Positions 1-64,000 of a DNA stretch of 64,000 nucleotides are shown piece after piece. How positions within the stretch are numbered: the stretch's first letter is position 1; every line of letters starts with the position of its first letter. Under the pieces are notes generated by a model that saw only the letters and a list, made by a program, of their open reading frames with translations, searched no databases and was not told the origin of the DNA. A program made the position numbers and the translations under genes. The stretch covers positions 1 through 64,000 of the forward strand of contig NZ_JACCBP010000004.1 of assembly GCF_013408655.1 (NCBI RefSeq), given 5' to 3'. The stretch comes from Pigmentiphaga litoralis. GTDB lineage: Bacteria > Pseudomonadota > Gammaproteobacteria > Burkholderiales > Burkholderiaceae_B.

Positions 1-277
1 CTCAAAGAACTTGAAGGTTGGATATGATCCTTCCTACAAATTTACTTCTATGAGCACTTGATTTCATTGGGCTAGTCGCTTGCGCAATCCGAGGACTGCG
101 CCGCTCAACACGCGCACTGACTTCAAGTGCCCACACTTATCGGCTGTTTAATTTTTAAAGAACGGGTACTGCGGTATTCGGTGTTGCTAACTTCGGTACT
201 GCAAATTTCGTACTGCTGAACCACTTGCTTCGCTGCGCCGCTGACCCAACTTTCGTTTCGTCGTTTGCTGCAGCAAG
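1..277 (-). other. 16S rRNA operon leader (5' transcribed spacer)
   Basis: Read on the minus strand this stretch has the hallmarks of a proteobacterial rrn leader: GTTCTTTAAAAAT (boxA), followed by ACAGCCGATAAGTGTGGGCA, a block that closely resembles the E. coli 16S leader segment ending in TGTGTGGGCACT, and finally AAGTTCTTTGAG at the window edge. The 16S gene itself should begin just left of position 1 and is not in the window. The extent is set by the presumed start about 7 bases after the -10 at 284-289. A 16S-23S spacer is the alternative, but the match to the 16S leader block and the upstream promoters argue against it. Confidence 0.8.
151..163 (-). promoter_or_regulatory. rrn boxA antitermination element
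   Basis: Minus-strand GTTCTTTAAAAAT matches the core of the boxA consensus TGCTCTTTAACA. In E. coli this RNA element loads NusB-NusE and protects rRNA transcription from Rho. It sits in the expected place, after the promoters and before the TGTGGGCA block. Confidence 0.75.
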
Positions 278-283
278 CCTGCT

Positions 284-312
284 ATTCTAAACCATCTTTT
301 CGCGTCGTGCAA
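284..312 (-). promoter_or_regulatory. rrn promoter, TTGCAC-N17-TAGAAT
   Basis: On the minus strand TTGCAC (307-312) and TAGAAT (284-289) are separated by exactly 17 bases. A GC-containing discriminator follows, typical of stringently controlled rRNA promoters. It is the promoter closest to the leader. Confidence 0.7.
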
Positions 313-591
313 GTCGCCTTGCTTTGCTGCGGGCGCCGCGTGTTTCGCTGCGCTGGTTCTTTACTTCGTACTGCGTTGCCGTTGAATTTCTTCATCAGCA
401 CAGAAGCGAGATTATGAAGGAGTTTTTTACGCTTGTCAAACCAGTGAAACATTCAAAGTTCTGAAAATCAAACTGCGAACACTCAACTGCCAGACACCGT
501 CACTACCGCACTGCTGCTCTTCAGAACCCGCTGCACCGCTGCTGCCTAGGCAAATCGCGTTGCGTTTTGCGTTTGTTCCGTCGAGCCAATG

Positions 592-621
592 AATATAGCA
601 CGGGTAATTTTCCATTTGCAA
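592..621 (-). promoter_or_regulatory. Upstream rrn promoter, TTGCAA-N18-TATATT
   Basis: Minus-strand TTGCAA (616-621) and TATATT (592-597) are 18 bases apart, about 300 bases upstream of the leader-proximal promoter. An A-rich stretch lies just upstream (about 635-645). This would give the operon tandem promoters as in E. coli P1/P2, with wider spacing. In the gene-free sequence from 313 to 771 I see this promoter, one copy of a CGTACTGC motif (365-374) and nothing else recognisable; the 61-codon frame across 436-621 has no family resemblance and overlaps the promoter. Confidence 0.5.
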
Positions 622-771
622 GCCGGAGCCAGCTTTTTCCCTAACTATTTACGGGTGACGCCAAAAAAGGCCGGTCAGGTCAGGGCAACGCGTCAGATTC
701 GCGCCGCCTTCACCTCTTCCACGGCCTTAAGCGCTTCCCTGCCGTAGTTCCCCCGCCTCCGTTTCCCTGCC

Positions 772-1548
772 TTACTTATTGCGAAACTCCGGCTTCCGCT
801 TTTCCATGAACGCCGTCATGCCCTCTTTCTGGTCGTGCGTGCCGAACAGGGAGTGGAACATCCGGCGCTCGAACAGCAGGCCGTCATTCAGAGGCGCTTC
901 GTACGCGCGGTTGACCGCTTCCTTGGCCATCATCACTGCGGGCAAGGACATCGACGCAATGACCGTTGCGGCGTCCATCGCCTCTTCCATCAGTTTGTCG
1001 GCGGGAACCACACGGGACACGAGGCCCGCGCGCTCCGCTTCGGCGGCGTCCATCATTCTTGCGGTCAGCACCAGGTCCATGGCCTTGGCCTTGCCCACCG
1101 CGCGTGGCAGCCGCTGGGTCCCGCCGGCGCCCGGCAGGATGCCGATCTTGATTTCGGGCTGGCCGAACTTGGCCGTGTCTGCCGCGATCAGAATGTCGCA
1201 CATCATGGCCAGCTCGCAACCGCCCCCCAGTGCGTACCCTGCCACCGCGCCGATCACCGGCTTGCGGACCTTGCGGATGGTTTCCCAGTTGCGGGTGATG
1301 TAGTCGGCGCCAAAGACATCCATATAGGTCCAGTCTTTCATGGCGCCAATGTCTGCGCCGGCGGCGAACGCTTTTTCCGACCCGGTGATCACGATCGCAC
1401 CAATGTCCTCGTTCGCGTCGAAGGCGAGCAACGCGGCGCCCAGCTCGTCCATCAACGCGTCGTTCAGGGCATTGAGCGCCTTGGGGCGGTTCAGGGTGAT
1501 CAGGCCAACACGGCCTTGGGTGTCGGTCAGTACCAGCGATTCGCTCAT
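772..1548 (-). CDS. Enoyl-CoA hydratase (crotonase family)
   Basis: A 258-residue soluble enzyme of the usual crotonase length, predicted to hydrate trans-2-enoyl-CoA to 3-hydroxyacyl-CoA in fatty-acid or short-chain acyl-CoA oxidation. The N-terminal [13 protein letters not shown], the oxyanion-hole AFAAGADI and the GGGCELAM and [17 protein letters not shown] segments are all typical, including the glutamates expected at both catalytic positions. The start at 1548 (MSESL) is chosen because AAGGA lies 7 bases upstream; a longer frame to 1629 adds a non-conserved leader. It is a single gene between the rrn promoter region and the divergent protease gene. Substrate chain length cannot be read from the sequence. 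Confidence 0.9.
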
Positions 1549-1663
1549 GAAGACGTCCTTGCTGAAAAGTAGTGGCGGGTCGGCGCGTCGCAGGCCCGAT
1601 CCCTGGGTTCGACTGCTACTAGACCACACCTTGTGCGCGGCTGCACCCGGAGCTTGCCCGGAT

Positions 1664-1680
1664 CTTAAGTTTCCCCTAAG
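1664..1680 (+). promoter_or_regulatory. PmrA/QseB-like direct-repeat box
   Basis: CTTAAG-TTTCC-CCTAAG is a 6-5-6 direct repeat matching the YTTAAK-N5-YTTAAK form recognised by PmrA/BasR-type response regulators. It lies 68 bases before the protease start, in the only intergenic sequence between two divergent genes. Function is inferred from pattern and position. Confidence 0.45.
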
Positions 1681-1747
1681 TCTGCGGCCGGATCATGCAT
1701 CCCATACCAAACCGTTTCGTGTTTGACGATTCAGATCAGGAGTCACC

Positions 1748-3196
1748 ATGACCACCCCGTTCAAGACCACCCCCCTTGTCGTTGCCGTGATTGCCGCCGG
1801 TGTGTTCGGTGCGGCCGGGGCGACTGCCTTTACCCGTACCGTGTCCGACAGCGCCGTGACCTCGACCAGCCAGGTCGCCACCCCGGCCGCTGCACCGGTG
1901 GGTGTCGTGACGCCGCCCGACTTTTCGCAGATCACCGATCGGTACGGCCCGGCCGTGGTCAACATCAGCGTAAGCGGCATGACCAAGGTCGCGGACCAGT
2001 CCGATGACGGGGACGATCCGCTCGCCCAGTTCTTCCGGCAGGACCCGCGCCAGCAGCGCCAGGTGCCGGTCAAGGGCCAGGGTTCGGGATTTATCGTCAA
2101 TGCGGACGGCATCATCCTGACCAATGCCCACGTGGTGCGTGATGCGAAGGAAGTGGTCGTCAAGCTGACCGACCGCCGTGAATTCGTGGCCAAGGTGCTG
2201 GGCAGCGATACGACGACCGACGTGGCCGTGCTGAAGATCGACGCCAAGAATCTTCCCGTGGTGGCGCTGGGCAATGTTGCCGACTTGCGTGTGGGTGCCT
2301 GGGTGCTGGCCATCGGTTCGCCTTACGGCCTGGAAAACACCGTGACCGCTGGCGTGGTGAGCGCCAAGGGCCGGTCGCTGCCCAATGACGGATCGGTGCC
2401 GTTCATTCAGACCGATGTGGCCGTGAACCCGGGCAATTCGGGTGGTCCGCTGTTCAACGCCCGGGGCGAGGTGGTCGGCATCAATTCGCAGATCTACAGC
2501 CAGACCGGCGGCTACCAGGGCGTGTCGTTTGCGATCCCGATCGACGTGGCGACCAAGATCAAGGACCAGATCGTGGCCACCGGCAAGGCGCAGCATGCCC
2601 GGTTGGGGGTGACCATTCAGGACGTGAACCAGGCGCTGGCCGATTCGTTCAAGCTGGATTCGCCATCGGGCGCCCTGGTGTCGAGTGTCGAGAAAGGCAG
2701 TCCGGCAGACAAGGCGGGGCTGAAGGTGGGCGACGTGATTCGCAGCATCAATGGCAAGCCGGTGATCGTCTCCGGCGACCTGCCCGCGGTGGTGAGCCTG
2801 GCGATGCCAGGTGAAAAAGTGACGCTGGGCATTCATCGGGATGGCGGCACGCAGCAGCTGACGGCCCAACTGGGCGATGCCAGCAAGGTGCCGACCAAGA
2901 CCGCATCGGCCAAGGATGACGCCACCAAAGGCGGCAAGCTGGGATTGGCCCTGCGCGAACTCGATCCGCGCGAGCAGCAGGAACTGGGCGCGCCCGGCGG
3001 TTTGCTGATCGCCCAGGTCGGCGGCGCCGCCGAACAGGCGGGCGTGGAACCGGGTGATGTTCTGCTGTCGTTGAACGGAACGCCGGTGTCGACGGTGGAA
3101 CAGGTGCGCGCGCTGGTGACCAAGGCTGGCAAGAACGTGGCCCTGCTGGTGCAGCGCGGTCCGAACAAGATCTTCTTGCCGGTGAGGATCGGGTAA
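1748..3196 (+). CDS. degP: Periplasmic serine protease, Do/DegP-MucD family
   Basis: A 482-residue HtrA-family protease/chaperone for misfolded envelope proteins. An N-terminal hydrophobic segment (about residues 9-28) serves as signal or anchor. The trypsin-like domain carries the triad His in TNAHVV, Asp in TTDVAVLKI and Ser in NPGNSGGPL. Two PDZ domains follow, roughly residues 280-370 and 390-480. AGGAG precedes the ATG by 6 bases. In many betaproteobacteria the mucD homologue follows rpoE-rseAB; here it stands alone, with a PmrA-like box upstream and a strong terminator after it, which suggests its own envelope-stress control. DegQ or MucD are equally fair names. Confidence 0.92.
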   Translation: MTTPFKTTPLVVAVIAAGVFGAAGATAFTRTVSDSAVTSTSQVATPAAAPVGVVTPPDFSQITDRYGPAVVNISVSGMTKVADQSDDGDDPLAQFFRQDPRQQRQVPVKGQGSGFIVNADGIILTNAHVVRDAKEVVVKLTDRREFVAKVLGSDTTTDVAVLKIDAKNLPVVALGNVADLRVGAWVLAIGSPYGLENTVTAGVVSAKGRSLPNDGSVPFIQTDVAVNPGNSGGPLFNARGEVVGINSQIYSQTGGYQGVSFAIPIDVATKIKDQIVATGKAQHARLGVTIQDVNQALADSFKLDSPSGALVSSVEKGSPADKAGLKVGDVIRSINGKPVIVSGDLPAVVSLAMPGEKVTLGIHRDGGTQQLTAQLGDASKVPTKTASAKDDATKGGKLGLALRELDPREQQELGAPGGLLIAQVGGAAEQAGVEPGDVLLSLNGTPVSTVEQVRALVTKAGKNVALLVQRGPNKIFLPVRIG

Positions 3197-3201
3197 GCCG
3201 G

Positions 3202-3301
3202 TTTCGATCGGCGGTTTCGATCGGCGGTCTCGATCGCCGGCTTCGATCGGCGGCGTCGTTCCGCAGCGTCGATCGGCGGCTTCCGTAAGGTCGATCAGCG
3301 G
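3202..3301. repeat. 13-bp tandem repeat array (TTTCGATCGGCGG)
   Basis: Six consecutive 13-base units run from 3202 to 3279. The first two are identical (TTTCGATCGGCGG), the others differ at one to five positions. A decayed copy follows to 3301, interrupted by CTTCCGTAAGG. The array lies directly after the protease stop codon and before the terminator. Confidence 0.85.
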
Positions 3302-3338
3302 CCTCCGTAAACACGACGCGCTGACTGGCTCACCATGT

Positions 3339-3376
3339 AAAAAGCGCAGCGTCATTGAAAAATGCTGCGCTTTTTT
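3339..3376. terminator. Bidirectional rho-independent terminator
   Basis: AAAAAGCGCAGC pairs with GCTGCGCTTTTTT around a 13-base loop, with T-tracts usable on both strands. It sits between the convergent protease (plus) and ferritin-like (minus) genes and can end both transcripts. Confidence 0.85.
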
Positions 3377-3429
3377 GCGCGCGACGGATCGACAGACCTT
3401 GAGCAGTGGCGCGTTGCCTGCCAGCCAGG

Positions 3430-3471
3430 CAGTCAGTCAGTCCGGCACTCAGTCAGGTAGCCAGTCAGTCA
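3430..3471. repeat. CAGT-rich short repeat
   Basis: CAGTCAGTCAGT at 3430-3441 is followed by two more CAGTCAG clusters near 3449 and 3462, just past the 3' end of the minus-strand gene at 3477. It is low complexity with no evident function. Confidence 0.6.
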
Positions 3472-3476
3472 CACCG

Positions 3477-4382
3477 TCAGGCCGTCCGCGGTGGTGTCGT
3501 CACCTGCTTGACCGCGGCGACCGCGCCCGCCACGTTGTCGGCGACTTCCTTGCTCACTTCCTTGCGGTAGCGATTCAGGTCCTGCACCGTGGCAAAGCTG
3601 CGATCCAGCAACAGCGACATGTTGTGGAGGATACGGTCGGCCACCTTGGTCTCCCATTCCTTGTCGAAGTTGATCTGCTGGTCCAGCCAGGTTTCAAGCC
3701 AGCCCGGTTCCGGCACGCGCGACTGGATCGTGTCGTTCGGGAACAGATCCTTGTTCACATGCAGATTGGTCGGGTGCAGCGCCTGGGGCGTGCGGCGCGC
3801 CGACGCCATCAGCACGCCGATCTTCGAAAACGCGGCCCGGGCCTGGTCGCCCAGTTCCTTGCTGCGGCTGGTCAACGCGCGCTTCATATAGCGCAGGTAG
3901 GCGCCGGCGTGGCGGGCTTCGTCTTGCGAGATCAGGCGGTAGATGGCTTTGATGACCGGTTCGGTATGCCATTCAGCGGCGCGCCGATACCAGTGATTCA
4001 GGCGGATTTCGCCGCAGAAGTGCAGCATCAGCGTTTCAAGTTCCGGCGCGGGGTCGAATTCGAAACGCACGTTGTGCAGTTCGGCTTCGGTCGGCACCAG
4101 ATCGGGACGGAAACGGCGCAGGTATTCCTGCAGCACCAGCGAATGCTTCTGTTCTTCATAGAACCAGATCGACATGAACGCGCTGAAGTCGCTGTCATGG
4201 CGGTTGTCGCGCAGGAACATTTCGGTCGCCGGAAGCGCCGACCATTCCGTGATCGCATTCATCTTGATCGTATTGGCCTGTTCGTCGGTCAATTTGACGG
4301 CCTCGAACTGGTCCCAAGGCACGTCCTTGTCCATGTCCCAACGGACGGACTCCAGCGATTTGAACAATTCGGGGTACAGCAT
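3477..4382 (-). CDS. Ferritin-like diiron protein, acyl-ACP desaturase-like
   Basis: A 301-residue, probably cytosolic, helical protein. It has the paired carboxylate/histidine motifs of the ferritin-like diiron fold: EEQKH (near residue 100) and DEARH (near residue 175), with further glutamates in ITEWSALPATEMF and FCGEIRLNHW. The spacing and EExxH/DExRH forms resemble soluble fatty-acid desaturases and related oxidases, though the family role in this lineage is not established. The start at 4382 (MLYPEL) has GAAAGG about 6 bases upstream; an extension to 4439 lacks such support. It is monocistronic and ends before a shared terminator. A desaturase call is inference; an unassigned diiron oxidase is equally possible. 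Confidence 0.7.
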   Translation of the reverse strand: MLYPELFKSLESVRWDMDKDVPWDQFEAVKLTDEQANTIKMNAITEWSALPATEMFLRDNRHDSDFSAFMSIWFYEEQKHSLVLQEYLRRFRPDLVPTEAELHNVRFEFDPAPELETLMLHFCGEIRLNHWYRRAAEWHTEPVIKAIYRLISQDEARHAGAYLRYMKRALTSRSKELGDQARAAFSKIGVLMASARRTPQALHPTNLHVNKDLFPNDTIQSRVPEPGWLETWLDQQINFDKEWETKVADRILHNMSLLLDRSFATVQDLNRYRKEVSKEVADNVAGAVAAVKQVTTPPRTA

Positions 4383-4487
4383 AGCGAGCCTTTCTTTCTT
4401 ATGGATCAATAGGTTGCACGTGCCTGTACGCCGCAGCACAGGGGCACGATATCGTTCGCCCAGTGACCTCTTGATGACGGGATTCCG

Positions 4488-5927
4488 TCAGACCGTCAAA
4501 TCCGGATGAAGTGCCGGCCGCACCTTGCTTCGAATGACTTGTGGCAGCAAGGACCCTGCAAAGATGCCGACGAAACCGCCGATCAGCCCCGCCAGCTGAG
4601 GGGGAAAGACCTCGGCATAGGCGTTTCTGCAGATGAGCCAGCATACGACACCCAGCAAGGAAGATGCCAACGCTCCTTGCGTGGTGGCGCGTTTCCAGTA
4701 CAACCCCATGAATAAAGGCACAAAGGCGCCGACCAGGGTCACCGTGTAGGCGCCGGCAACCATTTCATAAATGCTGTCGGTGGTATTCAATGCAAAAGTC
4801 AGCACGCAGGCGGCAAATACCACCACCGACACGCGCATCGCCCGCAGGAATTTACGGTCGTCCATGGTGGGCATCAGGTGCCGCAGGATGTTTTCGGCAA
4901 AGGTGGTGGATGGCGCGAGCAAGGTGGCCGAGGCCGTCGACATGATGGCGGACAGCAAGGCGCCGAAGAAAAAGATCTGCGCCAGCGCCGGCATGCGTTG
5001 CAGGATAAAGGTCGGCAGGATCTTCTGGGGGTCGTCCTGCAGCAGGGACGTCACCATGTCGGGCATCACACCGAATGCCGACAGCGCGATATACATCGGA
5101 ATGAAGGCAAACAGCAGATACAGCAGGCCGCCAATGATCGGACCGCGCTGCGCCGTCTTGACGTCGCGCGATGACATCACGCGCTGGTAGACATCCTGCT
5201 GCGGGATGGACCCCAGCATCATGGTGACCAAGGCGGCAAAAAAGAACAGGATGTCGTGCGCGTTGGCGGGCGGCGCAAAACTGAACAGGTCGCGGCTGAC
5301 GGCCTGATCCATCACCGGACCGATGCCCCCGGCCAGGTCGGTCGCAAAGTAGGCGATGGTGAACAGGCCCAGCACGATCACGATCATCTGGAAGAAATCG
5401 GTCAGTGCGACCGACCACATGCCGCCGAACAGCGTGTAGGTGGTGACGATGGCGGCCCCAACCAGCATGCCCTGCGTCTGCGAAAACATGGAGGGATCGA
5501 GCATGTGGAACACCAGCCCCAGCGCCTTGATCTGGGCGGCCACCCAGCCGAGGTAGGACACGATGATGGCGACGCTCATCAGCACTTCGATCAGGGTGCC
5601 GTAGCGTTCGCGAAAGTAATCGCCCAGAGTCAGCAGGTTGTGCTGGTACAGGCGCTTGGCAAAGAAAAGCCCGACCAGCACCAGGCAGAAGGCGGCGCCG
5701 AACGGATCTTCGACCACGCCACCCAGGCCGTTCTTGATGAACACGGCCGACACGCCCAGCACGGTTTCGGAACCGAACCAGGTCGCGAAGGTGGTGGCTA
5801 TGACGATATAGAGGGGAAGCGAACGCCCGGCGACCGCGTAGTCGGCGGACGTTGACACCTTGCGCGCGGCAAAGAGCCCGATCGCGATGGAGGTCAGCAG
5901 ATAGAGAAGAACAAAGCCCAGAACCAT
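4488..5927 (-). CDS. Sodium:solute symporter (SSS family)
   Basis: A 479-residue inner-membrane carrier with about 13 hydrophobic helices, as usual for the SSS family. The N-terminal AGRSLPLYIVIATTFATWFG segment and the following GxTLGDYFRERYG region match the conserved Na+-site and loop regions of PutP/PanF-type symporters. Several members carry proline, pantothenate, acetate or choline, and I cannot choose a substrate from the sequence. It lies downstream of ubiB on the same strand, with 89 bases between, containing two short inverted repeats. Its 3' neighbour, the ferritin-like gene, is separated by about 105 bases. Confidence 0.88.
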   Translation of the reverse strand: MVLGFVLLYLLTSIAIGLFAARKVSTSADYAVAGRSLPLYIVIATTFATWFGSETVLGVSAVFIKNGLGGVVEDPFGAAFCLVLVGLFFAKRLYQHNLLTLGDYFRERYGTLIEVLMSVAIIVSYLGWVAAQIKALGLVFHMLDPSMFSQTQGMLVGAAIVTTYTLFGGMWSVALTDFFQMIVIVLGLFTIAYFATDLAGGIGPVMDQAVSRDLFSFAPPANAHDILFFFAALVTMMLGSIPQQDVYQRVMSSRDVKTAQRGPIIGGLLYLLFAFIPMYIALSAFGVMPDMVTSLLQDDPQKILPTFILQRMPALAQIFFFGALLSAIMSTASATLLAPSTTFAENILRHLMPTMDDRKFLRAMRVSVVVFAACVLTFALNTTDSIYEMVAGAYTVTLVGAFVPLFMGLYWKRATTQGALASSLLGVVCWLICRNAYAEVFPPQLAGLIGGFVGIFAGSLLPQVIRSKVRPALHPDLTV

Positions 5928-5932
5928 GATCG

Positions 5933-5961
5933 CGCGCCGTCAGTTCGAAACAAACGGCGCG
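5933..5961 (-). terminator. Possible stem-loop ending the ubiB transcript
   Basis: CGCGCCGT pairs with ACGGCGCG around a 13-base loop between ubiB and the symporter gene. No T-run follows, so it may instead influence translation of the symporter, whose start is 6 bases away. Confidence 0.3.
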
Positions 5962-6016
5962 AGTATCGCACGCAGACCCACGGGGGTCCCAGGTTTATCG
6001 CAAGCCTGAAGTCGCT

Positions 6017-7570
6017 TTAACGGGACAGTGCCCACAAAGCCACAGCTACCGCGGTGGCGACCACGCCGGTCAGTGCCGCCAGCAGTCGATTGCCGTGCTG
6101 CTGGGTCTGGCGCAGACGCACCATTTCCAGGCGCAGGGCTTCGCTGTGCAGGGGTTCGGCCAGGCGGGCATGCAGCAGGCGGGGGAACTCGGGCAGCATC
6201 TGCGCCCACTGTTCCGCTTCGCGCTTCAAGCCGTTGCGCAGCGCCTTGAACCCGACCCGTTCCTGCATCCAGTTTTCCAGATACGGCTTGGCCGTTTTCC
6301 AGAGATCCAGCTTGGGGTCCAGTTCACGGCCAAGGCCTTCAATGTTCAACAGGGTCTTTTGCAGCAGCACCAGCTGCGGCTGGATTTCGACGTTGAAGCG
6401 GCGCGAGGTCTGGAACAGGCGCAGCAGCACCTGGCCCAGGGAAATCTCGGACAGCGGGCGGTCGAAATACGGTTCGCAGCAGGCGCGGATGGCGCCTTCG
6501 AGTTCTTCTTCGCGCGTTTCGGGCGGAGCCCAGCCCGATTCGATGTGCAGCTGCGCCACCCGCCGGTAGTCGCGGCGGAAAAAGGCCAGGAAGTTCTGCG
6601 CCAGGTAGTTCTTGTCGAATTCGGACAGCGAGCCAACGATGCCGAAGTCGAGCGCGATATAGCGGCCGAGCGATTCGGGCCGGTCGGACACGTAGATGTT
6701 GCCGGGGTGCATGTCGGCATGGAAGAAGCCGTCGGCAAACATTTGCGTAAAGAAGATTTCGACGCCGTCGCGCGCCAGCTTGGGCAGGTCCACGCCGGCT
6801 TCGCGCAGGCGGCCCACGTGGTTCACCGGAATGCCGTACATGCGTTCCATGGTGAAGATGGACGCCGAACAATAGTCCCACATCACTTCCGGCACGATCA
6901 GCAGGTCGCCGCGGGGGCCTTCAGGCGAAAAGTTGCGGCGCAGCTGGCTGCAATTGGCGGCTTCGCGCAGCAGGTCCAGTTCGTCGTGCAGGTAGGTGTC
7001 GAATTCGGCAACGACTTCGGTCAGCTTCAGGCGTTTGCCGTCGGGCGACACGCGCTCGATCATCCGTGCCAGCGCCCGCATCAGCCGCATGTCGTTGTCG
7101 ATGATCGGGCGCATGTTCGGGCGCAGCACCTTGACGGCCACGTGGCGGCCGTCGTGCAGCACCGCGAAGTGGACCTGGGCGATCGACGCCGAGGCCACCG
7201 GTTCGCGCTCGAAGCTGGCAAACAGCTGGTCGGGATGGCGGCCGAGGCCCTTTTCGATGGACGCGATGGCGACGGCCGACGGGAACGGCGGCACGCGATC
7301 CTGCAGGCGGGCCAGTTCGTCGGCGATGTCGGCAGGGATCAGGTCGCGCCGGGTCGACATGACCTGGCCGAACTTGACGAAGATGGGACCCAGCGATTCG
7401 AGCGCCAGACGCAGGCGTTCGCCGCGCGGGGCGTCGAGCTTGCGGCCGAAACGCATGATGCGCAGGCCACGGGCCGTCCAGGGATGGCGGATGTTGGACA
7501 GGACCAGGTCATCAAGACCGTACCGGAACATGATGGCCATGATCCGGACCAAACGCAGCAAGGTGAACAT
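6017..7570 (-). CDS. ubiB: Ubiquinone biosynthesis kinase-like protein UbiB
   Basis: A 517-residue member of the ABC1/ADCK/UbiB atypical kinase family, needed for coenzyme Q synthesis at the inner membrane. The family-defining KxGQ motif is present as [13 protein letters not shown], the Ala-rich nucleotide loop as SASIAQVH, and the catalytic region as [11 protein letters not shown] with [10 protein letters not shown]-terminal hydrophobic helix (about 495-513) anchors it. AAGG lies 4 bases before ATG. ubiJ ends 6 bases upstream, so the two are cotranscribed. Known members show ATPase activity; older hydroxylase names for this family are outdated. Confidence 0.95.
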
Positions 7571-7576
7571 CCGGCC

Positions 7577-8215
7577 TTACCCCTTGCTCTGGCTGCGGAC
7601 GCGGCGCGCCTCGACGGCGTCGAGCCGGGCGGCCAGCGCATCGACACGCTTGGCGGCACGTTCGCTGTCGTCGCGGATCTTGCGCACGCCGGCGCTCCAC
7701 GCTTCGAGTTCGTACGACGACGCCACGGCGCCGCTTTCTTCGGACAGGTATTCCGCGACGTTTTCGGCAAACCGGCGGGCACCGGTGCGGGCGCCCTGGG
7801 CCACACCATGGGCGAAACCGAACAGACGCGCGGCCGGGATGTCGCCGATGACCTTGGCCACGTCGTCTTCGGCGTCCCACCGCAGATCGCGCGCCAGGTC
7901 GCCAATCACGTGGGCGAGCGCGGCGTCGCCATCGATGCGCACGGCGCTCATGCGCTGCGCGGTGTCGGCCGACATGAGCGCCGACAGCTTGTCAGTCGCC
8001 ACAGTCAGGGTGACATCGGGGACGGCATCGGCCGAAGCAAGCATGACGCCGCCCTGCTCCGTGACCTGCAGTGTCAGGGTGCCTACGCCAAAAATCAGGC
8101 GGGCGACTTTTCCGGCATGAGGCGCAAGGCGCGCCTGGGCCCAGGGCTCACGAGACAACAGCGCGTCGAGCGCGCGGGCAGCAGCGTTGTAGGGACTCAA
8201 GGCGGGCAAAGGCAT
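7577..8215 (-). CDS. ubiJ: Ubiquinone biosynthesis accessory factor UbiJ (SCP2 domain)
   Basis: About 212 residues with an N-terminal SCP2-like lipid-binding domain (roughly 30-120) and a C-terminal helical, coiled-coil-prone tail (VDALAARLDAVEARR). UbiJ binds ubiquinone intermediates in the soluble Ubi complex with UbiK in E. coli. Its place immediately before ubiB is the strongest evidence, since sequence conservation in this family is low. The start is unsure: ATG at 8215 and GTG at 8224 are in frame and neither has a good ribosome site. A terminator lies upstream at 8234-8257, so its own promoter or read-through is needed. Confidence 0.82.
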   Translation of the reverse strand: MPLPALSPYNAAARALDALLSREPWAQARLAPHAGKVARLIFGVGTLTLQVTEQGGVMLASADAVPDVTLTVATDKLSALMSADTAQRMSAVRIDGDAALAHVIGDLARDLRWDAEDDVAKVIGDIPAARLFGFAHGVAQGARTGARRFAENVAEYLSEESGAVASSYELEAWSAGVRKIRDDSERAAKRVDALAARLDAVEARRVRSQSKG

Positions 8216-8233
8216 AGGGGACACAGAATGACA

Positions 8234-8257
8234 AACGCCCGTCCGAGGACGGGCGTT
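8234..8257 (-). terminator. Rho-independent terminator after the Tim44-domain gene
   Basis: A perfect 10-bp stem (AACGCCCGTC with GACGGGCGTT) with a 4-base loop, followed on the minus strand by TTTGTC. A second hairpin (8259-8276, CACGGG/CCCGTG) precedes it. Together they separate the Tim44-domain gene from ubiJ-ubiB. Confidence 0.7.
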
Positions 8258-8319
8258 CCACGGGGTTCAACCCGTGCAGTTTACCGGCTGTTGAGGACAG
8301 CCGGCCTTCGTGCGGACGT

Positions 8320-9327
8320 TTATTGCGTTACCGGAATCTGCTGGACGCCAGCCAGCAGCCAACCGCCTTGCTGGGGCTTGAACAGGTTCCAGATTTCCTC
8401 GAAGCGGAAGGCTTCCGCACCGGGGGCCTCGCGCAGCATGCCGGAGTAGCGCACGCTGGCCAGGTGGCCGTCGGACACGGTTTCGATGCCCAGCAGTTCT
8501 GCGTTGAGCAGCACCACTTCGGTCACGTTCTGGCCTTCGCGCTGTGCCAGTTGCTGGCCCAGTTCGGCGAGCAGGTCGTCGGTGACGAGTTCACGCATTT
8601 CGTTCGTATCGCCGCGATCCCACACCGCCTGCAGCTTCACGAAGTGCGCCTTGGCGTTCTGCAGGAAGTTGGAGGTGTCGAAGTCCGAAGGAATGGTCCA
8701 CTCGCCCAGCGCCGTTTCAACCGGCGGTGCCGCGACGACGGCAGGTGCCACGCCCGCAGCGGATGCCGAAGCAGGCACTGCAGCGTCGGACTGACGCGCC
8801 ATGGGAGCCGTGTCGTCAGTACGCGACTGGAACGGCGAGTTGCGATCGTTGCCACCGGCAGCCGCACCCTGGAAGGCGTGTTGCTGACGCTGGGCGCCTG
8901 CGCCGCGGAAACGGCGGACCAGGAAGATGACCGCGAAGATGACCAGCGCGATCAGCAGCATGCTGCCGATCATTTCGGCCATGGCCGCGCCCATGCCCAG
9001 GTGCGAGAACAGCGCTGCCAGGCCGAGGCCGGCGGCGATGCCCGCGATCGGGCCCAGGAAACGGCCCATGCCGCTGCGTGCGCCTGCCGTGGCGGCCGCG
9101 CCTGCTGCGGCACCCGCTGCCGGCGCTGCCGCCTGCGACGTGGTGTTGTTCTGTTGTGGCGTGCGTGCAGGCGGGGGCGCCTGGCGCGTCACGTTGCTGG
9201 ATTGACGGCCGATGCTGCTGCCGCCGCCAGCCCGCTTGGCTTCGGCGTCGGCCACCACCAGCATCGAGCTGGCGCTAACCATGATCACCAGAGCCGGCAG
9301 GATCTTGGACAGGAAACGTCGAGACAT
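8320..9327 (-). CDS. Tim44-like domain membrane protein
   Basis: A 335-residue protein with an N-terminal signal or anchor (residues 9-28), a low-complexity Ala/Gln/Pro linker (about 45-90), two hydrophobic helices (about 90-140) and a C-terminal Tim44-like domain (about 205-333, from FLQNAKAHFVKLQAVWD to the end). The fold is that of the mitochondrial TIM44 C-terminal domain; in bacteria the role is not settled. GAGGAGAG gives an excellent ribosome site at the chosen ATG. It sits between ubiE and ubiJ, which are often neighbours, with a terminator after it. A transport or membrane-association role is inference only. Confidence 0.85.
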   Translation of the reverse strand: MSRRFLSKILPALVIMVSASSMLVVADAEAKRAGGGSSIGRQSSNVTRQAPPPARTPQQNNTTSQAAAPAAGAAAGAAATAGARSGMGRFLGPIAGIAAGLGLAALFSHLGMGAAMAEMIGSMLLIALVIFAVIFLVRRFRGAGAQRQQHAFQGAAAGGNDRNSPFQSRTDDTAPMARQSDAAVPASASAAGVAPAVVAAPPVETALGEWTIPSDFDTSNFLQNAKAHFVKLQAVWDRGDTNEMRELVTDDLLAELGQQLAQREGQNVTEVVLLNAELLGIETVSDGHLASVRYSGMLREAPGAEAFRFEEIWNLFKPQQGGWLLAGVQQIPVTQ

Positions 9328-9545
9328 TGTGTGTTCTCTCCTCTAATCAATGTCATGTCGGGCAGGAATCGATTTTTGCAAGACCGGGTCTTCCCCGCAG
9401 AAGGCCATGCCGCAGAAATCTTCCTGACAATAAGCTGAAATGTAGCGGACTATCGTAAAAGGTCCAAGTGAAACCGGGACCTTTTATGGCCGATCGGTTG
9501 CAAGGTGCTTCACGATCGGCCCGCCGCCGGTCAGGCGGACTCGGA

Positions 9546-10343
9546 TTACAGCGACACGCCTTCGTGCAGCGCCACCAGCCCCGCGCTCAGGTTGAAATAT
9601 TGGACCCGCGACAGGCCGGCTTGTTCCAGCATGCCGGCCAGGGTTTTCTGGTCGGGATGCATGCGGATCGATTCGGCCAGATAGCGGTAGCTGGCCTCGT
9701 CCTTGGCGACCGTCTTGCCCAGCCAGGGCAGGATATTGAAGGAGTACCAGTCGTAGGCGGGCTGCAAGGGCTTGGCCACGCGCGAAAATTCCAGCACCAG
9801 CAATTTGCCGCCCGGGCGCAGCACGCGCTTCATTTCCGCCAGCGCCCGGTCCTTGTGCGTCATGTTGCGCAGGCCGAACGCGACCGTGACGCGGTCGAAG
9901 TAGCCCGACGGGAACGGCAGCTTTTCGGCGTCGCAGACGGCGGTGGGCAGGAGCACGCCCTTGTCGAGCAGCCGGTCGCGGCCGACCCGCAGCATGGAAT
10001 CGTTGATGTCGGTGAGCCAGACTTCGCCGGTGGGGCCGACGCGCTTGGCGAACGACAGGGCCAGGTCGCCCGTGCCGCCGGCAATGTCCAGCACCTTCAT
10101 GCCGGGGCGCACATTGGCGCGGCCGATGGTGAAGGCCTTCCAGACGCGGTGCAAGCCGCCCGACATCAGGTCGTTCATGACGTCGTAGCGGGCCGCCACC
10201 GAATGGAACACCTCGGCCACCTTGCGCACCTTGTCGTCTTCAGCCACTTTCTGAAAGCCGAAATGGGTCGTGCCCGACGCATCAACGGACGCATCAACGG
10301 ACTTGTCGGCTGACGGATCGGCGGGATAACGGGGATCACTCAT
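9546..10343 (-). CDS. ubiE: Demethylmenaquinol/2-methoxy-6-polyprenyl-benzoquinol C-methyltransferase UbiE
   Basis: A 265-residue SAM-dependent class I methyltransferase that adds the C-methyl group in ubiquinone (and menaquinone, where made). Family signatures are clear: [17 protein letters not shown], the SAM glycine motif [13 protein letters not shown], and the C-terminal [13 protein letters not shown] and [13 protein letters not shown] segments. The start at 10343 (MSDPRY) has GAGGAA 7 bases upstream and overlaps the preceding gene's stop as ATGA. An acidic N-terminal leader with two VDAS repeats (about residues 10-24) is not conserved in the family. It is cotranscribed with the DUF971 gene. 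Confidence 0.95.
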
Positions 10344-10849
10344 TGGCGGGTTCCTCGGCGGACTTCGGTAATGGCGGGTTCGGACGGCGCGGCCGGGCTG
10401 TTTCCGTGGTCGTGGCCACATGCGTGGCCGTGCGCGTGGTCATGCCCGGCGGGCGCCGCGGCGCCGCCGGCATCGGCCGGATCGCGCGACGCACCGGCCG
10501 CTTCCAGCTGCGCCAGATAGGCCTGCCAGAGCGTGTCGTGGTTGTCGCCCAGGTCGTACAGGATGTCCCACGAGTAGATGCCCGTGGAATGGCCGTCGGA
10601 AAAGGTGGGCTGCACGCCGTAGTTGCCAACCGGCACGAGTTGGACGATCGTGACGTCTTTCTTGCCGACCTGCAGCACTTCCTGGCCAACACCGTGGCCA
10701 CGCACTTCGGCGGACGGGCTGTGCACCCGCATGTGTTCGAACGGCAGGCGGAACACCTTGCCGTCGTCGAATTCGACTTCAAGTACGCGGGACGCGCCAT
10801 GAAGTACGAATCGGGTGGGAATGGGGGTATCTTTATTGAGGCCGGCCAT
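10340..10849 (-). CDS. DUF971 (gamma-butyrobetaine hydroxylase-like N-terminal domain) protein
   Basis: About 169 residues (start at 10849, or 10855 two codons earlier). The first 125 residues form a DUF971 domain: [26 protein letters not shown], later the [21 protein letters not shown] block. DUF971 is found alone, fused to Mrp/ApbC Fe-S carriers, and at the N-terminus of gamma-butyrobetaine hydroxylase, where it binds zinc. The C-terminal tail is histidine rich ([15 protein letters not shown]), suggesting metal binding. It overlaps ubiE by four bases, so the two are translationally coupled. The molecular role is unknown. Confidence 0.85.
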
Positions 10850-11084
10850 GGACATTCTCGGTGACAGACCGTCATGGTAGCCCAAGCCGCAGCGCGTCAA
10901 GCCGGCCAGGCCGGGGCGCCAGCCGCGCTGTAACGCATCGACTTGAAAATGAAGGCTTGCGATGCACGCGGATGCCCCAACACGAAAGAGTTGCGCAGCG
11001 ATTCGCGACCTGTGATTTGCGTGCGCTGGCGGGCCGGACTGCCTATCGGCCCGATACATAATTTCAATCATACGGCTAGATAAT

Positions 11085-11095
11085 ATAGCTATAAT
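11085..11095 (+). promoter_or_regulatory. ahpC promoter -10 with ATAGCTAT palindrome
   Basis: TATAAT at 11090-11095 overlaps ATAGCTAT (11085-11092), about 50 bases before the ahpC start, in an AT-rich patch within GC-rich DNA. No good -35 is seen. ATAG/CTAT elements and a poor -35 fit an OxyR-activated promoter, but the full four-element OxyR pattern is not clear. The rest of 10850-11142, shared with the divergent DUF971 gene, shows nothing else. Confidence 0.45.
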
Positions 11096-11142
11096 TTATC
11101 AAAGTCGCAGATGTGCTGCGGCGCCCACTGGAGAAACCAAGC

Positions 11143-11706
11143 ATGATCCACATCAACAGTCAGATCCCCGCATTCAAGGCCCAGGCTTTCCACAACGGCA
11201 AATTCGTTGAAGTCACCGACCAGACCCTGAAGGGCAAATGGTCTGTGTTCATCTTCATGCCGGCCGCCTTCACGTTCAACTGCCCGACCGAAGTCGAAGA
11301 CGCTGCCGACAACTACGAAGCCTTCCAGAAGCTGGGTGCCGAGGTCTATATCGTGACCACCGACACGCACTTCTCGCACAAGGTGTGGCACGAAACCTCG
11401 CCCGCCGTCGGCAAGGCCAAGTTCCCGCTGGTTGGCGACCCCACCCACTTCCTGACCAACGCTTTCGGCGTGCACATCCCCGAAGAAGGTCTGGCCCTGC
11501 GTGGCACGTTCGTCATCAATCCTGAAGGCGTCGTGAAGACCATCGAAATCCATGACAACGCCATTGCCCGTGACGTTCAGGAAACCCTGCGCAAGCTGAA
11601 GGCTGCCCAGTACGTTGCGAACAACCCTGGCGAAGTGTGCCCGGCCAAGTGGAAGGAAGGCGAGAAGACCATTGCCCCTTCGCTCGACCTGGTTGGCAAG
11701 ATCTAA
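11143..11706 (+). CDS. ahpC: Alkyl hydroperoxide reductase peroxiredoxin subunit AhpC
   Basis: A 187-residue typical 2-Cys peroxiredoxin, the usual AhpC length, reducing H2O2 and organic hydroperoxides in the cytoplasm. The peroxidatic cysteine lies in AFTFNCPTEVED (near residue 47) and the resolving cysteine in GEVCPAKWKEG (near 166). GGAGA precedes ATG by 7 bases; a frame extended to 11113 lacks support. It is followed after 78 bases, including a hairpin with T-tract, by its dedicated reductase ahpF. Confidence 0.97.
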   Translation: MIHINSQIPAFKAQAFHNGKFVEVTDQTLKGKWSVFIFMPAAFTFNCPTEVEDAADNYEAFQKLGAEVYIVTTDTHFSHKVWHETSPAVGKAKFPLVGDPTHFLTNAFGVHIPEEGLALRGTFVINPEGVVKTIEIHDNAIARDVQETLRKLKAAQYVANNPGEVCPAKWKEGEKTIAPSLDLVGKI

Positions 11707-11741
11707 GTACTACCCGTCACGCAATCCTTAGTTGCTGGCGC

Positions 11742-11771
11742 GAGGAGCTCCACGCGCAGCTCCTCCTTTTT
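11742..11771 (+). terminator. ahpC-ahpF intergenic terminator/attenuator
   Basis: GAGGAGCT pairs with AGCTCCTC around an 8-base loop and is followed by CTTTTTA. Partial termination here would give more AhpC than AhpF, matching the known excess of AhpC in the complex. Read-through is required unless ahpF has its own promoter. Confidence 0.7.
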
Positions 11772-11784
11772 ATCTGGGAACACC

Positions 11785-13356
11785 ATGCTCGACTCAACCA
11801 TCAAGGCTCAGCTCAAGGCGTATCTTGAACGCCTCCCCGGTCCTATCGAACTCGTTGCAGCGCTGGACGACAGCGCTTCGAGTACCGAGATGCGTGGCCT
11901 GCTCGAAGACATCCTCGACTGCTCACCACAAGTGTCGCTGCGCGAAGATGTCTCGGGTGCCCGCGTGCCGTCCTTCGCCATCACGCGTCCAGGACAAGCG
12001 CCCCGTGTGCGCTTTGCCGGGCTGCCGCTCGGCCACGAGTTCACGTCGCTCGTGCTGGCGCTGCTGCAGGTCGGGGGCTATCCGCCCAAGGTGGAAGAGT
12101 CGGTGCTGGCCAACGTCCGTGATCTGGCAGGTCCGTTGAACTTCGAGGTCTATATGTCCTTGTCGTGCCACAACTGCCCGGACGTGGTGCAGGCGCTGAA
12201 CGTGATGGCTGCGGTCAACCCCGATGTGAACGTGACGACCATTGATGGCGCCCTGTTCCAGTCGGAAGTGGCCGAACGCGAAATCATGGCGGTTCCCTCC
12301 GTCTATCTGAATGGTCAGGTGTTTGCCTCGGGCCGCATGACGGTCGAGGAAATCGTGGCCAAGCTCGATACCAATCGGGAAGCCAAGGACGCCGCGCGTC
12401 TGGCGGCACAAAAGCCGTTCGACGTGCTGGTGGTGGGCGGTGGCCCGGCCGGCGCCGGCGCAGCGGTGTATGCCGCCCGCAAGGGGATCCGTACGGGCAT
12501 CGTGGCTGATCGTTTCGGCGGCCAGACCAACGATACCCTGGGCATCGAGAACTACATTTCGGTCAAGGAAACGACCGGTCCGAAGTTTGCGGCCGACATG
12601 CTCGAACACGTCAAGCAGTATGGCGTCGACGTCATGAACCTGCAGCGCGTGGCAAAGATCATCCCGGCCAGCGAGCCGGGCGAGATGATCGGCGTGCAGC
12701 TGGAAAACGGCGCGCTGCTGCAGTCGCGGTCGGTAGTGCTTGCTACGGGTGCGCGCTGGCGCAATCTGAACGTGCCCGGCGAAGAGGAATACAAGAACAA
12801 GGGCGTGGCGTACTGCCCGCACTGTGATGGTCCTCTGTTCAAGGGCAAGCGCGTGGCCGTGGTCGGCGGGGGCAACTCCGGCGTCGAAGCGGCAATCGAC
12901 CTGGCCGGCATCGTGGCCCACGTCACGCTGATCGAGTTCGGTGAACAGCTCCGCGCCGACGCGGTGCTGGTGTCCAAGGCCAAGAGCCTGCCGAACGTGA
13001 CGATCCTGACGCGTGCCAAGACGACCGAAGTCGAGGGCAAGGACGGCGTGGTCAACGCCCTGCACTATGAAGACATGGCGACGGGCACGACGCACCGCAT
13101 CGAGCTCGAAGGCGTGTTTGTGCAGATCGGCCTGGTGCCGAACACGGATTTCCTGAAGGATTCCGTGACGCTGAATCGCTTTGGCGAGATCGAAGTCGAC
13201 GCCAAGGGCCACACCAACCTGCCAGGCGTTTTCGCGGCAGGCGATGCAACCACGACGCCGTACAAGCAGATCGTCGTGGCGGCGGGAGAAGGATCGAAAG
13301 CGGCACTGAGCGCGTTCGATTACCTGATCCGGTCGAGCGTGGCCGAAGCGGCGTAA
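11785..13356 (+). CDS. ahpF: Alkyl hydroperoxide reductase flavoprotein subunit AhpF
   Basis: A 523-residue FAD/NAD(P)H-dependent disulfide reductase that recharges AhpC. Domains in order: an N-terminal double thioredoxin-like domain with SCHNCPDVV (near residue 130), an FAD-binding region starting [19 protein letters not shown] (near 213), the thioredoxin-reductase-type CPHCDG redox pair (near 345), the NAD-binding [18 protein letters not shown] (near 355) and the C-terminal [15 protein letters not shown] flavin motif. Full length for the family. GGGAACACC precedes the ATG. Terminators on both sides mark it as the second and last gene of the ahpCF unit. Confidence 0.97.
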
Positions 13357-13385
13357 TGCAGGACTGACCTGACCGGTCGACAAGG

Positions 13386-13411
13386 AAGCCTCCGTTCGCG
13401 GAGGCTTTTTT
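13386..13411 (+). terminator. Rho-independent terminator after ahpF
   Basis: AAGCCTCCG pairs with CGGAGGCTT around a TTCG tetraloop, followed by a T-run to 13411. It is a strong canonical terminator 30 bases after the ahpF stop. Confidence 0.9.
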
Positions 13412-13510
13412 GTATGCGTGCCCTGACTGACCTGCCAACATGACGGTCACATACCTGCAACATTGCCGCCATACTATCGACATGGTCCAGCAACCTGAAT
13501 CACACAACCC

Positions 13511-14224
13511 ATGTCCAGCACCATCCTAGTCGTCGAAGACGAACCCGCCATCCAGGAACTGATCGCCGTGAACCTGTCGTTCGCCGGGCACAAGGTGCTG
13601 CGCGCGACGGACGCCGAGCAGGCCCAGACCCTGATCCGCGCCGAATTGCCCGACCTGATCCTGCTCGACTGGATGCTGCCCGGCGCTTCGGGCATCACCC
13701 TGGCCCGCAAGCTGCGCGCCGAAGAGCGCACCAAGGCCGTCCCGGTCATCATGCTGACCGCCAAGGGCGCCGAGCAGGACAAGGTCGACGGCCTGGAAGC
13801 CGGCGCCGACGATTACATTACCAAGCCGTTTTCGCCCAAGGAATTGATGGCGCGGATCAAGGCGGTGCTGCGCCGCCGCGCGCCGCAGCTGACCGACGAC
13901 ATGATCACGGTGGCCGGGCTCAAACTCGACCCCGTCACCCATCGGCTGGCCGGCAACGACACGCCCCTGGCAATCGGCCCGACCGAATTCCGCCTGCTGC
14001 ACTTTTTCATGACCCACCCGGAACGCGTGTTTTCGCGCTCGCAACTGCTCGACCAGGTGTGGGGCGACCACGTTTTTGTGGAAGAACGTACGGTGGACGT
14101 GCACATTCGCCGCCTGCGCAAGGCGCTGGAACCCAGCCGCCATGACGGTCACGTGGAGACGGTGCGGGGCAGCGGCTACCGCTTTACCGCGCAACCGGTT
14201 CCCGGCGTCCAGCTGAACGACTGA
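13511..14224 (+). CDS. phoB: Phosphate regulon response regulator PhoB
   Basis: A 237-residue OmpR/PhoB-family regulator. The receiver domain (1-122) has the acidic pair VEDE, the phosphoacceptor Asp in LILLDWMLPG, and the conserved Lys in ITKPFSPKEL. The winged-helix DNA-binding domain (about 135-230) ends with VDVHIRRLRKALE and ETVRGSGYRF. Pairing with the downstream kinase, 43 bases away, and overall similarity identify PhoB rather than another OmpR member. pstSCAB and phoU are not in the window. The sequence before it (13412-13510) has no clear Pho box. Confidence 0.92.
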   Translation: MSSTILVVEDEPAIQELIAVNLSFAGHKVLRATDAEQAQTLIRAELPDLILLDWMLPGASGITLARKLRAEERTKAVPVIMLTAKGAEQDKVDGLEAGADDYITKPFSPKELMARIKAVLRRRAPQLTDDMITVAGLKLDPVTHRLAGNDTPLAIGPTEFRLLHFFMTHPERVFSRSQLLDQVWGDHVFVEERTVDVHIRRLRKALEPSRHDGHVETVRGSGYRFTAQPVPGVQLND

Positions 14225-14267
14225 GCGGAAAGGGTCCACGCCCTGCCGGGTGCTGCGACAATCCCTT

Positions 14268-15572
14268 ATGGTCTGGATCCGAAATCTTCTTCTTGTCCTT
14301 GCGTGGGGCGGTATCGCCGCGCTGGGTCACCCCGTTGCGGGGCATCACGGCAGTTGGGCGCTGTTCAGCTTCGGGCTGGGTACCCTTCTGTGCTGGCACA
14401 TCTGGCAGCTGTCGCGGGTCACGCGGTGGACGCGTGACCTGAAACGGCCGCCGCCGCCGTCGGCCGGGTCGTGGGACGACGCGTTGGCGCGTATTTACCG
14501 GCATCTGCGCAGCCAGGAACGGCAGCTGGCGCTTTTGGAAGGCAATGTGCAGGGTTTCCTGTCGGCCGCCCAGGCGCTGCCCGACGGGCTGGTTACCCTG
14601 GATGAAGACTTCCATATCGATTGGTGCAACCGCATTGCCCGGCACCACCTGGGCCTGCGGCTGCCCGAAGACCGCGGCCACAGCCTCCTGAACCTGGTGC
14701 GGTCGCCGGAATTCGTGCGGTACGCCCGGCAACTGGAGTGGCCGTCGCCGGTGCTGGTCCGCAGCCCCGGATCGGGTGACCGGGTGCTGATGGTGCAGCT
14801 GATCAGCTACAACAAGCGCCAGCGCATGCTGCTGACCCGCGACGTGACGCAGATCGAAAAGCTGGAAACCACGCGCCGCGACTTCGTGGCCAACGTGTCG
14901 CACGAACTGCGCACCCCGCTGACCGTGCTGGCGGGCTTTCTGGAAACCCTGATCGAGATGCCGGCCGACGCCCTGCCCCAGGCGCAGCGCGACCAGTATC
15001 TGCGGACCATGCACGAACAGGCGCAGCGCATGCAGGCGATCGTGGCGGACCTGCTGACCCTGTCGACCCTGGAATCGTCGCCCACCACCGACCCGCAACC
15101 GGTTGGCATGCCGGGGCTGATACGCACCGCGCTGTCGCAGGCGGAGGCCTTGTCCAACGGCCGCCATACCCTGAGCAGCGAGATCGACCCGCATCTGGAT
15201 GTGCTGGGATCGGGCAGCGAACTGTCGTCGGCGATTTCCAACCTGCTCATCAATGCGGTGCGCTATACCCCTGACGGCGGCAAGGTGACTGTGCGCTGGC
15301 ACACGGAAGCCGATGGAAGTGCACGCTATTCGGTCACGGATACCGGGATCGGCATCGCGGCGCACCACCTGCCGCGGTTGACCGAACGGTTCTATCGCGT
15401 GGACCGCGGCCGATCGCGCGAATCAGGCGGCACCGGCCTGGGACTGGCGATTGCCAAACACATTGCCATGCGCCACGGCGCCGAGCTGGAGATCACCAGC
15501 GAGGTCGGGCGCGGCAGTTGCTTCTCTCTGCACTTTCCGCGGACACGCCTGACCGACGGCGACCGCCCGTAA
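14268..15572 (+). CDS. phoR: Phosphate regulon sensor histidine kinase PhoR
   Basis: A 434-residue membrane kinase that phosphorylates PhoB when phosphate is scarce. A short N-terminal hydrophobic hairpin (about 4-45) anchors it without a periplasmic sensor domain, as in PhoR. A PAS region (about 95-195) follows, then the dimerisation/phosphoacceptor FVANVSHELRTPLTVL, and the ATPase boxes NLLINAVRYTP, DTGIGIA and SGGTGLGLAIAKH. The ATG at 14268 and GTG at 14250 are both possible and neither has a convincing ribosome site. Confidence 0.92.
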   Translation: MVWIRNLLLVLAWGGIAALGHPVAGHHGSWALFSFGLGTLLCWHIWQLSRVTRWTRDLKRPPPPSAGSWDDALARIYRHLRSQERQLALLEGNVQGFLSAAQALPDGLVTLDEDFHIDWCNRIARHHLGLRLPEDRGHSLLNLVRSPEFVRYARQLEWPSPVLVRSPGSGDRVLMVQLISYNKRQRMLLTRDVTQIEKLETTRRDFVANVSHELRTPLTVLAGFLETLIEMPADALPQAQRDQYLRTMHEQAQRMQAIVADLLTLSTLESSPTTDPQPVGMPGLIRTALSQAEALSNGRHTLSSEIDPHLDVLGSGSELSSAISNLLINAVRYTPDGGKVTVRWHTEADGSARYSVTDTGIGIAAHHLPRLTERFYRVDRGRSRESGGTGLGLAIAKHIAMRHGAELEITSEVGRGSCFSLHFPRTRLTDGDRP

Positions 15573-15737
15573 GCGGGTCACACCTTTCACGCCTCTGGCG
15601 GGCCGGCGGGAATTCCCCGCCTGGCCGAGGTGGCTTTCTTAACAAAGCCCGCCGAATGTGTGACAGTCGAAGGTTGGACGGCCACCCGCTTCGAATCGAG
15701 GCGCCTGCCCGCCCCTATCAGCCCGGAGTTGCCCTGT

Positions 15738-16934
15738 ATGGCGAAAATCGTACTTTTGGAAAATATCCACCCCAGCGCACGCGAGGTTTTTACCGCCGCC
15801 GGGTTTACCGACATCGTGACCTACAACAGCGCCTTGCCGCCCGACGCGCTGCAGGAAGCCATCCGTGACGCCGACGTGGTCGGCATCCGGTCGCGCACGC
15901 AAATGGACAAGGCCGCGTTCGAAGCCGCGCGCAAGGTGCGTGTGGTCGGCTGCTTCTGCATCGGCACCAATCAGGTCGACCTGACGACCGCCATGGAATC
16001 GGGCATTCCGGTGTTCAACGCGCCGTTTTCGAATACCCGATCGGTGGCCGAACTGGTGCTGGCCGAAGCGATCCTGCTGCTGCGCCGCATTCCCGAAAAG
16101 AACCTGCGCGTGCACCAGGGCCATTGGGACAAGACCGCCAACGGGTCGTTCGAAGCGCGCGGCAAGACGCTGGGCATCATCGGCTACGGCAATATCGGCT
16201 CGCAGATCGGCACGCTGGGCGAACAGCTGGGCATGCGCGTGATTTTCCATGACGTGGAAGCCAAGCTTCCGCTGGGCAATGCCCGCGCTTACGACCTGCC
16301 GACGCTGCTGGCCGAATCGGACGTGGTGACCCTGCACGTGCCGGGTGGCCGGTCGACCGAAAACATCATGGATGAAGGCACGCTGTCGATGATGAAGCGG
16401 GGTGCGATCCTGATCAACGCGTCGCGCGGCACCGTGGTGGACATCGACGCGCTGCGCGCGGCGCTGGATACCGGCCACATTTCGGGCGCGGCGCTGGATG
16501 TGTTCCCGGTCGAGCCCAAGGGTGTGGACGAACCGCTGGTCAGCCCGCTGATCGGCCTGCCCAATGTGATCCTGACGCCGCACATTGGCGGCAGCACGAT
16601 GGAATCGCAAGAAAACATCGGCCGCGAAGTGGCGGAAAAACTGGTGCGTTTCGTGTTGAGCGGCACGACCAAGGGCGCCGTCAATTTCCCGGAACTGCCT
16701 TATCAGGAGCCGGCCGGTACGGCGCGTATCCTGCACGTGCACCGGAACGTTCCGGGCGCGCTGGCGCAGTTGAACAGCCTGTTCGCCGACGCAAAGCTGA
16801 ATATTGTCAGCCAGCAATTGCAGACCAAGGGACCGGTCGGTTTCGTGCTGACGGACATTGGCGATGCCCCCAGCCCGGACATGATCGAGAAGCTGAAAAG
16901 CCATCCGATCACCGTGCGCTGCGACGTGCTGTAA
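15738..16934 (+). CDS. serA: D-3-phosphoglycerate dehydrogenase SerA
   Basis: A 398-residue NAD-dependent dehydrogenase opening serine synthesis from 3-phosphoglycerate. The Rossmann motif GIIGYGNIGSQIG sits near residue 150, the catalytic Arg in NASRGTVVDID, Glu in DVFPVEP and His in LTPHIGGST. A C-terminal ACT domain (about 325-398, from ARILHVHRNVPG) should give serine feedback, as in the 410-residue E. coli-type enzyme. The start is MAKIVLL with GGAG 10 bases upstream; the longer frame to 15630 adds unconserved residues. The 165-base gap after phoR holds a GC-rich inverted repeat (about 15601-15626) without T-run. Confidence 0.93.
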   Translation: MAKIVLLENIHPSAREVFTAAGFTDIVTYNSALPPDALQEAIRDADVVGIRSRTQMDKAAFEAARKVRVVGCFCIGTNQVDLTTAMESGIPVFNAPFSNTRSVAELVLAEAILLLRRIPEKNLRVHQGHWDKTANGSFEARGKTLGIIGYGNIGSQIGTLGEQLGMRVIFHDVEAKLPLGNARAYDLPTLLAESDVVTLHVPGGRSTENIMDEGTLSMMKRGAILINASRGTVVDIDALRAALDTGHISGAALDVFPVEPKGVDEPLVSPLIGLPNVILTPHIGGSTMESQENIGREVAEKLVRFVLSGTTKGAVNFPELPYQEPAGTARILHVHRNVPGALAQLNSLFADAKLNIVSQQLQTKGPVGFVLTDIGDAPSPDMIEKLKSHPITVRCDVL

Positions 16935-16964
16935 GGGGCGCGGTCTGCAGAGTGGCTGTGCGGC

Positions 16965-17885
16965 TCAGGCCGCCGGCTGCCGGGCTGACCGCACGTCGCG
17001 CACCGGCGGCTGGCCAAAGGTACGGCTGTATTCACGGGTAAATTGCGACACGCTTTCGTAGCCGACCTTGAAGGCCGCGCTGCTGGCGCTGGCGCCGTCA
17101 GCCAGCATCAGGCGCCGCGCTTCGATCAGGCGCAGATGCTTCTGGAATTGCAGGGGCGACAGCGACGTGACGGCGCGAAAGTGCTGGTGGAAGGACGACG
17201 GGCTCATCCCCGCCACGGACGCCAGCCGTTCGATGGCAATCGGCTGTGCGTAGTCGGCGCGCAGCACGGCCACGGCCCGGGCGATCCGCTGCACATGGCC
17301 TTCGGGCCAGCCCAGGCGGCGAATGGCGGGACCATGCCGGCCAGCCAGCAACCAATAGTGCATTTCCCGGACGAGCTGCGCCTGCAGCACGGCGATGGCG
17401 GCTGGGCGGTCGAGCAGGCGCATCATGCGCAGCGCGACGTCGGCCACTTCGGGTTCGGTGGGTTCGACGTGCAATGAAGGTTGCCCGAAGGCAGGCCGGC
17501 CGGGCATGCCTGCGGTTGCGCCGGGTTCTGGCATCTGTGCCGTCAGATCCGCGATGACCGCCGGATCAAGCACCAGCGCCAATGACAAATATGGCGCGGG
17601 GATGCTGGCCTGCGTGATCTGGCTGACCGTGGGCACATCCACCGCGATCAGCAGCGAATCGCCGGCGGTGAATGACACGGTGTGCGTGCCGGCGGTGACC
17701 TGCTTGCTTCCCTGCAGCACCAGGCAAACCAGAGGGCGCGAGATGTCGTACATCAGCCCGCTTGGCGTGGGGGCGCGAATCAGCACCAGGCCGTCGATCG
17801 GCGTCTGGGCCAACCCGTCGGCATCGGTATGCGACTGGGTATAGCGGGTAATGTTATCGAGCAAGGTATCGCGCAGGGTGTCCAT
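16965..17885 (-). CDS. AraC-family transcriptional regulator
   Basis: A 306-residue regulator with an AraC_N-type cupin domain (about 1-165: PTPSGLMYDISRPLVCLVLQGSKQVTAG) and a C-terminal double HTH (about 205-300), including IERLASVAGMSPSSFHQHFRAVTSLSPLQFQKHLR and the second-helix VGYESVSQFTREYSRTFG. Members of this subfamily usually activate a neighbouring oxidoreductase gene. It diverges from the SDR gene at 18029, with 143 bases between, fitting that pattern. The start at 17885 (MDTLRD) is favoured over 17963, whose extra 26 residues are Pro/Arg rich and unconserved. Confidence 0.88.
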   Translation of the reverse strand: MDTLRDTLLDNITRYTQSHTDADGLAQTPIDGLVLIRAPTPSGLMYDISRPLVCLVLQGSKQVTAGTHTVSFTAGDSLLIAVDVPTVSQITQASIPAPYLSLALVLDPAVIADLTAQMPEPGATAGMPGRPAFGQPSLHVEPTEPEVADVALRMMRLLDRPAAIAVLQAQLVREMHYWLLAGRHGPAIRRLGWPEGHVQRIARAVAVLRADYAQPIAIERLASVAGMSPSSFHQHFRAVTSLSPLQFQKHLRLIEARRLMLADGASASSAAFKVGYESVSQFTREYSRTFGQPPVRDVRSARQPAA

Positions 17886-18028
17886 GGCTGCCAGTCTAGT
17901 GCGGCATGCGCCGGGGCGACAGGGGTCTGGAGGATCAGGCAAAAGTGCGCGAGGTTCCGGCAACCCGGCAGGGCCTGGCGGCGGGACACTGGATTCCTCG
18001 CAACTTCCCCCTTCCTGGAATCTCAGAC

Positions 18029-18784
18029 ATGACCCCCATCACCCTCATTACCGGCGGCAGCCGCGGCCTGGGCCGCAACATGGCGCTGCACATTGCCCGC
18101 CAGGGCGGCGACGTCATCCTTACCTACCAGAGCCGCGACGCCGACGCACTTGCCGTGGTGGCCGAGATCGAATCCCTCGGCCGCAAGGCCGTGGCGCTGC
18201 AACTGGACAGCGGCGAGGTGGCGTCCTTCGCAGGCTTTGTCGACCGTGTGCGCTCGGCATTGGCCGATACCTGGCAGCGGGATACCTTCAACCACCTGGT
18301 GAACAACGCCGGCCACGGCGACATGGGACTGATCGCGGAGACGACCGAAGCCCAGTTCGACCGGCTGTTCGACGTGCATGTGAAGGGGGTGTTCTTCCTG
18401 ACGCAGGCCCTGCTGCCGCTGCTGGCGGACGGTGGCCGCATCGTGAACCTGTCCACCGGACTGACCCGGTTCGCGTTTCCCGGCTTTGGCGCCTATGCGG
18501 CCGCGAAAGGCGCGGTCGAGGTGCTGAGCCTGTATATGGCCAAGGAACTGGGCAGTCGCGGCATCGGCGTCAACACCGTGGCGCCGGGTGCGATCGAGAC
18601 CGATTTTGGCGGCGGCGCGGTGCGCGATAACGCCGACCTGAACGCCCAGTTTGCCGGGATGACAGCACTAGGCCGGGTCGGCGTGCCGGACGATATCGGG
18701 GCGATGGTCGCCAGCCTGTTGACGGAAAACAATCGCTGGATCAACGCGCAACGGATCGAGGTGTCTGGCGGGCAGAACCTCTGA
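18029..18784 (+). CDS. Short-chain dehydrogenase/reductase
   Basis: A 251-residue classical SDR. The cofactor motif is TGGSRGLGRNMA, the structural NNAG is present, and the active site is YAAAKG with Ser in NLSTG (Y-x-x-x-K and Ser positions kept). The C-terminal WINAQRIEVSGGQNL is typical. The Arg/Ser-rich glycine loop suggests NADP(H), but the substrate is unknown. It is divergent from the AraC regulator, which probably controls it, and convergent with the CitMHS gene, whose stop is only five bases away; no terminator is visible there. Confidence 0.85.
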   Translation: MTPITLITGGSRGLGRNMALHIARQGGDVILTYQSRDADALAVVAEIESLGRKAVALQLDSGEVASFAGFVDRVRSALADTWQRDTFNHLVNNAGHGDMGLIAETTEAQFDRLFDVHVKGVFFLTQALLPLLADGGRIVNLSTGLTRFAFPGFGAYAAAKGAVEVLSLYMAKELGSRGIGVNTVAPGAIETDFGGGAVRDNADLNAQFAGMTALGRVGVPDDIGAMVASLLTENNRWINAQRIEVSGGQNL

Positions 18785-18789
18785 TACCG

Positions 18790-20202
18790 TCAGCCGCCGA
18801 TCAGCGGGAAGATCCCGAACACCAGGCCTGCCACCAGCATCAGCGCGCAGATCAGGATGCCCCACTTGATGGTGAACTTCTGGTGGTCGCCGAATTCGAC
18901 GCCGGCCAGGGCCACCAGCAGGTAGGTCGACGGCACCAGCGGGCTCAGCAGGTGGACCGGCTGGCCCACCAGTGACGCGCGGGCGATCTCGACCGGCGAA
19001 ATGCCATAGTTGCCGGCCACCTGCGCAATGATCGGCACCACGCCATAGTAGAAAGCGTCGTTCGACAAAAAGAACGTGAATGGCAGGCTGAGCACGGCGG
19101 TGATCGGCGCCAGGTAAGGGCCAAGCGCCGGCGGCAGCAGCGCCAGCGCGCTCTTGGCCATGGCTTCGATCATGCCGGTGCCGGCCAGGATGCCGGTAAA
19201 GATGCCGGCGGCGAAGATCACGGCCACCACGGCCAGCACGCTGTCGGCATGCGAGGCGATACGGTCGCGCTGGGCCTTCATGCCCGGATAGTTGATCAGC
19301 AGGGCGATGGCGAAACCGATCATGAACAGCACGGGCAGCGGCAGCACGCCGTAGATCAGCGCGATCATCAGGCCCACCGTCAGCACGGCGTTGACCCAGA
19401 TCAGCTTGGGGCGCTTGGCGGCTTCGGTTTCCGATTGCAGGGCGTCTTCTTCGGTGTTGCGGCTGGCGTCGTCATCCACAGGCGGACGGGCCACCGTGGC
19501 GCCCGACCCGCCGGGGAAAGCACCCGCTGCACCGGCGCCGGCCATGGCCATCGCGCCCGTGCCGGCCTTGTCGCCAACGTAGTCGATACGGCCGATCCGC
19601 GCACGTTCGCGCAGGCCCATCCAGACAGAAATCAGGATCACGCCAATGGCGCCGACGATCATGGCCGGGATCATCGGCACGAATACGTCGCCCACATCCA
19701 GATGCAGCACGGCCGCGGCACGCGACGTCGGGCCACCCCAGGGCAGAATGTTCATCACGCCGCTGGACAGCATGATCACGCAGGCCATCACCAGCGGCCG
19801 CAGCCCCAGCTTGCGATACAGCGGCAGCATGGCCGACACCGTGATCATGTACGTGGTGGACCCGTCGCCGTCGAGCGAGACGCCCAGCGCCAGAATGGCG
19901 GTACCGATCACGACCTTGAGCGGATCGCCGCGTACAAGCTTCAACATGCCGTTGATGAGCGGATCGAACAGGCCGGCATCCAGCATCAGGCCGAAGTACA
20001 GAATGGCGAACATCAGCAGCACGCCGGTGGGCGCGATCTTGCGGATGCCATCAAGCATGTAGCCGCCCACTTCGGCGTAGAAACCGCCGAGCAGCGCGAA
20101 TGCGATGGGGACGATGATGAGCGCGACCAAAGGCGACAGGCGCTTGGTCATGATGAGCGTCATGAACGTCACCACCATCGCAAAACCGAGGAATGTCAAC
20201 AT
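18790..20202 (-). CDS. CitMHS-family citrate/Mg2+:H+ symporter
   Basis: A 470-residue inner-membrane carrier with about 12 helices. It has the GVSLDGDGSTTYMITVSAMLP and MNILPWGGPTSRAA motifs of the CitMHS family (CitM/CitH of Bacillus), which import citrate complexed to Mg2+ or Ca2+. A cytosolic loop of roughly 60 residues in the middle (about 190-250) is Gly/Ala rich and variable in the family. Start at 20202 because upstream codons fall in the dyad-rich control region. There is no adjacent two-component system. Citrate is the family substrate; this member's specificity is inferred. Confidence 0.87.
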   Translation of the reverse strand: MLTFLGFAMVVTFMTLIMTKRLSPLVALIIVPIAFALLGGFYAEVGGYMLDGIRKIAPTGVLLMFAILYFGLMLDAGLFDPLINGMLKLVRGDPLKVVIGTAILALGVSLDGDGSTTYMITVSAMLPLYRKLGLRPLVMACVIMLSSGVMNILPWGGPTSRAAAVLHLDVGDVFVPMIPAMIVGAIGVILISVWMGLRERARIGRIDYVGDKAGTGAMAMAGAGAAGAFPGGSGATVARPPVDDDASRNTEEDALQSETEAAKRPKLIWVNAVLTVGLMIALIYGVLPLPVLFMIGFAIALLINYPGMKAQRDRIASHADSVLAVVAVIFAAGIFTGILAGTGMIEAMAKSALALLPPALGPYLAPITAVLSLPFTFFLSNDAFYYGVVPIIAQVAGNYGISPVEIARASLVGQPVHLLSPLVPSTYLLVALAGVEFGDHQKFTIKWGILICALMLVAGLVFGIFPLIGG

Positions 20203-20244
20203 AAGGGAACCGTTGGACCTGCTGTCAAAAGTGCCGCGATTGTA

Positions 20245-20310
20245 GGGTGTTGCAGAGCAACACCCCTCCCCTAGAGGCACTACTTAGGGGAATACCCTAG
20301 GGACATTTTC
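20245..20310. promoter_or_regulatory. Dyad-rich control region upstream of the citrate carrier
   Basis: GGGTGTTGC-aga-GCAACACCC (20245-20265) is a perfect 9-bp inverted repeat. Next to it are CCCTA/TAGGG elements at 20268, 20285 and 20294, with a partial CCTAG at 20310. The block lies between the HIT stop and the carrier start. The first hairpin could end the HIT transcript; the CCCTA/TAGGG elements look like operator sites. Confidence 0.45.
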
Positions 20311-20781
20311 CTAGTTGTGGGGCAACGCATCCAGCCTTTGCACCAATTCGGTGATATATCGCGGAAGAAGGCTCACGGTAAGCTCACGATGGGCGACGTA
20401 GGCCGTCGTTTCGGTACCGGGGGCGATACGCGGCGGCGCCCAGAAGGGATCGGGAAAGTGCCGGTCGTCGCGCCAGCGCGGGATCACATGCCAATGCACG
20501 TGCGGCACCATATTGCCGAATGCCGCCAGGTTGATCTTGTCGGGTGCAAGGATGTCCCGCTGCGTCTGCTCGACGGTCCAGACCCGCTCCATGACATGGG
20601 CGCGATCCGCTGGCGAAAGATCCGTCATCTCGGCGACGTGGTCGCGCCAGATGACGCGCGTGAACCCGGGGTAGTCAGGTTCGTCGACCCGGATGACATA
20701 ACACCGGTCATCGGACCAGATGACGGGGTGGGTAGCGGGATGGCACAGCGGACAACCGGGCGTCGAAGGGGAAGCGGACAT
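20311..20781 (-). CDS. HIT-family nucleotide hydrolase/transferase
   Basis: A 156-residue member of the histidine triad superfamily with the signature PHVHWHVIPRW (HxHxHxx; near residue 95-105). Two cysteines near the N-terminus (GCPLCHPA) resemble the zinc-binding pair of some HIT proteins. Related enzymes hydrolyse diadenosine polyphosphates or nucleoside phosphoramidates. It ends 108 bases before the citrate carrier start on the same strand; the relation may be only positional. No clear ribosome site precedes the ATG. Confidence 0.88.
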   Translation of the reverse strand: MSASPSTPGCPLCHPATHPVIWSDDRCYVIRVDEPDYPGFTRVIWRDHVAEMTDLSPADRAHVMERVWTVEQTQRDILAPDKINLAAFGNMVPHVHWHVIPRWRDDRHFPDPFWAPPRIAPGTETTAYVAHRELTVSLLPRYITELVQRLDALPHN

Positions 20782-20939
20782 GAAGGTGGGGCCGTCCAGA
20801 AAGATCGAACAAGCAGGCTATCACGCAGGCGGGCCTACGGTTCAGCGCGCCTGGCCGGCGATACTCCCTGGAAACCCCATGACCGAAAAGACATCGACGA
20901 GCAGACGGCTCGCGGATGGATCCGCCCGGCAACGCCTGG

Positions 20940-21707
20940 TCAGATGTCGGTCCAGGCCATCGAGCGGCGGCGCTTTTGCGTCTGGTCGATGAAGCGCTGC
21001 AGCGACCGCATGGCCGTGCCGTCCAGGCCATCCATTTCACAGCCCAGCCGCCCGCCCGGCTGCTCGTTCTTGAGCGGGCTGACGTGCATGACGCGCAGGT
21101 TGGTCGTGAAATAGGTGTCGGCGTCCAGTTCGATGTCGACAGACACCACTTCGGAACCGGCGCCCAGCTTGGCGGCGCCTTCGGGCATCAGCAACGCGAC
21201 CCCTGTCACGCTGACATCGATCACCCGCAGTTCGATCGGGTCGGCAGCCGGGCCGACACGAAAGCGCGCCACGGGTGGCGGCGTGTGCAGCGGGCGGACA
21301 CGGAAGTTGGAACGGCGCTGGAAACGATACAGCTGCTGCGGGAAGGTGCAGGTCAGCACCTGCGTGCTGCCTTCGCCCTTGACGCGCATCAACCCATGCA
21401 CTTCAAACTGGATCTTGACCTGTTCCAGGAAGCCGACGGCGAACACTTCGTTGGACGACAGGATGCGTTCGAGCTGGGGGTCGACCAGGTCGGCCCCCAG
21501 GCGCACCACGCGTTTGGCGCGATCCACGTCCCAGACCGTGGTGGTGTAGCTGGCGCCCCCCGGCGTGGTCAGCGCCACCAGCACGTTCTGGTCGGCCATC
21601 TGGTTCAGCAGGGTCTGGATTTCCAGCGGCTGCGAGATCCGGTAGTCCTCGAGGCCCTCGCTCGTCAATCGTTCGGGCACCAGCGGCAACGCAGTCGTGT
21701 CTGTCAT
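20940..21707 (-). CDS. ycgR: YcgR-like PilZ-domain flagellar brake protein
   Basis: A 255-residue protein with an N-terminal YcgR domain (about 20-125) and a C-terminal PilZ domain (about 130-245). The c-di-GMP-binding motifs are present: FQRRSNFRVR (RxxxR) and VIDVSVTGVALL (D/NxSxxG). Proteins of this kind slow flagellar rotation when c-di-GMP rises. The start at 21707 (MTDTTAL) is chosen over a frame reaching 21761. No flagellar genes are in the window. A YcgR name is by domain order; the exact target is not shown. Confidence 0.82.
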   Translation of the reverse strand: MTDTTALPLVPERLTSEGLEDYRISQPLEIQTLLNQMADQNVLVALTTPGGASYTTTVWDVDRAKRVVRLGADLVDPQLERILSSNEVFAVGFLEQVKIQFEVHGLMRVKGEGSTQVLTCTFPQQLYRFQRRSNFRVRPLHTPPPVARFRVGPAADPIELRVIDVSVTGVALLMPEGAAKLGAGSEVVSVDIELDADTYFTTNLRVMHVSPLKNEQPGGRLGCEMDGLDGTAMRSLQRFIDQTQKRRRSMAWTDI

Positions 21708-21811
21708 GGAAGTGTGGGAGCAAGGGTGCAAGGGCGGGTTATGCCTCGTTAACGAACGCATCCCCGCTTACTTGAGCTTTAATTGCTCGAGGCCCGATGC
21801 CTCCCATGCAC

Positions 21812-24800
21812 TTACACCAGCACGCGCTCGATGCCCCCGTCGTTGGCGACCTTCACGTAGTTTTCCATCCAGTCCTTGCCCAGCAGGTGGCGGGCAATTT
21901 CGACCACGATGTAGTCGGCATCCAGGTTGGCGTCTTCGTTGTAACGCTTGAGCCCCTGCATGCAGGACGGGCAGGACGTCAGCACCTTCACGTCGCCATC
22001 AAAGCCATCGGCACGCAGCTTGTCGGCGCCCTTGCGCAGTTCTTCTTCCTTGCGAAAGCGCACCTGCGTGGAAATGTCCGGCCGGGTCACGGCCAGCGTG
22101 CCCGACTCGCCACAGCAGCGATCGCTTTTTTCGACGTCCGGGCCCACCAGCGCCTTGACCGTCTTCATAGGCTCCTGCAGCTTCATGGGCGTGTGGCAGG
22201 GGTCGTGATACATGTAGCGCGTGCCTGTCACCCCTTCCAGCTTGACGTTCTTTTCCAGCAGATATTCATGGATGTCGATCAGGCGGCATCCCGGAAAGAT
22301 CTTCTCGAATTCATAGCCGGCCAGCTGGTCATAGCAGGTGCCGCAGCTGACCACCACCGTCTTGATATCCAGGTAGTTCAGCGTGTTGGCCATGCGATGG
22401 AAGAGCACGCGGTTGTCGGTAATGATCTTTTCGGCCTTGTCTTCCATGCCGTTGCCGCGCTGCGGATACCCGCAGCACAGGTAGCCCGGGGGCAGCACGG
22501 TCTGCACGCCCACGTGCCACAACATGGCCTGGGTGGCCAGTCCCACCTGCGAGAACAGGCGTTCGGACCCGCAACCCGGGAAATAGAACACGGCTTCGGT
22601 GTCGGCGCTGGTCGCCTGCGGATTGCGGATGATCGGGACGTACTTGGCGTCTTCGATATCCAGCAGCTTGCGGGCGCTTTGTTTGGGCAGGCCGCCCGGC
22701 ATCTTCTTGTTGATGAAGTGCACGACCTGCTCGCGCATCGGCGCCTTGCCGACCGTGGCCGGCGGCAGCCTGGTCTGCTTGCGCGCGAACTTGCCGAGCA
22801 GGTCATTGGCCAGGCGCTGGGCCTTGTAGCCGATGCCGACCATGGCCGTGCGCGTCGCGTTGATGGTGCGCGGATCCTTGGCGTTCAGGAAGAACATGGC
22901 CGCCGTCGTGCCCGGATTGAACGACTTCTTGCCCATGCGGCGCAGCAGGCTGCGCATCTTCATGGATACGTCGCCAAAGTCGATATCGACCGGACAGGGC
23001 TTTTCGCATTTGTGGCAGACCGTGCAGTGGTCGGCCACGTCTTCGAATTCTTCCCAGTGCTTGATGCTGATGCCGCGGCGCGTTTGCTCTTCGTACAGGA
23101 AGGCTTCGACCAGCAAGGACGTGGCCAGGATCTTGTTCCGGGGCGAATACAGCAGGTTGGCGCGCGGCACGTGGGTCGCGCACACCGGCTTGCACTTGCC
23201 GCAGCGCAGGCAGTCCTTGATGGCGTGGGAAATCTCGCCAATGTGGCTCTGCTGCATGATGAGCGATTCGTGGCCCATCAGGTTGAAGCTGGGCGTGTAG
23301 GCGTGACGCAGGTCGCCGCCCGGCATCAGCTTGCCGGCATTGAAGTGGTTGTCGGGGTCGACGCGGCGCTTGTAGTCCTGGAACGGCGCCAGTTCGGCGT
23401 CCGACAGGAATTCGTACTTGGTGATGCCGATGCCGTGCTCACCCGAAATCACGCCGTCCAGCGACCGCGCCACATCCATGATGCGCACGACGGCCTCGTT
23501 GGCTTCCTGCAGCATCTCGTAGTTGTCGGAGTTGACCGGCAGGTTGGTGTGCACGTTGCCGTCGCCAGCGTGCATGTGCAGCGCGACGAACACGCGGCCC
23601 TTGAGCACCTTGTCGTGGATTTCCTGCGCCTTGGCCAGGATCGGCAGATAGGCCGCGCCCAGGAAGATGCGCTGCAGCGGGGCGCGCAATTCGGCGCGCC
23701 AGGAAATGCGCACCGTGCGGTCCTGCACCACGTCGAACACCCGCGCGTCGGGCTGGCGCTGCAGGCGTTCCTGCAGGGCCGGCAGCATGCTGCCCAGGCC
23801 GATGCGGGCGAATTCGCCCAGCGTATCGGCCAGCGGCAGGTCCATGTTGCGCAAGACCCAGTTCCAGCGTTCGCGCACGGCGCTCAGCAGTTCCAGCGCC
23901 TGCACCGGCCGGTCGCCCAGCAGGTCTTCTGGCGACAGCTTGTCGCCTTCGCCATCTTCGCTCTTGCCCAGGGGCAGATCGCCGTCAAAGAACGGCATCA
24001 GCTGATCGATCAGCTTGAGCTTGTTGCGGGTCGACAGTTCGATGTTGATGCGTTCGATTTCGTCGGTGTACTCGCCCATGCGCGGCAGCGGGATCACCAC
24101 GTCTTCGTTCAGCTTGAAGGCGTTGGTGTGGCGCGCGATGGCGGCGGTGCGCGAGCGGTCGGCCCAGAACTTCTTGCGGGCTTCGGGGCTGATGGCAACA
24201 AACCCTTCGCCATGGCGCGTGTTGGCCAGGCGCACGACTTCGGACGCGGCCACGGCTACGGCGTTGTCGTCGTCACCGACGATGTCGCCGATCAGCACCA
24301 TCTTGGGCAGCGTGCCGCGCTTGCTTTTGGTCGCGTACCCCACGGCGCGCAGATAGCGCTCGTCCAGGTGTTCCAGGCCGGCCAGGATCGCGCCGCGCGC
24401 CATGCCTTCGCCGTCCAGGTAGTTCTTGATTTCGACGATCGACGGAATGGCGTCGCGCGCCTGTCCGAAGAATTCCATGCAGACCGTCCGCACGTGCTTG
24501 GGCATGCGGTGCAGCACCCAGCGCGCCGACGTGATCAGGCCGTCGGTGCCTTCCTTCTGGATGCCCGGCAGGCCCGACAGGAACTTGTCGGTCACGTCCT
24601 TGCCCAGGCCTTCCTTGCGGAACACGCGGCCGTGGATTTCAAGCGTTTCGCTGCGCAGCGGGCGCTCGCCCGGAGCGTGGGCGCCATCGGACCATTTGCA
24701 TTCGAAGCGGGCCACCGCCACGTCGTGGATCTTGCCCAGGTTGTGGTCCAGGCGCGTGACTTCGAGCCAGTTGCCTTGCGGGTCCACCATGCGCCACCAG

Positions 24801-25741
24801 GCCAGGTTGTCGAGCGCGGTGCCCCACAACACGGCCTTTTTTCCGCCGGCGTTCATGGCGACGTTGCCGCCCACACAGGACGCTTCGGCCGACGTGGGGT
24901 CGACCGCGAACACGAAGCCTGCCTTGTCGGCCGCGTCGGACACGCGTTTGGTGACCACGCCCGCGCCCGAGAAGATCGTGGCGACTTCTTTGTCGACGCC
25001 CGGCAGCGGGCCGAGTTCGACGTCACCCAGGGTTTCGAGCTTTTCGGTGTTGATGACGGCCGACTTCCACGTCAGCGGCACCGCGCCGCCCGTGTAGCCC
25101 GTGCCACCCCCACGCGGGATGATGGTCAGACCCAGCTCGATACAGGCGCGCACCATGGCGGCGATTTCGAGTTCGGTATCGGGCGTCAGGACAACGAACG
25201 GGAATTCCACGCGCCAGTCGGTGGCGTCGGTCACGTGGGACACGCGCGACAGGCCGTCGAACTTGATGTTGTCGCGCTGCGTGATGCGGCCCAGCGTTTT
25301 GAGCGCCCGGCGGCGCAGGTCGGCCGTGTCGGAAAACTCCAGTTCGAACGCCTGCACCGCGGCACGCGCCATGTCGAGCAGGCGGCCCACCTTGCCGTCC
25401 CGTTCGCTGTCGGCGGGTTCGCGGCGGCGCTGCACTTCGCGCAGGCGGTGTTCCAGCGCTTCGACCAGCGCGCGGCGGCGCTTGGGATTGTCGAGCAGGT
25501 CGTCCTGCAGATACGGATTGCGCCGCACGACCCAGATGTCGCCCAGCACTTCGTACAGCATGCGCGCCGATCGGCCCGTGCGCCGTTCTCCCCGCAGGTC
25601 GTTCAGCATGTCCCAGGCTTGCGGCCCGAGCAGGCGCTGAACGATCTCGCGATCGGAAAACGACGTGTAGTTGTAGGGGATTTCGCGCAGCCGGGCAGTG
25701 GCGGGCGGGGCGACGAGGTCGAGAGGCAGCGGGGCGTTCAT
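21812..25741 (-). CDS. FAD-linked oxidase / 4Fe-4S / CCG-domain dehydrogenase (DUF3683 N-terminus)
   Basis: A 1309-residue single-chain respiratory-type dehydrogenase. In order: a DUF3683 region (about 15-130), an FAD_binding_4 domain (about 180-400, with [13 protein letters not shown]), a vanillyl-alcohol-oxidase-type C-terminal domain (about 560-800, with [15 protein letters not shown] and EHGIG), two ferredoxin-like cysteine clusters ([11 protein letters not shown] near 843; [12 protein letters not shown] near 905), and two CCG domains (CCGYPQ near 1087, CCGESG near 1207). It resembles a fused GlcD-GlcF or D-2-hydroxyacid dehydrogenase of the Dld/YdiJ kind. Likely substrate is a D-2-hydroxyacid such as D-lactate, passing electrons to the quinone pool; this is inferred from domains. 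Confidence 0.85.
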
Positions 25742-25856
25742 GATGGGTAAAACTTCTTCCCTTGGGCCGTCATTCTAGCCGACGGCCCGATGTGCAAGGT
25801 GGGGCAAGCCCACAGGACGGGCAAAAGCGAGTCATCCGCAAGGCGGCGGAAAAACG

Positions 25857-26213
25857 TCAGCCGAACCGTGCGTTATAGCTTTTTTCGGAGAATCCCACAC
25901 TGACGACGCCGTCGGGCGTCTGCAACACCGGCCGCTTGACAAGGGTCGGCTGCGCCGCGATCAGCGCCAGCCAGTCGTCATCGGTCTGGGGATTTTTGAC
26001 GGGATCCGGCAGGTTGCGCCAGGTGGTGGACGATCGGTTGACCAGCGTTTTCCATCCGCCGACCTGGGCCGACCAGTCTTGCAGGGTGGCGGCCGGCAGC
26101 GGCGCCTGGCGGTAATCGACAAAGTCGTGCGCAATGCCCTGGGCGGTCAGCCACTTGCGCGCGTTCCGGCAGGAATCGCAGTTGGGCAGGCCATAGAGCG
26201 TGGTCGAGGTCAT
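25857..26213 (-). CDS. ArsC/Spx-family protein (YffB-like)
   Basis: A 118-residue thioredoxin-fold protein with NCDSCRNARKWL, where the first Cys is the ArsC-type catalytic position and the second makes a CxxC like Spx. LVKRPVLQT and the C-terminal VGFSE match the ArsC/Spx family, including the Arg site. YffB homologues lack demonstrated arsenate reductase activity, and no ars genes are nearby, so a thiol-redox or glutathione-linked role is more likely. It lies 64 bases upstream of the YqaA gene on the same strand. Confidence 0.85.
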   Translation of the reverse strand: MTSTTLYGLPNCDSCRNARKWLTAQGIAHDFVDYRQAPLPAATLQDWSAQVGGWKTLVNRSSTTWRNLPDPVKNPQTDDDWLALIAAQPTLVKRPVLQTPDGVVSVGFSEKSYNARFG

Positions 26214-26277
26214 GAACGGATCGCATACAGAAAGGGGTGGCCGAAGCAGACGGTTTCCGGCGGGGCCCCCCGCGCGG

Positions 26278-26847
26278 TCAGTTCGGCGAAAACATCCACA
26301 GCAACGCTGCGGTCATGGTGATGTAGCGGGCCAGCTTGCCAATCGCCATGTACAGCACGCTTGGCCAGAAATCGAGCTTGAGCCAGCCGGCCACGGCGCA
26401 CAGCGGATCGCCCACCAGTGGCACCCAGGACAGCAGCAGCGTCTTGGGACCCCAGCGATCCAGCCAGCGCCTGGCGTGCGCGTGCCAGCGGCCGTGCTGC
26501 CCAGGATCCCCGTGGGGGTGATCGATCGGCCGCGGCGGCCCGTGGTGCCCTTCGGCCAGGCGGTGCGCTTCGTGGCGGTGCCGCAGGCGGTCCACGCCGT
26601 TCTTGGCGGCGCGGCCCATCCAGTAGCTGATCATGCCGCCCACCGTATTGCCCAGGGTGGCCGTGCCGACCGCGTACCAGAACATCTCAGGCGATATTTT
26701 CACATATCCGAACACGGCGGGCTCGGAACCCAGCGGCAACAGCGTCGCCGAGATCAGGCTGACGACAAAAATTGCCGACAGCCCGACCTCGGGCAAGGCC
26801 AGGGTGGTGAGCAGCCAGTTGACGGAGGATTGGATCCAGGCTTCCAT
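26278..26847 (-). CDS. YqaA-type membrane protein (DedA/SNARE-associated family)
   Basis: A 189-residue inner-membrane protein of the YqaA branch of the DedA superfamily, with helices at about 8-45, 52-78, 133-157 and 160-186. SAIFVVSLISATLLPLGSEP and TLGNTVGGMISYWMGR are family blocks. DedA relatives act as lipid scramblases or flippases; the YqaA role is untested. A histidine-rich loop (residues 83-128, ten His in positions 90-124) between helices two and three is not seen in typical YqaA. The start at 26847 is preceded by the TctC stop at 26871; the genes are on the same strand. Confidence 0.82.
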   Translation of the reverse strand: MEAWIQSSVNWLLTTLALPEVGLSAIFVVSLISATLLPLGSEPAVFGYVKISPEMFWYAVGTATLGNTVGGMISYWMGRAAKNGVDRLRHRHEAHRLAEGHHGPPRPIDHPHGDPGQHGRWHAHARRWLDRWGPKTLLLSWVPLVGDPLCAVAGWLKLDFWPSVLYMAIGKLARYITMTAALLWMFSPN

Positions 26848-26870
26848 ATGCAGTGTCGGAAAGTGCCCGC

Positions 26871-27887
26871 TCACTCCATCCGGATGTCGGCGTCTTTCAC
26901 CAGCGTCGACCACTTGGTCGATTCGCTGGCGATGAAGGCGCCGAAGGTCTCGGGCGTGCCGCCCCCGACCTGGCTGCCCGAATCGACAATGGCCGTTTTG
27001 AGCGGACCGGCGTCAAGCAGCTTGTTGATCTCGGTGTTCAGGCGCTTCAGGATCGCTGGCGGCGTGCCGGCCGGGGCCACGATGCCCTGCCAGTTATACG
27101 ACTCGAACCCGGTCAGGCCGGACTCGGCCAGGGTCGGCACGTCGGGCAGCACGGCCAGGCGTTTGGTGGACGTGACCGCCAGCGGCCGGATCTTGTTGGC
27201 CTTGATCGACGGCAGCGCCGCGTAGCCCATCTCGAACATCATGGGGATGTGGCCGGCCAAGAGGTCGGTCGCGGCCAGGTTGCCGCCCTTGTAAGGCACG
27301 TGAACGATGTCGATCTTGGCCTGCATCTTGAACATTTCGCCCGACAGATGGTGCGCGCCACCCACGCCCGACGACCCGAAGGCCAGCTTGCCCGGCTGCT
27401 TCCTGGCCATGGCGATCAGTTCCTGCACCGACTTGGCGGGAACCGAATTGGCCACGCTCAGGATCAGCGGACCGGTTTCGATCAGCACCACGGGGGCCAG
27501 GTCTTTCAGCGGCTGGTAGGGCAGATTCTTCATCAGGGTGGGATTGACCGACAGCGGGGCCAGGTTGCCCATGCCGATCACGTAGCCGTCGGGCGCGGCC
27601 TTGGCGATCGCATCGGTACCGATCACGCCACCGGCGCCGGCCTTGTTTTCCACCACGACCGTCTGGCCCAGGGCCTTGCCCAGCTGCTCGCCGATCAGGC
27701 GCGCGCGGGTGTCGGCAAAGCCGCCGGCCGCGTACGGGACGATCAGGCGGATAGGCTTGCTGGGGTAGTCGCTTTGCGCGTAGGACGGAACGGCCGCCGC
27801 GAAGGCGGCAACGCCGGCCAGTGCGGCAACCAGAAAGGTGATTCGAGGCAGACGGCCGGCTGGGCGCGTCGGGAGGGCGTAAGACAT
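26871..27887 (-). CDS. Bug/TctC-family tricarboxylate-binding periplasmic receptor
   Basis: A 338-residue periplasmic binding protein with a signal peptide ending near YAQ-SDYPSKP (about residue 37). The family marks are KPIRLIVPYAAGGFADTRARL, VVVENKAGAGGVIG and the APDGYVIG block. Bug receptors bind di- or tricarboxylates, amino acids or aromatic acids; the ligand is not predictable. No TctA/TctB membrane genes are in the window, so it is an orphan receptor. GGAGC lies 4-5 bases before the ATG at 27887. A longer frame to 28124 would run through low-complexity DNA. Confidence 0.88.
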   Translation of the reverse strand: MSYALPTRPAGRLPRITFLVAALAGVAAFAAAVPSYAQSDYPSKPIRLIVPYAAGGFADTRARLIGEQLGKALGQTVVVENKAGAGGVIGTDAIAKAAPDGYVIGMGNLAPLSVNPTLMKNLPYQPLKDLAPVVLIETGPLILSVANSVPAKSVQELIAMARKQPGKLAFGSSGVGGAHHLSGEMFKMQAKIDIVHVPYKGGNLAATDLLAGHIPMMFEMGYAALPSIKANKIRPLAVTSTKRLAVLPDVPTLAESGLTGFESYNWQGIVAPAGTPPAILKRLNTEINKLLDAGPLKTAIVDSGSQVGGGTPETFGAFIASESTKWSTLVKDADIRME

Positions 27888-27921
27888 GTGTGCTCCGTGT
27901 CGTGCTGTCGTTTTTGTGTGA

Positions 27922-27957
27922 TGCGGTGTGCGGTGTGCGGTGTTCGGTAGTGCGGTG
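27922..27957. repeat. 7-bp tandem repeat (TGCGGTG)
   Basis: Three exact contiguous TGCGGTG copies at 27922-27942 and a fourth at 27951-27957, in the 245-base divergent spacer between the TctC gene and ilvA. No convincing promoter is seen in this spacer. Confidence 0.75.
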
Positions 27958-28132
27958 CGCAGTGCTCGGGGCCGGGCCGCTCGCGAAGCGGACCGTCGCG
28001 CAGAGCATATCCCAGGTTGCGGGCAGCCCTGCGCGGCGCGTGGGCTAGCCCCAAGCTTGCTCACGATTTTTTCCTGCGTGTACAGATGTGTCACACTATT
28101 TGGCTTCGCCAACCGCCTACGCACCCACCGCC

Positions 28133-29644
28133 ATGTCCACCGACTACCTCAAGCGCATCCTGACCGCCAAGGTCTACGACGTTGCCGTCGAAACCGCCCT
28201 CGACCCTGCGCCGCAGCTGTCGGCGCGTATTGGCAACACGGTGCTGCTCAAGCGGGAGGACACACAATCGGTGTTCAGCTTCAAGCTGCGCGGCGCCTAC
28301 AACAAGATGGCGAACCTGCCGCCCAAGGCGCTGGCGCGGGGCGTGATCGCCGCGTCGGCCGGCAACCACGCCCAGGGCGTGGCCCTGTCGGCACAGCGCC
28401 TGGGCTGTCGTGCCGTGATCGTCATGCCGGTCACCACGCCCCAGGTCAAGATTGACGCCGTACGCGCCCGTGACGGCGAAGTGGTGCTGTTCGGCGAAAG
28501 CTTTACCGACGCCTACCACCACGCCAAGGAACTGGAAGCCAAGCAGAAGCTGACCTTCGTGCATCCGTTCGACGACCCCGACGTCATCGCCGGCCAGGGC
28601 ACCATCGGCATGGAAATCCTGCGCCAGCATCCGGGCCCGCTCGACGCGATCTTTGTGGCGATCGGCGGCGGCGGCCTGATTTCCGGCGTGGCGGCGTACG
28701 TGAAAGCGCTCAGGCCCGAGATCAAGATCATTGGCGTGCAGACCGAAGAATCCGACGCCATGATGCAAAGCGTGCGCAAGGGCCGCCGCGTCACCCTGCC
28801 CGACGTCGGCCTGTTTGCCGACGGCACCGCCGTCAAGCTGGTGGGCGAAGAAACCTTTCGCCTGGCGCGCAAGTACGTGGACGATTTTGTCGTGGTCGAC
28901 AGCGACGCCATCTGCGCCGCCATCAAGGACGTCTTTCAGGAAACGCGCAGCGTGCTGGAACCGTCGGGCGCCATGGCAGTGGCCGGCGCCAAGCAGTATC
29001 TGGCTGCCAACAAATGGAAGAACAAGACGGTGGCCGCGATCGCCTGCGGCGCCAACATGAACTTCGACCGCCTGCGCTTCGTGGCCGAACGCGCGGAAGT
29101 GGGCGAGGCGCGTGAAGCGGTGTTTGCCGTGACCATGCCCGAAGAACGCGGCAGCTTCCGCCGCTTCTGCGAACTGGTCGGCGGCCGCAACGTGACCGAA
29201 TTCAACTACCGCATGGGCACGTCGGCCAAGGCGCACGTGTTTGTCGGCCTGCAGATTTCGGCCCATGGCGAATCGGCCAAGATCGCGGCCAACTTCCGCC
29301 GCAACGGCTTTACCGCGCTGGACCTGTCGCACGACGAACTGGCCAAGACTCACCTGCGCCACATGGTCGGCGGCGCGGCGCCGATGGCCGAAAACGAACT
29401 GCTGTACCGCTTCGAATTTCCGGAACGGCCCGGCGCGTTGATGCGCTTTTTGAGCTCGATGTCGCCGACCTGGAACATCAGCCTGTTCAATTACCGGAAC
29501 CAGGGCGCGGACTATGGCCGCATCCTGGTCGGCCTGCAGGTGCCACCGTCCGATCAGAAAGTGTTTGCCGGTTTCCTGAAAGACCTGGGCTACCGCTACT
29601 GGGACGAGTCCAAGAATCCGGCCTACGCGCTGTTCCTGCGCTGA
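28133..29644 (+). CDS. ilvA: Threonine ammonia-lyase, biosynthetic
   Basis: A 503-residue PLP enzyme deaminating threonine to 2-oxobutanoate, the first step to isoleucine. The PLP lysine lies in FSFKLRGAYNK, the phosphate loop in AIGGGGLISG, and SAGNHAQGVALSA is the substrate loop. Two C-terminal ACT-like regulatory domains (about 330-410 and 425-500; the second contains RFEFPERPGALMRFL) mark the long, isoleucine-inhibited form. Start at 28133 (MSTDYL); an extension to 28088 is less conserved. A terminator follows immediately. Confidence 0.95.
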   Translation: MSTDYLKRILTAKVYDVAVETALDPAPQLSARIGNTVLLKREDTQSVFSFKLRGAYNKMANLPPKALARGVIAASAGNHAQGVALSAQRLGCRAVIVMPVTTPQVKIDAVRARDGEVVLFGESFTDAYHHAKELEAKQKLTFVHPFDDPDVIAGQGTIGMEILRQHPGPLDAIFVAIGGGGLISGVAAYVKALRPEIKIIGVQTEESDAMMQSVRKGRRVTLPDVGLFADGTAVKLVGEETFRLARKYVDDFVVVDSDAICAAIKDVFQETRSVLEPSGAMAVAGAKQYLAANKWKNKTVAAIACGANMNFDRLRFVAERAEVGEAREAVFAVTMPEERGSFRRFCELVGGRNVTEFNYRMGTSAKAHVFVGLQISAHGESAKIAANFRRNGFTALDLSHDELAKTHLRHMVGGAAPMAENELLYRFEFPERPGALMRFLSSMSPTWNISLFNYRNQGADYGRILVGLQVPPSDQKVFAGFLKDLGYRYWDESKNPAYALFLR

Positions 29645-29665
29645 CCGTTTTGCCCGTCTGACAAC

Positions 29666-29692
29666 AAGCCTCCTGCATGGAGGCTTTTTTTT
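29666..29692 (+). terminator. Rho-independent terminator after ilvA
   Basis: AAGCCTCC pairs with GGAGGCTT around TGCAT and is followed by an eight-base T-run. It is 21 bases past the ilvA stop. Confidence 0.9.
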
Positions 29693-29744
29693 CGTTCTGT
29701 CCTTGGGTTCACGGATCGTGAATTGCCGAACCACGCCCCGCGCG

Positions 29745-29773
29745 TTGTTCGGGTGGGGGCCTCTCTGTAGATT
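29745..29773 (+). promoter_or_regulatory. Candidate promoter of the MHS carrier gene
   Basis: TTGTTC (29745-29750) and TAGATT (29768-29773) are separated by 17 bases, about 68 bases before the carrier ATG and after the ilvA terminator. Confidence 0.45.
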
Positions 29774-29840
29774 GCGTCCACCCCGCCAGACGGCGCTGCA
29801 CGGCCGTAAATGACCCGATACGGGCTCCCAGGAGACACCC

Positions 29841-31283
29841 ATGAACACCCACGCATCCGATCCCCCCAAGGCGTCGCGCCAGACCCGCAAGGCGACTGCC
29901 AGCGGCTGGATCGGCTCGGCCCTCGAGTACTACGATTTCTTCATCTACGCGACCGCTGCGGCGCTGATCTTTCCGCAGATCTTCTTTCCCAAATCCGATC
30001 CCAAGGTCGCCATCATTGCGTCGCTCGCCACCTATGGCGTCGGCTACATCGCGCGCCCCATCGGGGCGGTCGTGCTGGGCCATTGGGGTGACACGCACGG
30101 CCGCAAACGCGTCCTGATCCTGTGCATGTTCCTGATGGGCTTTTCGACCGTGGCCGTGGGCCTCCTGCCCACCTACGACCAGATCGGCCTGTGGGCGCCC
30201 GCCATGCTCGTGGCGCTGCGCCTGGTGCAAGGCTTCGCAGTGGCCGGCGAGATTTCCAGCGCCAGCTCGATGATCCTGGAGCACTCGCCGTTTGGCCGGC
30301 GCGGCTTCTATTCCAGCTTCACGCTGCAGGGCGTGCAGGCCGGCCAGGTGCTGGCCGCCGCGGTCTTCCTGCCGTTGGCGCACTACATGTCGCCCGACGC
30401 CTTCCTGTCGTGGGGCTGGCGCGTGCCCTTCATCATGAGCTTCCTGGTGATCGTGGCGGGCTACATCATCCGCCGCCAGGTGCACGAAACCCCCGTATTC
30501 CAGGAAGTCGACGCCAAGGGCCAGGTGCCCAAGGCCCCCGTGATCCAGGCCGTGACCGACAGCTGGCGCGACATGATCCGCGTGATGCTGTGCTCGCTGA
30601 TGAACGTGATCCCGGTCGTGGCCACGGTGTTCGGCGCCGCCTACGCGGTGCAGCCTGGCTACGGCATCGGTTTTGCCAAGGACGTGTACCTGTGGATCCC
30701 GGTCATGGGCAACATCCTGGCCGTGCTGGTGATCCCGTTCGTGGGCAATCTGTCGGACCGCATCGGCCGCCGCCCGCCCATCATCGTGGGCGCCCTGGCC
30801 TCGGGCCTGCTGTCCTTCGGCTACCTGTACGCCATCAGCATCCACAACGTGCCGCTCGCCATCGTGCTGTCGCTGCTGATGTGGGGCGTGGTCTACCAGG
30901 GCTACAACGCCGTGTTCCCGAGCTTCTATCCCGAAATGTTCCCGGCGCGCACCCGCGTGTCCGGCATGGCGATTTCGCAGAACGTCGGCACGGCGTTTAC
31001 CGCCCTGCTGCCCGCGCTGTTCGTGACCGTCGCGCCCCCCGGGTCCACCGACATTCCGTTCACCATCGGCATGATCACGCTCAGCATCTGCGGCATTGCG
31101 GCCCTGTCGGCATGGACGGCTCGCGAAACCTACCGGGTGCGGATGGATGACTTGGGCAATGCGCAGGCGCAGCCCGTGGACAAGGCGGAATACCTGCGGC
31201 TGCGAGCACAGACGATGGCCAAGGGCGAGGTGGGCGCTGACCCGGCCGCGACCGCGCCAGCCACCTCGTCATCGCGCCATTGA
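29841..31283 (+). CDS. MFS transporter, metabolite:H+ symporter (ShiA/KgtP-like)
   Basis: A 480-residue carrier with 12 hydrophobic helices. It has the MHS-family opening ASGWIGSALEYYDFFIYATAAAL, the loop 2-3 GHWGDTHGRKRVL motif and LRLVQGFAVAGEI. Family members carry shikimate, 2-oxoglutarate, citrate or dicarboxylates. AGGAG lies 8 bases before the ATG. The AroE-like gene begins 16 bases after its stop, so the pair is an operon and the substrate is probably a hydroxylated ring acid or something the AroE-like enzyme uses. Confidence 0.88.
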   Translation: MNTHASDPPKASRQTRKATASGWIGSALEYYDFFIYATAAALIFPQIFFPKSDPKVAIIASLATYGVGYIARPIGAVVLGHWGDTHGRKRVLILCMFLMGFSTVAVGLLPTYDQIGLWAPAMLVALRLVQGFAVAGEISSASSMILEHSPFGRRGFYSSFTLQGVQAGQVLAAAVFLPLAHYMSPDAFLSWGWRVPFIMSFLVIVAGYIIRRQVHETPVFQEVDAKGQVPKAPVIQAVTDSWRDMIRVMLCSLMNVIPVVATVFGAAYAVQPGYGIGFAKDVYLWIPVMGNILAVLVIPFVGNLSDRIGRRPPIIVGALASGLLSFGYLYAISIHNVPLAIVLSLLMWGVVYQGYNAVFPSFYPEMFPARTRVSGMAISQNVGTAFTALLPALFVTVAPPGSTDIPFTIGMITLSICGIAALSAWTARETYRVRMDDLGNAQAQPVDKAEYLRLRAQTMAKGEVGADPAATAPATSSSRH

Positions 31284-31299
31284 TCGACAGGACGCCGCC

Positions 31300-32133
31300 A
31301 TGATCACAGGCACCACCCGGCTCATCGCGCACATCGGCTTTCCCACCGACAGCTTTCGTGCGCCGATGATCTACAACCCCTGGTTCGACAGCCGCGGCAT
31401 CGACGCCGTCGTCGTGCCCATGGGCGTCCGCGCGCAGGACTACCCGGCCACCCTGTGCCAGCTGTTCACGCTGACCAACCTGGCCGGCGCGCTGATCACC
31501 ATGCCGCACAAGATCACCACGATGGACCTGGTTGACGAGGTCACGACCACGGCCCGCGTGGCCGGCGCCTGCAACGCGGTGCTGCGCCGGCCCGACGGTT
31601 CCCTGCTTGGCGACATGTTCGACGGCGCGGGCTTTGTGCGCGGCGTGCAGCGCAAAGGCGTCGCACTGACCGGCGCCCGCGTGCTGGTGTCGGGCAACGG
31701 CGGCGTCGGCTGCGCCATCGCCGCATCGCTGGCCGCGGCCGGCGTGGCGGAACTGGCGCTGTACGACGTGTCGGCTGCGTCGTCCCACGCCCTGGCCGTG
31801 CGGCTGGCCGAGCACTATCCCGATCTGGCGATCGAGACCGGATCGAACGATCCCGCCGGCTTCGACCTGATCGTCAACGCCAGCCCGCTGGGCATGCAGG
31901 CCAGCGATCCCCTGCCCTTCGACGTGTCGCGGATCGATCCGGAAACGTTCGTGGGCGAGGTGGTGATGAAGGAGACGATGACCCCGCTGCTGAAGGCCGC
32001 GCAAGCCAAAGGTTGCGGCATCCAGGTCGGCACGGACATGCTGTTCGAGCAGATCCCGGCGTATCTGGAGTTCTTCGGGTTCGGGACGGCGACGGCGGAC
32101 GAGTTGCGGAAGGTGGCGCGGTTGCCGGAATGA
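31300..32133 (+). CDS. AroE-like dehydrogenase (shikimate dehydrogenase paralogue)
   Basis: A 277-residue NAD(P)-dependent enzyme of the AroE fold. The catalytic Lys is in ITMPHKIT (K71) and the Asp in DMFDGAGF (D108); the Rossmann motif is VSGNGGVGCAIAAS (near 131). The shikimate-carboxylate serines of the usual HSxSP are replaced by SFRAP (18-22), and the GxNTD block reads GDMFD. That argues against true shikimate as substrate. It is cotranscribed with an MHS carrier, suggesting import and oxidation of one compound, such as a quinate- or aminoshikimate-like acid. The housekeeping aroE is presumably elsewhere. Confidence 0.82.
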   Translation: MITGTTRLIAHIGFPTDSFRAPMIYNPWFDSRGIDAVVVPMGVRAQDYPATLCQLFTLTNLAGALITMPHKITTMDLVDEVTTTARVAGACNAVLRRPDGSLLGDMFDGAGFVRGVQRKGVALTGARVLVSGNGGVGCAIAASLAAAGVAELALYDVSAASSHALAVRLAEHYPDLAIETGSNDPAGFDLIVNASPLGMQASDPLPFDVSRIDPETFVGEVVMKETMTPLLKAAQAKGCGIQVGTDMLFEQIPAYLEFFGFGTATADELRKVARLPE

Positions 32134-32180
32134 AGGAACGGTGCACCTGCTGAGCCCGCACGTCCGGTACCGCGGTTTTC

Positions 32181-32213
32181 GGATGGCTGGCTCAGTTGGA
32201 TGGCTGGCTCAGT
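32181..32213. repeat. Direct repeat, GGATGGCTGGCTCAGT x2
   Basis: Two exact 16-base copies start 17 bases apart (32181 and 32198) in the 88-base gap between the convergent AroE-like and prpF genes. No terminator hairpin is evident in this gap. Confidence 0.85.
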
Positions 32214-32221
32214 GGCCTTGA

Positions 32222-33379
32222 TTAACCGACGGCGGGCACCCTGACCACGCCTTCCATCAGCCGCCGGGCGGTACGACTCATGATGGCCTTGGTGACCACC
32301 CATTCCCCCTCGACCTCTTTCGCTTCCGCGCCGACAGCCAGCGTTCCGGAAGGATGACCGAAGCGGATCGAGGTCTGGCTGCCGCCCAGCACACGACTGA
32401 CGAGGGTGCCCGGGATGGCAGCCCCGACGGCAATGGCCACTGCGCCCGTGCCTGTCATGGCGTGATGGAGCGCACCCATCGAAAAGATGCGCGCGACAAT
32501 GTCGATCTGGTCCTGACCTACCGCCTTGCCGTTCGACGCCGTGTAGGACGCAGGCTTGGCAAAGAAAGCCAGTTTGGGCGTATGCAGCCGGGTCCGGCTG
32601 ACTTCTTCCGCCGATGCGCCGAGGCCCATGGCGACGGCGGCGTGTGCCCGGATCGCCTCGGCTTTTTTGAGCAGGTCGGCATTGCCCGACACGTCTTTTT
32701 GCAGCTCCGTCCCGGTCAGGCCCAGCGTGGCGGCGTCGATGAAGATGGCCGGATTTCCTGCATTGATCATCGTCATCTCGACGGGCCCGACGCCTGGGAC
32801 ATCGATCACATCCAGCTTGTTTCCCGTTGGAAACATTGCCCCGCCTTCATCATCCGCATCGCCGCCCGGTTCCATGAACTCGATCTTGATTTCGGCCGCC
32901 GGGAACGTCACACCATCGAGTTCGAAGTCGCCTTCCTCCATGACCTCGCCGTCCTTCATGGGCACGCGCGCAACGATCATCTTGGAAATGTTCGCCTGCC
33001 AGATCCTGACGACCGCGATACCGTCCGGTGGGACGGAGACCAGGCCCTCGCTGATGGCAAACGGACCGACCGCAGCAGTCAGGTTGCCGCAATTGCCCGA
33101 CCAATCCACGACTGGCTTTTCGATGTCGACCGCGCCAAAGTAGTAATCCACGTCGGCATCGTCGCGCGCCGATGTTGCAATGATGACGACCTTGCTGGTG
33201 CTTGAGCTTGCGCCGCCCATTCCGTCAATCTGCTTGCCGTAGGGATCCGGGCTGCCGATCACCCGAAGCAATAGCCGGTCGCGTTGCCCCGGGTCGGCAG
33301 GCAGATCGCCTGCGTGAAAGAAAACGCCTTTGCTGGTGCCACCGCGCATATACACGGCGGGAACGCGAAGCTGGGTCAT
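32222..33379 (-). CDS. prpF: 2-methylaconitate cis-trans isomerase family protein PrpF
   Basis: A 385-residue enzyme of the PrpF family (diaminopimelate-epimerase-like fold). It opens with VPAVYMRGGTSKGVFF and has PYGKQIDGMGGASSSTSK, DWSGNCGNLTAAVG and the FIDAATLGL segment. PrpF acts with AcnD, isomerising the 2-methylaconitate formed from 2-methylcitrate; Shewanella PrpF also accepts trans-aconitate. It follows acnD by 68 bases on the same strand. The start is ATG 33379 (MTQLRV); the longer frame is unconserved. The acnD-prpF pair lacks prpB and prpC nearby, which is unusual. Confidence 0.9.
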   Translation of the reverse strand: MTQLRVPAVYMRGGTSKGVFFHAGDLPADPGQRDRLLLRVIGSPDPYGKQIDGMGGASSSTSKVVIIATSARDDADVDYYFGAVDIEKPVVDWSGNCGNLTAAVGPFAISEGLVSVPPDGIAVVRIWQANISKMIVARVPMKDGEVMEEGDFELDGVTFPAAEIKIEFMEPGGDADDEGGAMFPTGNKLDVIDVPGVGPVEMTMINAGNPAIFIDAATLGLTGTELQKDVSGNADLLKKAEAIRAHAAVAMGLGASAEEVSRTRLHTPKLAFFAKPASYTASNGKAVGQDQIDIVARIFSMGALHHAMTGTGAVAIAVGAAIPGTLVSRVLGGSQTSIRFGHPSGTLAVGAEAKEVEGEWVVTKAIMSRTARRLMEGVVRVPAVG

Positions 33380-33447
33380 GGAAGATTCCGTGGCTGGGGG
33401 TTGAAAAAGGCAACGGCAGAGCCGATGGGAGTCATGATCGCGTGCTA

Positions 33448-36078
33448 TCACGCGGGTTCAAGGAATTCACGGCTGATGCGCTGAAGCAGACCGCCCGCCT
33501 CGAACACCTGTACTTCTTCATCGGTATCGATCCGGCACGTCACTGGCACCGTCAGCCCGGTGCTGTCGGCGCGTTCGATACGCAGGCGCAACGTAGCGCC
33601 CGGTGCGGGGACGCCGTCGACATCGAGCAGGCTGTAACGTTCGCTGCCATCCAGACCAAGAGTGAGGCGCGTCGTGCCGGCTTCGAACTCGAGTGGCAAC
33701 ACCCCCATCCCCACCAGATTGCTGCGATGGATACGTTCGAAGTTTTCGCACACCACCGCCCGTACGCCAATGAGTCGAACGCCTTTTGCCGCCCAGTCGC
33801 GCGACGATCCAGCGCCGTAATTCTTGCCGGCAACCACGATCAGCTCCTGGCCTCGGTCCATGTAGATTTCGGCCGCCTCGAACAGGCGCATCACGGTGCC
33901 CTCGGGTTCCAGCCGGGTGACGGATCCGAGCACATCCGGCGTCATCTCATTACGAAGTTGATTGTTCGCGAACGTGGCGCGAATGGCGGCCACATGATTG
34001 CCACGCCGCGTGCCGTAGGAATTGAAGTCCACCGGCGCAACGCCGTGCTGCATCAGGTATTCGCCAGCCGCACTGTCCTTGAGGATCGCGCCCGATGGCG
34101 ACAGATCGTCGGTGGTGATGTTGTCGCCCAGTACCGCCAGCGCGCGCATTCCTGCAAAGCCCGCAGGCGATGTGAGCCCCGCGGTCCAATAAGGCGGCCG
34201 CTGAATGTAGGTGCTATCGGCGCGCCAGGGAAATTGCAGCGGCACGTTGGCCTGGGCCGGGTCACGCAGGTGATCCTGGTTGCCGAACATGGCCGCGTAC
34301 ACCTCGATGAAATGGTCCTTGTGGACGTGCGCTTCCAGGACCTCGTCGATGGCCTGGTCGCTTGGCCAGACATCGGCCAGAAACACGGGCGCGCCGGAGT
34401 GATCCGTACCGATCGCATCATTCTCGATGTCATTGCGTATCGTGCCCGCGATGGCGTAGGCCACCACCAAAGCAGGCGACGCCAGGAAGGCTTCCTTCAC
34501 CCGAGGGTGGATCCGGCCATTGAAGTTGCGATTGCCCGACAGGACGGCAGTGGCCTTGATGTCATTCGCCATGATTTCCGACTCGATGTCGGCATCGAGC
34601 GGGCCGGACATGCCGTTGCAGGACGTGCAACCAAACCCGATGATGCCGAAGCCCATTTTTTCCAGCGGGTCGATCAGACCGGCGGAGGCGAGGTAACGCT
34701 CCACGGCTTTCGATCCGGGCGCCAGAGAAGTCTTCACCCAGGGCTTGCGCGTCAGCCCCCGTTCGAGCGCATTGCGCGCCAGCAAGCCTGCGGCAATGAC
34801 GTTGCGCGGGTTCGACGTGTTGGTGCAACTGGTGATGGCGGCGATGACGATGGATCCGTCGTTCAGCGCCTCACGCGCCGTACCCGACGCGGAATCAGAT
34901 ACCGAACCCGGCGCCGCCGCGCGACGGATCGTCGGCCCGGCCACCCCCCTCTGCTTCAACGCCGACAGCGGAACCCGCTGGTGCGGATTGGCGGGCCCGG
35001 CAAGCGAACGGGTGACCGTGTCCAGGTCGAACGTCAGCGTGCGGTCGTAGTCGGCTTCGGTCAACGCGTCCGCCCACAGGCCCTGGGCCTTGGCATAGGC
35101 CCCGACCAGCCGTACCGTTTTTTCAGTACGGCCGGTCTGGCGCAAAAAACTCAACGTGTTGTCATCGATCGCGAACATCGCGGCGGTGGCACCGAACTCG
35201 GGCGCCATGTTCGAGATGGTCGCGCGGTCATTCAATGACAGCGCCGCCGCACCGGGCCCACCGAATTCAAGAATGGCGCCCACCACCTTTTGCGTGCGCA
35301 GGAATTCAGTAATGGCCAGCACCACATCGGTGGCCATCACGCCCGCGGGCCGGCGGCCTGACAGCCTGACGGCAATGATCTGCGGCAGCCGCATCCAGAT
35401 CGGTCGGCCCAGCATGACGGACTCGGCTTCGATGCCACCCACGCCCCAACCCAGCACACCCAGCGCATTGATCATCGTCGTGTGACTGTCGGTGCCGACC
35501 AGAGTATCGGGATAGGCCACGCCGTCCGACTGCTGAACGCCGGGCGAAAAATATTCCAGATTCACCTGATGCAGGATGCCGTTCCCGGGCATCAGGACAT
35601 CCAGGTTCGTGAACGCCTTTTTGCACCAGGCCAGGAACTCGAATCGCTCCGCATTTTTCTTCTGCTCGATGGCCATGTTCTGCGCCATGGCGTCGTGCGT
35701 TGCACCCGAGACTTCCACATTCAAGGAATGGTCGACCACCAGGTGGGTGGGTACTTTGGGATTGACGACCGATGGATCGCCACCGGCTTCCGCGACGGCG
35801 TCTCGCATGCCGGCCAAGTCCACCAGCGCCGGTGTCCCAAGCAAGTCTTGCAGGATGACTCTTGCAGGAAAGAAGGGGAAGTCTGCGTCGCGATTGCGCT
35901 GGGTGACCAGGGCGAGCGCCGCCTCGCGATGTTCTGCAGGACAGTTGCGAAGAATGTTCTCGGCAAGCACACGACAGGTGAAGGACATCTTTGCGTGGCG
36001 GACCGTACCCACCGCGTTCTCAACGGACCAATAGGTCAGACCGTCATGGCCTGGCAGCGGAAGGGATTCTTTACGCAT
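33448..36078 (-). CDS. acnD: Fe/S-dependent 2-methylisocitrate dehydratase AcnD (aconitase family)
   Basis: An 876-residue aconitase-superfamily enzyme of the usual AcnD length. The [4Fe-4S] cysteines are in ITSCTNTSNP (near 419) and GFGCTSCNG (near 483 and 486). LVGTDSHTTMINALGVLGWGVGG and the C-terminal swivel AGKNYGAGSSRDWAAKG match AcnA/AcnD. Adjacency to prpF points to AcnD, which dehydrates 2-methylcitrate to a 2-methylaconitate isomer. GGAG lies about 8 bases before ATG. It diverges from a TctC receptor gene. An aconitase role in aconitate or citrate use is the alternative. Confidence 0.87.
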   Translation of the reverse strand: MRKESLPLPGHDGLTYWSVENAVGTVRHAKMSFTCRVLAENILRNCPAEHREAALALVTQRNRDADFPFFPARVILQDLLGTPALVDLAGMRDAVAEAGGDPSVVNPKVPTHLVVDHSLNVEVSGATHDAMAQNMAIEQKKNAERFEFLAWCKKAFTNLDVLMPGNGILHQVNLEYFSPGVQQSDGVAYPDTLVGTDSHTTMINALGVLGWGVGGIEAESVMLGRPIWMRLPQIIAVRLSGRRPAGVMATDVVLAITEFLRTQKVVGAILEFGGPGAAALSLNDRATISNMAPEFGATAAMFAIDDNTLSFLRQTGRTEKTVRLVGAYAKAQGLWADALTEADYDRTLTFDLDTVTRSLAGPANPHQRVPLSALKQRGVAGPTIRRAAAPGSVSDSASGTAREALNDGSIVIAAITSCTNTSNPRNVIAAGLLARNALERGLTRKPWVKTSLAPGSKAVERYLASAGLIDPLEKMGFGIIGFGCTSCNGMSGPLDADIESEIMANDIKATAVLSGNRNFNGRIHPRVKEAFLASPALVVAYAIAGTIRNDIENDAIGTDHSGAPVFLADVWPSDQAIDEVLEAHVHKDHFIEVYAAMFGNQDHLRDPAQANVPLQFPWRADSTYIQRPPYWTAGLTSPAGFAGMRALAVLGDNITTDDLSPSGAILKDSAAGEYLMQHGVAPVDFNSYGTRRGNHVAAIRATFANNQLRNEMTPDVLGSVTRLEPEGTVMRLFEAAEIYMDRGQELIVVAGKNYGAGSSRDWAAKGVRLIGVRAVVCENFERIHRSNLVGMGVLPLEFEAGTTRLTLGLDGSERYSLLDVDGVPAPGATLRLRIERADSTGLTVPVTCRIDTDEEVQVFEAGGLLQRISREFLEPA

Positions 36079-36128
36079 CTTGATGGCTCCACGAATGTTT
36101 TCAGCAGCATTGCTTTTCGATTTGATGA

Positions 36129-36157
36129 ATTATATGATTAGAAAAATCATTAAGCAA
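36129..36157 (-). promoter_or_regulatory. acnD promoter with operator-like palindrome
   Basis: Minus-strand TTGCTT (36152-36157) and TATAAT (36129-36134) are 17 bases apart. The spacer is almost filled by the perfect inverted repeat ATGATT-agaaa-AATCAT (36134-36150). This is a classical repressor position. The rest of the 244-base divergent region is AT rich and shows no second clear promoter for the TctC gene. Confidence 0.6.
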
Positions 36158-36322
36158 TCAAGAAAATAGAGACCCCGATGACTCGCTGCGAACGGCAGAT
36201 ACGCACGCCGCCGGTAGATTTAAAAAAAACGCCATAGGGTCGAAGCTGATCAAGCAGCTCGGCATGCGTGCTAACTGATACGAATAAAACTAAATGACTA
36301 GATAAAACATATAGGAGATCTC

Positions 36323-37291
36323 ATGACCAAGCTCTGTACGACGCTGTCTGCCGTCGTTCTCGTGACGTTGTCGCTGATGGCACCCACCGGCTTCGCGCAG
36401 TACCCCGACAAGCCGGTCAAGATCGTCGCGCCCTTCCCGGCGGGCGGGTTTACCGATGTCGTGACGCGACAGGTGGGCGCCCGTCTGGCACAGACGCTCG
36501 GGCAGGCAGTCGTCGTGGAAAACAAGCCCGGCGCCGGGACCAACATCGGCACGGAAGCTGTCACGCGCGCCGCCCCGGATGGCTACACCCTGTTGATGGG
36601 CACCTCCACCCTGGCCATCAACCCGACGCTGTATTCCAAGCTGGGCTACGACGCCGGCAAGGACCTCGCTCCGATCGGCGTTTTCGCAACCACCGGCTAT
36701 ACGCTGATCGCCAACAAGGATCTGGCGCCGGCCACGACGGCAGACCTCATCAGCTTCATCAAAGCGCACCCCGATACGGTCAGCTTTGGCTCCTCGGGCA
36801 ACGGCGCGGTGAATCACCTGGCGGGAGAAATGTTCGCCTCCATGGCAGGCATCAAGATGTTGCATGTGCCGTACAAGGGCAGCCAGGCTGCCATCACCGA
36901 TCTGATTGGAGGACGGATCCAGTTGTTCTGGGCATCCACGCTCGAAGCCATGCCGCTCATCAAGTCCGGCCGCGTGAAAGCCTACGGGGTGACCGACGCG
37001 GTCGCAGTGTCCGCCCTGCCTGAACTGAAGCCGCTGGGCGAGACCGTAAAGGGGTATGAAGTCCTTTACTGGATGGCGCTGTTTGCCCCGGCCGGCACAC
37101 CGCCCGCCGTGATCCAGCGGCTGTCGACCGCACTGCGTGACATTGCCGGCGACAGCGACATCAAGGCGTCCTTGCAATCCAGCGGGGCATCCGCCGCCTA
37201 TCGGTCGCCAACGGACACCGAAGCGTTGCTGCGCCGTGAAACCGACTTATGGGGCAAGGCCGTCAGACAGGCTGGCGCGAAGGTGGAATGA
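36323..37291 (+). CDS. Bug/TctC-family tricarboxylate-binding receptor
   Basis: A 322-residue periplasmic receptor with a signal peptide cleaved after about residue 25 (GFAQ-YPDKP). Motifs: VKIVAPFPAGGFTDVVTRQ, VVVENKPGAGTNIG and AAPDGYTLLMG. AGGAG precedes ATG by 7 bases. It diverges from acnD and is followed after 94 bases by the GntR gene, so its ligand is likely the acid handled by AcnD-PrpF, for example a tricarboxylate. No TctA/B partners are present. Confidence 0.88.
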   Translation: MTKLCTTLSAVVLVTLSLMAPTGFAQYPDKPVKIVAPFPAGGFTDVVTRQVGARLAQTLGQAVVVENKPGAGTNIGTEAVTRAAPDGYTLLMGTSTLAINPTLYSKLGYDAGKDLAPIGVFATTGYTLIANKDLAPATTADLISFIKAHPDTVSFGSSGNGAVNHLAGEMFASMAGIKMLHVPYKGSQAAITDLIGGRIQLFWASTLEAMPLIKSGRVKAYGVTDAVAVSALPELKPLGETVKGYEVLYWMALFAPAGTPPAVIQRLSTALRDIAGDSDIKASLQSSGASAAYRSPTDTEALLRRETDLWGKAVRQAGAKVE

Positions 37292-37385
37292 CAATGCGGG
37301 GAGACACATCACCCGTTCTGGTCATGTTGCCCGGCCATCTGCTTGCCGGCATGGTGCGCGAGGGGAAGCACGATAAACTCGCGGC

Positions 37386-38309
37386 ATGCCCGAACCTACC
37401 TTGCCACTCACTCCGCTGCAAACCCGCGTTGCGCGCGAGATCATTTCTGTTGCACGCCGCGAAAATCGCCGGGTTGGGGATCCCATGCCCGAGCTGCTGC
37501 TGGCCGAAAAAATTGGCACGTCCAGAACGCCTGTGCAGGTTGCCATGCGGTATCTGGCCACCATCGGCGTCGTGCGGCAGGACGCGAATCGGCGGTTCTT
37601 CATGGCCAAGAACTCGGACGAGCTTGGGGGGATGGCCGAGGCATTGGGGGCAACGCCCGATGACCCGCTGTATCTGGATATCGCGCAGGCCCGGTTGTCA
37701 GGAACCTTGCCGGACGAAGTCAACGAGTCCGAACTCATGCGACGCTTTGACGTGGCGCGATCCACGCTTCGAAAGGTGCTGTCGCGCATCGCGAACGAAG
37801 GCTGGGCCGAACAGCGGGTCGGGAGCGGCTGGCTTTTCCTGCCGATGATCAACTCCCCTGAGGCCTACGAGGAAAGCTACCTGTTCCGGCAATCGATCGA
37901 GCCTGCCGGCTTGCTCAGCTCGAGCTTCCAGTCCGACCCAGCCAAGCTGCTGGATATCCGGCGCGAGCAAGAGCACATCGTCGCGGGCGGCTTCGAGACC
38001 ATGACTGCCATCGAACTGTTCGAGGCGAACAGCCGCTTTCATGAAACGCTTGCGACGTGGTCGGGCAATCGTTTCATTGCCCAGTCCGTGCGCCGCATGG
38101 ATCAACTGCGCCGCCTGGTCGAATACAGCCAGGCTGCGAACCGCCCGGCCCGTTCCACCCAGGCGCGCGAGCATCTGGCCATTCTTGATGCGGTTGCAAA
38201 GCAGGACCTGGTGGGTGCGGCCGGCCTGATGCGCAGCCATCTGGAAGATGCCCGGCGCGCCAAGGTCTTTGGTGCAGGCAACATTGTGGTGAAGAAGACG
38301 TCTGGCTGA
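37386..38309 (+). CDS. GntR/FadR-type regulator with two apparent winged-helix domains
   Basis: A 307-residue protein. Residues about 8-78 form a GntR-like winged helix (LLAEKIGTSRTPVQVAMRYL). Residues about 90-150 form a second one (ESELMRRFDVARSTLRKVL, then a wing ending GSGWLFLP). Residues about 160-290 form an FCD effector domain with the metal-site histidines in SRFHETL, REHLAIL and RSHLEDAR. Normal FCD regulators are about 220-250 residues with one HTH. It lies between two TctC genes, probably repressing them and acnD-prpF until a carboxylate ligand binds. A strong terminator follows. Confidence 0.85.
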   Translation: MPEPTLPLTPLQTRVAREIISVARRENRRVGDPMPELLLAEKIGTSRTPVQVAMRYLATIGVVRQDANRRFFMAKNSDELGGMAEALGATPDDPLYLDIAQARLSGTLPDEVNESELMRRFDVARSTLRKVLSRIANEGWAEQRVGSGWLFLPMINSPEAYEESYLFRQSIEPAGLLSSSFQSDPAKLLDIRREQEHIVAGGFETMTAIELFEANSRFHETLATWSGNRFIAQSVRRMDQLRRLVEYSQAANRPARSTQAREHLAILDAVAKQDLVGAAGLMRSHLEDARRAKVFGAGNIVVKKTSG

Positions 38310-38347
38310 CGAGAAGCGTCAGGCTCGATGCCCGCATCCGGCAACAG

Positions 38348-38376
38348 AACCTCTCCACTACGGCGAGGTTTTTTTT
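38348..38376 (+). terminator. Rho-independent terminator after the GntR gene
   Basis: AACCTC pairs with GAGGTT around an 11-base loop and runs into an eight-base T-tract. Confidence 0.8.
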
Positions 38377-38426
38377 CGGCTGGCGGTTGGCGTCCCGGTG
38401 TTTTCCCGAAGCGCAAGCGCAATCGG

Positions 38427-38458
38427 TTGTCATCTTCCTTATTGCTCTATATGATCAT
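38427..38458 (+). promoter_or_regulatory. Promoter of the second TctC gene with ATGATCAT palindrome
   Basis: TTGTCA (38427-38432), 17-base spacer and TATGAT (38450-38455). The -10 overlaps the palindrome ATGATCAT (38451-38458). The sequence TATATGAT here also occurs at the acnD promoter, so one regulator may act on both. Confidence 0.55.
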
Positions 38459-38595
38459 TTAAAACAATATCTTGATTCAGGAAGACTGATCTTACTTGCT
38501 ACTTACGTTGCCTAACTCGCCGAATTCAAAGCCTGGAACTGACTTATCAAGTCAATTTATACATTGCGACCTGACATAGGATCGCAGGAGACACC

Positions 38596-39588
38596 ATGAC
38601 ACTCGTTAACACCCGCTTGCGCCGAAGCATCCTCCTTGGCCTGTGCTGTGGCACGGTAAGCTTCGGCCTGCCGGCGGCCGCCCTGGCCCAGACCGCTTAC
38701 CCCACCAAGCCCATTCGTCTGATCGTCGGCTTCGCACCCGGGGGCGGGTCCGATTTCATTGCCCGCCTGGTGGCCACCAAAATGAGCGAGAAGCTCGGGC
38801 AACCGGTGATCGTGGAAAACAAGCCGGGCGCAGGCGGCAACATGGGCGCCACCCTGGCCCTGAAGTCGGCTGCAGATGGGTACACACTCTTCCTTGCCGC
38901 CGCGAGCTATACGGTCAACCCGGCGCTGTACAAGCTGCCGTTCGACTCGATCAATGACATCACGCCGATTGCCCAGTTGGCGCGTGGACCGTTTATCGTC
39001 GCCGTGAACCCGAAGCTGCCCGTCAACACTGTCCCAGAGATGATCGCGGTCGCAAAGAAGTCGCCTGGTGCATTGAGCTATGGGTCGGCCGGCACGGGCA
39101 GCATCACCCATCTTGTCTCGGAATATTTTCTTGATACGACGGGCACCAACATGCTGCACATCCCCTATCGTGGCACCTCGCCTGCGCTGGTGGATGCCGT
39201 GGCAGGACAGGTCCAACTCGTCTTTGGAACCGTTGCATCGACGCTGCCCTTCATCAAGTCAGGCCAGTTGAGGGCGCTCGCCGTCACCACCGAAAGCCGG
39301 CTTGTTGCGCTTCCCCAGGTGCCCACGATGATCGAATCTGGTCTGCCAAATTTCGCCGTCACGAACTGGCACGGCATCATCGCGCCCAAAGGCGTTCCCG
39401 CGGATATCGTGAAGAAACTCAACGCAGTCATCAACGATTCGCTTCAGGCACCTGGCATGAAGGAGGGGCTGGAGTCTGACGGCTTGACGGCCGCGAGTGG
39501 CAGCCCTCAAGCGTTTGGTGTCCTGCTGGCGGATGAAGCCAAACGCTGGGGCGCTCTGGTGAAAAAACGCGGCATCAAGGTCGAATAG
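38596..39588 (+). CDS. Bug/TctC-family tricarboxylate-binding receptor
   Basis: A 330-residue periplasmic receptor with a signal peptide (positive LRRS, hydrophobic to LAQ, about residue 32). Motifs are KPIRLIVGFAPGGGSDFIARL, VIVENKPGAGGNMG and ADGYTLFLA. GCAGGAG gives a clear ribosome site. It has its own promoter and follows the GntR terminator. It converges on the amidohydrolase gene 49 bases away. It is not a close copy of the receptor at 36323: the ligand-pocket region around residue 35 differs (GGGSDF against GGFTDV), so a different ligand is likely. Confidence 0.88.
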   Translation: MTLVNTRLRRSILLGLCCGTVSFGLPAAALAQTAYPTKPIRLIVGFAPGGGSDFIARLVATKMSEKLGQPVIVENKPGAGGNMGATLALKSAADGYTLFLAAASYTVNPALYKLPFDSINDITPIAQLARGPFIVAVNPKLPVNTVPEMIAVAKKSPGALSYGSAGTGSITHLVSEYFLDTTGTNMLHIPYRGTSPALVDAVAGQVQLVFGTVASTLPFIKSGQLRALAVTTESRLVALPQVPTMIESGLPNFAVTNWHGIIAPKGVPADIVKKLNAVINDSLQAPGMKEGLESDGLTAASGSPQAFGVLLADEAKRWGALVKKRGIKVE

Positions 39589-39637
39589 GTCTGCCCGGGT
39601 GTGATGGCAGATACCGAAGGCCTGCTGGAGATACCCG

Positions 39638-41290
39638 TCAGCAACAGCCGCCAAACGGGCTGTTTCGATAGAACGGGCCGAGGTCGTCGGCCAGATGCCC
39701 CACCACGTCTTTCCACCGCGCCGCAGCGGCATTGCCTTTCAGGCTGGCGCGGACCTGCGCGATCAGTTCCTTGCGCATGCCAACTTCGTCGACAGTGATG
39801 ACACGGCCGGCTTCGACCACTTTGCGGCCGCCGATGTACACGTCCTGCAGATGGCCGGCGTGGGCGCGGGCGAGCAGGATGTCGAGCGGGTCGACGTCGT
39901 CGAACAGGGCGTCGTCGTCGACGGCGTCCCAGTCGAGGACGAGCAGGTCGGCGGGGGCACCTGCGACGAGTCGGCCGCCTGACACCGTGGCGGTATCGGC
40001 AAGGGTGCTGCTGGCAATGTGGCCAACGCCGTTGCTATCAAAGCGGGCGGCACGGCCAGACGAGGCGCCGACTGCCATGTCACCGAGAGTGCCGGCTTCT
40101 CTAGCTTCGCCCGCCATTCCCACCACGCTGCGCCGCCCATTGCGCGCGGCGAAGCGCCATAGATCTGCCGGCGTCATGGCGACGTCGTAGCCCCAGCCGC
40201 GGTGCAGGGCGTAGGCCAGGCGCATTTCGCGCAGGGCGTCGTCGTCTTCGTCCAGGGCCAGGCCGTCAAGGCCCATGGCGACGCGGCAGCCCTGGCGCAG
40301 CATCTCGCCAACGGGGGCGATGCCGGACCGGATGCCGAGGTTGGAGCTGGTGTTAATGGCGATGGTGACGCCGCGTTCGGCGAGCAGTGCAAGTTCGTCG
40401 GGCCGGGCCCAGACGCAGTGCGCCAGCGTCAGGCGCGGGCTGAGCAGGCCGATGTCGTCCAGGTAGCGGACCAGGCCGTCCGGAAAGGTGCGGTCGGCCC
40501 AGTCGCGCTGGTAGCGGGTTTCAAGCAGGTGCATGTGCACGGGCCGGCCGGTGTCGGCGCTGGCCTGGGCGATGGCCGACAACAGCGGCGTGCTGCACCA
40601 CTGCACGCCGCCGGGCCCGTATTGCAGGGTGACGTGGTCGGTGTAGCCGCCGGCTTGGAGCATGGCGCCGACGTCGTCGACGCGGGCCAGGTAGTCGGCG
40701 GGCGTCAGGGGCGACGGTTTGAGGCGGGCGGCGACTTCGTCGCGGATGGCGGGGCGGACAGCTTGCAGGACGGTGGCGTCGTCGGCGTAGCCGATGGCGT
40801 GCCGGTCGCTGATTGCCACCGCGAAGCCGATGTTGACGCCGACGTCGCGGGCCGCGCGGGCGACGGCTTCGACTTCGTCGACGTACGGCAGGCTGCCCTG
40901 CACCCGGGTGTAGTGGACCATGAGGTGGGACACGCCGTGCCGCACCGATCGGGCGAACGACGTGGCCGCGCCCAGGTAGGGGTCGGCCGGGGGCGTGACG
41001 CCGAGGAAGGGCAGCCACCCTTCCAGCGGCCGCGCAAAGGCGCCGAGGGTGGCGCTGCGGAAGGTGCGGGCGTGATCGTGGGCGTTGGATAGTGCGGGCA
41101 GGACAAGGCGGCGGGAAGACGGCGCGCTGGAAGACGCAGAACTATTGATCGCCGCAATCCTGCCGCCTTCGATGACGACCTGCACCTCTTTGCGCGCAGC
41201 TTCACCACCAGGGTCGGCCAGCAACCTATCGGCATCGATGATGTGGGCGCCGGTGGCGCCCCGGTATTGCATGTTGCGTGGGTCCGCCAT
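39638..41290 (-). CDS. Amidohydrolase, chlorohydrolase/deaminase (TrzN/guanine deaminase-like) subfamily
   Basis: A 550-residue metal-dependent hydrolase. Metal-site features of subtype III amidohydrolases are visible: SNAHDHA (HxH) near residue 75, HMHLLET, LAHCVW and the Asp of MGLDG. Members deaminate or dechlorinate ring nitrogen compounds such as guanine, cytosine-like bases and s-triazines. GAGGAGG lies 5 bases before ATG. It is the last gene of the ten-gene minus-strand operon, 141 bases after the first binding-protein gene. The substrate is unknown; a deamination step in heterocycle catabolism is inferred from family and context. Confidence 0.82.
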   Translation of the reverse strand: MADPRNMQYRGATGAHIIDADRLLADPGGEAARKEVQVVIEGGRIAAINSSASSSAPSSRRLVLPALSNAHDHARTFRSATLGAFARPLEGWLPFLGVTPPADPYLGAATSFARSVRHGVSHLMVHYTRVQGSLPYVDEVEAVARAARDVGVNIGFAVAISDRHAIGYADDATVLQAVRPAIRDEVAARLKPSPLTPADYLARVDDVGAMLQAGGYTDHVTLQYGPGGVQWCSTPLLSAIAQASADTGRPVHMHLLETRYQRDWADRTFPDGLVRYLDDIGLLSPRLTLAHCVWARPDELALLAERGVTIAINTSSNLGIRSGIAPVGEMLRQGCRVAMGLDGLALDEDDDALREMRLAYALHRGWGYDVAMTPADLWRFAARNGRRSVVGMAGEAREAGTLGDMAVGASSGRAARFDSNGVGHIASSTLADTATVSGGRLVAGAPADLLVLDWDAVDDDALFDDVDPLDILLARAHAGHLQDVYIGGRKVVEAGRVITVDEVGMRKELIAQVRASLKGNAAAARWKDVVGHLADDLGPFYRNSPFGGCC

Positions 41291-41386
41291 CGCGCCCTCC
41301 TCTATGCTGGCCGCACGTGGCGCGACCCGCTTCGATCAGGTTGCGCGCTCGCTCACGTGGGCCAGTTCTTCAAGATTATTGAGCCG

Positions 41387-41406
41387 TGATCGTCGGACGA
41401 CGATCA
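41387..41406. repeat. Perfect inverted repeat TGATCGTCG-ga-CGACGATCA
   Basis: A 9-bp perfect dyad with a 2-base centre between the amidohydrolase and binding-protein genes. No T-run follows on the minus strand. It may be an operator or an mRNA stem-loop that sets relative expression. Confidence 0.7.
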
Positions 41407-41431
41407 TCGAAACTCGACCACTGTTTTCCGT

Positions 41432-42478
41432 TCACTTCACCGAGAACTGACGTTCCGCCACGGGCGGCAGGAAGCTGCGGTCGAACACGTCTTTGGCTGC
41501 CGGCTTGGCGGTCAGTTCGAAGGCTTTGGCAAGCTGGTCGATGGAACGCGCAAACCGTTCGTCGTTCACGTCACCGACGCCGTTCTTCATGGCTTCGGGT
41601 GTCAGGACCACATTCTTCAGCGCGTACATCAGGCGGCGCTTTTCCAGGTCTTTGTTGATGAGCGGTTCGCGTTTGGCCAGTGCGTCGATCGCGGCGTCGG
41701 GATTGGCGATGGCATCACGCACGCCCTTGTTGATGGCGCGCACCAGGCCCGCCACGACTTGCGGTTTTTCCTTGATCAGCTGACGGGACACGAGCACGCC
41801 GTTGCCGTACAGGTCGATGCCGTTTTCCGAATAGTTGATCCAGCGGATGTCCTTGTCCGGGTCGACGTTTTGCGCGACCAGGTTCATGTAGCTGGTGACG
41901 GTGAACACGGCGGACGCTTCGACCTGGTCGCGCAGCAGCATCTGTTCTTGCAGGTTGGGCGCCATGTTGGTCCACGTGACCTTGGAAGGATCGATGCCGT
42001 TCTTTTCGGCCAGTACCGAGAACATCTTGTAGGCCGCGCCGCCGGCGGGCGAGCCGATGGTCTTGCCCTGCAGATCCTTGACCGTGCGGATGTTGCTGCT
42101 GGCCTTGGTCATGATCGCGTAGGGCGCGGTGTTGTACAGCATGTAGACCATCACGGGCGCCTGGTCGGGGCGGGTGGCGGCGGCTTGCACGATGGCGTTC
42201 ACGTCGCCAAAGGACGCCTGGTAGGTGCCGGCCATGACCTTGGTCACGGCATTGGCGGAGCCGTCACCTTGGTCGACGGTAAGGTCGATTTTTTCTTGCG
42301 CAAAATAGCCCTTGTCCATCGCCAGGTAATACCACGCGTGGATCCCCTGGAGCTTCCAGTCGAGCACGAACTTGATCGGCGTGACAGCAGCGGGCGCTTG
42401 CGCGTGGGCCATCATCGGGGCGAACACGGCGGCGGCGAGTGCGCCCAGAAGTACGCGGCGGAGCGGGACAAAACGCAT
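41432..42478 (-). CDS. ABC transporter substrate-binding protein (NMT1/SsuA-ThiY type)
   Basis: A 348-residue periplasmic protein with a signal peptide ending AHAQ-APAA (about residue 27). The core KFVLDWKLQGIHAWYYLAMDKGYF and GDGSANAVTKVMAGTYQ belong to the NMT1/THI5-like family, whose members bind sulfonates, thiamine pyrimidines, riboflavin, nitrate or formylaminopyrimidine. AGGA precedes the ATG. It shares the same general fold and motif order with the protein at 47730, and both appear to serve a single permease/ATPase. The cysteine-rich site of THI5 is absent. Confidence 0.87.
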   Translation of the reverse strand: MRFVPLRRVLLGALAAAVFAPMMAHAQAPAAVTPIKFVLDWKLQGIHAWYYLAMDKGYFAQEKIDLTVDQGDGSANAVTKVMAGTYQASFGDVNAIVQAAATRPDQAPVMVYMLYNTAPYAIMTKASSNIRTVKDLQGKTIGSPAGGAAYKMFSVLAEKNGIDPSKVTWTNMAPNLQEQMLLRDQVEASAVFTVTSYMNLVAQNVDPDKDIRWINYSENGIDLYGNGVLVSRQLIKEKPQVVAGLVRAINKGVRDAIANPDAAIDALAKREPLINKDLEKRRLMYALKNVVLTPEAMKNGVGDVNDERFARSIDQLAKAFELTAKPAAKDVFDRSFLPPVAERQFSVK

Positions 42479-42522
42479 GGTGGTGATCCTGGTGAATGAA
42501 AGAAAAAGGGACAGCTTTTTAC

Positions 42523-42936
42523 TTAGATCGCTTCGAACAGCACGTCTTGCGCGCCTTCCCACAGCACCTTTTTGCCCAGGGCTTGAAGGTGTTCCTGGCC
42601 CTCGACCAGGGTCAGGAAGTGGTTGCCGGCGAGCTGGCCCATGCGGCTGGAAAACGAGCACGGGCCATAGGCCAGGATGATCTCGGTTTCGCTGTAGCCG
42701 CCCGGGTAGAACAGGATGTCGCCCTTGGACGGATGGCTGGTGTGGTTTTCGAAATCGACGCCCAGGCGGAAGTCGCCCAAGGGAATCCAGCAGCCTTCGC
42801 CGCTCCAGCGCACGTGGATCAGCTTTTGTCGGTAGGGCAGCAGTTTTTCGAAGGCGGCCACGGTCAGTGGCGCGTCGGGATGGGTCTCGGCAATGAAGGT
42901 GTAGCCGCCGGCCGTCATGCGAATGCGTTTGCTCAT
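42523..42936 (-). CDS. DUF3830 family protein (cyclophilin-like fold)
   Basis: A 137-residue protein of DUF3830. Family blocks include ERLxP-like AAFEKLLPYRQKLIHVRWSGEGCW, HPSKGDILFYPGGYSETEI and the GxCxFSSRMGQLAGNHF segment. DUF3830 genes are commonly found beside hydantoinase, allantoate or ABC transport genes, but no activity is established. Its ATG overlaps the upstream LOG gene's stop as ATGA, so it is translationally coupled. The start (MSKRIRM at 42936) follows from that overlap. Confidence 0.8.
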   Translation of the reverse strand: MSKRIRMTAGGYTFIAETHPDAPLTVAAFEKLLPYRQKLIHVRWSGEGCWIPLGDFRLGVDFENHTSHPSKGDILFYPGGYSETEIILAYGPCSFSSRMGQLAGNHFLTLVEGQEHLQALGKKVLWEGAQDVLFEAI

Positions 42937-43559
42937 GTCTTTTCTATCCACTTGGTGACCGTCGGGGCTTTCCAGTCGGCCAGCCCGTCGAGCAGGGACG
43001 CCGGGTCGGCATCGATCACGATCATGTCGCGGTGCTCGGTCTTCAGGAAGCCTTCGTCCACGGCGCGCGTCAGCATGGCGCGCATGGGGTCATAGAAGCC
43101 GCGCACGTTCAGCGCGCCGCAGGCTTTGGTGTGGTCGCCCAGTTGCGTGAGCGTGGCCGCCTCGAACAGTTCTTCGAGCGTGCCGAGGCCGCCCGGCATG
43201 GCGATGAAGGCGTCGACCAGATCGGCCATGCGCGCCTTGCGGGCCCGCATGTCGGTCACGATTTCGTGTTGCGTCAACTTGGGATGCAGATGGCCGCGGT
43301 CATGCAGGCGTTGGTTGATGATGCCAACGACCCGGCCGCCGGCGGCCAGCGCAGCGTCGGCCATCAGGCCCATCAGGCCTTTGTGCGTGCCGCCATAGAC
43401 CAGGGTCAGTCCGCGGCGGGCGATTTCGGTGCCCAGGGCGCGGGCGGCATCGGCGTATTCCGGCGATGCGCCAAAGTTGGATCCGCAAAAAACCGCCACG
43501 CTTTTCAGCAGGGTGGGCGACGCGGTGATCGCGTCGATGGGAGAGGTCGGTGTCGTCAT
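42933..43559 (-). CDS. LOG-family nucleotide phosphoribohydrolase-like protein
   Basis: A 208-residue Rossmann-fold protein of the LOG/TIGR00730 family. It has VFCGSNFGASPEYADAARALG at the N-terminus and the signature PGGLGTLEELFEA (near residue 115; PGGxGTxxE). LOG enzymes split nucleoside 5'-monophosphates into free base and ribose-5-phosphate; in plants and some bacteria the base is a cytokinin. In this operon it may release a heterocyclic base for the amidohydrolases. It is 25 bases after the permease gene and coupled to DUF3830. Confidence 0.85.
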   Translation of the reverse strand: MTTPTSPIDAITASPTLLKSVAVFCGSNFGASPEYADAARALGTEIARRGLTLVYGGTHKGLMGLMADAALAAGGRVVGIINQRLHDRGHLHPKLTQHEIVTDMRARKARMADLVDAFIAMPGGLGTLEELFEAATLTQLGDHTKACGALNVRGFYDPMRAMLTRAVDEGFLKTEHRDMIVIDADPASLLDGLADWKAPTVTKWIEKT

Positions 43560-43584
43560 GAAAATTGTCGAAACGTTGATGGGC

Positions 43585-44418
43585 TCAGGCCATGGCCATG
43601 TCGGTCTTGCGTTGGGTCCAGCCGGTCAGCCGGCCTTCGATATACGCAGAGATGGCATATAAGAGCACACCCAGCACGGCAAGGATGAACAGGCCGGCAA
43701 ACACCAGCGGCACATCAAAGTTGCCACTGGCAATCATCATGACGTTCCCGATCCCCTTGTTGGCGGCCACGGTTTCGGACAGCACGGTGCCGACGAACGA
43801 CAGGGTGATGGCGATCTTGAGCGACGCGAACAGGTAGGGCAAGGCGCGCGGCAGGCCCACGTTCCACAGGATGTCGCGCTTGCTGGCGCCAAGCACCTTC
43901 AGCACGTCTTCCAGTTCGGGCTCGGTCGTTGCCAGGCCGGTAGCGACGTTCACCACGACCGGGAAGATGCTGATGACCAGCGAGGTCAGGATCGCGGGCA
44001 CGGTGCCCGAGCCGAACCAGACCACGAAGATCGGCACGACGGCCACTTTGGGGATACTGGAAAAGCCGACCAGCAGCGGATAGGCCACGTCATAGGCGAG
44101 GCGCGACGAACCGATGATGACGCCGATCACGACACCCACCAGCACGCCCAGCGCGAAGCCAACTACGGTGGTGTACAGGGTCTGCACGGTGTGCGGCCAC
44201 AGCAGCGGAAATTTCTGCCACAGCACGACGGCGATCTGCGACGGCCGCGGCAGCACCAGGTCGGACACGCCGCTGGCCAGGCAGATCACTTCCCACAACA
44301 GGAAGAAGCCGACCAGCGTCAACGCCGACAGCAGGTAGCGTTTGGTTTTGGGATTCATCCGCGAGGCGGGCTTGGCTGCGGCCTTCACGGCAGGGATCGA
44401 GGGGGATGCCGCGCTCAT
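43585..44418 (-). CDS. ABC transporter permease (SsuC/TauC type)
   Basis: A 277-residue inner-membrane protein with six helices from about residue 30. The EAA loop is visible as LKVLGASKRDILWNVGLPRA near residue 185. It is the only permease in the operon, so it probably works as a homodimer. AAGGAG precedes the ATG, and the ATG overlaps the ATPase stop as ATGA. The hydrophilic Ala/Lys-rich 25-residue N-terminus is cytosolic. Confidence 0.92.
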   Translation of the reverse strand: MSAASPSIPAVKAAAKPASRMNPKTKRYLLSALTLVGFFLLWEVICLASGVSDLVLPRPSQIAVVLWQKFPLLWPHTVQTLYTTVVGFALGVLVGVVIGVIIGSSRLAYDVAYPLLVGFSSIPKVAVVPIFVVWFGSGTVPAILTSLVISIFPVVVNVATGLATTEPELEDVLKVLGASKRDILWNVGLPRALPYLFASLKIAITLSFVGTVLSETVAANKGIGNVMMIASGNFDVPLVFAGLFILAVLGVLLYAISAYIEGRLTGWTQRKTDMAMA

Positions 44419-45335
44419 GCGACTCTCCTTGGGGTGGTGACGGCGGGGGTGGCCGCCGGGGTGGCGGCCGCATCGGCAACGGCATGGGCAACCGCATCCG
44501 CGGCAGCTTCCTGCGCATCGCTGTCGGTGCGTGCATGGGCAATCCGCATGCGCAATTCCTGCACCAGCGTCGCGAACTCGGGCGCGTAGCTCGATTCCAG
44601 GGTGCGCGGGCGGGCGAACTCCACCGGCCGGTCTTCAAGAATGCGGCCAGGGCGCGAGCTCATGACACAGATGCGATTGGCCAGGTACGCCGATTCGCGC
44701 AGGTCATGCGTCACCAGCAGCACCGTCGGGCGCTTGGTGATCCAGAGGTCCTGCATGATGGCCCACAGCTCTTCGCGCGTGAACTGGTCCAGTGCACCGA
44801 AGGGTTCGTCCAGCAACAGCAGTTGCGGTTCGTGCACCAGCGCGCGGCACAGCGATGCGCGCTGCAGCATGCCGCCCGACAGTTGCCACGGACGCTTGTC
44901 GCCAAAGCCTTTCAGGCCGACCTGCGCCAGCAGCGCTTCGGCGCGTTCGGCGAATTCGCCCTTTTTCTTGCGGGCGTAGTCGGAACGGAAGGGCTCGACG
45001 ATCTTGAGCGGGATCATGACGTTTTCGCGGATCGTGAGCCACGGCAGCATCGTCGGGTTCTGGAAAGCGAGCCCGATCCGCACGCACGGGGCATGCGGGT
45101 TATGGATGCGCGACCCGGGCGATCCGGCTTCGCGGCCGCCCACGATCACGGCGCCCGAGGTGGGCGTAAGCAGCCCGCCAACCAGCTTCAGGATCGTGGA
45201 CTTGCCGCAGCCGCTGGGCCCGACCAGGGCCACGAAATCGCCCTTGTCGATGCGCAGGTCGGTGTGATCCAGCGCGATCGTGCCGCCGCCATATTGCAGC
45301 GAGACGTTGGCCAGATCGATGAACGATTGGGTCAT
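44415..45335 (-). CDS. ABC transporter ATP-binding protein (SsuB/TauB type)
   Basis: A 306-residue ATPase. Walker A GPSGCGKST (near 40), signature LSGGMLQRASL, Walker B LLLLDEPFGALD and switch His VTHDLRES are all intact. The C-terminal 40 residues are Ala/Pro/Thr rich, beyond the usual 255-265-residue length. Its ATG overlaps the stop of the cyclic amidohydrolase gene, and its stop overlaps the permease start, so importer and enzyme are tightly coupled. Confidence 0.93.
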   Translation of the reverse strand: MTQSFIDLANVSLQYGGGTIALDHTDLRIDKGDFVALVGPSGCGKSTILKLVGGLLTPTSGAVIVGGREAGSPGSRIHNPHAPCVRIGLAFQNPTMLPWLTIRENVMIPLKIVEPFRSDYARKKKGEFAERAEALLAQVGLKGFGDKRPWQLSGGMLQRASLCRALVHEPQLLLLDEPFGALDQFTREELWAIMQDLWITKRPTVLLVTHDLRESAYLANRICVMSSRPGRILEDRPVEFARPRTLESSYAPEFATLVQELRMRIAHARTDSDAQEAAADAVAHAVADAAATPAATPAVTTPRRVA

Positions 45336-46804
45336 GGCAGTTTTCCTTCGATCACGTCGGCGGACGGCCGCGCGCTGACAGGGGCGCCTTCCGGCCGCGT
45401 CAGGATCGCGGTGGTGTAGGTCTCGGTATTGCGCGGCTTGGGCGTGGGCATCTTCTGGACGGCCTTGACCGATACGCCCCAGCCGGCGGCGTCCTGCACC
45501 AGGGCCCCGTCACGCATCACGAAGCGGCCGCGCACCAGCGTGTGGATCGGGTAGCCCTTGACGACGCGGCCGTTCCACGGCGAGATCTTGCTCACGCTTT
45601 GCAGCTTGCCCTGGTTGACCACGCCCTGCTTGTCCATGTCGACGATGGCGATGTCGGCGTGCGAGCCCGCGGCGATCACACCCTTGACGCCATACAGGCC
45701 CCAGGCCTTGGCAGGGTTGACCGAGCTCCAGCGCACGTAGTCCATCAGCGTGGCGCGATCCTTGTTGATCTCGGTCAGCATCAGGGGCATTTGCGTTTCG
45801 ACACCTGGGAAGCCGCAATCGCAATCCCAGATGCTTTCGCGGGTTTTTTCTTCGGGCGTGTGCGGCGCGTGGTCGGTCGCGATCATGTCGATGGTGCCAT
45901 CCATCAGCGCATCCCATAGCGGTTGGTTATGGCGTGCTTCGCGGATTGGCGGGTTCAGGCGCAGGATGCCGCCCAGGCGAGACATCTCGTTCACGTTCAT
46001 CAGCATGTATTGCGGGCAGGTCTCTGCCGTGACGTCCACACCGCGGCGCTTCGCCTCGCGCAGCAGGTACAGCGAGTCGGCCGAGCTGTGATGCGCGATG
46101 TGCACGCGGGCGCCGGTCCATTCGGCCAGCGTGACCACGCGGCCGATGGCTTCGATCTCGGCCACGGCCGGGCGCGCGGCCAGATGCGCGAAGGGGTCGT
46201 TGCGGCCGGCGGCCTGCAGCTTGGCCTGGCGGCGGGCCATGATGGACGAATTTTCGGCGTGCACGACGGTACGAATACCGAGCGGCGCCAGTTTTTCAAA
46301 GCCTTCGAGCAGGCAGCCGTCGGTGGGCGCGGGCAGGTTGCCGAAGGTGTTGCCCACAAAGGCCTTGAAGCTGGTGACACCCGCGTCCAGCAGTTCTTCC
46401 AGGCGGTCCACGGTGTCGTCACCGAACAGGCCGTGAATGCCGAAGTCCACATACGACGATTCCGCCGCCTTCTGCTTGATGCGCAGGGCTTCGACCGTGC
46501 CGGTGGCGGGGTTGGTATTGGGCATTTCGAACACGGTGGTCACGCCGCCGCAAGCCGCCGCGGCCGAACCGGTCTTCCAGGTTTCCTTGTTGGGATAGCC
46601 GGGATCGCGGAAGTGCACGTGGCTGTCGATGGCGCCGGGCAACAGGTACAGGCCGTCAGCGCGGATGTCTTCGCGGGCCGAGGGCATCAGGTCGTCATGA
46701 CCCACCGCGACGATGATGCCGTTATCAATGGCGACAGACGCCTCGATGATGTGATCGGGCGACACCACCTTGCCGCCGCGGATAACCAGGTCTACCTGAC
46801 TCAT
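45332..46804 (-). CDS. Cyclic amidohydrolase (dihydroorotase/allantoinase/hydantoinase-like)
   Basis: A 490-residue binuclear-metal hydrolase. The site is complete: DSHVHFRDPG (HxH, near 58), the carboxylated Lys in SFKAFVG (near 148), His in VVHAEN, His in IAHHSS and Asp in ATDHAPH (near 312). These enzymes open cyclic amides such as dihydroorotate, allantoin and hydantoins. Length and the DCDCGFPGVETQMPL block resemble allantoinase more than PyrC. AAGGA precedes the ATG. Being in an importer operon, it is likely catabolic. The real substrate is open. Confidence 0.87.
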   Translation of the reverse strand: MSQVDLVIRGGKVVSPDHIIEASVAIDNGIIVAVGHDDLMPSAREDIRADGLYLLPGAIDSHVHFRDPGYPNKETWKTGSAAAACGGVTTVFEMPNTNPATGTVEALRIKQKAAESSYVDFGIHGLFGDDTVDRLEELLDAGVTSFKAFVGNTFGNLPAPTDGCLLEGFEKLAPLGIRTVVHAENSSIMARRQAKLQAAGRNDPFAHLAARPAVAEIEAIGRVVTLAEWTGARVHIAHHSSADSLYLLREAKRRGVDVTAETCPQYMLMNVNEMSRLGGILRLNPPIREARHNQPLWDALMDGTIDMIATDHAPHTPEEKTRESIWDCDCGFPGVETQMPLMLTEINKDRATLMDYVRWSSVNPAKAWGLYGVKGVIAAGSHADIAIVDMDKQGVVNQGKLQSVSKISPWNGRVVKGYPIHTLVRGRFVMRDGALVQDAAGWGVSVKAVQKMPTPKPRNTETYTTAILTRPEGAPVSARPSADVIEGKLP

Positions 46805-46863
46805 GACTTCGTTCCTTGCTCAAATGCCCTGCGGATTGCCGTACCGGGTACTGAAGAAAATGC

Positions 46864-47655
46864 TTAGAGAGATGCCCATCCGCCGTCGACCGGCAGATCC
46901 GCGCCCGTGATCTGGCGCGACGCATCGCTGGCCAGGAACAGGCAGGCATTGGCGACGTCGTCGTCGACCGTCACGCGGCGCAGCGCGTAGTCCATCGCGT
47001 GTTTGGTCATGGCTTCTTCCAGCGTGATGTTCAGGCGCTTGGCCATATCGGCGCACACCTTTTCGCGGAACCGGGGGCCATCGACCATGCCCGGGGCGAC
47101 ATTGTTGACGTTGATGTTGTGCGGACCGGCTTCCAGCGCGAAGCTTTTGGTGATGCCGCGCAGGCCCCACTTGGATGCCGAATACGCCATGCGGCCGGCG
47201 CGGCCACGCATGCCGAAGGTGCCGCCCACGTTCACGATCTTGCCGTAGCGGCGCGCGATCATGCCGGGCAGCACGGCGTGCATGGTGTTGAAGCAGCCGG
47301 ACATGTTCAGGCGGACGATTTCGTCGAATTCCGCGGCGGTGGTTTCCCAGCCCGTCTTGCCGATCGGGCCCGATCCGCCGGCCACATTCACCAGCACGTC
47401 GACGCGGCCGAACGCTTCTTCGGCGGCGCGGCCCAGCGCTTCGGTCTGCGTGTCGTCGGTCAGGTCGCACGGAACGACCAGCACCTTGACGCCCAGGTCG
47501 CGCGCTTCGGCGGCCACGGGTTCGATCGCGGCCACGTCACGGCCGGTCAGCACCAGCGCGCAGCCTTCCTTGGCGAACGCCAGGGTGATCGCGCGGCCCA
47601 TGCCCTTGGCCGGACCGGTAATGACCACCACCTTGTCTTTCAACTGCAAATCCAT
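46864..47655 (-). CDS. Short-chain dehydrogenase/reductase (FabG-like)
   Basis: A 263-residue SDR. The cofactor loop TGPAKGMGRAI, NVAGGSG in place of NNAG, the catalytic YSASKWG and the C-terminal ITGADLPVDGGWASL are present. Acidic residue at the end of beta-2 is not obvious (TGRD), and cofactor choice is open. In the operon it lies between the second binding protein and the cyclic amidohydrolase. By analogy with RutE or serine-semialdehyde steps it could reduce or oxidise a ring-opened product, but this is inference. Confidence 0.87.
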   Translation of the reverse strand: MDLQLKDKVVVITGPAKGMGRAITLAFAKEGCALVLTGRDVAAIEPVAAEARDLGVKVLVVPCDLTDDTQTEALGRAAEEAFGRVDVLVNVAGGSGPIGKTGWETTAAEFDEIVRLNMSGCFNTMHAVLPGMIARRYGKIVNVGGTFGMRGRAGRMAYSASKWGLRGITKSFALEAGPHNINVNNVAPGMVDGPRFREKVCADMAKRLNITLEEAMTKHAMDYALRRVTVDDDVANACLFLASDASRQITGADLPVDGGWASL

Positions 47656-47729
47656 AATCTTTCTCGCGTGTTGCGTGATGAGTCGGCGCCCGCGCCTTGC
47701 GCAATCAGGCGCCGATCGGGGTCAGGGCG

Positions 47730-48773
47730 TCAGAGCTTGGACGGACGGTCCGCGCGGGCCGGCAGGAAGCTGCTGTCGAACACGTCGCCAGTCGATGGCG
47801 TCGTCGTCAATTGGTTGGCTTTGACCACCAGATCGATCGACTTCTTCAGGCGCGCTTCATCGACGGCGCCCAGGCCGATTTTGGCGACTTCCGGATGGCT
47901 CATGTCGCGCTTGATCGTGGCCAGCAGCTTTTCCTTTTCCAGTTCGGGCTTGAGCAGCGGTTCGCGCTTGAGCACGGCGGCCAGGCCCTCGTCGGGGTTC
48001 GCCACCACTTCCTTGATCGCCTTGTTCAAGGCGCGCAGGAAGCCCTTCACGGCTTCGGGGTTCTCTTTGGTGAACTTGCGCGAGAACATGATGGTGTTGG
48101 AGTACAGGTCCAGGCCGTAGTCGGCATAGCGGATGAAGCGCAGGTCTTTTTCCGGATCCATGCCGCTGGCCTTGGCCGCGAAATACACCGTGTTGATGTA
48201 GCCGAACACGCCGTCCACCTGGTCGCGGATCAACATCTGTTCGCGCAGGTTGGGCGCCATGTTGCTGATCTTGACCTTGCTCAGGTCAAAGCCTGCGGAA
48301 CCCGCCAGGGTCGGGAAGAGCTTGAGCGCGCCGTCATTGGCCGGGCCGCCCAGCGTCTTGCCTTCGAAATCCTTGGGCGTCTTGATCGGGCTGTTGGCCT
48401 TGACGACCACCGTGAACGGGGCCGAGTTGTACAGCGTGTAGACGCCCACGGGCGCATCGGCCGGGCGCTTGGCCGCAAAGTCGATCAGCGCATTCATGTC
48501 GCCAAAGGCCGCGGTGTAGGTACCGGCCGCCACCTTGGGCACGCCAGCGGCCGAGCCTTCGCCCTGGTCGATTTCAACGTCCAGGCCTTCCGCCTTGAAG
48601 TAACCCTTGTCCTGCGCCAGAAAGAACCAGGCTTGCGGGCCCTCGTATTTCCAGTTCAAGGTCAGCTTGATCTTGGTCTGCGCGCTGGCTGCGGTTGGCA
48701 GCACGGCGAAGGTCAGGCCCAGGGCCGTGGTAACGGCGGCCGACACGGCAAACTTCTTGAAACTCGCAATCAT
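47730..48773 (-). CDS. ABC transporter substrate-binding protein (NMT1/SsuA-ThiY type), second copy
   Basis: A 347-residue periplasmic protein with a signal peptide (lysine pair, hydrophobic core, ASAQ near residue 32). LTLNWKYEGPQAWFFLAQDKGYF and GEGSAAGVPKVAAGTY match the paralogue at 41432 position by position in many places. AGGAG precedes the ATG. It is the second gene of the operon, separated from the single permease and ATPase genes by two enzyme genes. Two receptors for one translocator would broaden the range of ligands taken up. Confidence 0.88.
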   Translation of the reverse strand: MIASFKKFAVSAAVTTALGLTFAVLPTAASAQTKIKLTLNWKYEGPQAWFFLAQDKGYFKAEGLDVEIDQGEGSAAGVPKVAAGTYTAAFGDMNALIDFAAKRPADAPVGVYTLYNSAPFTVVVKANSPIKTPKDFEGKTLGGPANDGALKLFPTLAGSAGFDLSKVKISNMAPNLREQMLIRDQVDGVFGYINTVYFAAKASGMDPEKDLRFIRYADYGLDLYSNTIMFSRKFTKENPEAVKGFLRALNKAIKEVVANPDEGLAAVLKREPLLKPELEKEKLLATIKRDMSHPEVAKIGLGAVDEARLKKSIDLVVKANQLTTTPSTGDVFDSSFLPARADRPSKL

Positions 48774-48867
48774 GAAATGCTCCTGAGGGGTGGCGGAGGA
48801 CACGCGGGGTAATGCGGAAAAAGCGGGGATCGGTGTTGCGTGATGCGATGCGTTGACGGCTGCCGGC

Positions 48868-49653
48868 TCAGGCCTGCTCGCGCAGTGCGCCGGTCAGTGC
48901 GGTCGACGTCGCCACGAAGCCATGCAGCTGGCGCACGATGAAATGAATGGCCTGGGTCACGTACTCGGGCGACGCGGTGCTGCACGCGTCGCTCAGCAAA
49001 ATGTTGTCGTAGCCAATGAAGGCGGCGTCCTGCAGGGTCGAGAACACGCAGCGGTCGGTGTTCACGCCGGCGTACAGCAAGGTGGTGATGCCCTGCTGGC
49101 GCAGCAGGCTGTCCAGCTCGTTGTCCCAGAAGCCGCTCAGGCGATGCTTGTGGACAGTGATGTCGCCGGCGGCCACCGGCAGTTCTTCCACCACCTGCGC
49201 GCCCCAGCTGCCCTGCACCACGCTTGGGCCATGGTCCAGCGGCGACGTCTCGGCATAACCCACGCCGTCAGCCGTGCGCTTGCCCTTGAACAGCACCGTG
49301 GGCGGCAGGTTCAGGCGGTCGGCGCGAATGCCCCAGTTCACCCACACCACCCGGCCCGCCGCGGCGCGCCAGGCGTCCAGCAAGGCGGCGATGGCGGGAA
49401 TCGGACGGCGCATGGGCGACACGTCGATGCCCTTCTGGCCGAACCAGCCGTCGGGGTGGCAGAAGTCGTTCTGCATGTCGATGATGATCAGCGCCGTGGC
49501 CGCCACGTCGATTTCGATCGGGTGGTCATCCGCGGCGAATTGCACCGGACGCGGCACATGCGGCGGCCGCACCAGGCTGAGGGCGTCGCCACGGCGCGTC
49601 CAGACGTTGCCGGCGGCGGGGCCAAAAGTGGTGTCGGAAGTCGGAAATGTCAT
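48868..49653 (-). CDS. Isochorismatase-family cysteine hydrolase (RutB/N-carbamoylsarcosine amidase-like)
   Basis: A 261-residue amidase of the isochorismatase fold. The catalytic triad is visible: Asp in LIIIDMQNDF (near 55), Lys in ITVHKHRLSGF (near 165) and Cys in AGVNTDRCVFST (near 200). Related enzymes cleave ureidoacrylate (RutB), N-carbamoylsarcosine, nicotinamide and biuret. It is the first gene of the ten-gene operon, so it is likely central to the pathway. A longer frame to 49767 is in the control region and is not preferred; the ATG at 49653 begins MTFPTS. Confidence 0.85.
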   Translation of the reverse strand: MTFPTSDTTFGPAAGNVWTRRGDALSLVRPPHVPRPVQFAADDHPIEIDVAATALIIIDMQNDFCHPDGWFGQKGIDVSPMRRPIPAIAALLDAWRAAAGRVVWVNWGIRADRLNLPPTVLFKGKRTADGVGYAETSPLDHGPSVVQGSWGAQVVEELPVAAGDITVHKHRLSGFWDNELDSLLRQQGITTLLYAGVNTDRCVFSTLQDAAFIGYDNILLSDACSTASPEYVTQAIHFIVRQLHGFVATSTALTGALREQA

Positions 49654-49809
49654 GGACAGGGCGGGATCGGGAAATCGTGGGTGGAAGCGGAGGCGCGGGC
49701 AAGCAAGCCATGCTTGATTCGGTCCAGGAGGTGGACTGCTGGCGCGGCAGGCACCGATACCGGGCATGCAGCGTCCCTGGCTCTACCTAATGCAATGCCC
49801 GTACCCGTT

Positions 49810-49869
49810 TTGCCGTTTGACCGCTTCAATTGATTGCCGTTTTAGCGTTACTCTGTTGCCGATACGGCA
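49810..49869. promoter_or_regulatory. TTGCCG half-site array, probable LysR operator
   Basis: TTGCCG occurs three times at 49810, 49834 and 49856 (24 and 22 bases apart, about two helical turns). The last forms the perfect dyad TGCCG-ATA-CGGCA (49857-49869). The array lies in the 476-base divergent spacer (49654-50129) between the operon and the lysR gene. Apart from it I see no strong promoter in the spacer. Confidence 0.5.
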
Positions 49870-50129
49870 TCGGTTGACGGATAGCACGGTAAACAGGGCG
49901 TCTTGCGGTGGGCGGTGCTGGCATACAGATTGGCTGGGCGGGCACCGGCGGATGCTAGCCCGCAGGATCACGCGGCGCGTTATGTCAGGTCTGCGAGATG
50001 GCGGGACGGCTGTCGGGTGCTAACGCACCAGATCGGTGCACCATTGTGGGGCGGCGACGTCTCCAACACCCTGTTCTTGCCCGGTCAGTTCACCGGCCAG
50101 GACGGCCCTGATACAAGGACACCCTTCCA

Positions 50130-51113
50130 ATGAACCATCTGCGCTTTCTGCGTTATGTCGACGAAGTGGCCCGCGTGGGGTCGATCCGGCAAGCGGCCGA
50201 GCGGCTGCATGTGGCGCCGTCGGCCGTCATCCGGCGGATCCAGGACCTGGAGGACGAACTGGGCACGGCGATTTTTGAACGCCTGCCCCGCGGCATGCGG
50301 CTGACCACCGCGGGCGAGCTGTTCGTCGACTACATCCGCAGCCGCAACGCCGAGCTGGACGGCGTGCGGTCGCAGATCGAAGAACTGAAGGGGCTGCGGC
50401 GCGGCAATGTGCGGCTGGTCATCAGCCAGGCACTGGCGCCCGCCTACCTGCCGCAGGCCGTGGCCACGTTTCGCAAGACGCATCCGCTGGTCGCCTTCGA
50501 GGTCGATGTGGGCGACCACGTCCACGCGCTGACGTCGCTGCGCAATTTCGATACGGACCTGGGACTGGTGTTCAACCTGCCGCCCGACGCGGACGTGGAA
50601 ACCATTGCGCAGTTCGATCAGAAGCTGGTGGCCGTGATGCACCGCGACCACCCGCTGGCGGGACAGGAAACGGTAAGGCTGCGCGATTGCACGGACTATC
50701 CGGTGGTGTTGCCCGACCGGGACATTGCCGGCCGGCAGATGCTGGAACGCTTCATGATGCGGTCATCAATTTCGCTGCGGCCGCTGATCGAAAGCAATTC
50801 GTTCGAGTTCCTGCGCGGCTGCCTGTATTACGACAACGCCATCTCGTTCCAGATCGACATTGGCGCCGTGACGGATGGCGGTGCGGTGGTGGTCAAGGAC
50901 ATTGCGGACCGGAATTTTCCGCGTGGAAAACTGGTGCTGGCCAGCCTGCGCAACCGCCAGCTGCCGACCATTGCGCACGCGTTTGCGGAACACATCCGGC
51001 AGACGCTACATGGACGTCAGGATGGCAACGGAAGCGAGATGGAAAGCCCTGTCGGACTAGAATCCGACCGCGATGACGGCGACGGGTCGCAGGATCGCAG
51101 CGAGGCGGCTTGA
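50130..51113 (+). CDS. LysR-family transcriptional regulator
   Basis: A 327-residue regulator with an N-terminal HTH (about 3-62: LRFLRYVDEVARVGSIRQAAERLHVAPSAVIRRIQDLE) and a periplasmic-binding-type effector domain (about 90-295). It diverges from the ten-gene operon, the standard arrangement for a LysR regulator of a catabolic unit, and probably activates it when bound to a substrate or intermediate. AAGGA lies about 10 bases before the ATG. The C-terminal 25 residues are acidic and unconserved. Confidence 0.9.
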   Translation: MNHLRFLRYVDEVARVGSIRQAAERLHVAPSAVIRRIQDLEDELGTAIFERLPRGMRLTTAGELFVDYIRSRNAELDGVRSQIEELKGLRRGNVRLVISQALAPAYLPQAVATFRKTHPLVAFEVDVGDHVHALTSLRNFDTDLGLVFNLPPDADVETIAQFDQKLVAVMHRDHPLAGQETVRLRDCTDYPVVLPDRDIAGRQMLERFMMRSSISLRPLIESNSFEFLRGCLYYDNAISFQIDIGAVTDGGAVVVKDIADRNFPRGKLVLASLRNRQLPTIAHAFAEHIRQTLHGRQDGNGSEMESPVGLESDRDDGDGSQDRSEAA

Positions 51114-51224
51114 GCAGGCCGGTGATCAGCGACTGGCCGCACTGCCTGGCGCAGTCACCCTCCGGCCGTAGTCCGATGATCTGACCGCCCGTCCAGGCTG
51201 TCAGCATTTGCGCCCAGCCCCGGC

Positions 51225-52394
51225 TCAGTCGTCGCCCACCTCGAACAGCTTGCGGTGTTCCCGGATCGCATACCGATCCGTCATGCCCGCGATGTAGTCG
51301 GCGATCGCGCGCGCCTTGCCCTTCTCGACCCGTTCCTGGTATTGCGTCGGCAGCATGCGCGGTTCGTCAAAGAAGGCGGTGAACAGGTCCCGCACGATGC
51401 GTTTGGCCTTGCTGGTCGTGCGCCGCACCTTGTAGTGCATGTACAGCTGTTCGCGCAGGAATACCTTGAGCTCGTCCGCCTCGGTCCGCACGTCGGGGCT
51501 GAAGCCGACCAGCGACGGCGACTGGCGCACGTCGTCGATCGTTTGCGGCGCCACGTCGGCAATTCGCGCGGCGCTGGTCTGCGTCAGGTCGATGATCAGC
51601 GTGTTGATCATGCGGCGCACGGTCTCGGTGATCATGCGGCGTTCGGCCAGGCCGGTGTAGCGGGCCTCGACCATGGCGCGGTGGCGCGCAAAGATCCGCA
51701 CCGACTGCAGCTGATCGAGCGTGATCAATCCGGAGCGCAAGCCATCGTCGATGTCGTGGTTGTTGTAGGCGACTTCATCGGCCAGGTTGGTCAGCTGCGC
51801 TTCCAGCGACGGCTGGGTGCGCGCCAGGAAACGTTCGCCTACATCGCCCAGGCGCCTGGCGCGCTCCAATGAACAATGCTTCAGGATGCCTTCGCGCGTT
51901 TCGAACACCAGGTTCAGGCCGTCGAAGTCGCCGTAGCGTTCTTCCAGTTCGTCCACCACGCGCAGGCTTTGCAGGTTGTGTTCGAAGCCGCCAGCTTCGG
52001 GCGCAAATTCGCGCATGCAGGCGTTCAGCACGTCCTGCCCTGCATGGCCGAAGGGGGTGTGGCCCAGGTCGTGCGCCAGCGAAATGGCTTCGACCAGGTC
52101 TTCGTTCAGGCGCAGGTTGCGGGCGATGGACCGGGCGATCTGCGCGACTTCCAGGCTGTGCGTGAGCCGGGTGCGGAACAGGTCGCCCTCATGATTCACG
52201 AAAACCTGGGTCTTGTATTCAAGCCGGCGAAACGCGTTGGAATGGATGATGCGGTCGCGGTCGCGCTGGAATTCGGTGCGCCCTTCGGCTGGCGTTTCGG
52301 CATACCGGCGGCCGCGGGACTGCTCGGGATGCGCGGCGTAGGGCGCAAGCATCGTGGGGGTGGACAGCGCGGGATTCGGCGGAGTGGCAGACAT
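51225..52394 (-). CDS. dgt: Deoxyguanosinetriphosphate triphosphohydrolase-like protein
   Basis: A 389-residue HD-domain phosphohydrolase that releases triphosphate from dGTP or related dNTPs. Motifs: [10 protein letters not shown], the HD metal site built from [15 protein letters not shown] and [13 protein letters not shown], and [13 protein letters not shown]. In betaproteobacteria dgt typically follows aroB, as here, with the 14-bp repeat region between. Start is MSATPP at 52394, the ATG nearest the conserved part with support from the family length. A convergent lysR gene ends 111 bases away. Confidence 0.9.
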
Positions 52395-52477
52395 GGTGTC
52401 CTCGGGGGCCTGCGATGCCCCCCAGGCGTGATGCAAGGCCGTCAGGGGGCGGGAATGCTGCTAAGGATGTACGGCGC

Positions 52478-52547
52478 AGTTGCTGCAATACAGTTGCTGC
52501 AATACGGATGCTGCAAAACAGGTGCTTCCGTACAGATGATGCCGAAT
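52478..52547. repeat. 14-bp tandem repeat array A (AGTTGCTGCAATAC)
   Basis: Five consecutive 14-base units: the first two identical, the others diverging (GGATGCTGCAAAAC and later). It lies in the 324-base gap between dgt and aroB, upstream of the dgt start. No coding potential is evident; 14-base units would shift frame. Confidence 0.85.
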
Positions 52548-52585
52548 GCGCAAGATACAAGCCGGGGTGCTGGAGGCGTGACGTA

Positions 52586-52668
52586 GAGGTGGTAGCGCAG
52601 AGGTGGTGATGCAGAAGTGGTGGCGCAGAAGCGGTGACGCAGAGGCGTGGCGCAAACCTGGTGGCGCA
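52586..52668. repeat. 14-bp tandem repeat array B (GAGGTGGTGxxGCA)
   Basis: Six units of 14 bases (one of 13) with the pattern GARGYGGTGRYGCA, followed by a truncated one. It has no resemblance to array A 40 bases away. It runs up to about 50 bases before the aroB stop codon (aroB is on the minus strand). Confidence 0.85.
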
Positions 52669-52718
52669 GAAGCCATGCCCAGGCTGGCGGCCAACAAGCG
52701 CCGGCCCCGCAGCCCCGC

Positions 52719-53828
52719 CTATGCGACCACGGTCGCTTGTGCCCCCGCCGTTTTCGCCACCGTCAATTCCAGCGCCTGGCGGACCTGGTCTTCGGGCGCA
52801 GGGGTGCGCACCGCTTCGCCCATGCGCGGCAGCAGCACGAAGCGGATCTGGCCGGCTTCGGTCTTTTTGTCGCCCTGCATGTAGTCCAGCCACCGCGCGG
52901 TGCCCAGGTCGGGCCCGTAGATCGGGCAGCCGATGGCCTGCACCAGGGCGCGGATACGGTCGGCCTCGCGTTGCGGCAGGCCCGTGGCGGTGACCGACAA
53001 TTCGGCGGCCTGCACCATGCCGCAGCCGACGGCTTCGCCGTGCAGCCAGGTGCCGAAGCCCAGGCCGGCCTCGATCGCGTGCGCAAAGGTGTGGCCGAAA
53101 TTCAGGATGGCGCGCAGGCCGGTTTCGCGTTCGTCCTGCGACACCACAAAGGCTTTCAGTTCGCAGGACCGTGCAATGGCGTGCGCCACGGCAGCCGGTT
53201 CCAGCGCACGCAGGGCCACCACGTTGTCTTCGCACCAGGCAAAGAAGTCGGCATCGAGGATCGCGCCGTATTTGATGACTTCGGCCAGGCCAGCCGACAC
53301 TTCACGCGGCGCCAGCGTATTGAGCACGTCGGTGTCGATCTCGACCGCCAGCGGCTGGTAGAAGGCGCCGATCATGTTCTTGCCGATCGGGTGGTTCACC
53401 GCCGTCTTGCCGCCGACCGACGAGTCGACCTGCGACAGCAGCGTGGTAGGTACCTGGATGAAGCGGATGCCGCGCATGTACACGGCCGCCGCGAAGCCAG
53501 CAATGTCGCCGATCACACCGCCGCCCAGGGCCACGATCACCGCACGGCGGTCGCAATGCTGCGCCAGCATGCCGTCGAAGATCAGGTTCAGGGTCTGCCA
53601 ATCCTTGTAGGCTTCACCGTCGGGCAATTCGATGCGCAACACCTTCTTGCCGGACTTGGCGAGCGCGGCTTCGGCCCGGTCGGCATACAGCGCGGCCACG
53701 GTCGGGTTGGTGACCAGGACCAGGGTGGTGGCGTCGGCCGGCACGGCGTCGGCAAGGTGGTCAAGACGGCCGGGAGCGATGCGGATCGGATAGCGTCCGC
53801 CCGGCGTATCGACACGGACTTCTTTCAT
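52719..53828 (-). CDS. aroB: 3-dehydroquinate synthase AroB
   Basis: A 369-residue NAD- and metal-dependent enzyme closing DAHP to 3-dehydroquinate in the shikimate pathway. Signatures: [53 protein letters not shown] and the metal His in [11 protein letters not shown] and [11 protein letters not shown]. The ATG at 53828 has GGAG 5 bases upstream and overlaps the aroK stop as ATGA; a GTG two codons earlier is less likely. It forms the aroK-aroB operon. Confidence 0.96.
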
Positions 53829-54445
53829 AAACACTCCAGGGGCGGCAAGTCGGAAACCGGCGTAATCGGCTTGTCGCAGCTTAGCAGCAAGGGCAGGATG
53901 CGGTGGACCAGGCGGGTCACGGACATCCTACCGGTATCTACGACCAGGTCGGCGATCTCTTCATACAGCGGTTCGCGCGCGACCAGCAGTTCGGTGATCT
54001 TTGCCAGGGGGTCGGCGGTGCGCAGCAGCGGACGGTTGCGGTCGTAGCGGGTGCGCTGGTACAGCTCTTCGGCGCGGGCCCGCAGGTACAGCACGCGGCC
54101 GCGTTCGGCCAGGATGCGGCGGTTGGGTTCGGCCATGACCACGCCGCCCCCGGTCGCCAGCACCACGCCCGACTTGCGGCTGTATTCGTCCAGCACATGC
54201 GCTTCGCGGGCGCGAAAGCCGGCTTCGCCTTCCAGTTCGAATATGGTGGGGATACGTACGCCGCAGCGGGTTTCGATCACCTGATCGATGTCGACGAATT
54301 CCCGGCCCATGGCGCGGGCCAGGCCGCGGCCGATCGTGGTCTTGCCGGCGCCCATCATCCCGACCAGGAACAGCGGCGGGATGAAGACGTCGGCGTCGAC
54401 ACGGACGATCTCGACGGAACAGGAAGCAAACGTAGCGGCAATCAC
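53825..54445 (-). CDS. aroK: Shikimate kinase AroK
   Basis: A 206-residue kinase phosphorylating shikimate to shikimate 3-phosphate. The P-loop GMMGAGKTT (near residue 29), the shikimate-binding DxD region [16 protein letters not shown] and the LATGGGVV loop are present. The start codon given is GTG with no clear ribosome site; the N-terminus is about 20 residues longer than in E. coli AroK, so the true start may be further in. It diverges from mrcA and is coupled to aroB by a four-base overlap. Confidence 0.93.
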
Positions 54446-54548
54446 GGCAAGGGCGGCTCGGACGCCGTCGGGTTGGATACGGCCCCATTATCCCGCAAGG
54501 ACGACCGTCGCGGCAAAATCCGGGGGCAATCCCCTAGGTAATGGGCCC

Positions 54549-54578
54549 GATCGCAGCCTGATCGCGGCTGATCGCGCG
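54549..54578. repeat. 10-11-bp tandem repeat (GATCGCxGCT)
   Basis: Three tandem copies (GATCGCAGCCT, GATCGCGGCT, GATCGCGCGC) in the 315-base divergent spacer between aroK and mrcA. Nothing else recognisable is in the spacer except the -10 listed at 54722. Confidence 0.65.
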
Positions 54579-54721
54579 CCCCTCTCCGCCTTGTCGCGAG
54601 TCCAATCCACGCCCGCCGCGGGTTCGGCATGCGCCCGGCATTGACCATCCGTCATGTGCACCTTGTTACAGGAACACGGCTTGCGCCGGATGGTCTATCC
54701 GCCTTCGCCGCGCTATGTTCC

Positions 54722-54727
54722 TATAAT
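54722..54727 (+). promoter_or_regulatory. Candidate -10 of the mrcA promoter
   Basis: A perfect TATAAT 33 bases before the mrcA ATG. No consensus -35 is at the right distance, so this is tentative. Confidence 0.35.
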
Positions 54728-54760
54728 GGGTTGGTCTTTGCCCCTCAAGTTGTCCCCCTC

Positions 54761-57121
54761 ATGACCCGAATTTTGCTCAAGGTTGCCGGCGTCCTTGCCG
54801 GATTGGCCGTCTGCGTCGCCCTATTGGTCGGGCTGGCGCTGGCGCTCGCCTATCCGAATCTGCCGGACCTGGACGCACTTACCGACTACCACCCGAAAGT
54901 GCCGTTGCGCGTCTATACCGCCGACAATGTGCTGATCGGCGAATTTGGCGAAGAACGCCGCAATGTGGTCCGGATCCGCGATGTGCCGGACGTGCTCAAG
55001 TCGGCCATTCTGTCGGCCGAAGACGACGGCTTCTACCAGCATGGCGGTATCGACTGGACCGGCGTACTGCGCGCCGCCTTCACCAACGCCATCAACCTGC
55101 AGAAAAGCCAGGGCGCCAGCACGATCACGATGCAGGTGGCCCGCAACTTCTATCTGTCGTCCGAAAAGACCTACACCCGCAAGCTGTACGAAATCCTGCT
55201 GACCTTCAAGATTGAAGCCAACCTGACCAAGGACCAGATCCTGGAGCTGTACATCAACCAGATCTACCTGGGCCAGCGCGCCTACGGTTTTGCGTCGGCG
55301 GCCCGGATCTATTTTGGCAAGCCGGTCGCGGAACTGACGGCATCGGAAGCGGCCATGCTGGCCGGCATTCCCAAGGCGCCGTCGCGCTACAACCCGGTCG
55401 TCAACCCCACGCGCGCCACGCTGCGCCAGCAATATGTGCTGCGCCGCATGCACGAGCTGGGCTACCTGACCGACCCGGAATACCGCGCCGCGCTGGACGA
55501 CAAGATGAAGATCAAGCCGCTGGGCGGCGAATTCGCGGTGCGTGCCGAATATGTGGCCGAACTGGCGCGCCAGCTGGTCTATGACATCTACAAGGAAGAC
55601 ACGTACACCCGCGGTCTGAACGTGTACACGACGGTGAACAAGGCGCAGCAGGACGCGGCCTATGAAGCGCTGCGTGACGGCGTGATGGACTACGAACGCC
55701 GCCACGGCTATCGCGGCCCGGAAGCGTTCGTGGAACTGCCTGATGGCGTGGACCGTGACGCCGAAAAGCTGAACGAAGCGGTGGACGACGCGCTGACCGA
55801 CCATCCGGACAACGACGACCTGCTGGCCGCGGTGGTGCTGTCGGCCGATGCCAACAAGGTGCGCGTGGCGCGCAGCGCGGGCGAAATCATCGAAATCACC
55901 GGCAAGGGCCTGCGCTTTGCCGCATCGGGCCTGAACGCCAAGGCCCAGCCCACACAGCGCGTGCGCCGCGGCGCGATCGTGCGGATCATGAAGACCGGCG
56001 GCGAATGGGAAATCCTGCAGTCACCGGCCGTGCAAGGCGCGTTTGTGTCGACCGACCCGCGCGACGGCGCGATCCGCGCCATGGTGGGCGGCTTCGACTT
56101 CCAGCGCGGCAAGTTCAACCGGGTCACGCAGGCCTGGCGCCAGCCGGGATCGAGCTTCAAGCCCTTCATCTACGCAGCGTCGCTGGAACGCGGGCTGACG
56201 CCATCGACCATCATTTCCGACGCGCCGTTCGTGCTGGAAGCGGCGGCCACGGGTTCGCAGCGCTGGGAACCCAAGAACTACGATGGCAAGAACGAAGCCC
56301 CGATGACCATGCGCCAAGGCCTGGCCAAGTCCAAGAACCTGGTGTCGATCCGGATCCTGCAGACCATCGGCCCGCAGTACGCGCAGGACTACATCACGCG
56401 CTTCGGTTTTGAGGCGGCGCGCCACCCGGCCTACCTGACGATGGCGCTAGGTGCAGGTGCGGTCACGCCCTTGCAGATGGCAGGCGCTTACTCGGTGTTT
56501 GCCAACGGGGGTTACCGTGTCACGCCGTTCCTGATCGACAAAGTGACCGACGGCAGCGGACGCGTGCTGATGCAGGCCCGTCCGGCCAAGGCGGGTGACG
56601 AATCGGTACGCGCGATCGACGCCCGCACCGCCTATATCACCGACACCATGCTGCGCGACGTGGTGCGCACCGGCACGGCCCGTGCGGCGTTGGCGCTCAA
56701 GCGTACTGACGTGGGCGGCAAGACCGGCACGACCAACAATTCGGTGGACGGCTGGTTCGCGGGCTACACGCCGCAACTGGTGGGCATTGCCTGGCTGGGC
56801 TATGACCAGCCCAAGTCGCTGGGTGTGCGCGAAACCGGCGGCGGCGCGGCCATGCCGATCTGGCTGGCGTACATGCAGAAGGCGTTGAAGGGCGTGCCGC
56901 AGCAGGAACAGGTCATGCCGCCGGGCATCATCACCGCCAACGGCGACTACTATCTGTCGGAATTTCCGCCCGGACAGGCGGTGGCGACGGTGGGTGTCGC
57001 GGCGCCGAAGGAAGAAGATCCGATGTCGCGCCTGATCGACGGACTGGGCAATCTGATTGGCGGCAATGGCAGCCCGTCGAACGCGCCCAGGAGTGCAACG
57101 CAGCCCGACTACCTGCCCTGA
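54761..57121 (+). CDS. mrcA: Penicillin-binding protein 1A
   Basis: A 786-residue bifunctional murein synthase. An N-terminal membrane anchor (about 5-30) is followed by the GT51 transglycosylase domain with AEDDGFYQHGG (catalytic Glu near 88) and the GASTITMQVARNFYL block, an OB-like linker, and the transpeptidase domain with SSFK (near 462), SKN (near 525) and KTGTT (near 654). Length is that of betaproteobacterial PBP1A. The start at 54761 begins MTRILLK; the longer frame to 54629 has no signal-anchor at its start. aroK lies divergently, as in many proteobacteria. Confidence 0.95.
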   Translation: MTRILLKVAGVLAGLAVCVALLVGLALALAYPNLPDLDALTDYHPKVPLRVYTADNVLIGEFGEERRNVVRIRDVPDVLKSAILSAEDDGFYQHGGIDWTGVLRAAFTNAINLQKSQGASTITMQVARNFYLSSEKTYTRKLYEILLTFKIEANLTKDQILELYINQIYLGQRAYGFASAARIYFGKPVAELTASEAAMLAGIPKAPSRYNPVVNPTRATLRQQYVLRRMHELGYLTDPEYRAALDDKMKIKPLGGEFAVRAEYVAELARQLVYDIYKEDTYTRGLNVYTTVNKAQQDAAYEALRDGVMDYERRHGYRGPEAFVELPDGVDRDAEKLNEAVDDALTDHPDNDDLLAAVVLSADANKVRVARSAGEIIEITGKGLRFAASGLNAKAQPTQRVRRGAIVRIMKTGGEWEILQSPAVQGAFVSTDPRDGAIRAMVGGFDFQRGKFNRVTQAWRQPGSSFKPFIYAASLERGLTPSTIISDAPFVLEAAATGSQRWEPKNYDGKNEAPMTMRQGLAKSKNLVSIRILQTIGPQYAQDYITRFGFEAARHPAYLTMALGAGAVTPLQMAGAYSVFANGGYRVTPFLIDKVTDGSGRVLMQARPAKAGDESVRAIDARTAYITDTMLRDVVRTGTARAALALKRTDVGGKTGTTNNSVDGWFAGYTPQLVGIAWLGYDQPKSLGVRETGGGAAMPIWLAYMQKALKGVPQQEQVMPPGIITANGDYYLSEFPPGQAVATVGVAAPKEEDPMSRLIDGLGNLIGGNGSPSNAPRSATQPDYLP

Positions 57122-57187
57122 CGGCGGGTACGGCGAAAGCTGCCGTACTATGTCTTCTGAACGCCTGAACGCCTGAATGAATAACAC

Positions 57188-57216
57188 TTGGCCCCCTGCA
57201 TTGCGCAGGGGGCCAA
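57188..57216. terminator. Stem-loop between mrcA and cyaY
   Basis: A perfect 12-bp stem (TTGGCCCCCTGC with GCAGGGGGCCAA) with a 5-base loop between two convergent genes. No T-run follows on either strand, so the efficiency as an intrinsic terminator is uncertain. Confidence 0.65.
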
Positions 57217-57222
57217 TGTGCA

Positions 57223-57558
57223 TCAGGGAATGGCCACCACCAGGATCCGGCCGGATTGCTCCGAACAGATGCGGCTGAGGGCGGCGCCCAGTTCTTCGCC
57301 CGACCGCGTATCGATCCACTGGCCGTTTTCCTGATGGCGGTAGTGGAAGCCGCCGCTGCGGCCCGCCACCCACATTTCCTTCATGGGCGCCTGGCTGTTC
57401 ACTACGACCTGGGACCGGTCCTGGAACGTGAGCGTAAGCACATTGCCGCTGCGCTCGCATTCCAGATCGACGTCCAATTCATCGAACCACACATCGGCCT
57501 GGGCTTCGATCGATCCGATGATCGCCTCGGCTGCGGCAACAAACTCGCTTTCGTTCAT
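57223..57558 (-). CDS. cyaY: Iron-sulfur cluster assembly protein CyaY (bacterial frataxin)
   Basis: A 111-residue frataxin homologue, regulating iron delivery to IscS. The acidic first helix ESEFVAAAEAIIGSIE, ELDVDLECERSGNVLTLTF and the QVVVNSQAPMKEMWVAGRSGGFHY strands match the family. GGTGAA lies 4 bases before ATG 57558. It diverges from lptM by as little as 10 bases. Confidence 0.93.
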   Translation of the reverse strand: MNESEFVAAAEAIIGSIEAQADVWFDELDVDLECERSGNVLTLTFQDRSQVVVNSQAPMKEMWVAGRSGGFHYRHQENGQWIDTRSGEELGAALSRICSEQSGRILVVAIP

Positions 57559-57568
57559 AATTTCACCT

Positions 57569-57898
57569 ATGCCCGACATGACACCATCACGCACCGCGCG
57601 CGCCGCATGCCAGCCATCCTTTGGGTTAGCAGATGCACGCATTGTAGCCAGCGCCGCGCGCCTGGCCCCCAATACCCCTGACGCCACCCGTGCTGCTCCG
57701 GCCGCGCGCTGGCTGGTCCGGGGCGTGGTCGTTGCGGGGCTGACCGTGCTGGCCGCCTGCGGCCAGAAAGGCCCGCTGTTCATTCCCGATGACGCCGGCA
57801 AGCCCATTCCGCCGACCACGTCCGCCACCTATCCGAGCTCGTCGACCGCGACCCGCACCACGTCGCAGAACCGCGCCACCTTCCCTACCCTGCCCTGA
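57569..57898 (+). CDS. lptM: LptM/YifL-type lipoprotein
   Basis: The C-terminal half is a typical LptM: lipobox LTVLAACGQKGPLF then a short Pro/Thr tail ending near QNRATFPTLP. LptM helps LptD assembly at the outer membrane. From the ATG at 57569 the protein is 109 residues, with about 64 residues before the lipobox cysteine; usual LptM has about 20. The real start may be a GTG or other codon nearer the cysteine (57700-57725). The downstream lysA start is 8 bases after the stop, the standard lptM-lysA arrangement. Confidence 0.8.
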   Translation: MPDMTPSRTARAACQPSFGLADARIVASAARLAPNTPDATRAAPAARWLVRGVVVAGLTVLAACGQKGPLFIPDDAGKPIPPTTSATYPSSSTATRTTSQNRATFPTLP

Positions 57899-57905
57899 TT
57901 CCGCC

Positions 57906-59213
57906 ATGACCGATACCCGAGTCCCTGCCGCGGGCGCGCAAGCGACCCCTGTCGGCAGCCCCTATTTCGCCTACCGCGACGGCGTGCTGCACGCCGAAAG
58001 CGTGTCGGTGGCCGACCTGGCGGAACGCCTGGGCACGCCGCTGTACATCTACTCGCGCGCGGCGCTGCATGCCGCCTACGGTGCCTATCGCGATGCGATC
58101 GGCAGCCACGACGTGCTGGTCTGCTACGGCATGAAGGCCAATTCGAACCTGGCCGTGCTGCGCGAATTCGCAAAGATGGGCGCGGGCTTCGATATCGTGT
58201 CGGCTGGCGAACTGCAACGCGTGCTGGCGGTGGGCGGCGACCCGTCCAAGGTCGTGTTTTCGGGGGTGGGCAAGCAGGCGTCGGAAATGCGCCTGGCGCT
58301 GGAAGTCGGCGTCAAGTGCTTCAACGTCGAGTCGATTCCCGAACTGCACCGGCTGTCGGCCGTGGCCGCATCGATGGGCAAACGCGCGCCGGTGTCGCTG
58401 CGGGTGAATCCCGACGTGGACCCCAAGACCCATCCGTACATTTCCACCGGGCTGAAAGAAAACAAGTTCGGCATTGCCATCGAGCAGGCGCTGGACGCCT
58501 ACCGCAATGCCGCCAGCCTGCCGGGCATCAAGGTGGTAGGGCTGGATTGCCATATCGGGTCGCAGATCACCGAAGCGTCACCTTTCCTGGACGCCCTCGA
58601 CAAGCTGCTGGACCTGCTGGACCTGCTGGCCGCGCATGACATCCACATCGACCACCTGGACCTGGGCGGTGGCCTGGGCATCCGGTATTCGGACGAGACC
58701 CTGCTGTCCCCCACGACCCTGCTGAACGCCGTGTTCGAACGCCTGCTGGCGCGCGGCTACGGCGACCGCCAGATCGTGCTGGAACCGGGCCGGTCGCTGG
58801 CCGGCAACGCGGGCATTCTGGTGACGCGCGTGGAATACCTCAAGCACACGGATTCCAAGCTGTTCCTGATCGTGGACGCGGCCATGAACGACCTGGTGCG
58901 CCCGACCCTGTACGACGCGTATCACGGCGTGCTGCCCGTTGTGCCGCGGACCGACGTGGTCACGCGCAATTACGACGTGGTCGGCCCGATCTGCGAAAGC
59001 GGCGACTGGCTGGCCCGCAACCGCGACCTGGCCGTGGCCGAAGGCGACCTGCTGGCGTTCGAGTCGGCTGGCGCCTATGGCATGGTGATGGCCAGCAACT
59101 ACAACACGCGCCCGCGCGCCGCCGAAGTGATGGTGGATGGCGCCAACTTCCACGTGGTGCGGTCGCGGGAAACCGTGGCGCAGCTGCTGGCGCTGGAATC
59201 GACGCTGGGGTAA
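57906..59213 (+). CDS. lysA: Diaminopimelate decarboxylase LysA
   Basis: A 435-residue PLP enzyme of the alanine-racemase-like fold that makes lysine from meso-diaminopimelate. The PLP lysine is in CYGMKANSN (near 76), the glycine loop is LDLGGGLGIRY, and the C-terminal CESGDWLARNR and SAGAYGMVMASNYN match the dimer active-site segment. Start at 57906 (MTDTRV), 8 bases after the lptM stop; the frame to 57789 overlaps lptM. A GC-rich stem-loop follows. Confidence 0.95.
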   Translation: MTDTRVPAAGAQATPVGSPYFAYRDGVLHAESVSVADLAERLGTPLYIYSRAALHAAYGAYRDAIGSHDVLVCYGMKANSNLAVLREFAKMGAGFDIVSAGELQRVLAVGGDPSKVVFSGVGKQASEMRLALEVGVKCFNVESIPELHRLSAVAASMGKRAPVSLRVNPDVDPKTHPYISTGLKENKFGIAIEQALDAYRNAASLPGIKVVGLDCHIGSQITEASPFLDALDKLLDLLDLLAAHDIHIDHLDLGGGLGIRYSDETLLSPTTLLNAVFERLLARGYGDRQIVLEPGRSLAGNAGILVTRVEYLKHTDSKLFLIVDAAMNDLVRPTLYDAYHGVLPVVPRTDVVTRNYDVVGPICESGDWLARNRDLAVAEGDLLAFESAGAYGMVMASNYNTRPRAAEVMVDGANFHVVRSRETVAQLLALESTLG

Positions 59214-59228
59214 GGACCCCGGACGGCA

Positions 59229-59254
59229 TCGCGGCGCCCGGGAAGGCGCCGCGA
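59229..59254. terminator. GC-rich stem-loop between lysA and msrQ
   Basis: TCGCGGCGCC pairs with GGCGCCGCGA around a 6-base loop between convergent lysA and msrQ. No T-run follows, so intrinsic termination is uncertain. Confidence 0.5.
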
Positions 59255-59327
59255 AGGTCGATCTGGCAGGGTCCGCGTGGAGTCCACGCATCGGCGCGGG
59301 GCCCCGCAAGTCCCAGGCTCCGGTCTG

Positions 59328-60050
59328 CTACCGCTTGCGCCCTTTCCACCACCGCTGCACGCGCCAGGCCATCAGCACCGCAAACACCGCGGTGTAGATG
59401 CCCACCGTGGCAAAGTCGTTCTTGCCGGCTTTCTGCCACCAGTAGTGCAGCAGCCCCAGCGTGACGATCAGGTAGATCAGCTTGTGCAGGGTCTGCCACT
59501 TGCGCCCCAGCCGGCGCATCCATCCCTTGGTCGACGTGACCGCCAGCGGGATCAGCAACAGAAACGCCGCAAAACCCACCGTAATGAACGGGCGCTTGAT
59601 CACGTCCTGCACGATCGCGATCACGTTGAACCACTGGTCCCACCATACATAGGTGGTCAGGTGCAGGCACACGTAAAAGAACGCGAACAGCCCGCACATG
59701 CGCCGCACCTGCAGCAGCATGGGCTGCTTGATCCAGCTGCGCAGCGGCGAGATCAACAGGGTGATCAGCAAGGTCACCAGCGTCCAGGTGCCCGACGACC
59801 GGGTCAGGAATTCCACCGGATTGGCCGTCAGATCGTTGGTCACGCCCAGGTAGACCCATCGCGCCAAGGGGTACAGGAACGCGATGAACAGCAGGATCTT
59901 GAAGGTCCGCAGCGGGATGCCGAAGACCTTGGGCGTGGCGGCCGTGCGGGGGGCGCCTGCGGCAGCCGCCCCGCGGCGCGCGGTGGCGGGTGCTGCCGCG
60001 GCGGCGGTGGCTGCAGACGACGCTGCGGGGGATGGCGAGACGGGCGGCAT
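59328..60050 (-). CDS. msrQ: Heme-binding membrane subunit MsrQ of the methionine sulfoxide reductase
   Basis: A 240-residue integral membrane b-type haem protein of the MsrQ/YedZ family, passing electrons from the quinone pool to MsrP. About six helices lie from residue 48 to 230. Haem-ligand histidines are in FFYVCLHLTTYVWW and KWQTLHKLIYL. The first 40 residues are an Ala/Pro-rich extension not found in typical MsrQ (about 200 residues), so the real start could be internal near IPLRTFKILL. It lies 11 bases downstream of msrP. Confidence 0.88.
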   Translation of the reverse strand: MPPVSPSPAASSAATAAAAAPATARRGAAAAGAPRTAATPKVFGIPLRTFKILLFIAFLYPLARWVYLGVTNDLTANPVEFLTRSSGTWTLVTLLITLLISPLRSWIKQPMLLQVRRMCGLFAFFYVCLHLTTYVWWDQWFNVIAIVQDVIKRPFITVGFAAFLLLIPLAVTSTKGWMRRLGRKWQTLHKLIYLIVTLGLLHYWWQKAGKNDFATVGIYTAVFAVLMAWRVQRWWKGRKR

Positions 60051-60061
60051 GGCGTCGGCGC

Positions 60062-61030
60062 TCAGTAGTTCTTCTTCAGGTCCATGCCGGCGTACAGCGA
60101 TGCGACCTGATCGGCGTAGCCATTGAACGGCAGCGTCTTGCGCTTGGGCGAAAACAGGCCGTCTTCACCAATTCGGCGTTCGGTGGCCTGGCTCCAGCGC
60201 GGATGCGGCACGTCGGGGTTCACGTTGGCGTAGAAACCGTATTCGGACGACGCCGCCTTGATCCAGCTCGTGACCGGCTGCTTTTCAACGAACCGGATCT
60301 TGACCAGCGACTTGCCGGACTTGAAGCCGTACTTCCAGGGCGCCACGATACGCACCGGCGCGCCGTTCTGGTTGGGCAGCGTTTCGCCATACACGCCAAA
60401 GGTGAGCAAGGCGAGCGGATGCATGGCTTCATCCATCCGCAAGGCTTCGACATAGGGCCATTCCAGCACGCGCGAACGCAGGCCGGGCATGGTTTCGGGC
60501 TGCGTCGCCGTGACGAATTCCACGAACTTGGCGTTGCCGGTCGGCTCGACCCGCTTGATCAGTTCGCTCAGCGAAAAGCCCACCCACGGAATCACCATGG
60601 ACCAGCCTTCGACACAGCGCAGGCGATACACCCGTTCTTCCATCGGCGCCATCTTGCGCAGATCGTCCAGGCCGATGGTCATGGGCTTCTTGACCTCGCC
60701 TTCGATCGCGACCGTCCAGGGCTTGGTCTTGAAGCGGCCGGCGTTATCGGCCGGATCGCCCTTGTCGGTGCCGAATTCGTAGAAGTTGTTGTAGGTCGTG
60801 ACGTCCTTGACCGGGGTCAGCTTGTCCATCACGACGAATTGCGGATTGCGGGTCGCGACCAGCTTTTCACCCGTGGTGGTCTGGGCAAAAGCCTGGCGAT
60901 TGGTCCAGCCGGCCAGGCCCATGGCCGCGGCGGCGGCGCCGGCCTGCAGCATGAGACGGCGGCGATCCTGGTAGACGGACTGCGCGGTGATCTCGGAGGG
61001 AGCAATGTCCCCGGGTCTACGTATCAACAT
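60062..61030 (-). CDS. msrP: Molybdopterin methionine sulfoxide reductase MsrP
   Basis: A 322-residue periplasmic enzyme repairing methionine sulfoxide in envelope proteins. A twin-arginine signal ([17 protein letters not shown], residues about 23-40) fits export of a folded molybdoenzyme. The Mo-ligand cysteine is in [15 protein letters not shown] (near 140). AGGAG precedes ATG 61030 by 5 bases. It is cotranscribed with msrQ, as is usual. The upstream 255 bases to 61285 hold an 18-bp-period direct repeat and no clear promoter. Confidence 0.93.
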
Positions 61031-61219
61031 GGCAACTCCTGGCGATGGACGGGGCGTTCCCCGCCCAAGGTGAAGACTCAGAGTACCTGAGGCATGGGAG
61101 CTATTGTCGGGCGGCATCGCGCAGCCATGTATCAACTTTTTATAAACACGGGACAGCGGGGGGCACCGGGCCGTGCGGCGCCGGCGGGCTCGCCTTCTTG
61201 CCAGGCCCGCCGGCTTGCC

Positions 61220-61251
61220 GGGTCCTGCCTTCCGGTAGGGTCCTGCCTTCC
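61220..61251. repeat. Direct repeat GGGTCCTGCCTTCC x2
   Basis: Two exact 14-base copies with an 18-base period, upstream of msrP and just past the qorB stop. Confidence 0.8.
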
Positions 61252-61285
61252 CGGAAGCTCGTCTTCCTCGGCGGATCTTGCCGTC

Positions 61286-62134
61286 TTATGTCGCCAGCGC
61301 CGCCTTCACCGACTGCGCGAGCGGCGTGGTCGGGTGGCCGATCAACGCCGACAGCACGCGGCTGTCATCGAACAGGGCGCCCTGGGAAGCGGCAACGTCC
61401 CACGACGCTAGGACTGCGGCAAAGCCTTCGGGCACGCCGGCCTTGGTCAGGGCCGCGGCATAGTCGGCTTCCGGAATGCTCTGGTAGCCGATGGATTTGC
61501 CGGACTGCGACGAAATTTCCGCAGCCAGTTCGGCCAGCGTATAGGCGGTGTCACCGGCCAGTTCATAGGTCTTGCCTTCATGACCCTGCCCGGTCAGCAC
61601 CGCCACGGCCGCGTCGGCGTAGTCCGCACGTGATGCCGACGCAATGCGCCCGTCGGCCGCGCTGCTGTATAGCGTGCCCAGCCCCAGCGCCGACCCGACC
61701 GCGCCCATGTAGTTCTCGGTGTACCAGCCATTGCGCAGGATCGTGTGGGTCAGGCCTGATGCCTGCAGTGCTTTTTCGGTGTCGACGTGTTCCGGGGCCA
61801 GGCTGAGTGTGGACGTGTCGGCGTGCAGCAGGCTGGTGTAGACGACGCGGCGCACACCGGCCTTTTTTGCGGCGTTGATCACGTTGGTGTGCTGCGCGAC
61901 GCGTTGCCCGATTTCGCTGCTGGAAATTAGCAACAGGGTGTCGACGCCGGCCAGCGCGGCTTCCAGTGCGTCGGGCTGGGTGTAGTCGGCGGCCCGGGCT
62001 TCGACACCCAGGGTGCCTGCGCGATGCACGTCGCGCACCAGGGCAACGATCTCGTTGGCCGGAACGCGTTGCTTGAGTCGGTCGATAACAAGGCGGCCCA
62101 GTTCGCCGGTGGCGCCCGTAACGGCAATGGTCAT
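61286..62134 (-). CDS. qorB: NmrA-like quinone oxidoreductase QorB (YtfG type)
   Basis: A 282-residue atypical SDR/NmrA-family NAD(P)H:quinone oxidoreductase. AVTGATGELGRLVID is the cofactor loop, and the VYTSLLHADTSTLSLAPEHVDTEKAL and LRNGWYTENY segments are characteristic of QorB/YtfG. These enzymes reduce quinones and protect from quinone stress. It diverges from the HxlR regulator over a palindrome overlapping its probable -35, so it is likely repressed by it. Confidence 0.9.
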   Translation of the reverse strand: MTIAVTGATGELGRLVIDRLKQRVPANEIVALVRDVHRAGTLGVEARAADYTQPDALEAALAGVDTLLLISSSEIGQRVAQHTNVINAAKKAGVRRVVYTSLLHADTSTLSLAPEHVDTEKALQASGLTHTILRNGWYTENYMGAVGSALGLGTLYSSAADGRIASASRADYADAAVAVLTGQGHEGKTYELAGDTAYTLAELAAEISSQSGKSIGYQSIPEADYAAALTKAGVPEGFAAVLASWDVAASQGALFDDSRVLSALIGHPTTPLAQSVKAALAT

Positions 62135-62187
62135 GATGTGTCCTTGGCTGAAGTCGGTTGGGTTAGAGGCCCGACTATAGGCCGTTC

Positions 62188-62204
62188 ACTTACGATTCGT
62201 AAGT
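62188..62204. promoter_or_regulatory. HxlR operator, ACTTACGA-t-TCGTAAGT
   Basis: A perfect 8-1-8 palindrome in the qorB/hxlR divergent spacer, with an extra GGTAAGT half site at 62216-62222. Minus-strand TATAGT (62174-62179) lies 17 bases from TTACGA in the palindrome, so the site covers the qorB -35. TAGAAT at 62224-62229 may be the -10 for hxlR. Confidence 0.7.
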
Positions 62205-62256
62205 ACGCACGCAAAGGTAAGTGTAGAATGGCGTGGCCGGCAATGTGCCCTGCCCC

Positions 62257-62295
62257 TGCTGTGGTCCCCTGTCCTTGCTGTGGTCCCCTTGTCCT
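62257..62295. repeat. 19-20-bp tandem repeat in the hxlR leader
   Basis: TGCTGTGGTCCCCTGTCCT is followed directly by a copy with one extra T. It lies between the probable hxlR promoter and the hxlR start. Confidence 0.8.
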
Positions 62296-62311
62296 TGGAA
62301 TCAAGCCTGTC

Positions 62312-62770
62312 ATGACGTCGTCGACCCAACTTCCCGTGGAAAGTACGCCTGCCAGCCTGGCGGCCCCGCCTGCCCTGTCGCTGTCCGACAAGATGCAACG
62401 CGGCGACGTGATGGCGGCGGAGTGCCCGTCGCGTCAGGTGCTGCAGCACCTGACCAGCCGGTGGGGCGTGCTGGTGCTGATCACGCTGCTGCAGGGCACG
62501 CAGCGCTTCAGCCAGTTGCGGCGCAAGATAGGCGGGATCAACGAACGGATGCTGGCGCAGACGCTGCAATGGCTGGAAGCCGACGCGATGGTGCATCGGC
62601 GGTCGTTTAATACCGTTCCGCCCCATGTGGAGTACACGTTGACGCCCCTGGGGGCCGAGGCGGCGGAAAAGGTGCGCGACCTGGTGGACTGGCTGGAAAC
62701 GCATATGCCGGACATTGCGGAGGCCGGTCAGGCCGGGCGGCCGTCGGGCGCGTCCGATAAGGCGGCTTGA
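62312..62770 (+). CDS. HxlR-family transcriptional regulator (QorR/YtfH-like)
   Basis: A 152-residue MarR-like winged-helix regulator. The conserved redox cysteine lies in AAECPSRQVLQHLTSRWG, and RFSQLRRKIGGINERMLAQTLQWLE and YTLTPLGAEAAEKV complete the HxlR domain. Relatives such as QorR and HypR sense quinones or disulfide stress through this cysteine. Start at 62312 (MTSSTQ) follows a tandem repeat; an in-frame ATG at 62228 would include the repeat in the protein. It probably controls qorB across the palindromic operator. Confidence 0.85.
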   Translation: MTSSTQLPVESTPASLAAPPALSLSDKMQRGDVMAAECPSRQVLQHLTSRWGVLVLITLLQGTQRFSQLRRKIGGINERMLAQTLQWLEADAMVHRRSFNTVPPHVEYTLTPLGAEAAEKVRDLVDWLETHMPDIAEAGQAGRPSGASDKAA

Positions 62771-62813
62771 CCCCGGAACGCTGGAACGCAGTCTGGTCCG
62801 ACGCCTGAAACGA

Positions 62814-62843
62814 AAAAACCCCGCCTGCCCAGGCGGGGTTTTT
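62814..62843. terminator. Bidirectional rho-independent terminator
   Basis: AAAAACCCCGCCT pairs perfectly with AGGCGGGGTTTTT around GCCC. It ends both hxlR (plus) and ccsB (minus). Confidence 0.92.
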
Positions 62844-62884
62844 CGTTCTGGCCCGACGCAGTCCGGGACAGAGGGTGGCGGCCC

Positions 62885-64000
62885 TTACAGCTCGCCGTAC
62901 GAATGCAGGCCCGACAGGAACATGTTCACGCCCAGGAACGCGAAGCCTGTGACCAACAGACCCACCAGCGCCCAGTACGCGGCGCCGTCGCCCCGCAGGC
63001 CTTTCATCATGCGCATATGGAGCCAGGCGGCGTAATTGAGCCAGACGATCAGCGCCCACGTTTCTTTGGGGTCCCACTGCCAGTAGGCGCCCCAGGCGTC
63101 GGCCGCCCACAGCGCGCCCAGGATGGTCGCCACGGTAAAGAAGGCAAAGCCGACGGCAATGGCCTTGTACATGATGTCGTCAAGGATCTCGAGCGCGGGC
63201 AGCCGTTCGGCAATCCGGCGGCGGCCCAGCAGGATGCCGCCCACGATCAGCGCCACCACCGCGGCATAGACCATCCAGTACGCCGGCATGCCGCTCTGGC
63301 GAAACACCATCGGTTCCAGGCCCAGCAGCACCCCCAGCAGGAACAGTGGCGACAGCTTGACCCACGACGTGGTCTGCCCATGCGACTTGACCAGGTAGGC
63401 GAACGCCACCATGGCCGCCAACGAGAACGTGCCATACCCAATGAAGTTGGCAGGCACATGCAGCTTCATCCACCAGCTTTGCAGGGCGGGCACCAGCGGC
63501 TGGATTTCCTGCGCGCCGCGATCAAACGTGTACCAGAGCAGGAAAGCCACGGCCGACGAGATCACCAGCAGCACAAAACCACCCAGGCTGCGGGTTTCGT
63601 ATTTCTGTTCGTAGTACAGGTAGAACAGCGCCGTGATCAGCGAGAACAGCACGAACACTTCGTACAGGTTGCTGACCGGAATGTGGCCGATGTCGGGGCT
63701 GAGCAGATAGCTTTCGTGCCAGCGCACCAGCAGGCCGGTCAGGCCGGCAAACACGGCCGACCAGCTGAGCGCGGTGCCCAGCCAGGCGCCCGTGGCGCTG
63801 CGGCCGACCAGGCCGATCCAGTAACAGGCGGTGGCCAGCACAAACAGCGTGCACATCCACAAAATCGCCGATTGCGAGGACAGCAGGTATTTCAGGAAGA
63901 AGGCCTGATCGCCCCGCGCCAGGTCACCGCCATAGGCCATGACCGCCAGGCCGCCGCTGATCGTCACGGCGATCATCAGCGAGCGCAGGGGCCGCCACAA
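62885..64000 (-). CDS. ccsB: Cytochrome c biogenesis protein CcsB/ResC (5' end outside the window)
   Basis: At least 371 residues of a system II cytochrome c synthase subunit (CcsB/CcsA/ResC family), which with ResB attaches haem to apocytochromes at the inner membrane. The tryptophan-rich haem-handling motif WGAYWQWDPKETWAL is present near the C-terminus, with surrounding histidines in KLHVPANFIGYG and NYAAWLHMRMM. The first visible codon is not a convincing start (TTG), so the reading frame probably begins beyond the right edge. resB is expected next upstream. Confidence 0.9.
   Translation of the reverse strand: MWRPLRSLMIAVTISGGLAVMAYGGDLARGDQAFFLKYLLSSQSAILWMCTLFVLATACYWIGLVGRSATGAWLGTALSWSAVFAGLTGLLVRWHESYLLSPDIGHIPVSNLYEVFVLFSLITALFYLYYEQKYETRSLGGFVLLVISSAVAFLLWYTFDRGAQEIQPLVPALQSWWMKLHVPANFIGYGTFSLAAMVAFAYLVKSHGQTTSWVKLSPLFLLGVLLGLEPMVFRQSGMPAYWMVYAAVVALIVGGILLGRRRIAERLPALEILDDIMYKAIAVGFAFFTVATILGALWAADAWGAYWQWDPKETWALIVWLNYAAWLHMRMMKGLRGDGAAYWALVGLLVTGFAFLGVNMFLSGLHSYGEL

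Follow-up and report, generated by a model that had tools for sequence, protein, structure and literature searches.

Among the described systems closest to the locus analyzed here is the atzR-atzDGEHF module of Pseudomonas sp. ADP, carried by the atrazine-degrading plasmid pADP-1, whose regulator AtzR responds to cyanuric acid. Our operon lies in a 64,000-nucleotide stretch of Pigmentiphaga litoralis DNA (contig NZ_JACCBP010000004.1), hereafter called the window. The two have in common a LysR regulator of the AtzR clade, a divergent layout, an inverted-repeat box between regulator and operon, and a downstream amidase, and relatives of the cyanuric acid hydrolase AtzD occur in loci related to that of the window. 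Unlike the plasmid module, however, the window operon contains no AtzD, AtzE/G, AtzH, or AtzF gene, has NMT1 receptors where pADP-1 has a BMP receptor, and adds a short-chain dehydrogenase/reductase (SDR), a cyclic-ureide amidohydrolase (HYD), a LOG homologue, a DUF3830 protein, and a second amidohydrolase (AHY2).

The atzD cluster of Rhizobium johnstonii 3841 (L215) resembles window-type loci in holding AtzD, isochorismatase-family hydrolases, a formamidase, and an ABC importer, but no HYD-, LOG-, or DUF3830-like gene is annotated within 15 kb, it has a BMP receptor and a GntR gene, and its two hydrolases are only 32% identical to the isochorismatase-fold amidase (ICH) of the window. The Rut pyrimidine pathway also includes an isochorismatase-fold ureido hydrolase, but all other Rut families are missing among the operon genes, and ICH scored 132.9 against the RutB model (TIGR03614), not reaching its cut-off of 377.95. 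The parallel with Rut pyrimidine use drawn in the original prediction is therefore not supported; nor is the parallel with creatinine/N-methylhydantoin use, as neither HyuA/HyuB nor a creatininase was found among the operon families.

Gene content and conservation of the operon

Profile searches and gene calling placed all ten operon genes on the minus strand, between positions 39638 and 49653, and bore out the families first named for them. Three four-base overlaps (TCAT) were confirmed between LOG and DUF3830 (42933-42936), permease and ATPase (44415-44418), and ATPase and HYD (45332-45335), the second of which depends on a start at 44418 where the gene caller favoured 44388. The probable start codons of ICH, the second receptor (SBP2), and DUF3830 are at 49653, 42478, and 42936, respectively. 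The transporter comprises an ATPase (44415..45335, minus strand, PF00005) and a permease (43585..44418, minus strand, PF00528), and the LysR gene is divergent, as predicted (50130..51113, plus strand).

A search for conserved synteny, as had been suggested, recovered the same gene set, with its order largely kept, in related genomes, and the operon is thus more than a chance arrangement. It is real and conserved, and the gene set is old and carried by soil and plant-associated bacteria. Locus counts out of 42 refer to unique loci; three loci judged to be duplicates (L130, L135, and L138, of L002, L013, and L003, respectively) were left out of these counts and retained in residue counts and trees. 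Two loci (L021 and L030) were incompletely gene-called and contribute little to the counts.

The AtzR-type regulator, its palindrome, and AtzD

The operon LysR is 51.6% identical to AtzR of pADP-1 over 289 aa, whereas a LysR unrelated to it but encoded in this genome matched AtzR at 30% over 100 aa. We surveyed 101 genomes, counting HYD orthologues at 69% identity or more and scoring at most 23 candidates per genome for AtzR. AtzR homologues at E ≤ 1e-60 were present in 10/10 genomes with an HYD orthologue and in 0/91 others (Fisher p 5e-14), and the AtzD family was present in nine of these ten genomes versus two of the 91 others (Fisher p 3e-10), p values that overstate independence because six of the ten operon-bearing genomes share one genus. 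The family search found no AtzD in the remaining operon-bearing genome (G001). In the tree, operon-linked LysR proteins form a clade that includes pADP-1 AtzR, placed among the beta/gamma operon genes; the LysR proteins of two operon loci (L014 and L136) fall outside this clade. None of the 18 PDB sequences that matched the operon LysR is an AtzR entry.

Between LysR and the operon, a palindrome, TTGCCGATACGGCAT (49856..49870, plus strand), matches the pADP-1 motif GTGCCGGATCGGCAC, which we take to be the AtzR site, although their outer base pairs differ. With 0.63 matches expected in 64 kb, the one observed does not reach significance on its own. A similar palindrome precedes the operon in 13 of 15 beta/gamma loci, and each of five separate units of SBP2 and deaminase located elsewhere (unique loci) has its own. 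The core promoters of L012, L014, L132, L136, and the alphaproteobacterial loci lack this palindrome.

The genome of the window encodes AtzD elsewhere, beside an AtzR-like LysR gene whose product lies outside the AtzR-holding clade, and 18 of the 42 unique related loci contain an AtzD homologue within the locus itself. One such copy (L002) shares 62% identity with AtzD and, at 538 bits, exceeds the equivalog cut-off (360). The statement in the original prediction that the operon matches no nameable pathway is therefore superseded by the AtzR homology, the palindrome, and these AtzD genes. AtzD of pADP-1 falls next to the beta/gamma operon-locus clade; the alphaproteobacterial copies and the L008 copy lie outside the clade of the beta operons, and AtzD thus joined these loci more than once. 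Since AtzD is absent from the window operon, from G001, and from the Azospirillum loci (where the search covered the loci only), HYD and SDR are unlikely to have cyanurate as their sole substrate. We consider it fairly likely that the locus is an AtzR-type operon that scavenges nitrogen from cyclic ureides resembling cyanurate and has a common ancestry with the pADP-1 cyanurate module.

The ring opener HYD and the accompanying enzymes

HYD (45332..46804, minus strand, PF01979) carries the signature HxHxR/MPNT/DHAPH in all aligned orthologues, with R66 invariant in 43/43, N96 in 44/44, and H315 in 45/45 rows with a letter (the window and three duplicate loci included), and its metal ligands are invariant across the aligned rows. 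In dihydroorotases these signature residues hold the substrate carboxylate, and their presence throughout the HYD orthologues suggests that the HYD substrate probably carries a carboxylate. HYD shares the Arg of HxHxR, MPNT, and DHAPH with the type I dihydroorotase 4yiw and also with 2gwn, but differs from this class in being catabolic by context and in matching L-hydantoinase and allantoinase chains with better scores than it does dihydroorotases. In 2gwn, the first metal His is replaced by Gln.

The dihydroorotase signature and a score of 334.5 against TIGR00857 (cut-off 279.05) would also suit catabolism of pyrimidine carboxylates (orotate/dihydroorotate), in which SDR would reduce or handle the ring, HYD would convert dihydroorotate to carbamoyl-aspartate, and ICH, whose nearest solved structure is RutB, would remove the carbamoyl group. 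We regard this reading as unlikely: it leaves unexplained the AtzR-type regulator, the palindrome, the AtzD genes, and the acetamidase/formamidase that replaces ICH in four loci.

Decidedly unlikely is a plain allantoin/hydantoin operon with HYD as allantoinase, the name given to several annotated homologues. HYD narrowly passed the AllB model TIGR03178 (359.4, cut-off 357.85), some plasmid homologues are annotated AllB, DUF3830 elsewhere adjoins urate/allantoin genes, and a malate synthase-like gene (named by eye) follows HYD in three Novosphingobium loci (L024, L025, and L028). However, the Arg66, Asn96, and His315 motifs are unlike those of the allantoinases 8hfd and 3hm7, each of the four allantoinase/hydantoinase chains used for comparison lacks the full dihydroorotase-type signature, and no allantoate or ureidoglycolate enzyme is present among the operon families. 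The description of HYD as an allantoinase/hydantoinase-like enzyme with a full metal site needs one correction: the metal site is complete, but the enzyme additionally bears the dihydroorotase-type signature. HYD homologues named AllB are possibly misnamed.

ICH (48868..49653, minus strand, PF00857), a biuret/ureido hydrolase-like protein, has a D97-K207-C240 triad (numbering of the 299-aa frame) invariant in 25/25 rows, duplicates included. It scored 118.5 against the biuret hydrolase BiuH model (NF050097), not reaching the cut-off of 370. At the BiuH specificity position (Q202 in TrtA), set by structure-chain alignments, Gln is present in the window and in 17 of 25 ICH rows; the identification of ICH as BiuH by this residue was dropped, as eight rows have other residues. 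SDR (46864..47655, minus strand, PF13561) lacks the usual catalytic Ser: Y158 and K162 are present in 39/39 rows and Thr146 in 39, and position 145 is never Ser (Gly in 38, Cys in 1). The LOG-type nucleotide phosphoribohydrolase homologue (42933..43559, minus strand) exceeds the TIGR00730 cut-off, with a PGGxGTxxE motif invariant in 16 rows. DUF3830 (42523..42936, minus strand, PF12903) has a cyclophilin-like fold (AF2 model, pLDDT 89.6; best PDB match 3kop); our literature search found nothing on this family, which gains context here among ureide and urate genes. SDR, LOG, and DUF3830 proteins are not known to take part in cyanurate pathways.

Both periplasmic receptors are of the NMT1 type (PF09084, minus strand): SBP1 (47730..48803) was found in 30/42 loci, and SBP2 (41432..42478) travels with the deaminase. 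The latter, AHY2 (39638..41290, minus strand, PF01979), is a TRZ/ATZ-type amidohydrolase and putative deaminase whose HxH, H, H, D and HxxE motifs are invariant in 18 rows, a single gap excepted. The deaminase place is taken by AHY2 in 16/42 loci and by an AtzC/cytosine-deaminase-like enzyme in 5/42, never by both together. We discarded AtzC as the deaminase of the Pigmentiphaga loci: AtzC is the best PDB match, yet identity to pADP-1 AtzC is 34%.

Proposed working and possible origin

The operon probably enables bacteria to take up ring compounds rich in nitrogen and to degrade them as a source of ammonia. From the conserved parts, we infer the substrate, the reactions, and their order as follows. 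LysR would sense cyanurate or a close analogue and activate the operon via the palindrome. The ring would be imported by SBP1 or SBP2, sharing the single permease/ATPase, and AHY2 may strip an exocyclic amine from the ring delivered by SBP2, so that the two routes converge on the ring delivered by SBP1. SDR would then reduce or oxidise the ring, HYD would open it, gripping its carboxylate in the manner of dihydroorotase, DUF3830 may aid processing of the ring or the opened aminal, and ICH would free ammonia/CO2 from a ureido or biuret product. Free cyanurate would pass to the AtzD encoded elsewhere in the genome. The predicted scheme, in which an N-heterocycle is imported, deaminated, opened, and hydrolysed at an amide, fits the conserved parts, although they do not fix the exact substrate.

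A more specific version, which we put forward as rather unlikely, is that the operon and its AtzD partner form a natural pathway for ring products of oxidised purines, namely cyanurate and an s-triazine bearing a carboxylate, for which oxonate (5-azaorotate) is an example. SDR, with its missing Ser, would reduce oxonate to the dihydro form, the dihydroorotase-like HYD would open this ring to a ureidoglycine-type aminal, DUF3830 would split the aminal, giving glyoxylate, and ammonia would be freed by ICH or the formamidase-like protein; pADP-1 would have drawn atzR and atzD from this reservoir. We found no literature treating oxonic acid with cyanuric acid or joining barbiturase, hydantoinase, and a gene cluster, and no title on this operon among the matches listed. 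The title of a 2025 article places cyanuric acid in Paramecium secretions (PMC12342508). An old chromosomal gene set with close regulator relatives and a new enzyme cast makes the purpose for which AtzD-type enzymes evolved, and the origin of the plasmid genes, testable with one operon.

The AtzR/AtzD relatives and the TRZ/ATZ-type deaminase could also be taken as signs that the operon adapted recently to s-triazines of industrial origin (herbicides, melamine, isocyanurates), a reading that is highly improbable, as HYD orthologues have diverged to ~52-61% between the beta and alpha classes with the gene set kept, too far for a recent event. Use of the thiamine pyrimidine HMP was dropped, the NMT1 receptors being its sole hint.

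Operon layout and conservation across loci

Gene and family calls on the window (C4:1-64000 of a 6.17-Mb genome) bore out the original prediction of ten same-strand genes at 39638-49653 (all on the minus strand), a divergent LysR gene (placed at 50130-51113, plus strand) and three four-base overlaps, which all read TCAT (at 42933, 44415 and 45332). At 37386-38309 the window also encodes a protein of the GntR family in which two GntR stretches and an FCD domain were matched; a TctC receptor follows it.

Conserved synteny was searched for with HYD, the ring-opening amidohydrolase (45332-46804), which was used to scan the genome collection, and the best 80 loci were taken. In 34 of them, HYD identity was 52-85% and most were accompanied by other operon genes; in the 46 others, identity was 35-38% and these genes were absent. 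The 34 loci came from Pigmentiphaga, Variovorax, Pseudacidovorax, Pseudomonas, Verticiella, Dactylopiibacterium, Aureimonas, Skermanella, Elioraea, Novosphingobium and others. The operon is real and conserved.

Adding six further regions and three annotated plasmid loci, minus one without a called gene, gave 42 unique loci, many of which end at contig ends. HYD was present in 41 of them, the short-chain dehydrogenase/reductase SDR (46864-47655) in 35, LysR in 32, the ATPase (44415-45335) in 31, the permease (43585-44418) and the NMT1-type receptor SBP1 (47730-48803) in 30 each, DUF3830 (42523-42936) in 27, the isochorismatase-fold amidase ICH (48868-49653) and the second NMT1-type receptor SBP2 (41432-42478) in 22 each, AtzD in 18, the TRZ/ATZ-type putative deaminase AHY2 (39638-41290) in 16, LOG (42933-43559) in 14, a cytosine-deaminase/AtzC-like deaminase in five, and an acetamidase/formamidase in four. 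AHY2 never occurred together with the AtzC-like deaminase in these 42 loci, nor ICH with the formamidase-like protein, and within each pair the two enzymes seem to stand in for one another at a given step.

Several further genes recurred nearby: an isopenicillin-N-synthase-like oxygenase (L022-L025, L028, L133, L134 and L136), accompanied in Novosphingobium kin by a TonB-type receptor and a HyuB-like gene, and a malate synthase-like gene after HYD in three Novosphingobium-kin loci; the oxygenase, the TonB-type receptor and the malate synthase-like gene were named by eye. Outside the 42, a compact relative (L191; G335, C84) combined HYD (48%), DUF3830 (58%) and two SDR genes (60% and 46%).

Relationship to AtzR and AtzD

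The window LysR was 51.6% identical to AtzR of pADP-1, the Pseudomonas sp. ADP plasmid carrying the atzR-atzDGEHF cyanurate operon; AtzR is described as a cyanuric acid-responsive regulator (PMC6834077). In related loci, a second ring-opening amidohydrolase gene often sits behind HYD. The copy in a Pigmentiphaga locus (L002) reached 538 bits, where the cyanuric acid amidohydrolase equivalog requires 360, was 62% identical to AtzD of pADP-1 and kept the Arg of the SRGAS stretch. By our own placing, this residue would be Arg188, which is Gln in the barbiturase subgroup according to PMC4051656.

We consider it fairly probable that the operon is mechanistically of the AtzR/cyanurate kind, yet it is not a classic atzD operon, because atzD was tested for and is absent from the window operon. 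The window genome holds two AtzD genes elsewhere, one adjoining an AtzR-like LysR. Among 101 genomes (its own and 100 relatives), ten carried a HYD orthologue at ≥69% identity. The AtzD family occurred in nine of these ten versus 2 of the 91 others, and AtzR homologues (E ≤ 1e-60, with scoring limited to 23 candidates in any one genome) in exactly these ten, although p-values for such co-occurrence overstate independence because six of the ten genomes belong to one genus.

In a LysR tree built by a quick method, AtzR fell inside a 33-row clade (SH-aLRT 100) whose remaining 32 rows were operon-linked; on a long branch, it neighboured 21 beta/gamma rows (SH-aLRT 84). Outside this clade fell the LysR proteins of operon loci L014 and L136, a further LysR of L133, and the LysR that adjoins the window genome's own AtzD. 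In the tree of AtzD proteins, the enzyme of pADP-1 formed a pair with the copy from the window genome itself (97/91); the sister group of the two comprised 15 beta copies from operon loci (98/97). By these placements, the plasmid atzR-atzD and the operon gene set have a common descent, though not necessarily by direct ancestry. AtzD of alphaproteobacterial loci and of L008 grouped elsewhere, some with Rhizobium AtzD, and AtzD has therefore joined such loci more than once.

A palindrome, GTGCCGGATCGGCAC, reportedly the AtzR site (Porrua et al.), lies between atzR and atzD of pADP-1. Its counterpart in the window, TTGCCGATACGGCAT, occupies 49856-49870, in the gap that separates LysR from the operon. 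The pattern WTGCC-N5-GGCAW matched 21 times in the 80 scanned loci (1.46 Mb): 13 matches were upstream of the operon's first gene, out of 15 beta/gamma loci with that stretch present (L012 and L014 had none there), two were upstream of SBP2-deaminase units (L002 and L003) and six elsewhere. In L005, other genes intervene between palindrome and LysR. Among further unique loci, the core promoter had a match in L131, L133, L134 and L142 and none in L132 and L136, and one lay upstream of an SBP2 unit in L131, L132 and L134; no core-promoter match was found in alphaproteobacterial loci. As the palindrome precedes both, the core and the SBP2-deaminase unit seem to belong to one regulon. One match per 64 kb is close to what chance would give (0.63), and the case for the palindrome rests on its position and conservation.

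The second own-genome AtzD (L129, C1:1167500-1187400) was 49% identical to the L002 copy. Its neighbours, several named by eye, encode an amidase, an AtzH-like protein (58% to AtzH of pADP-1), an ABC transporter, and FAD monooxygenase-like and xanthine-dehydrogenase-like proteins; L129 is a different ring pathway. A third AtzR-like LysR (43%) lies about 13 kb away. In L216 and L220, an AtzD-family gene adjoins fdrA, DUF1116 and carbamate kinase genes, presumably an oxalurate-carbamoyltransferase-like set joined to ring opening. On an Antarctic Polaromonas plasmid (L217, 6977-8119), another lies amid ureidoglycolate lyase, polysaccharide deacetylase, racemase and hydA genes.

Operon enzymes and putative substrate

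HYD had been described as allantoinase/hydantoinase-like with a full metal site. The metal ligands were indeed complete, but HYD also carries HxHxR, MPNT and DHAPH (R66, N96 and H315, invariant in each aligned row having a letter there), all three of which are shared by dihydroorotase 4yiw. In dihydroorotase 2gwn, Gln replaces the first His, but the Arg, MPNT and DHAPH are kept. Neither the Arg nor MPNT occurs in allantoinases 8hfd and 3hm7 or in hydantoinases 1gkr and 1nfg, although 1gkr has His at the last place. In dihydroorotase, the Arg, MPNT and DHAPH residues grip the substrate carboxylate, as they would in HYD. By overall score, HYD was nearer to L-hydantoinase and allantoinase chains and just over the AllB cut-off; its database name may be misleading.

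SDR kept Tyr158/Lys162 in 39 of 39 rows. At the place of the usual catalytic Ser, as judged from SDR motifs, Gly (38) or Cys (1) was found and Ser in none of the 39, a hint that the redox step may be unusual. ICH kept Asp-Lys-Cys in 25 of 25 rows and was taken as a separate subfamily, since it fell below both the RutB and BiuH cut-offs. The Gln reported as important in TrtA/BiuH (PMC7948467) was present in the window ICH and in 17 of the 25 rows overall. AHY2 kept a mononuclear deaminase-type site, and the LOG motif was intact.

An oxonate-type carboxylated relative of cyanurate would be a candidate uniting AtzR, AtzD and the dihydroorotase-like opener, but is an unlikely substrate for this operon; the literature search, with most subscription papers outside its reach, returned no title on an oxonate-like substrate for such an operon.

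DUF3830 and ureide metabolism

Nine annotated DUF3830 records from beyond the operon loci were examined: in six, a hydA or racemase gene stood within a few genes, one record lay in a haloarchaeal urate cluster, one near allE, and one had no neighbour of these kinds. DUF3830 was present in 28 of 398 genomes, and neighbourhoods were examined in 20 of the 28. In seven regions, of one family (L193, L194, L195, L197, L207, L208 and L209), it adjoins a 311-312 aa gene and a UraD-like gene; the single 311-aa gene scanned (L193) was PuuE allantoinase (549 bits). HYD/SDR, HydA-like and AllC-like neighbours occurred in one region each, and ten regions had no neighbour from the reference set, the DUF3830 gene itself being unlabelled in three of them. 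Judging by these nine records and 20 regions, DUF3830 is frequently associated with ureide metabolism, irrespective of the ring opener; the seven single-family regions suggest that it may be a missing step in urate/allantoin breakdown. Its AF2 model (pLDDT 89.6) had a cyclophilin-like fold, nearest to 3kop, then to TM1367 and the Pictet-Spenglerases KslB/McbB.
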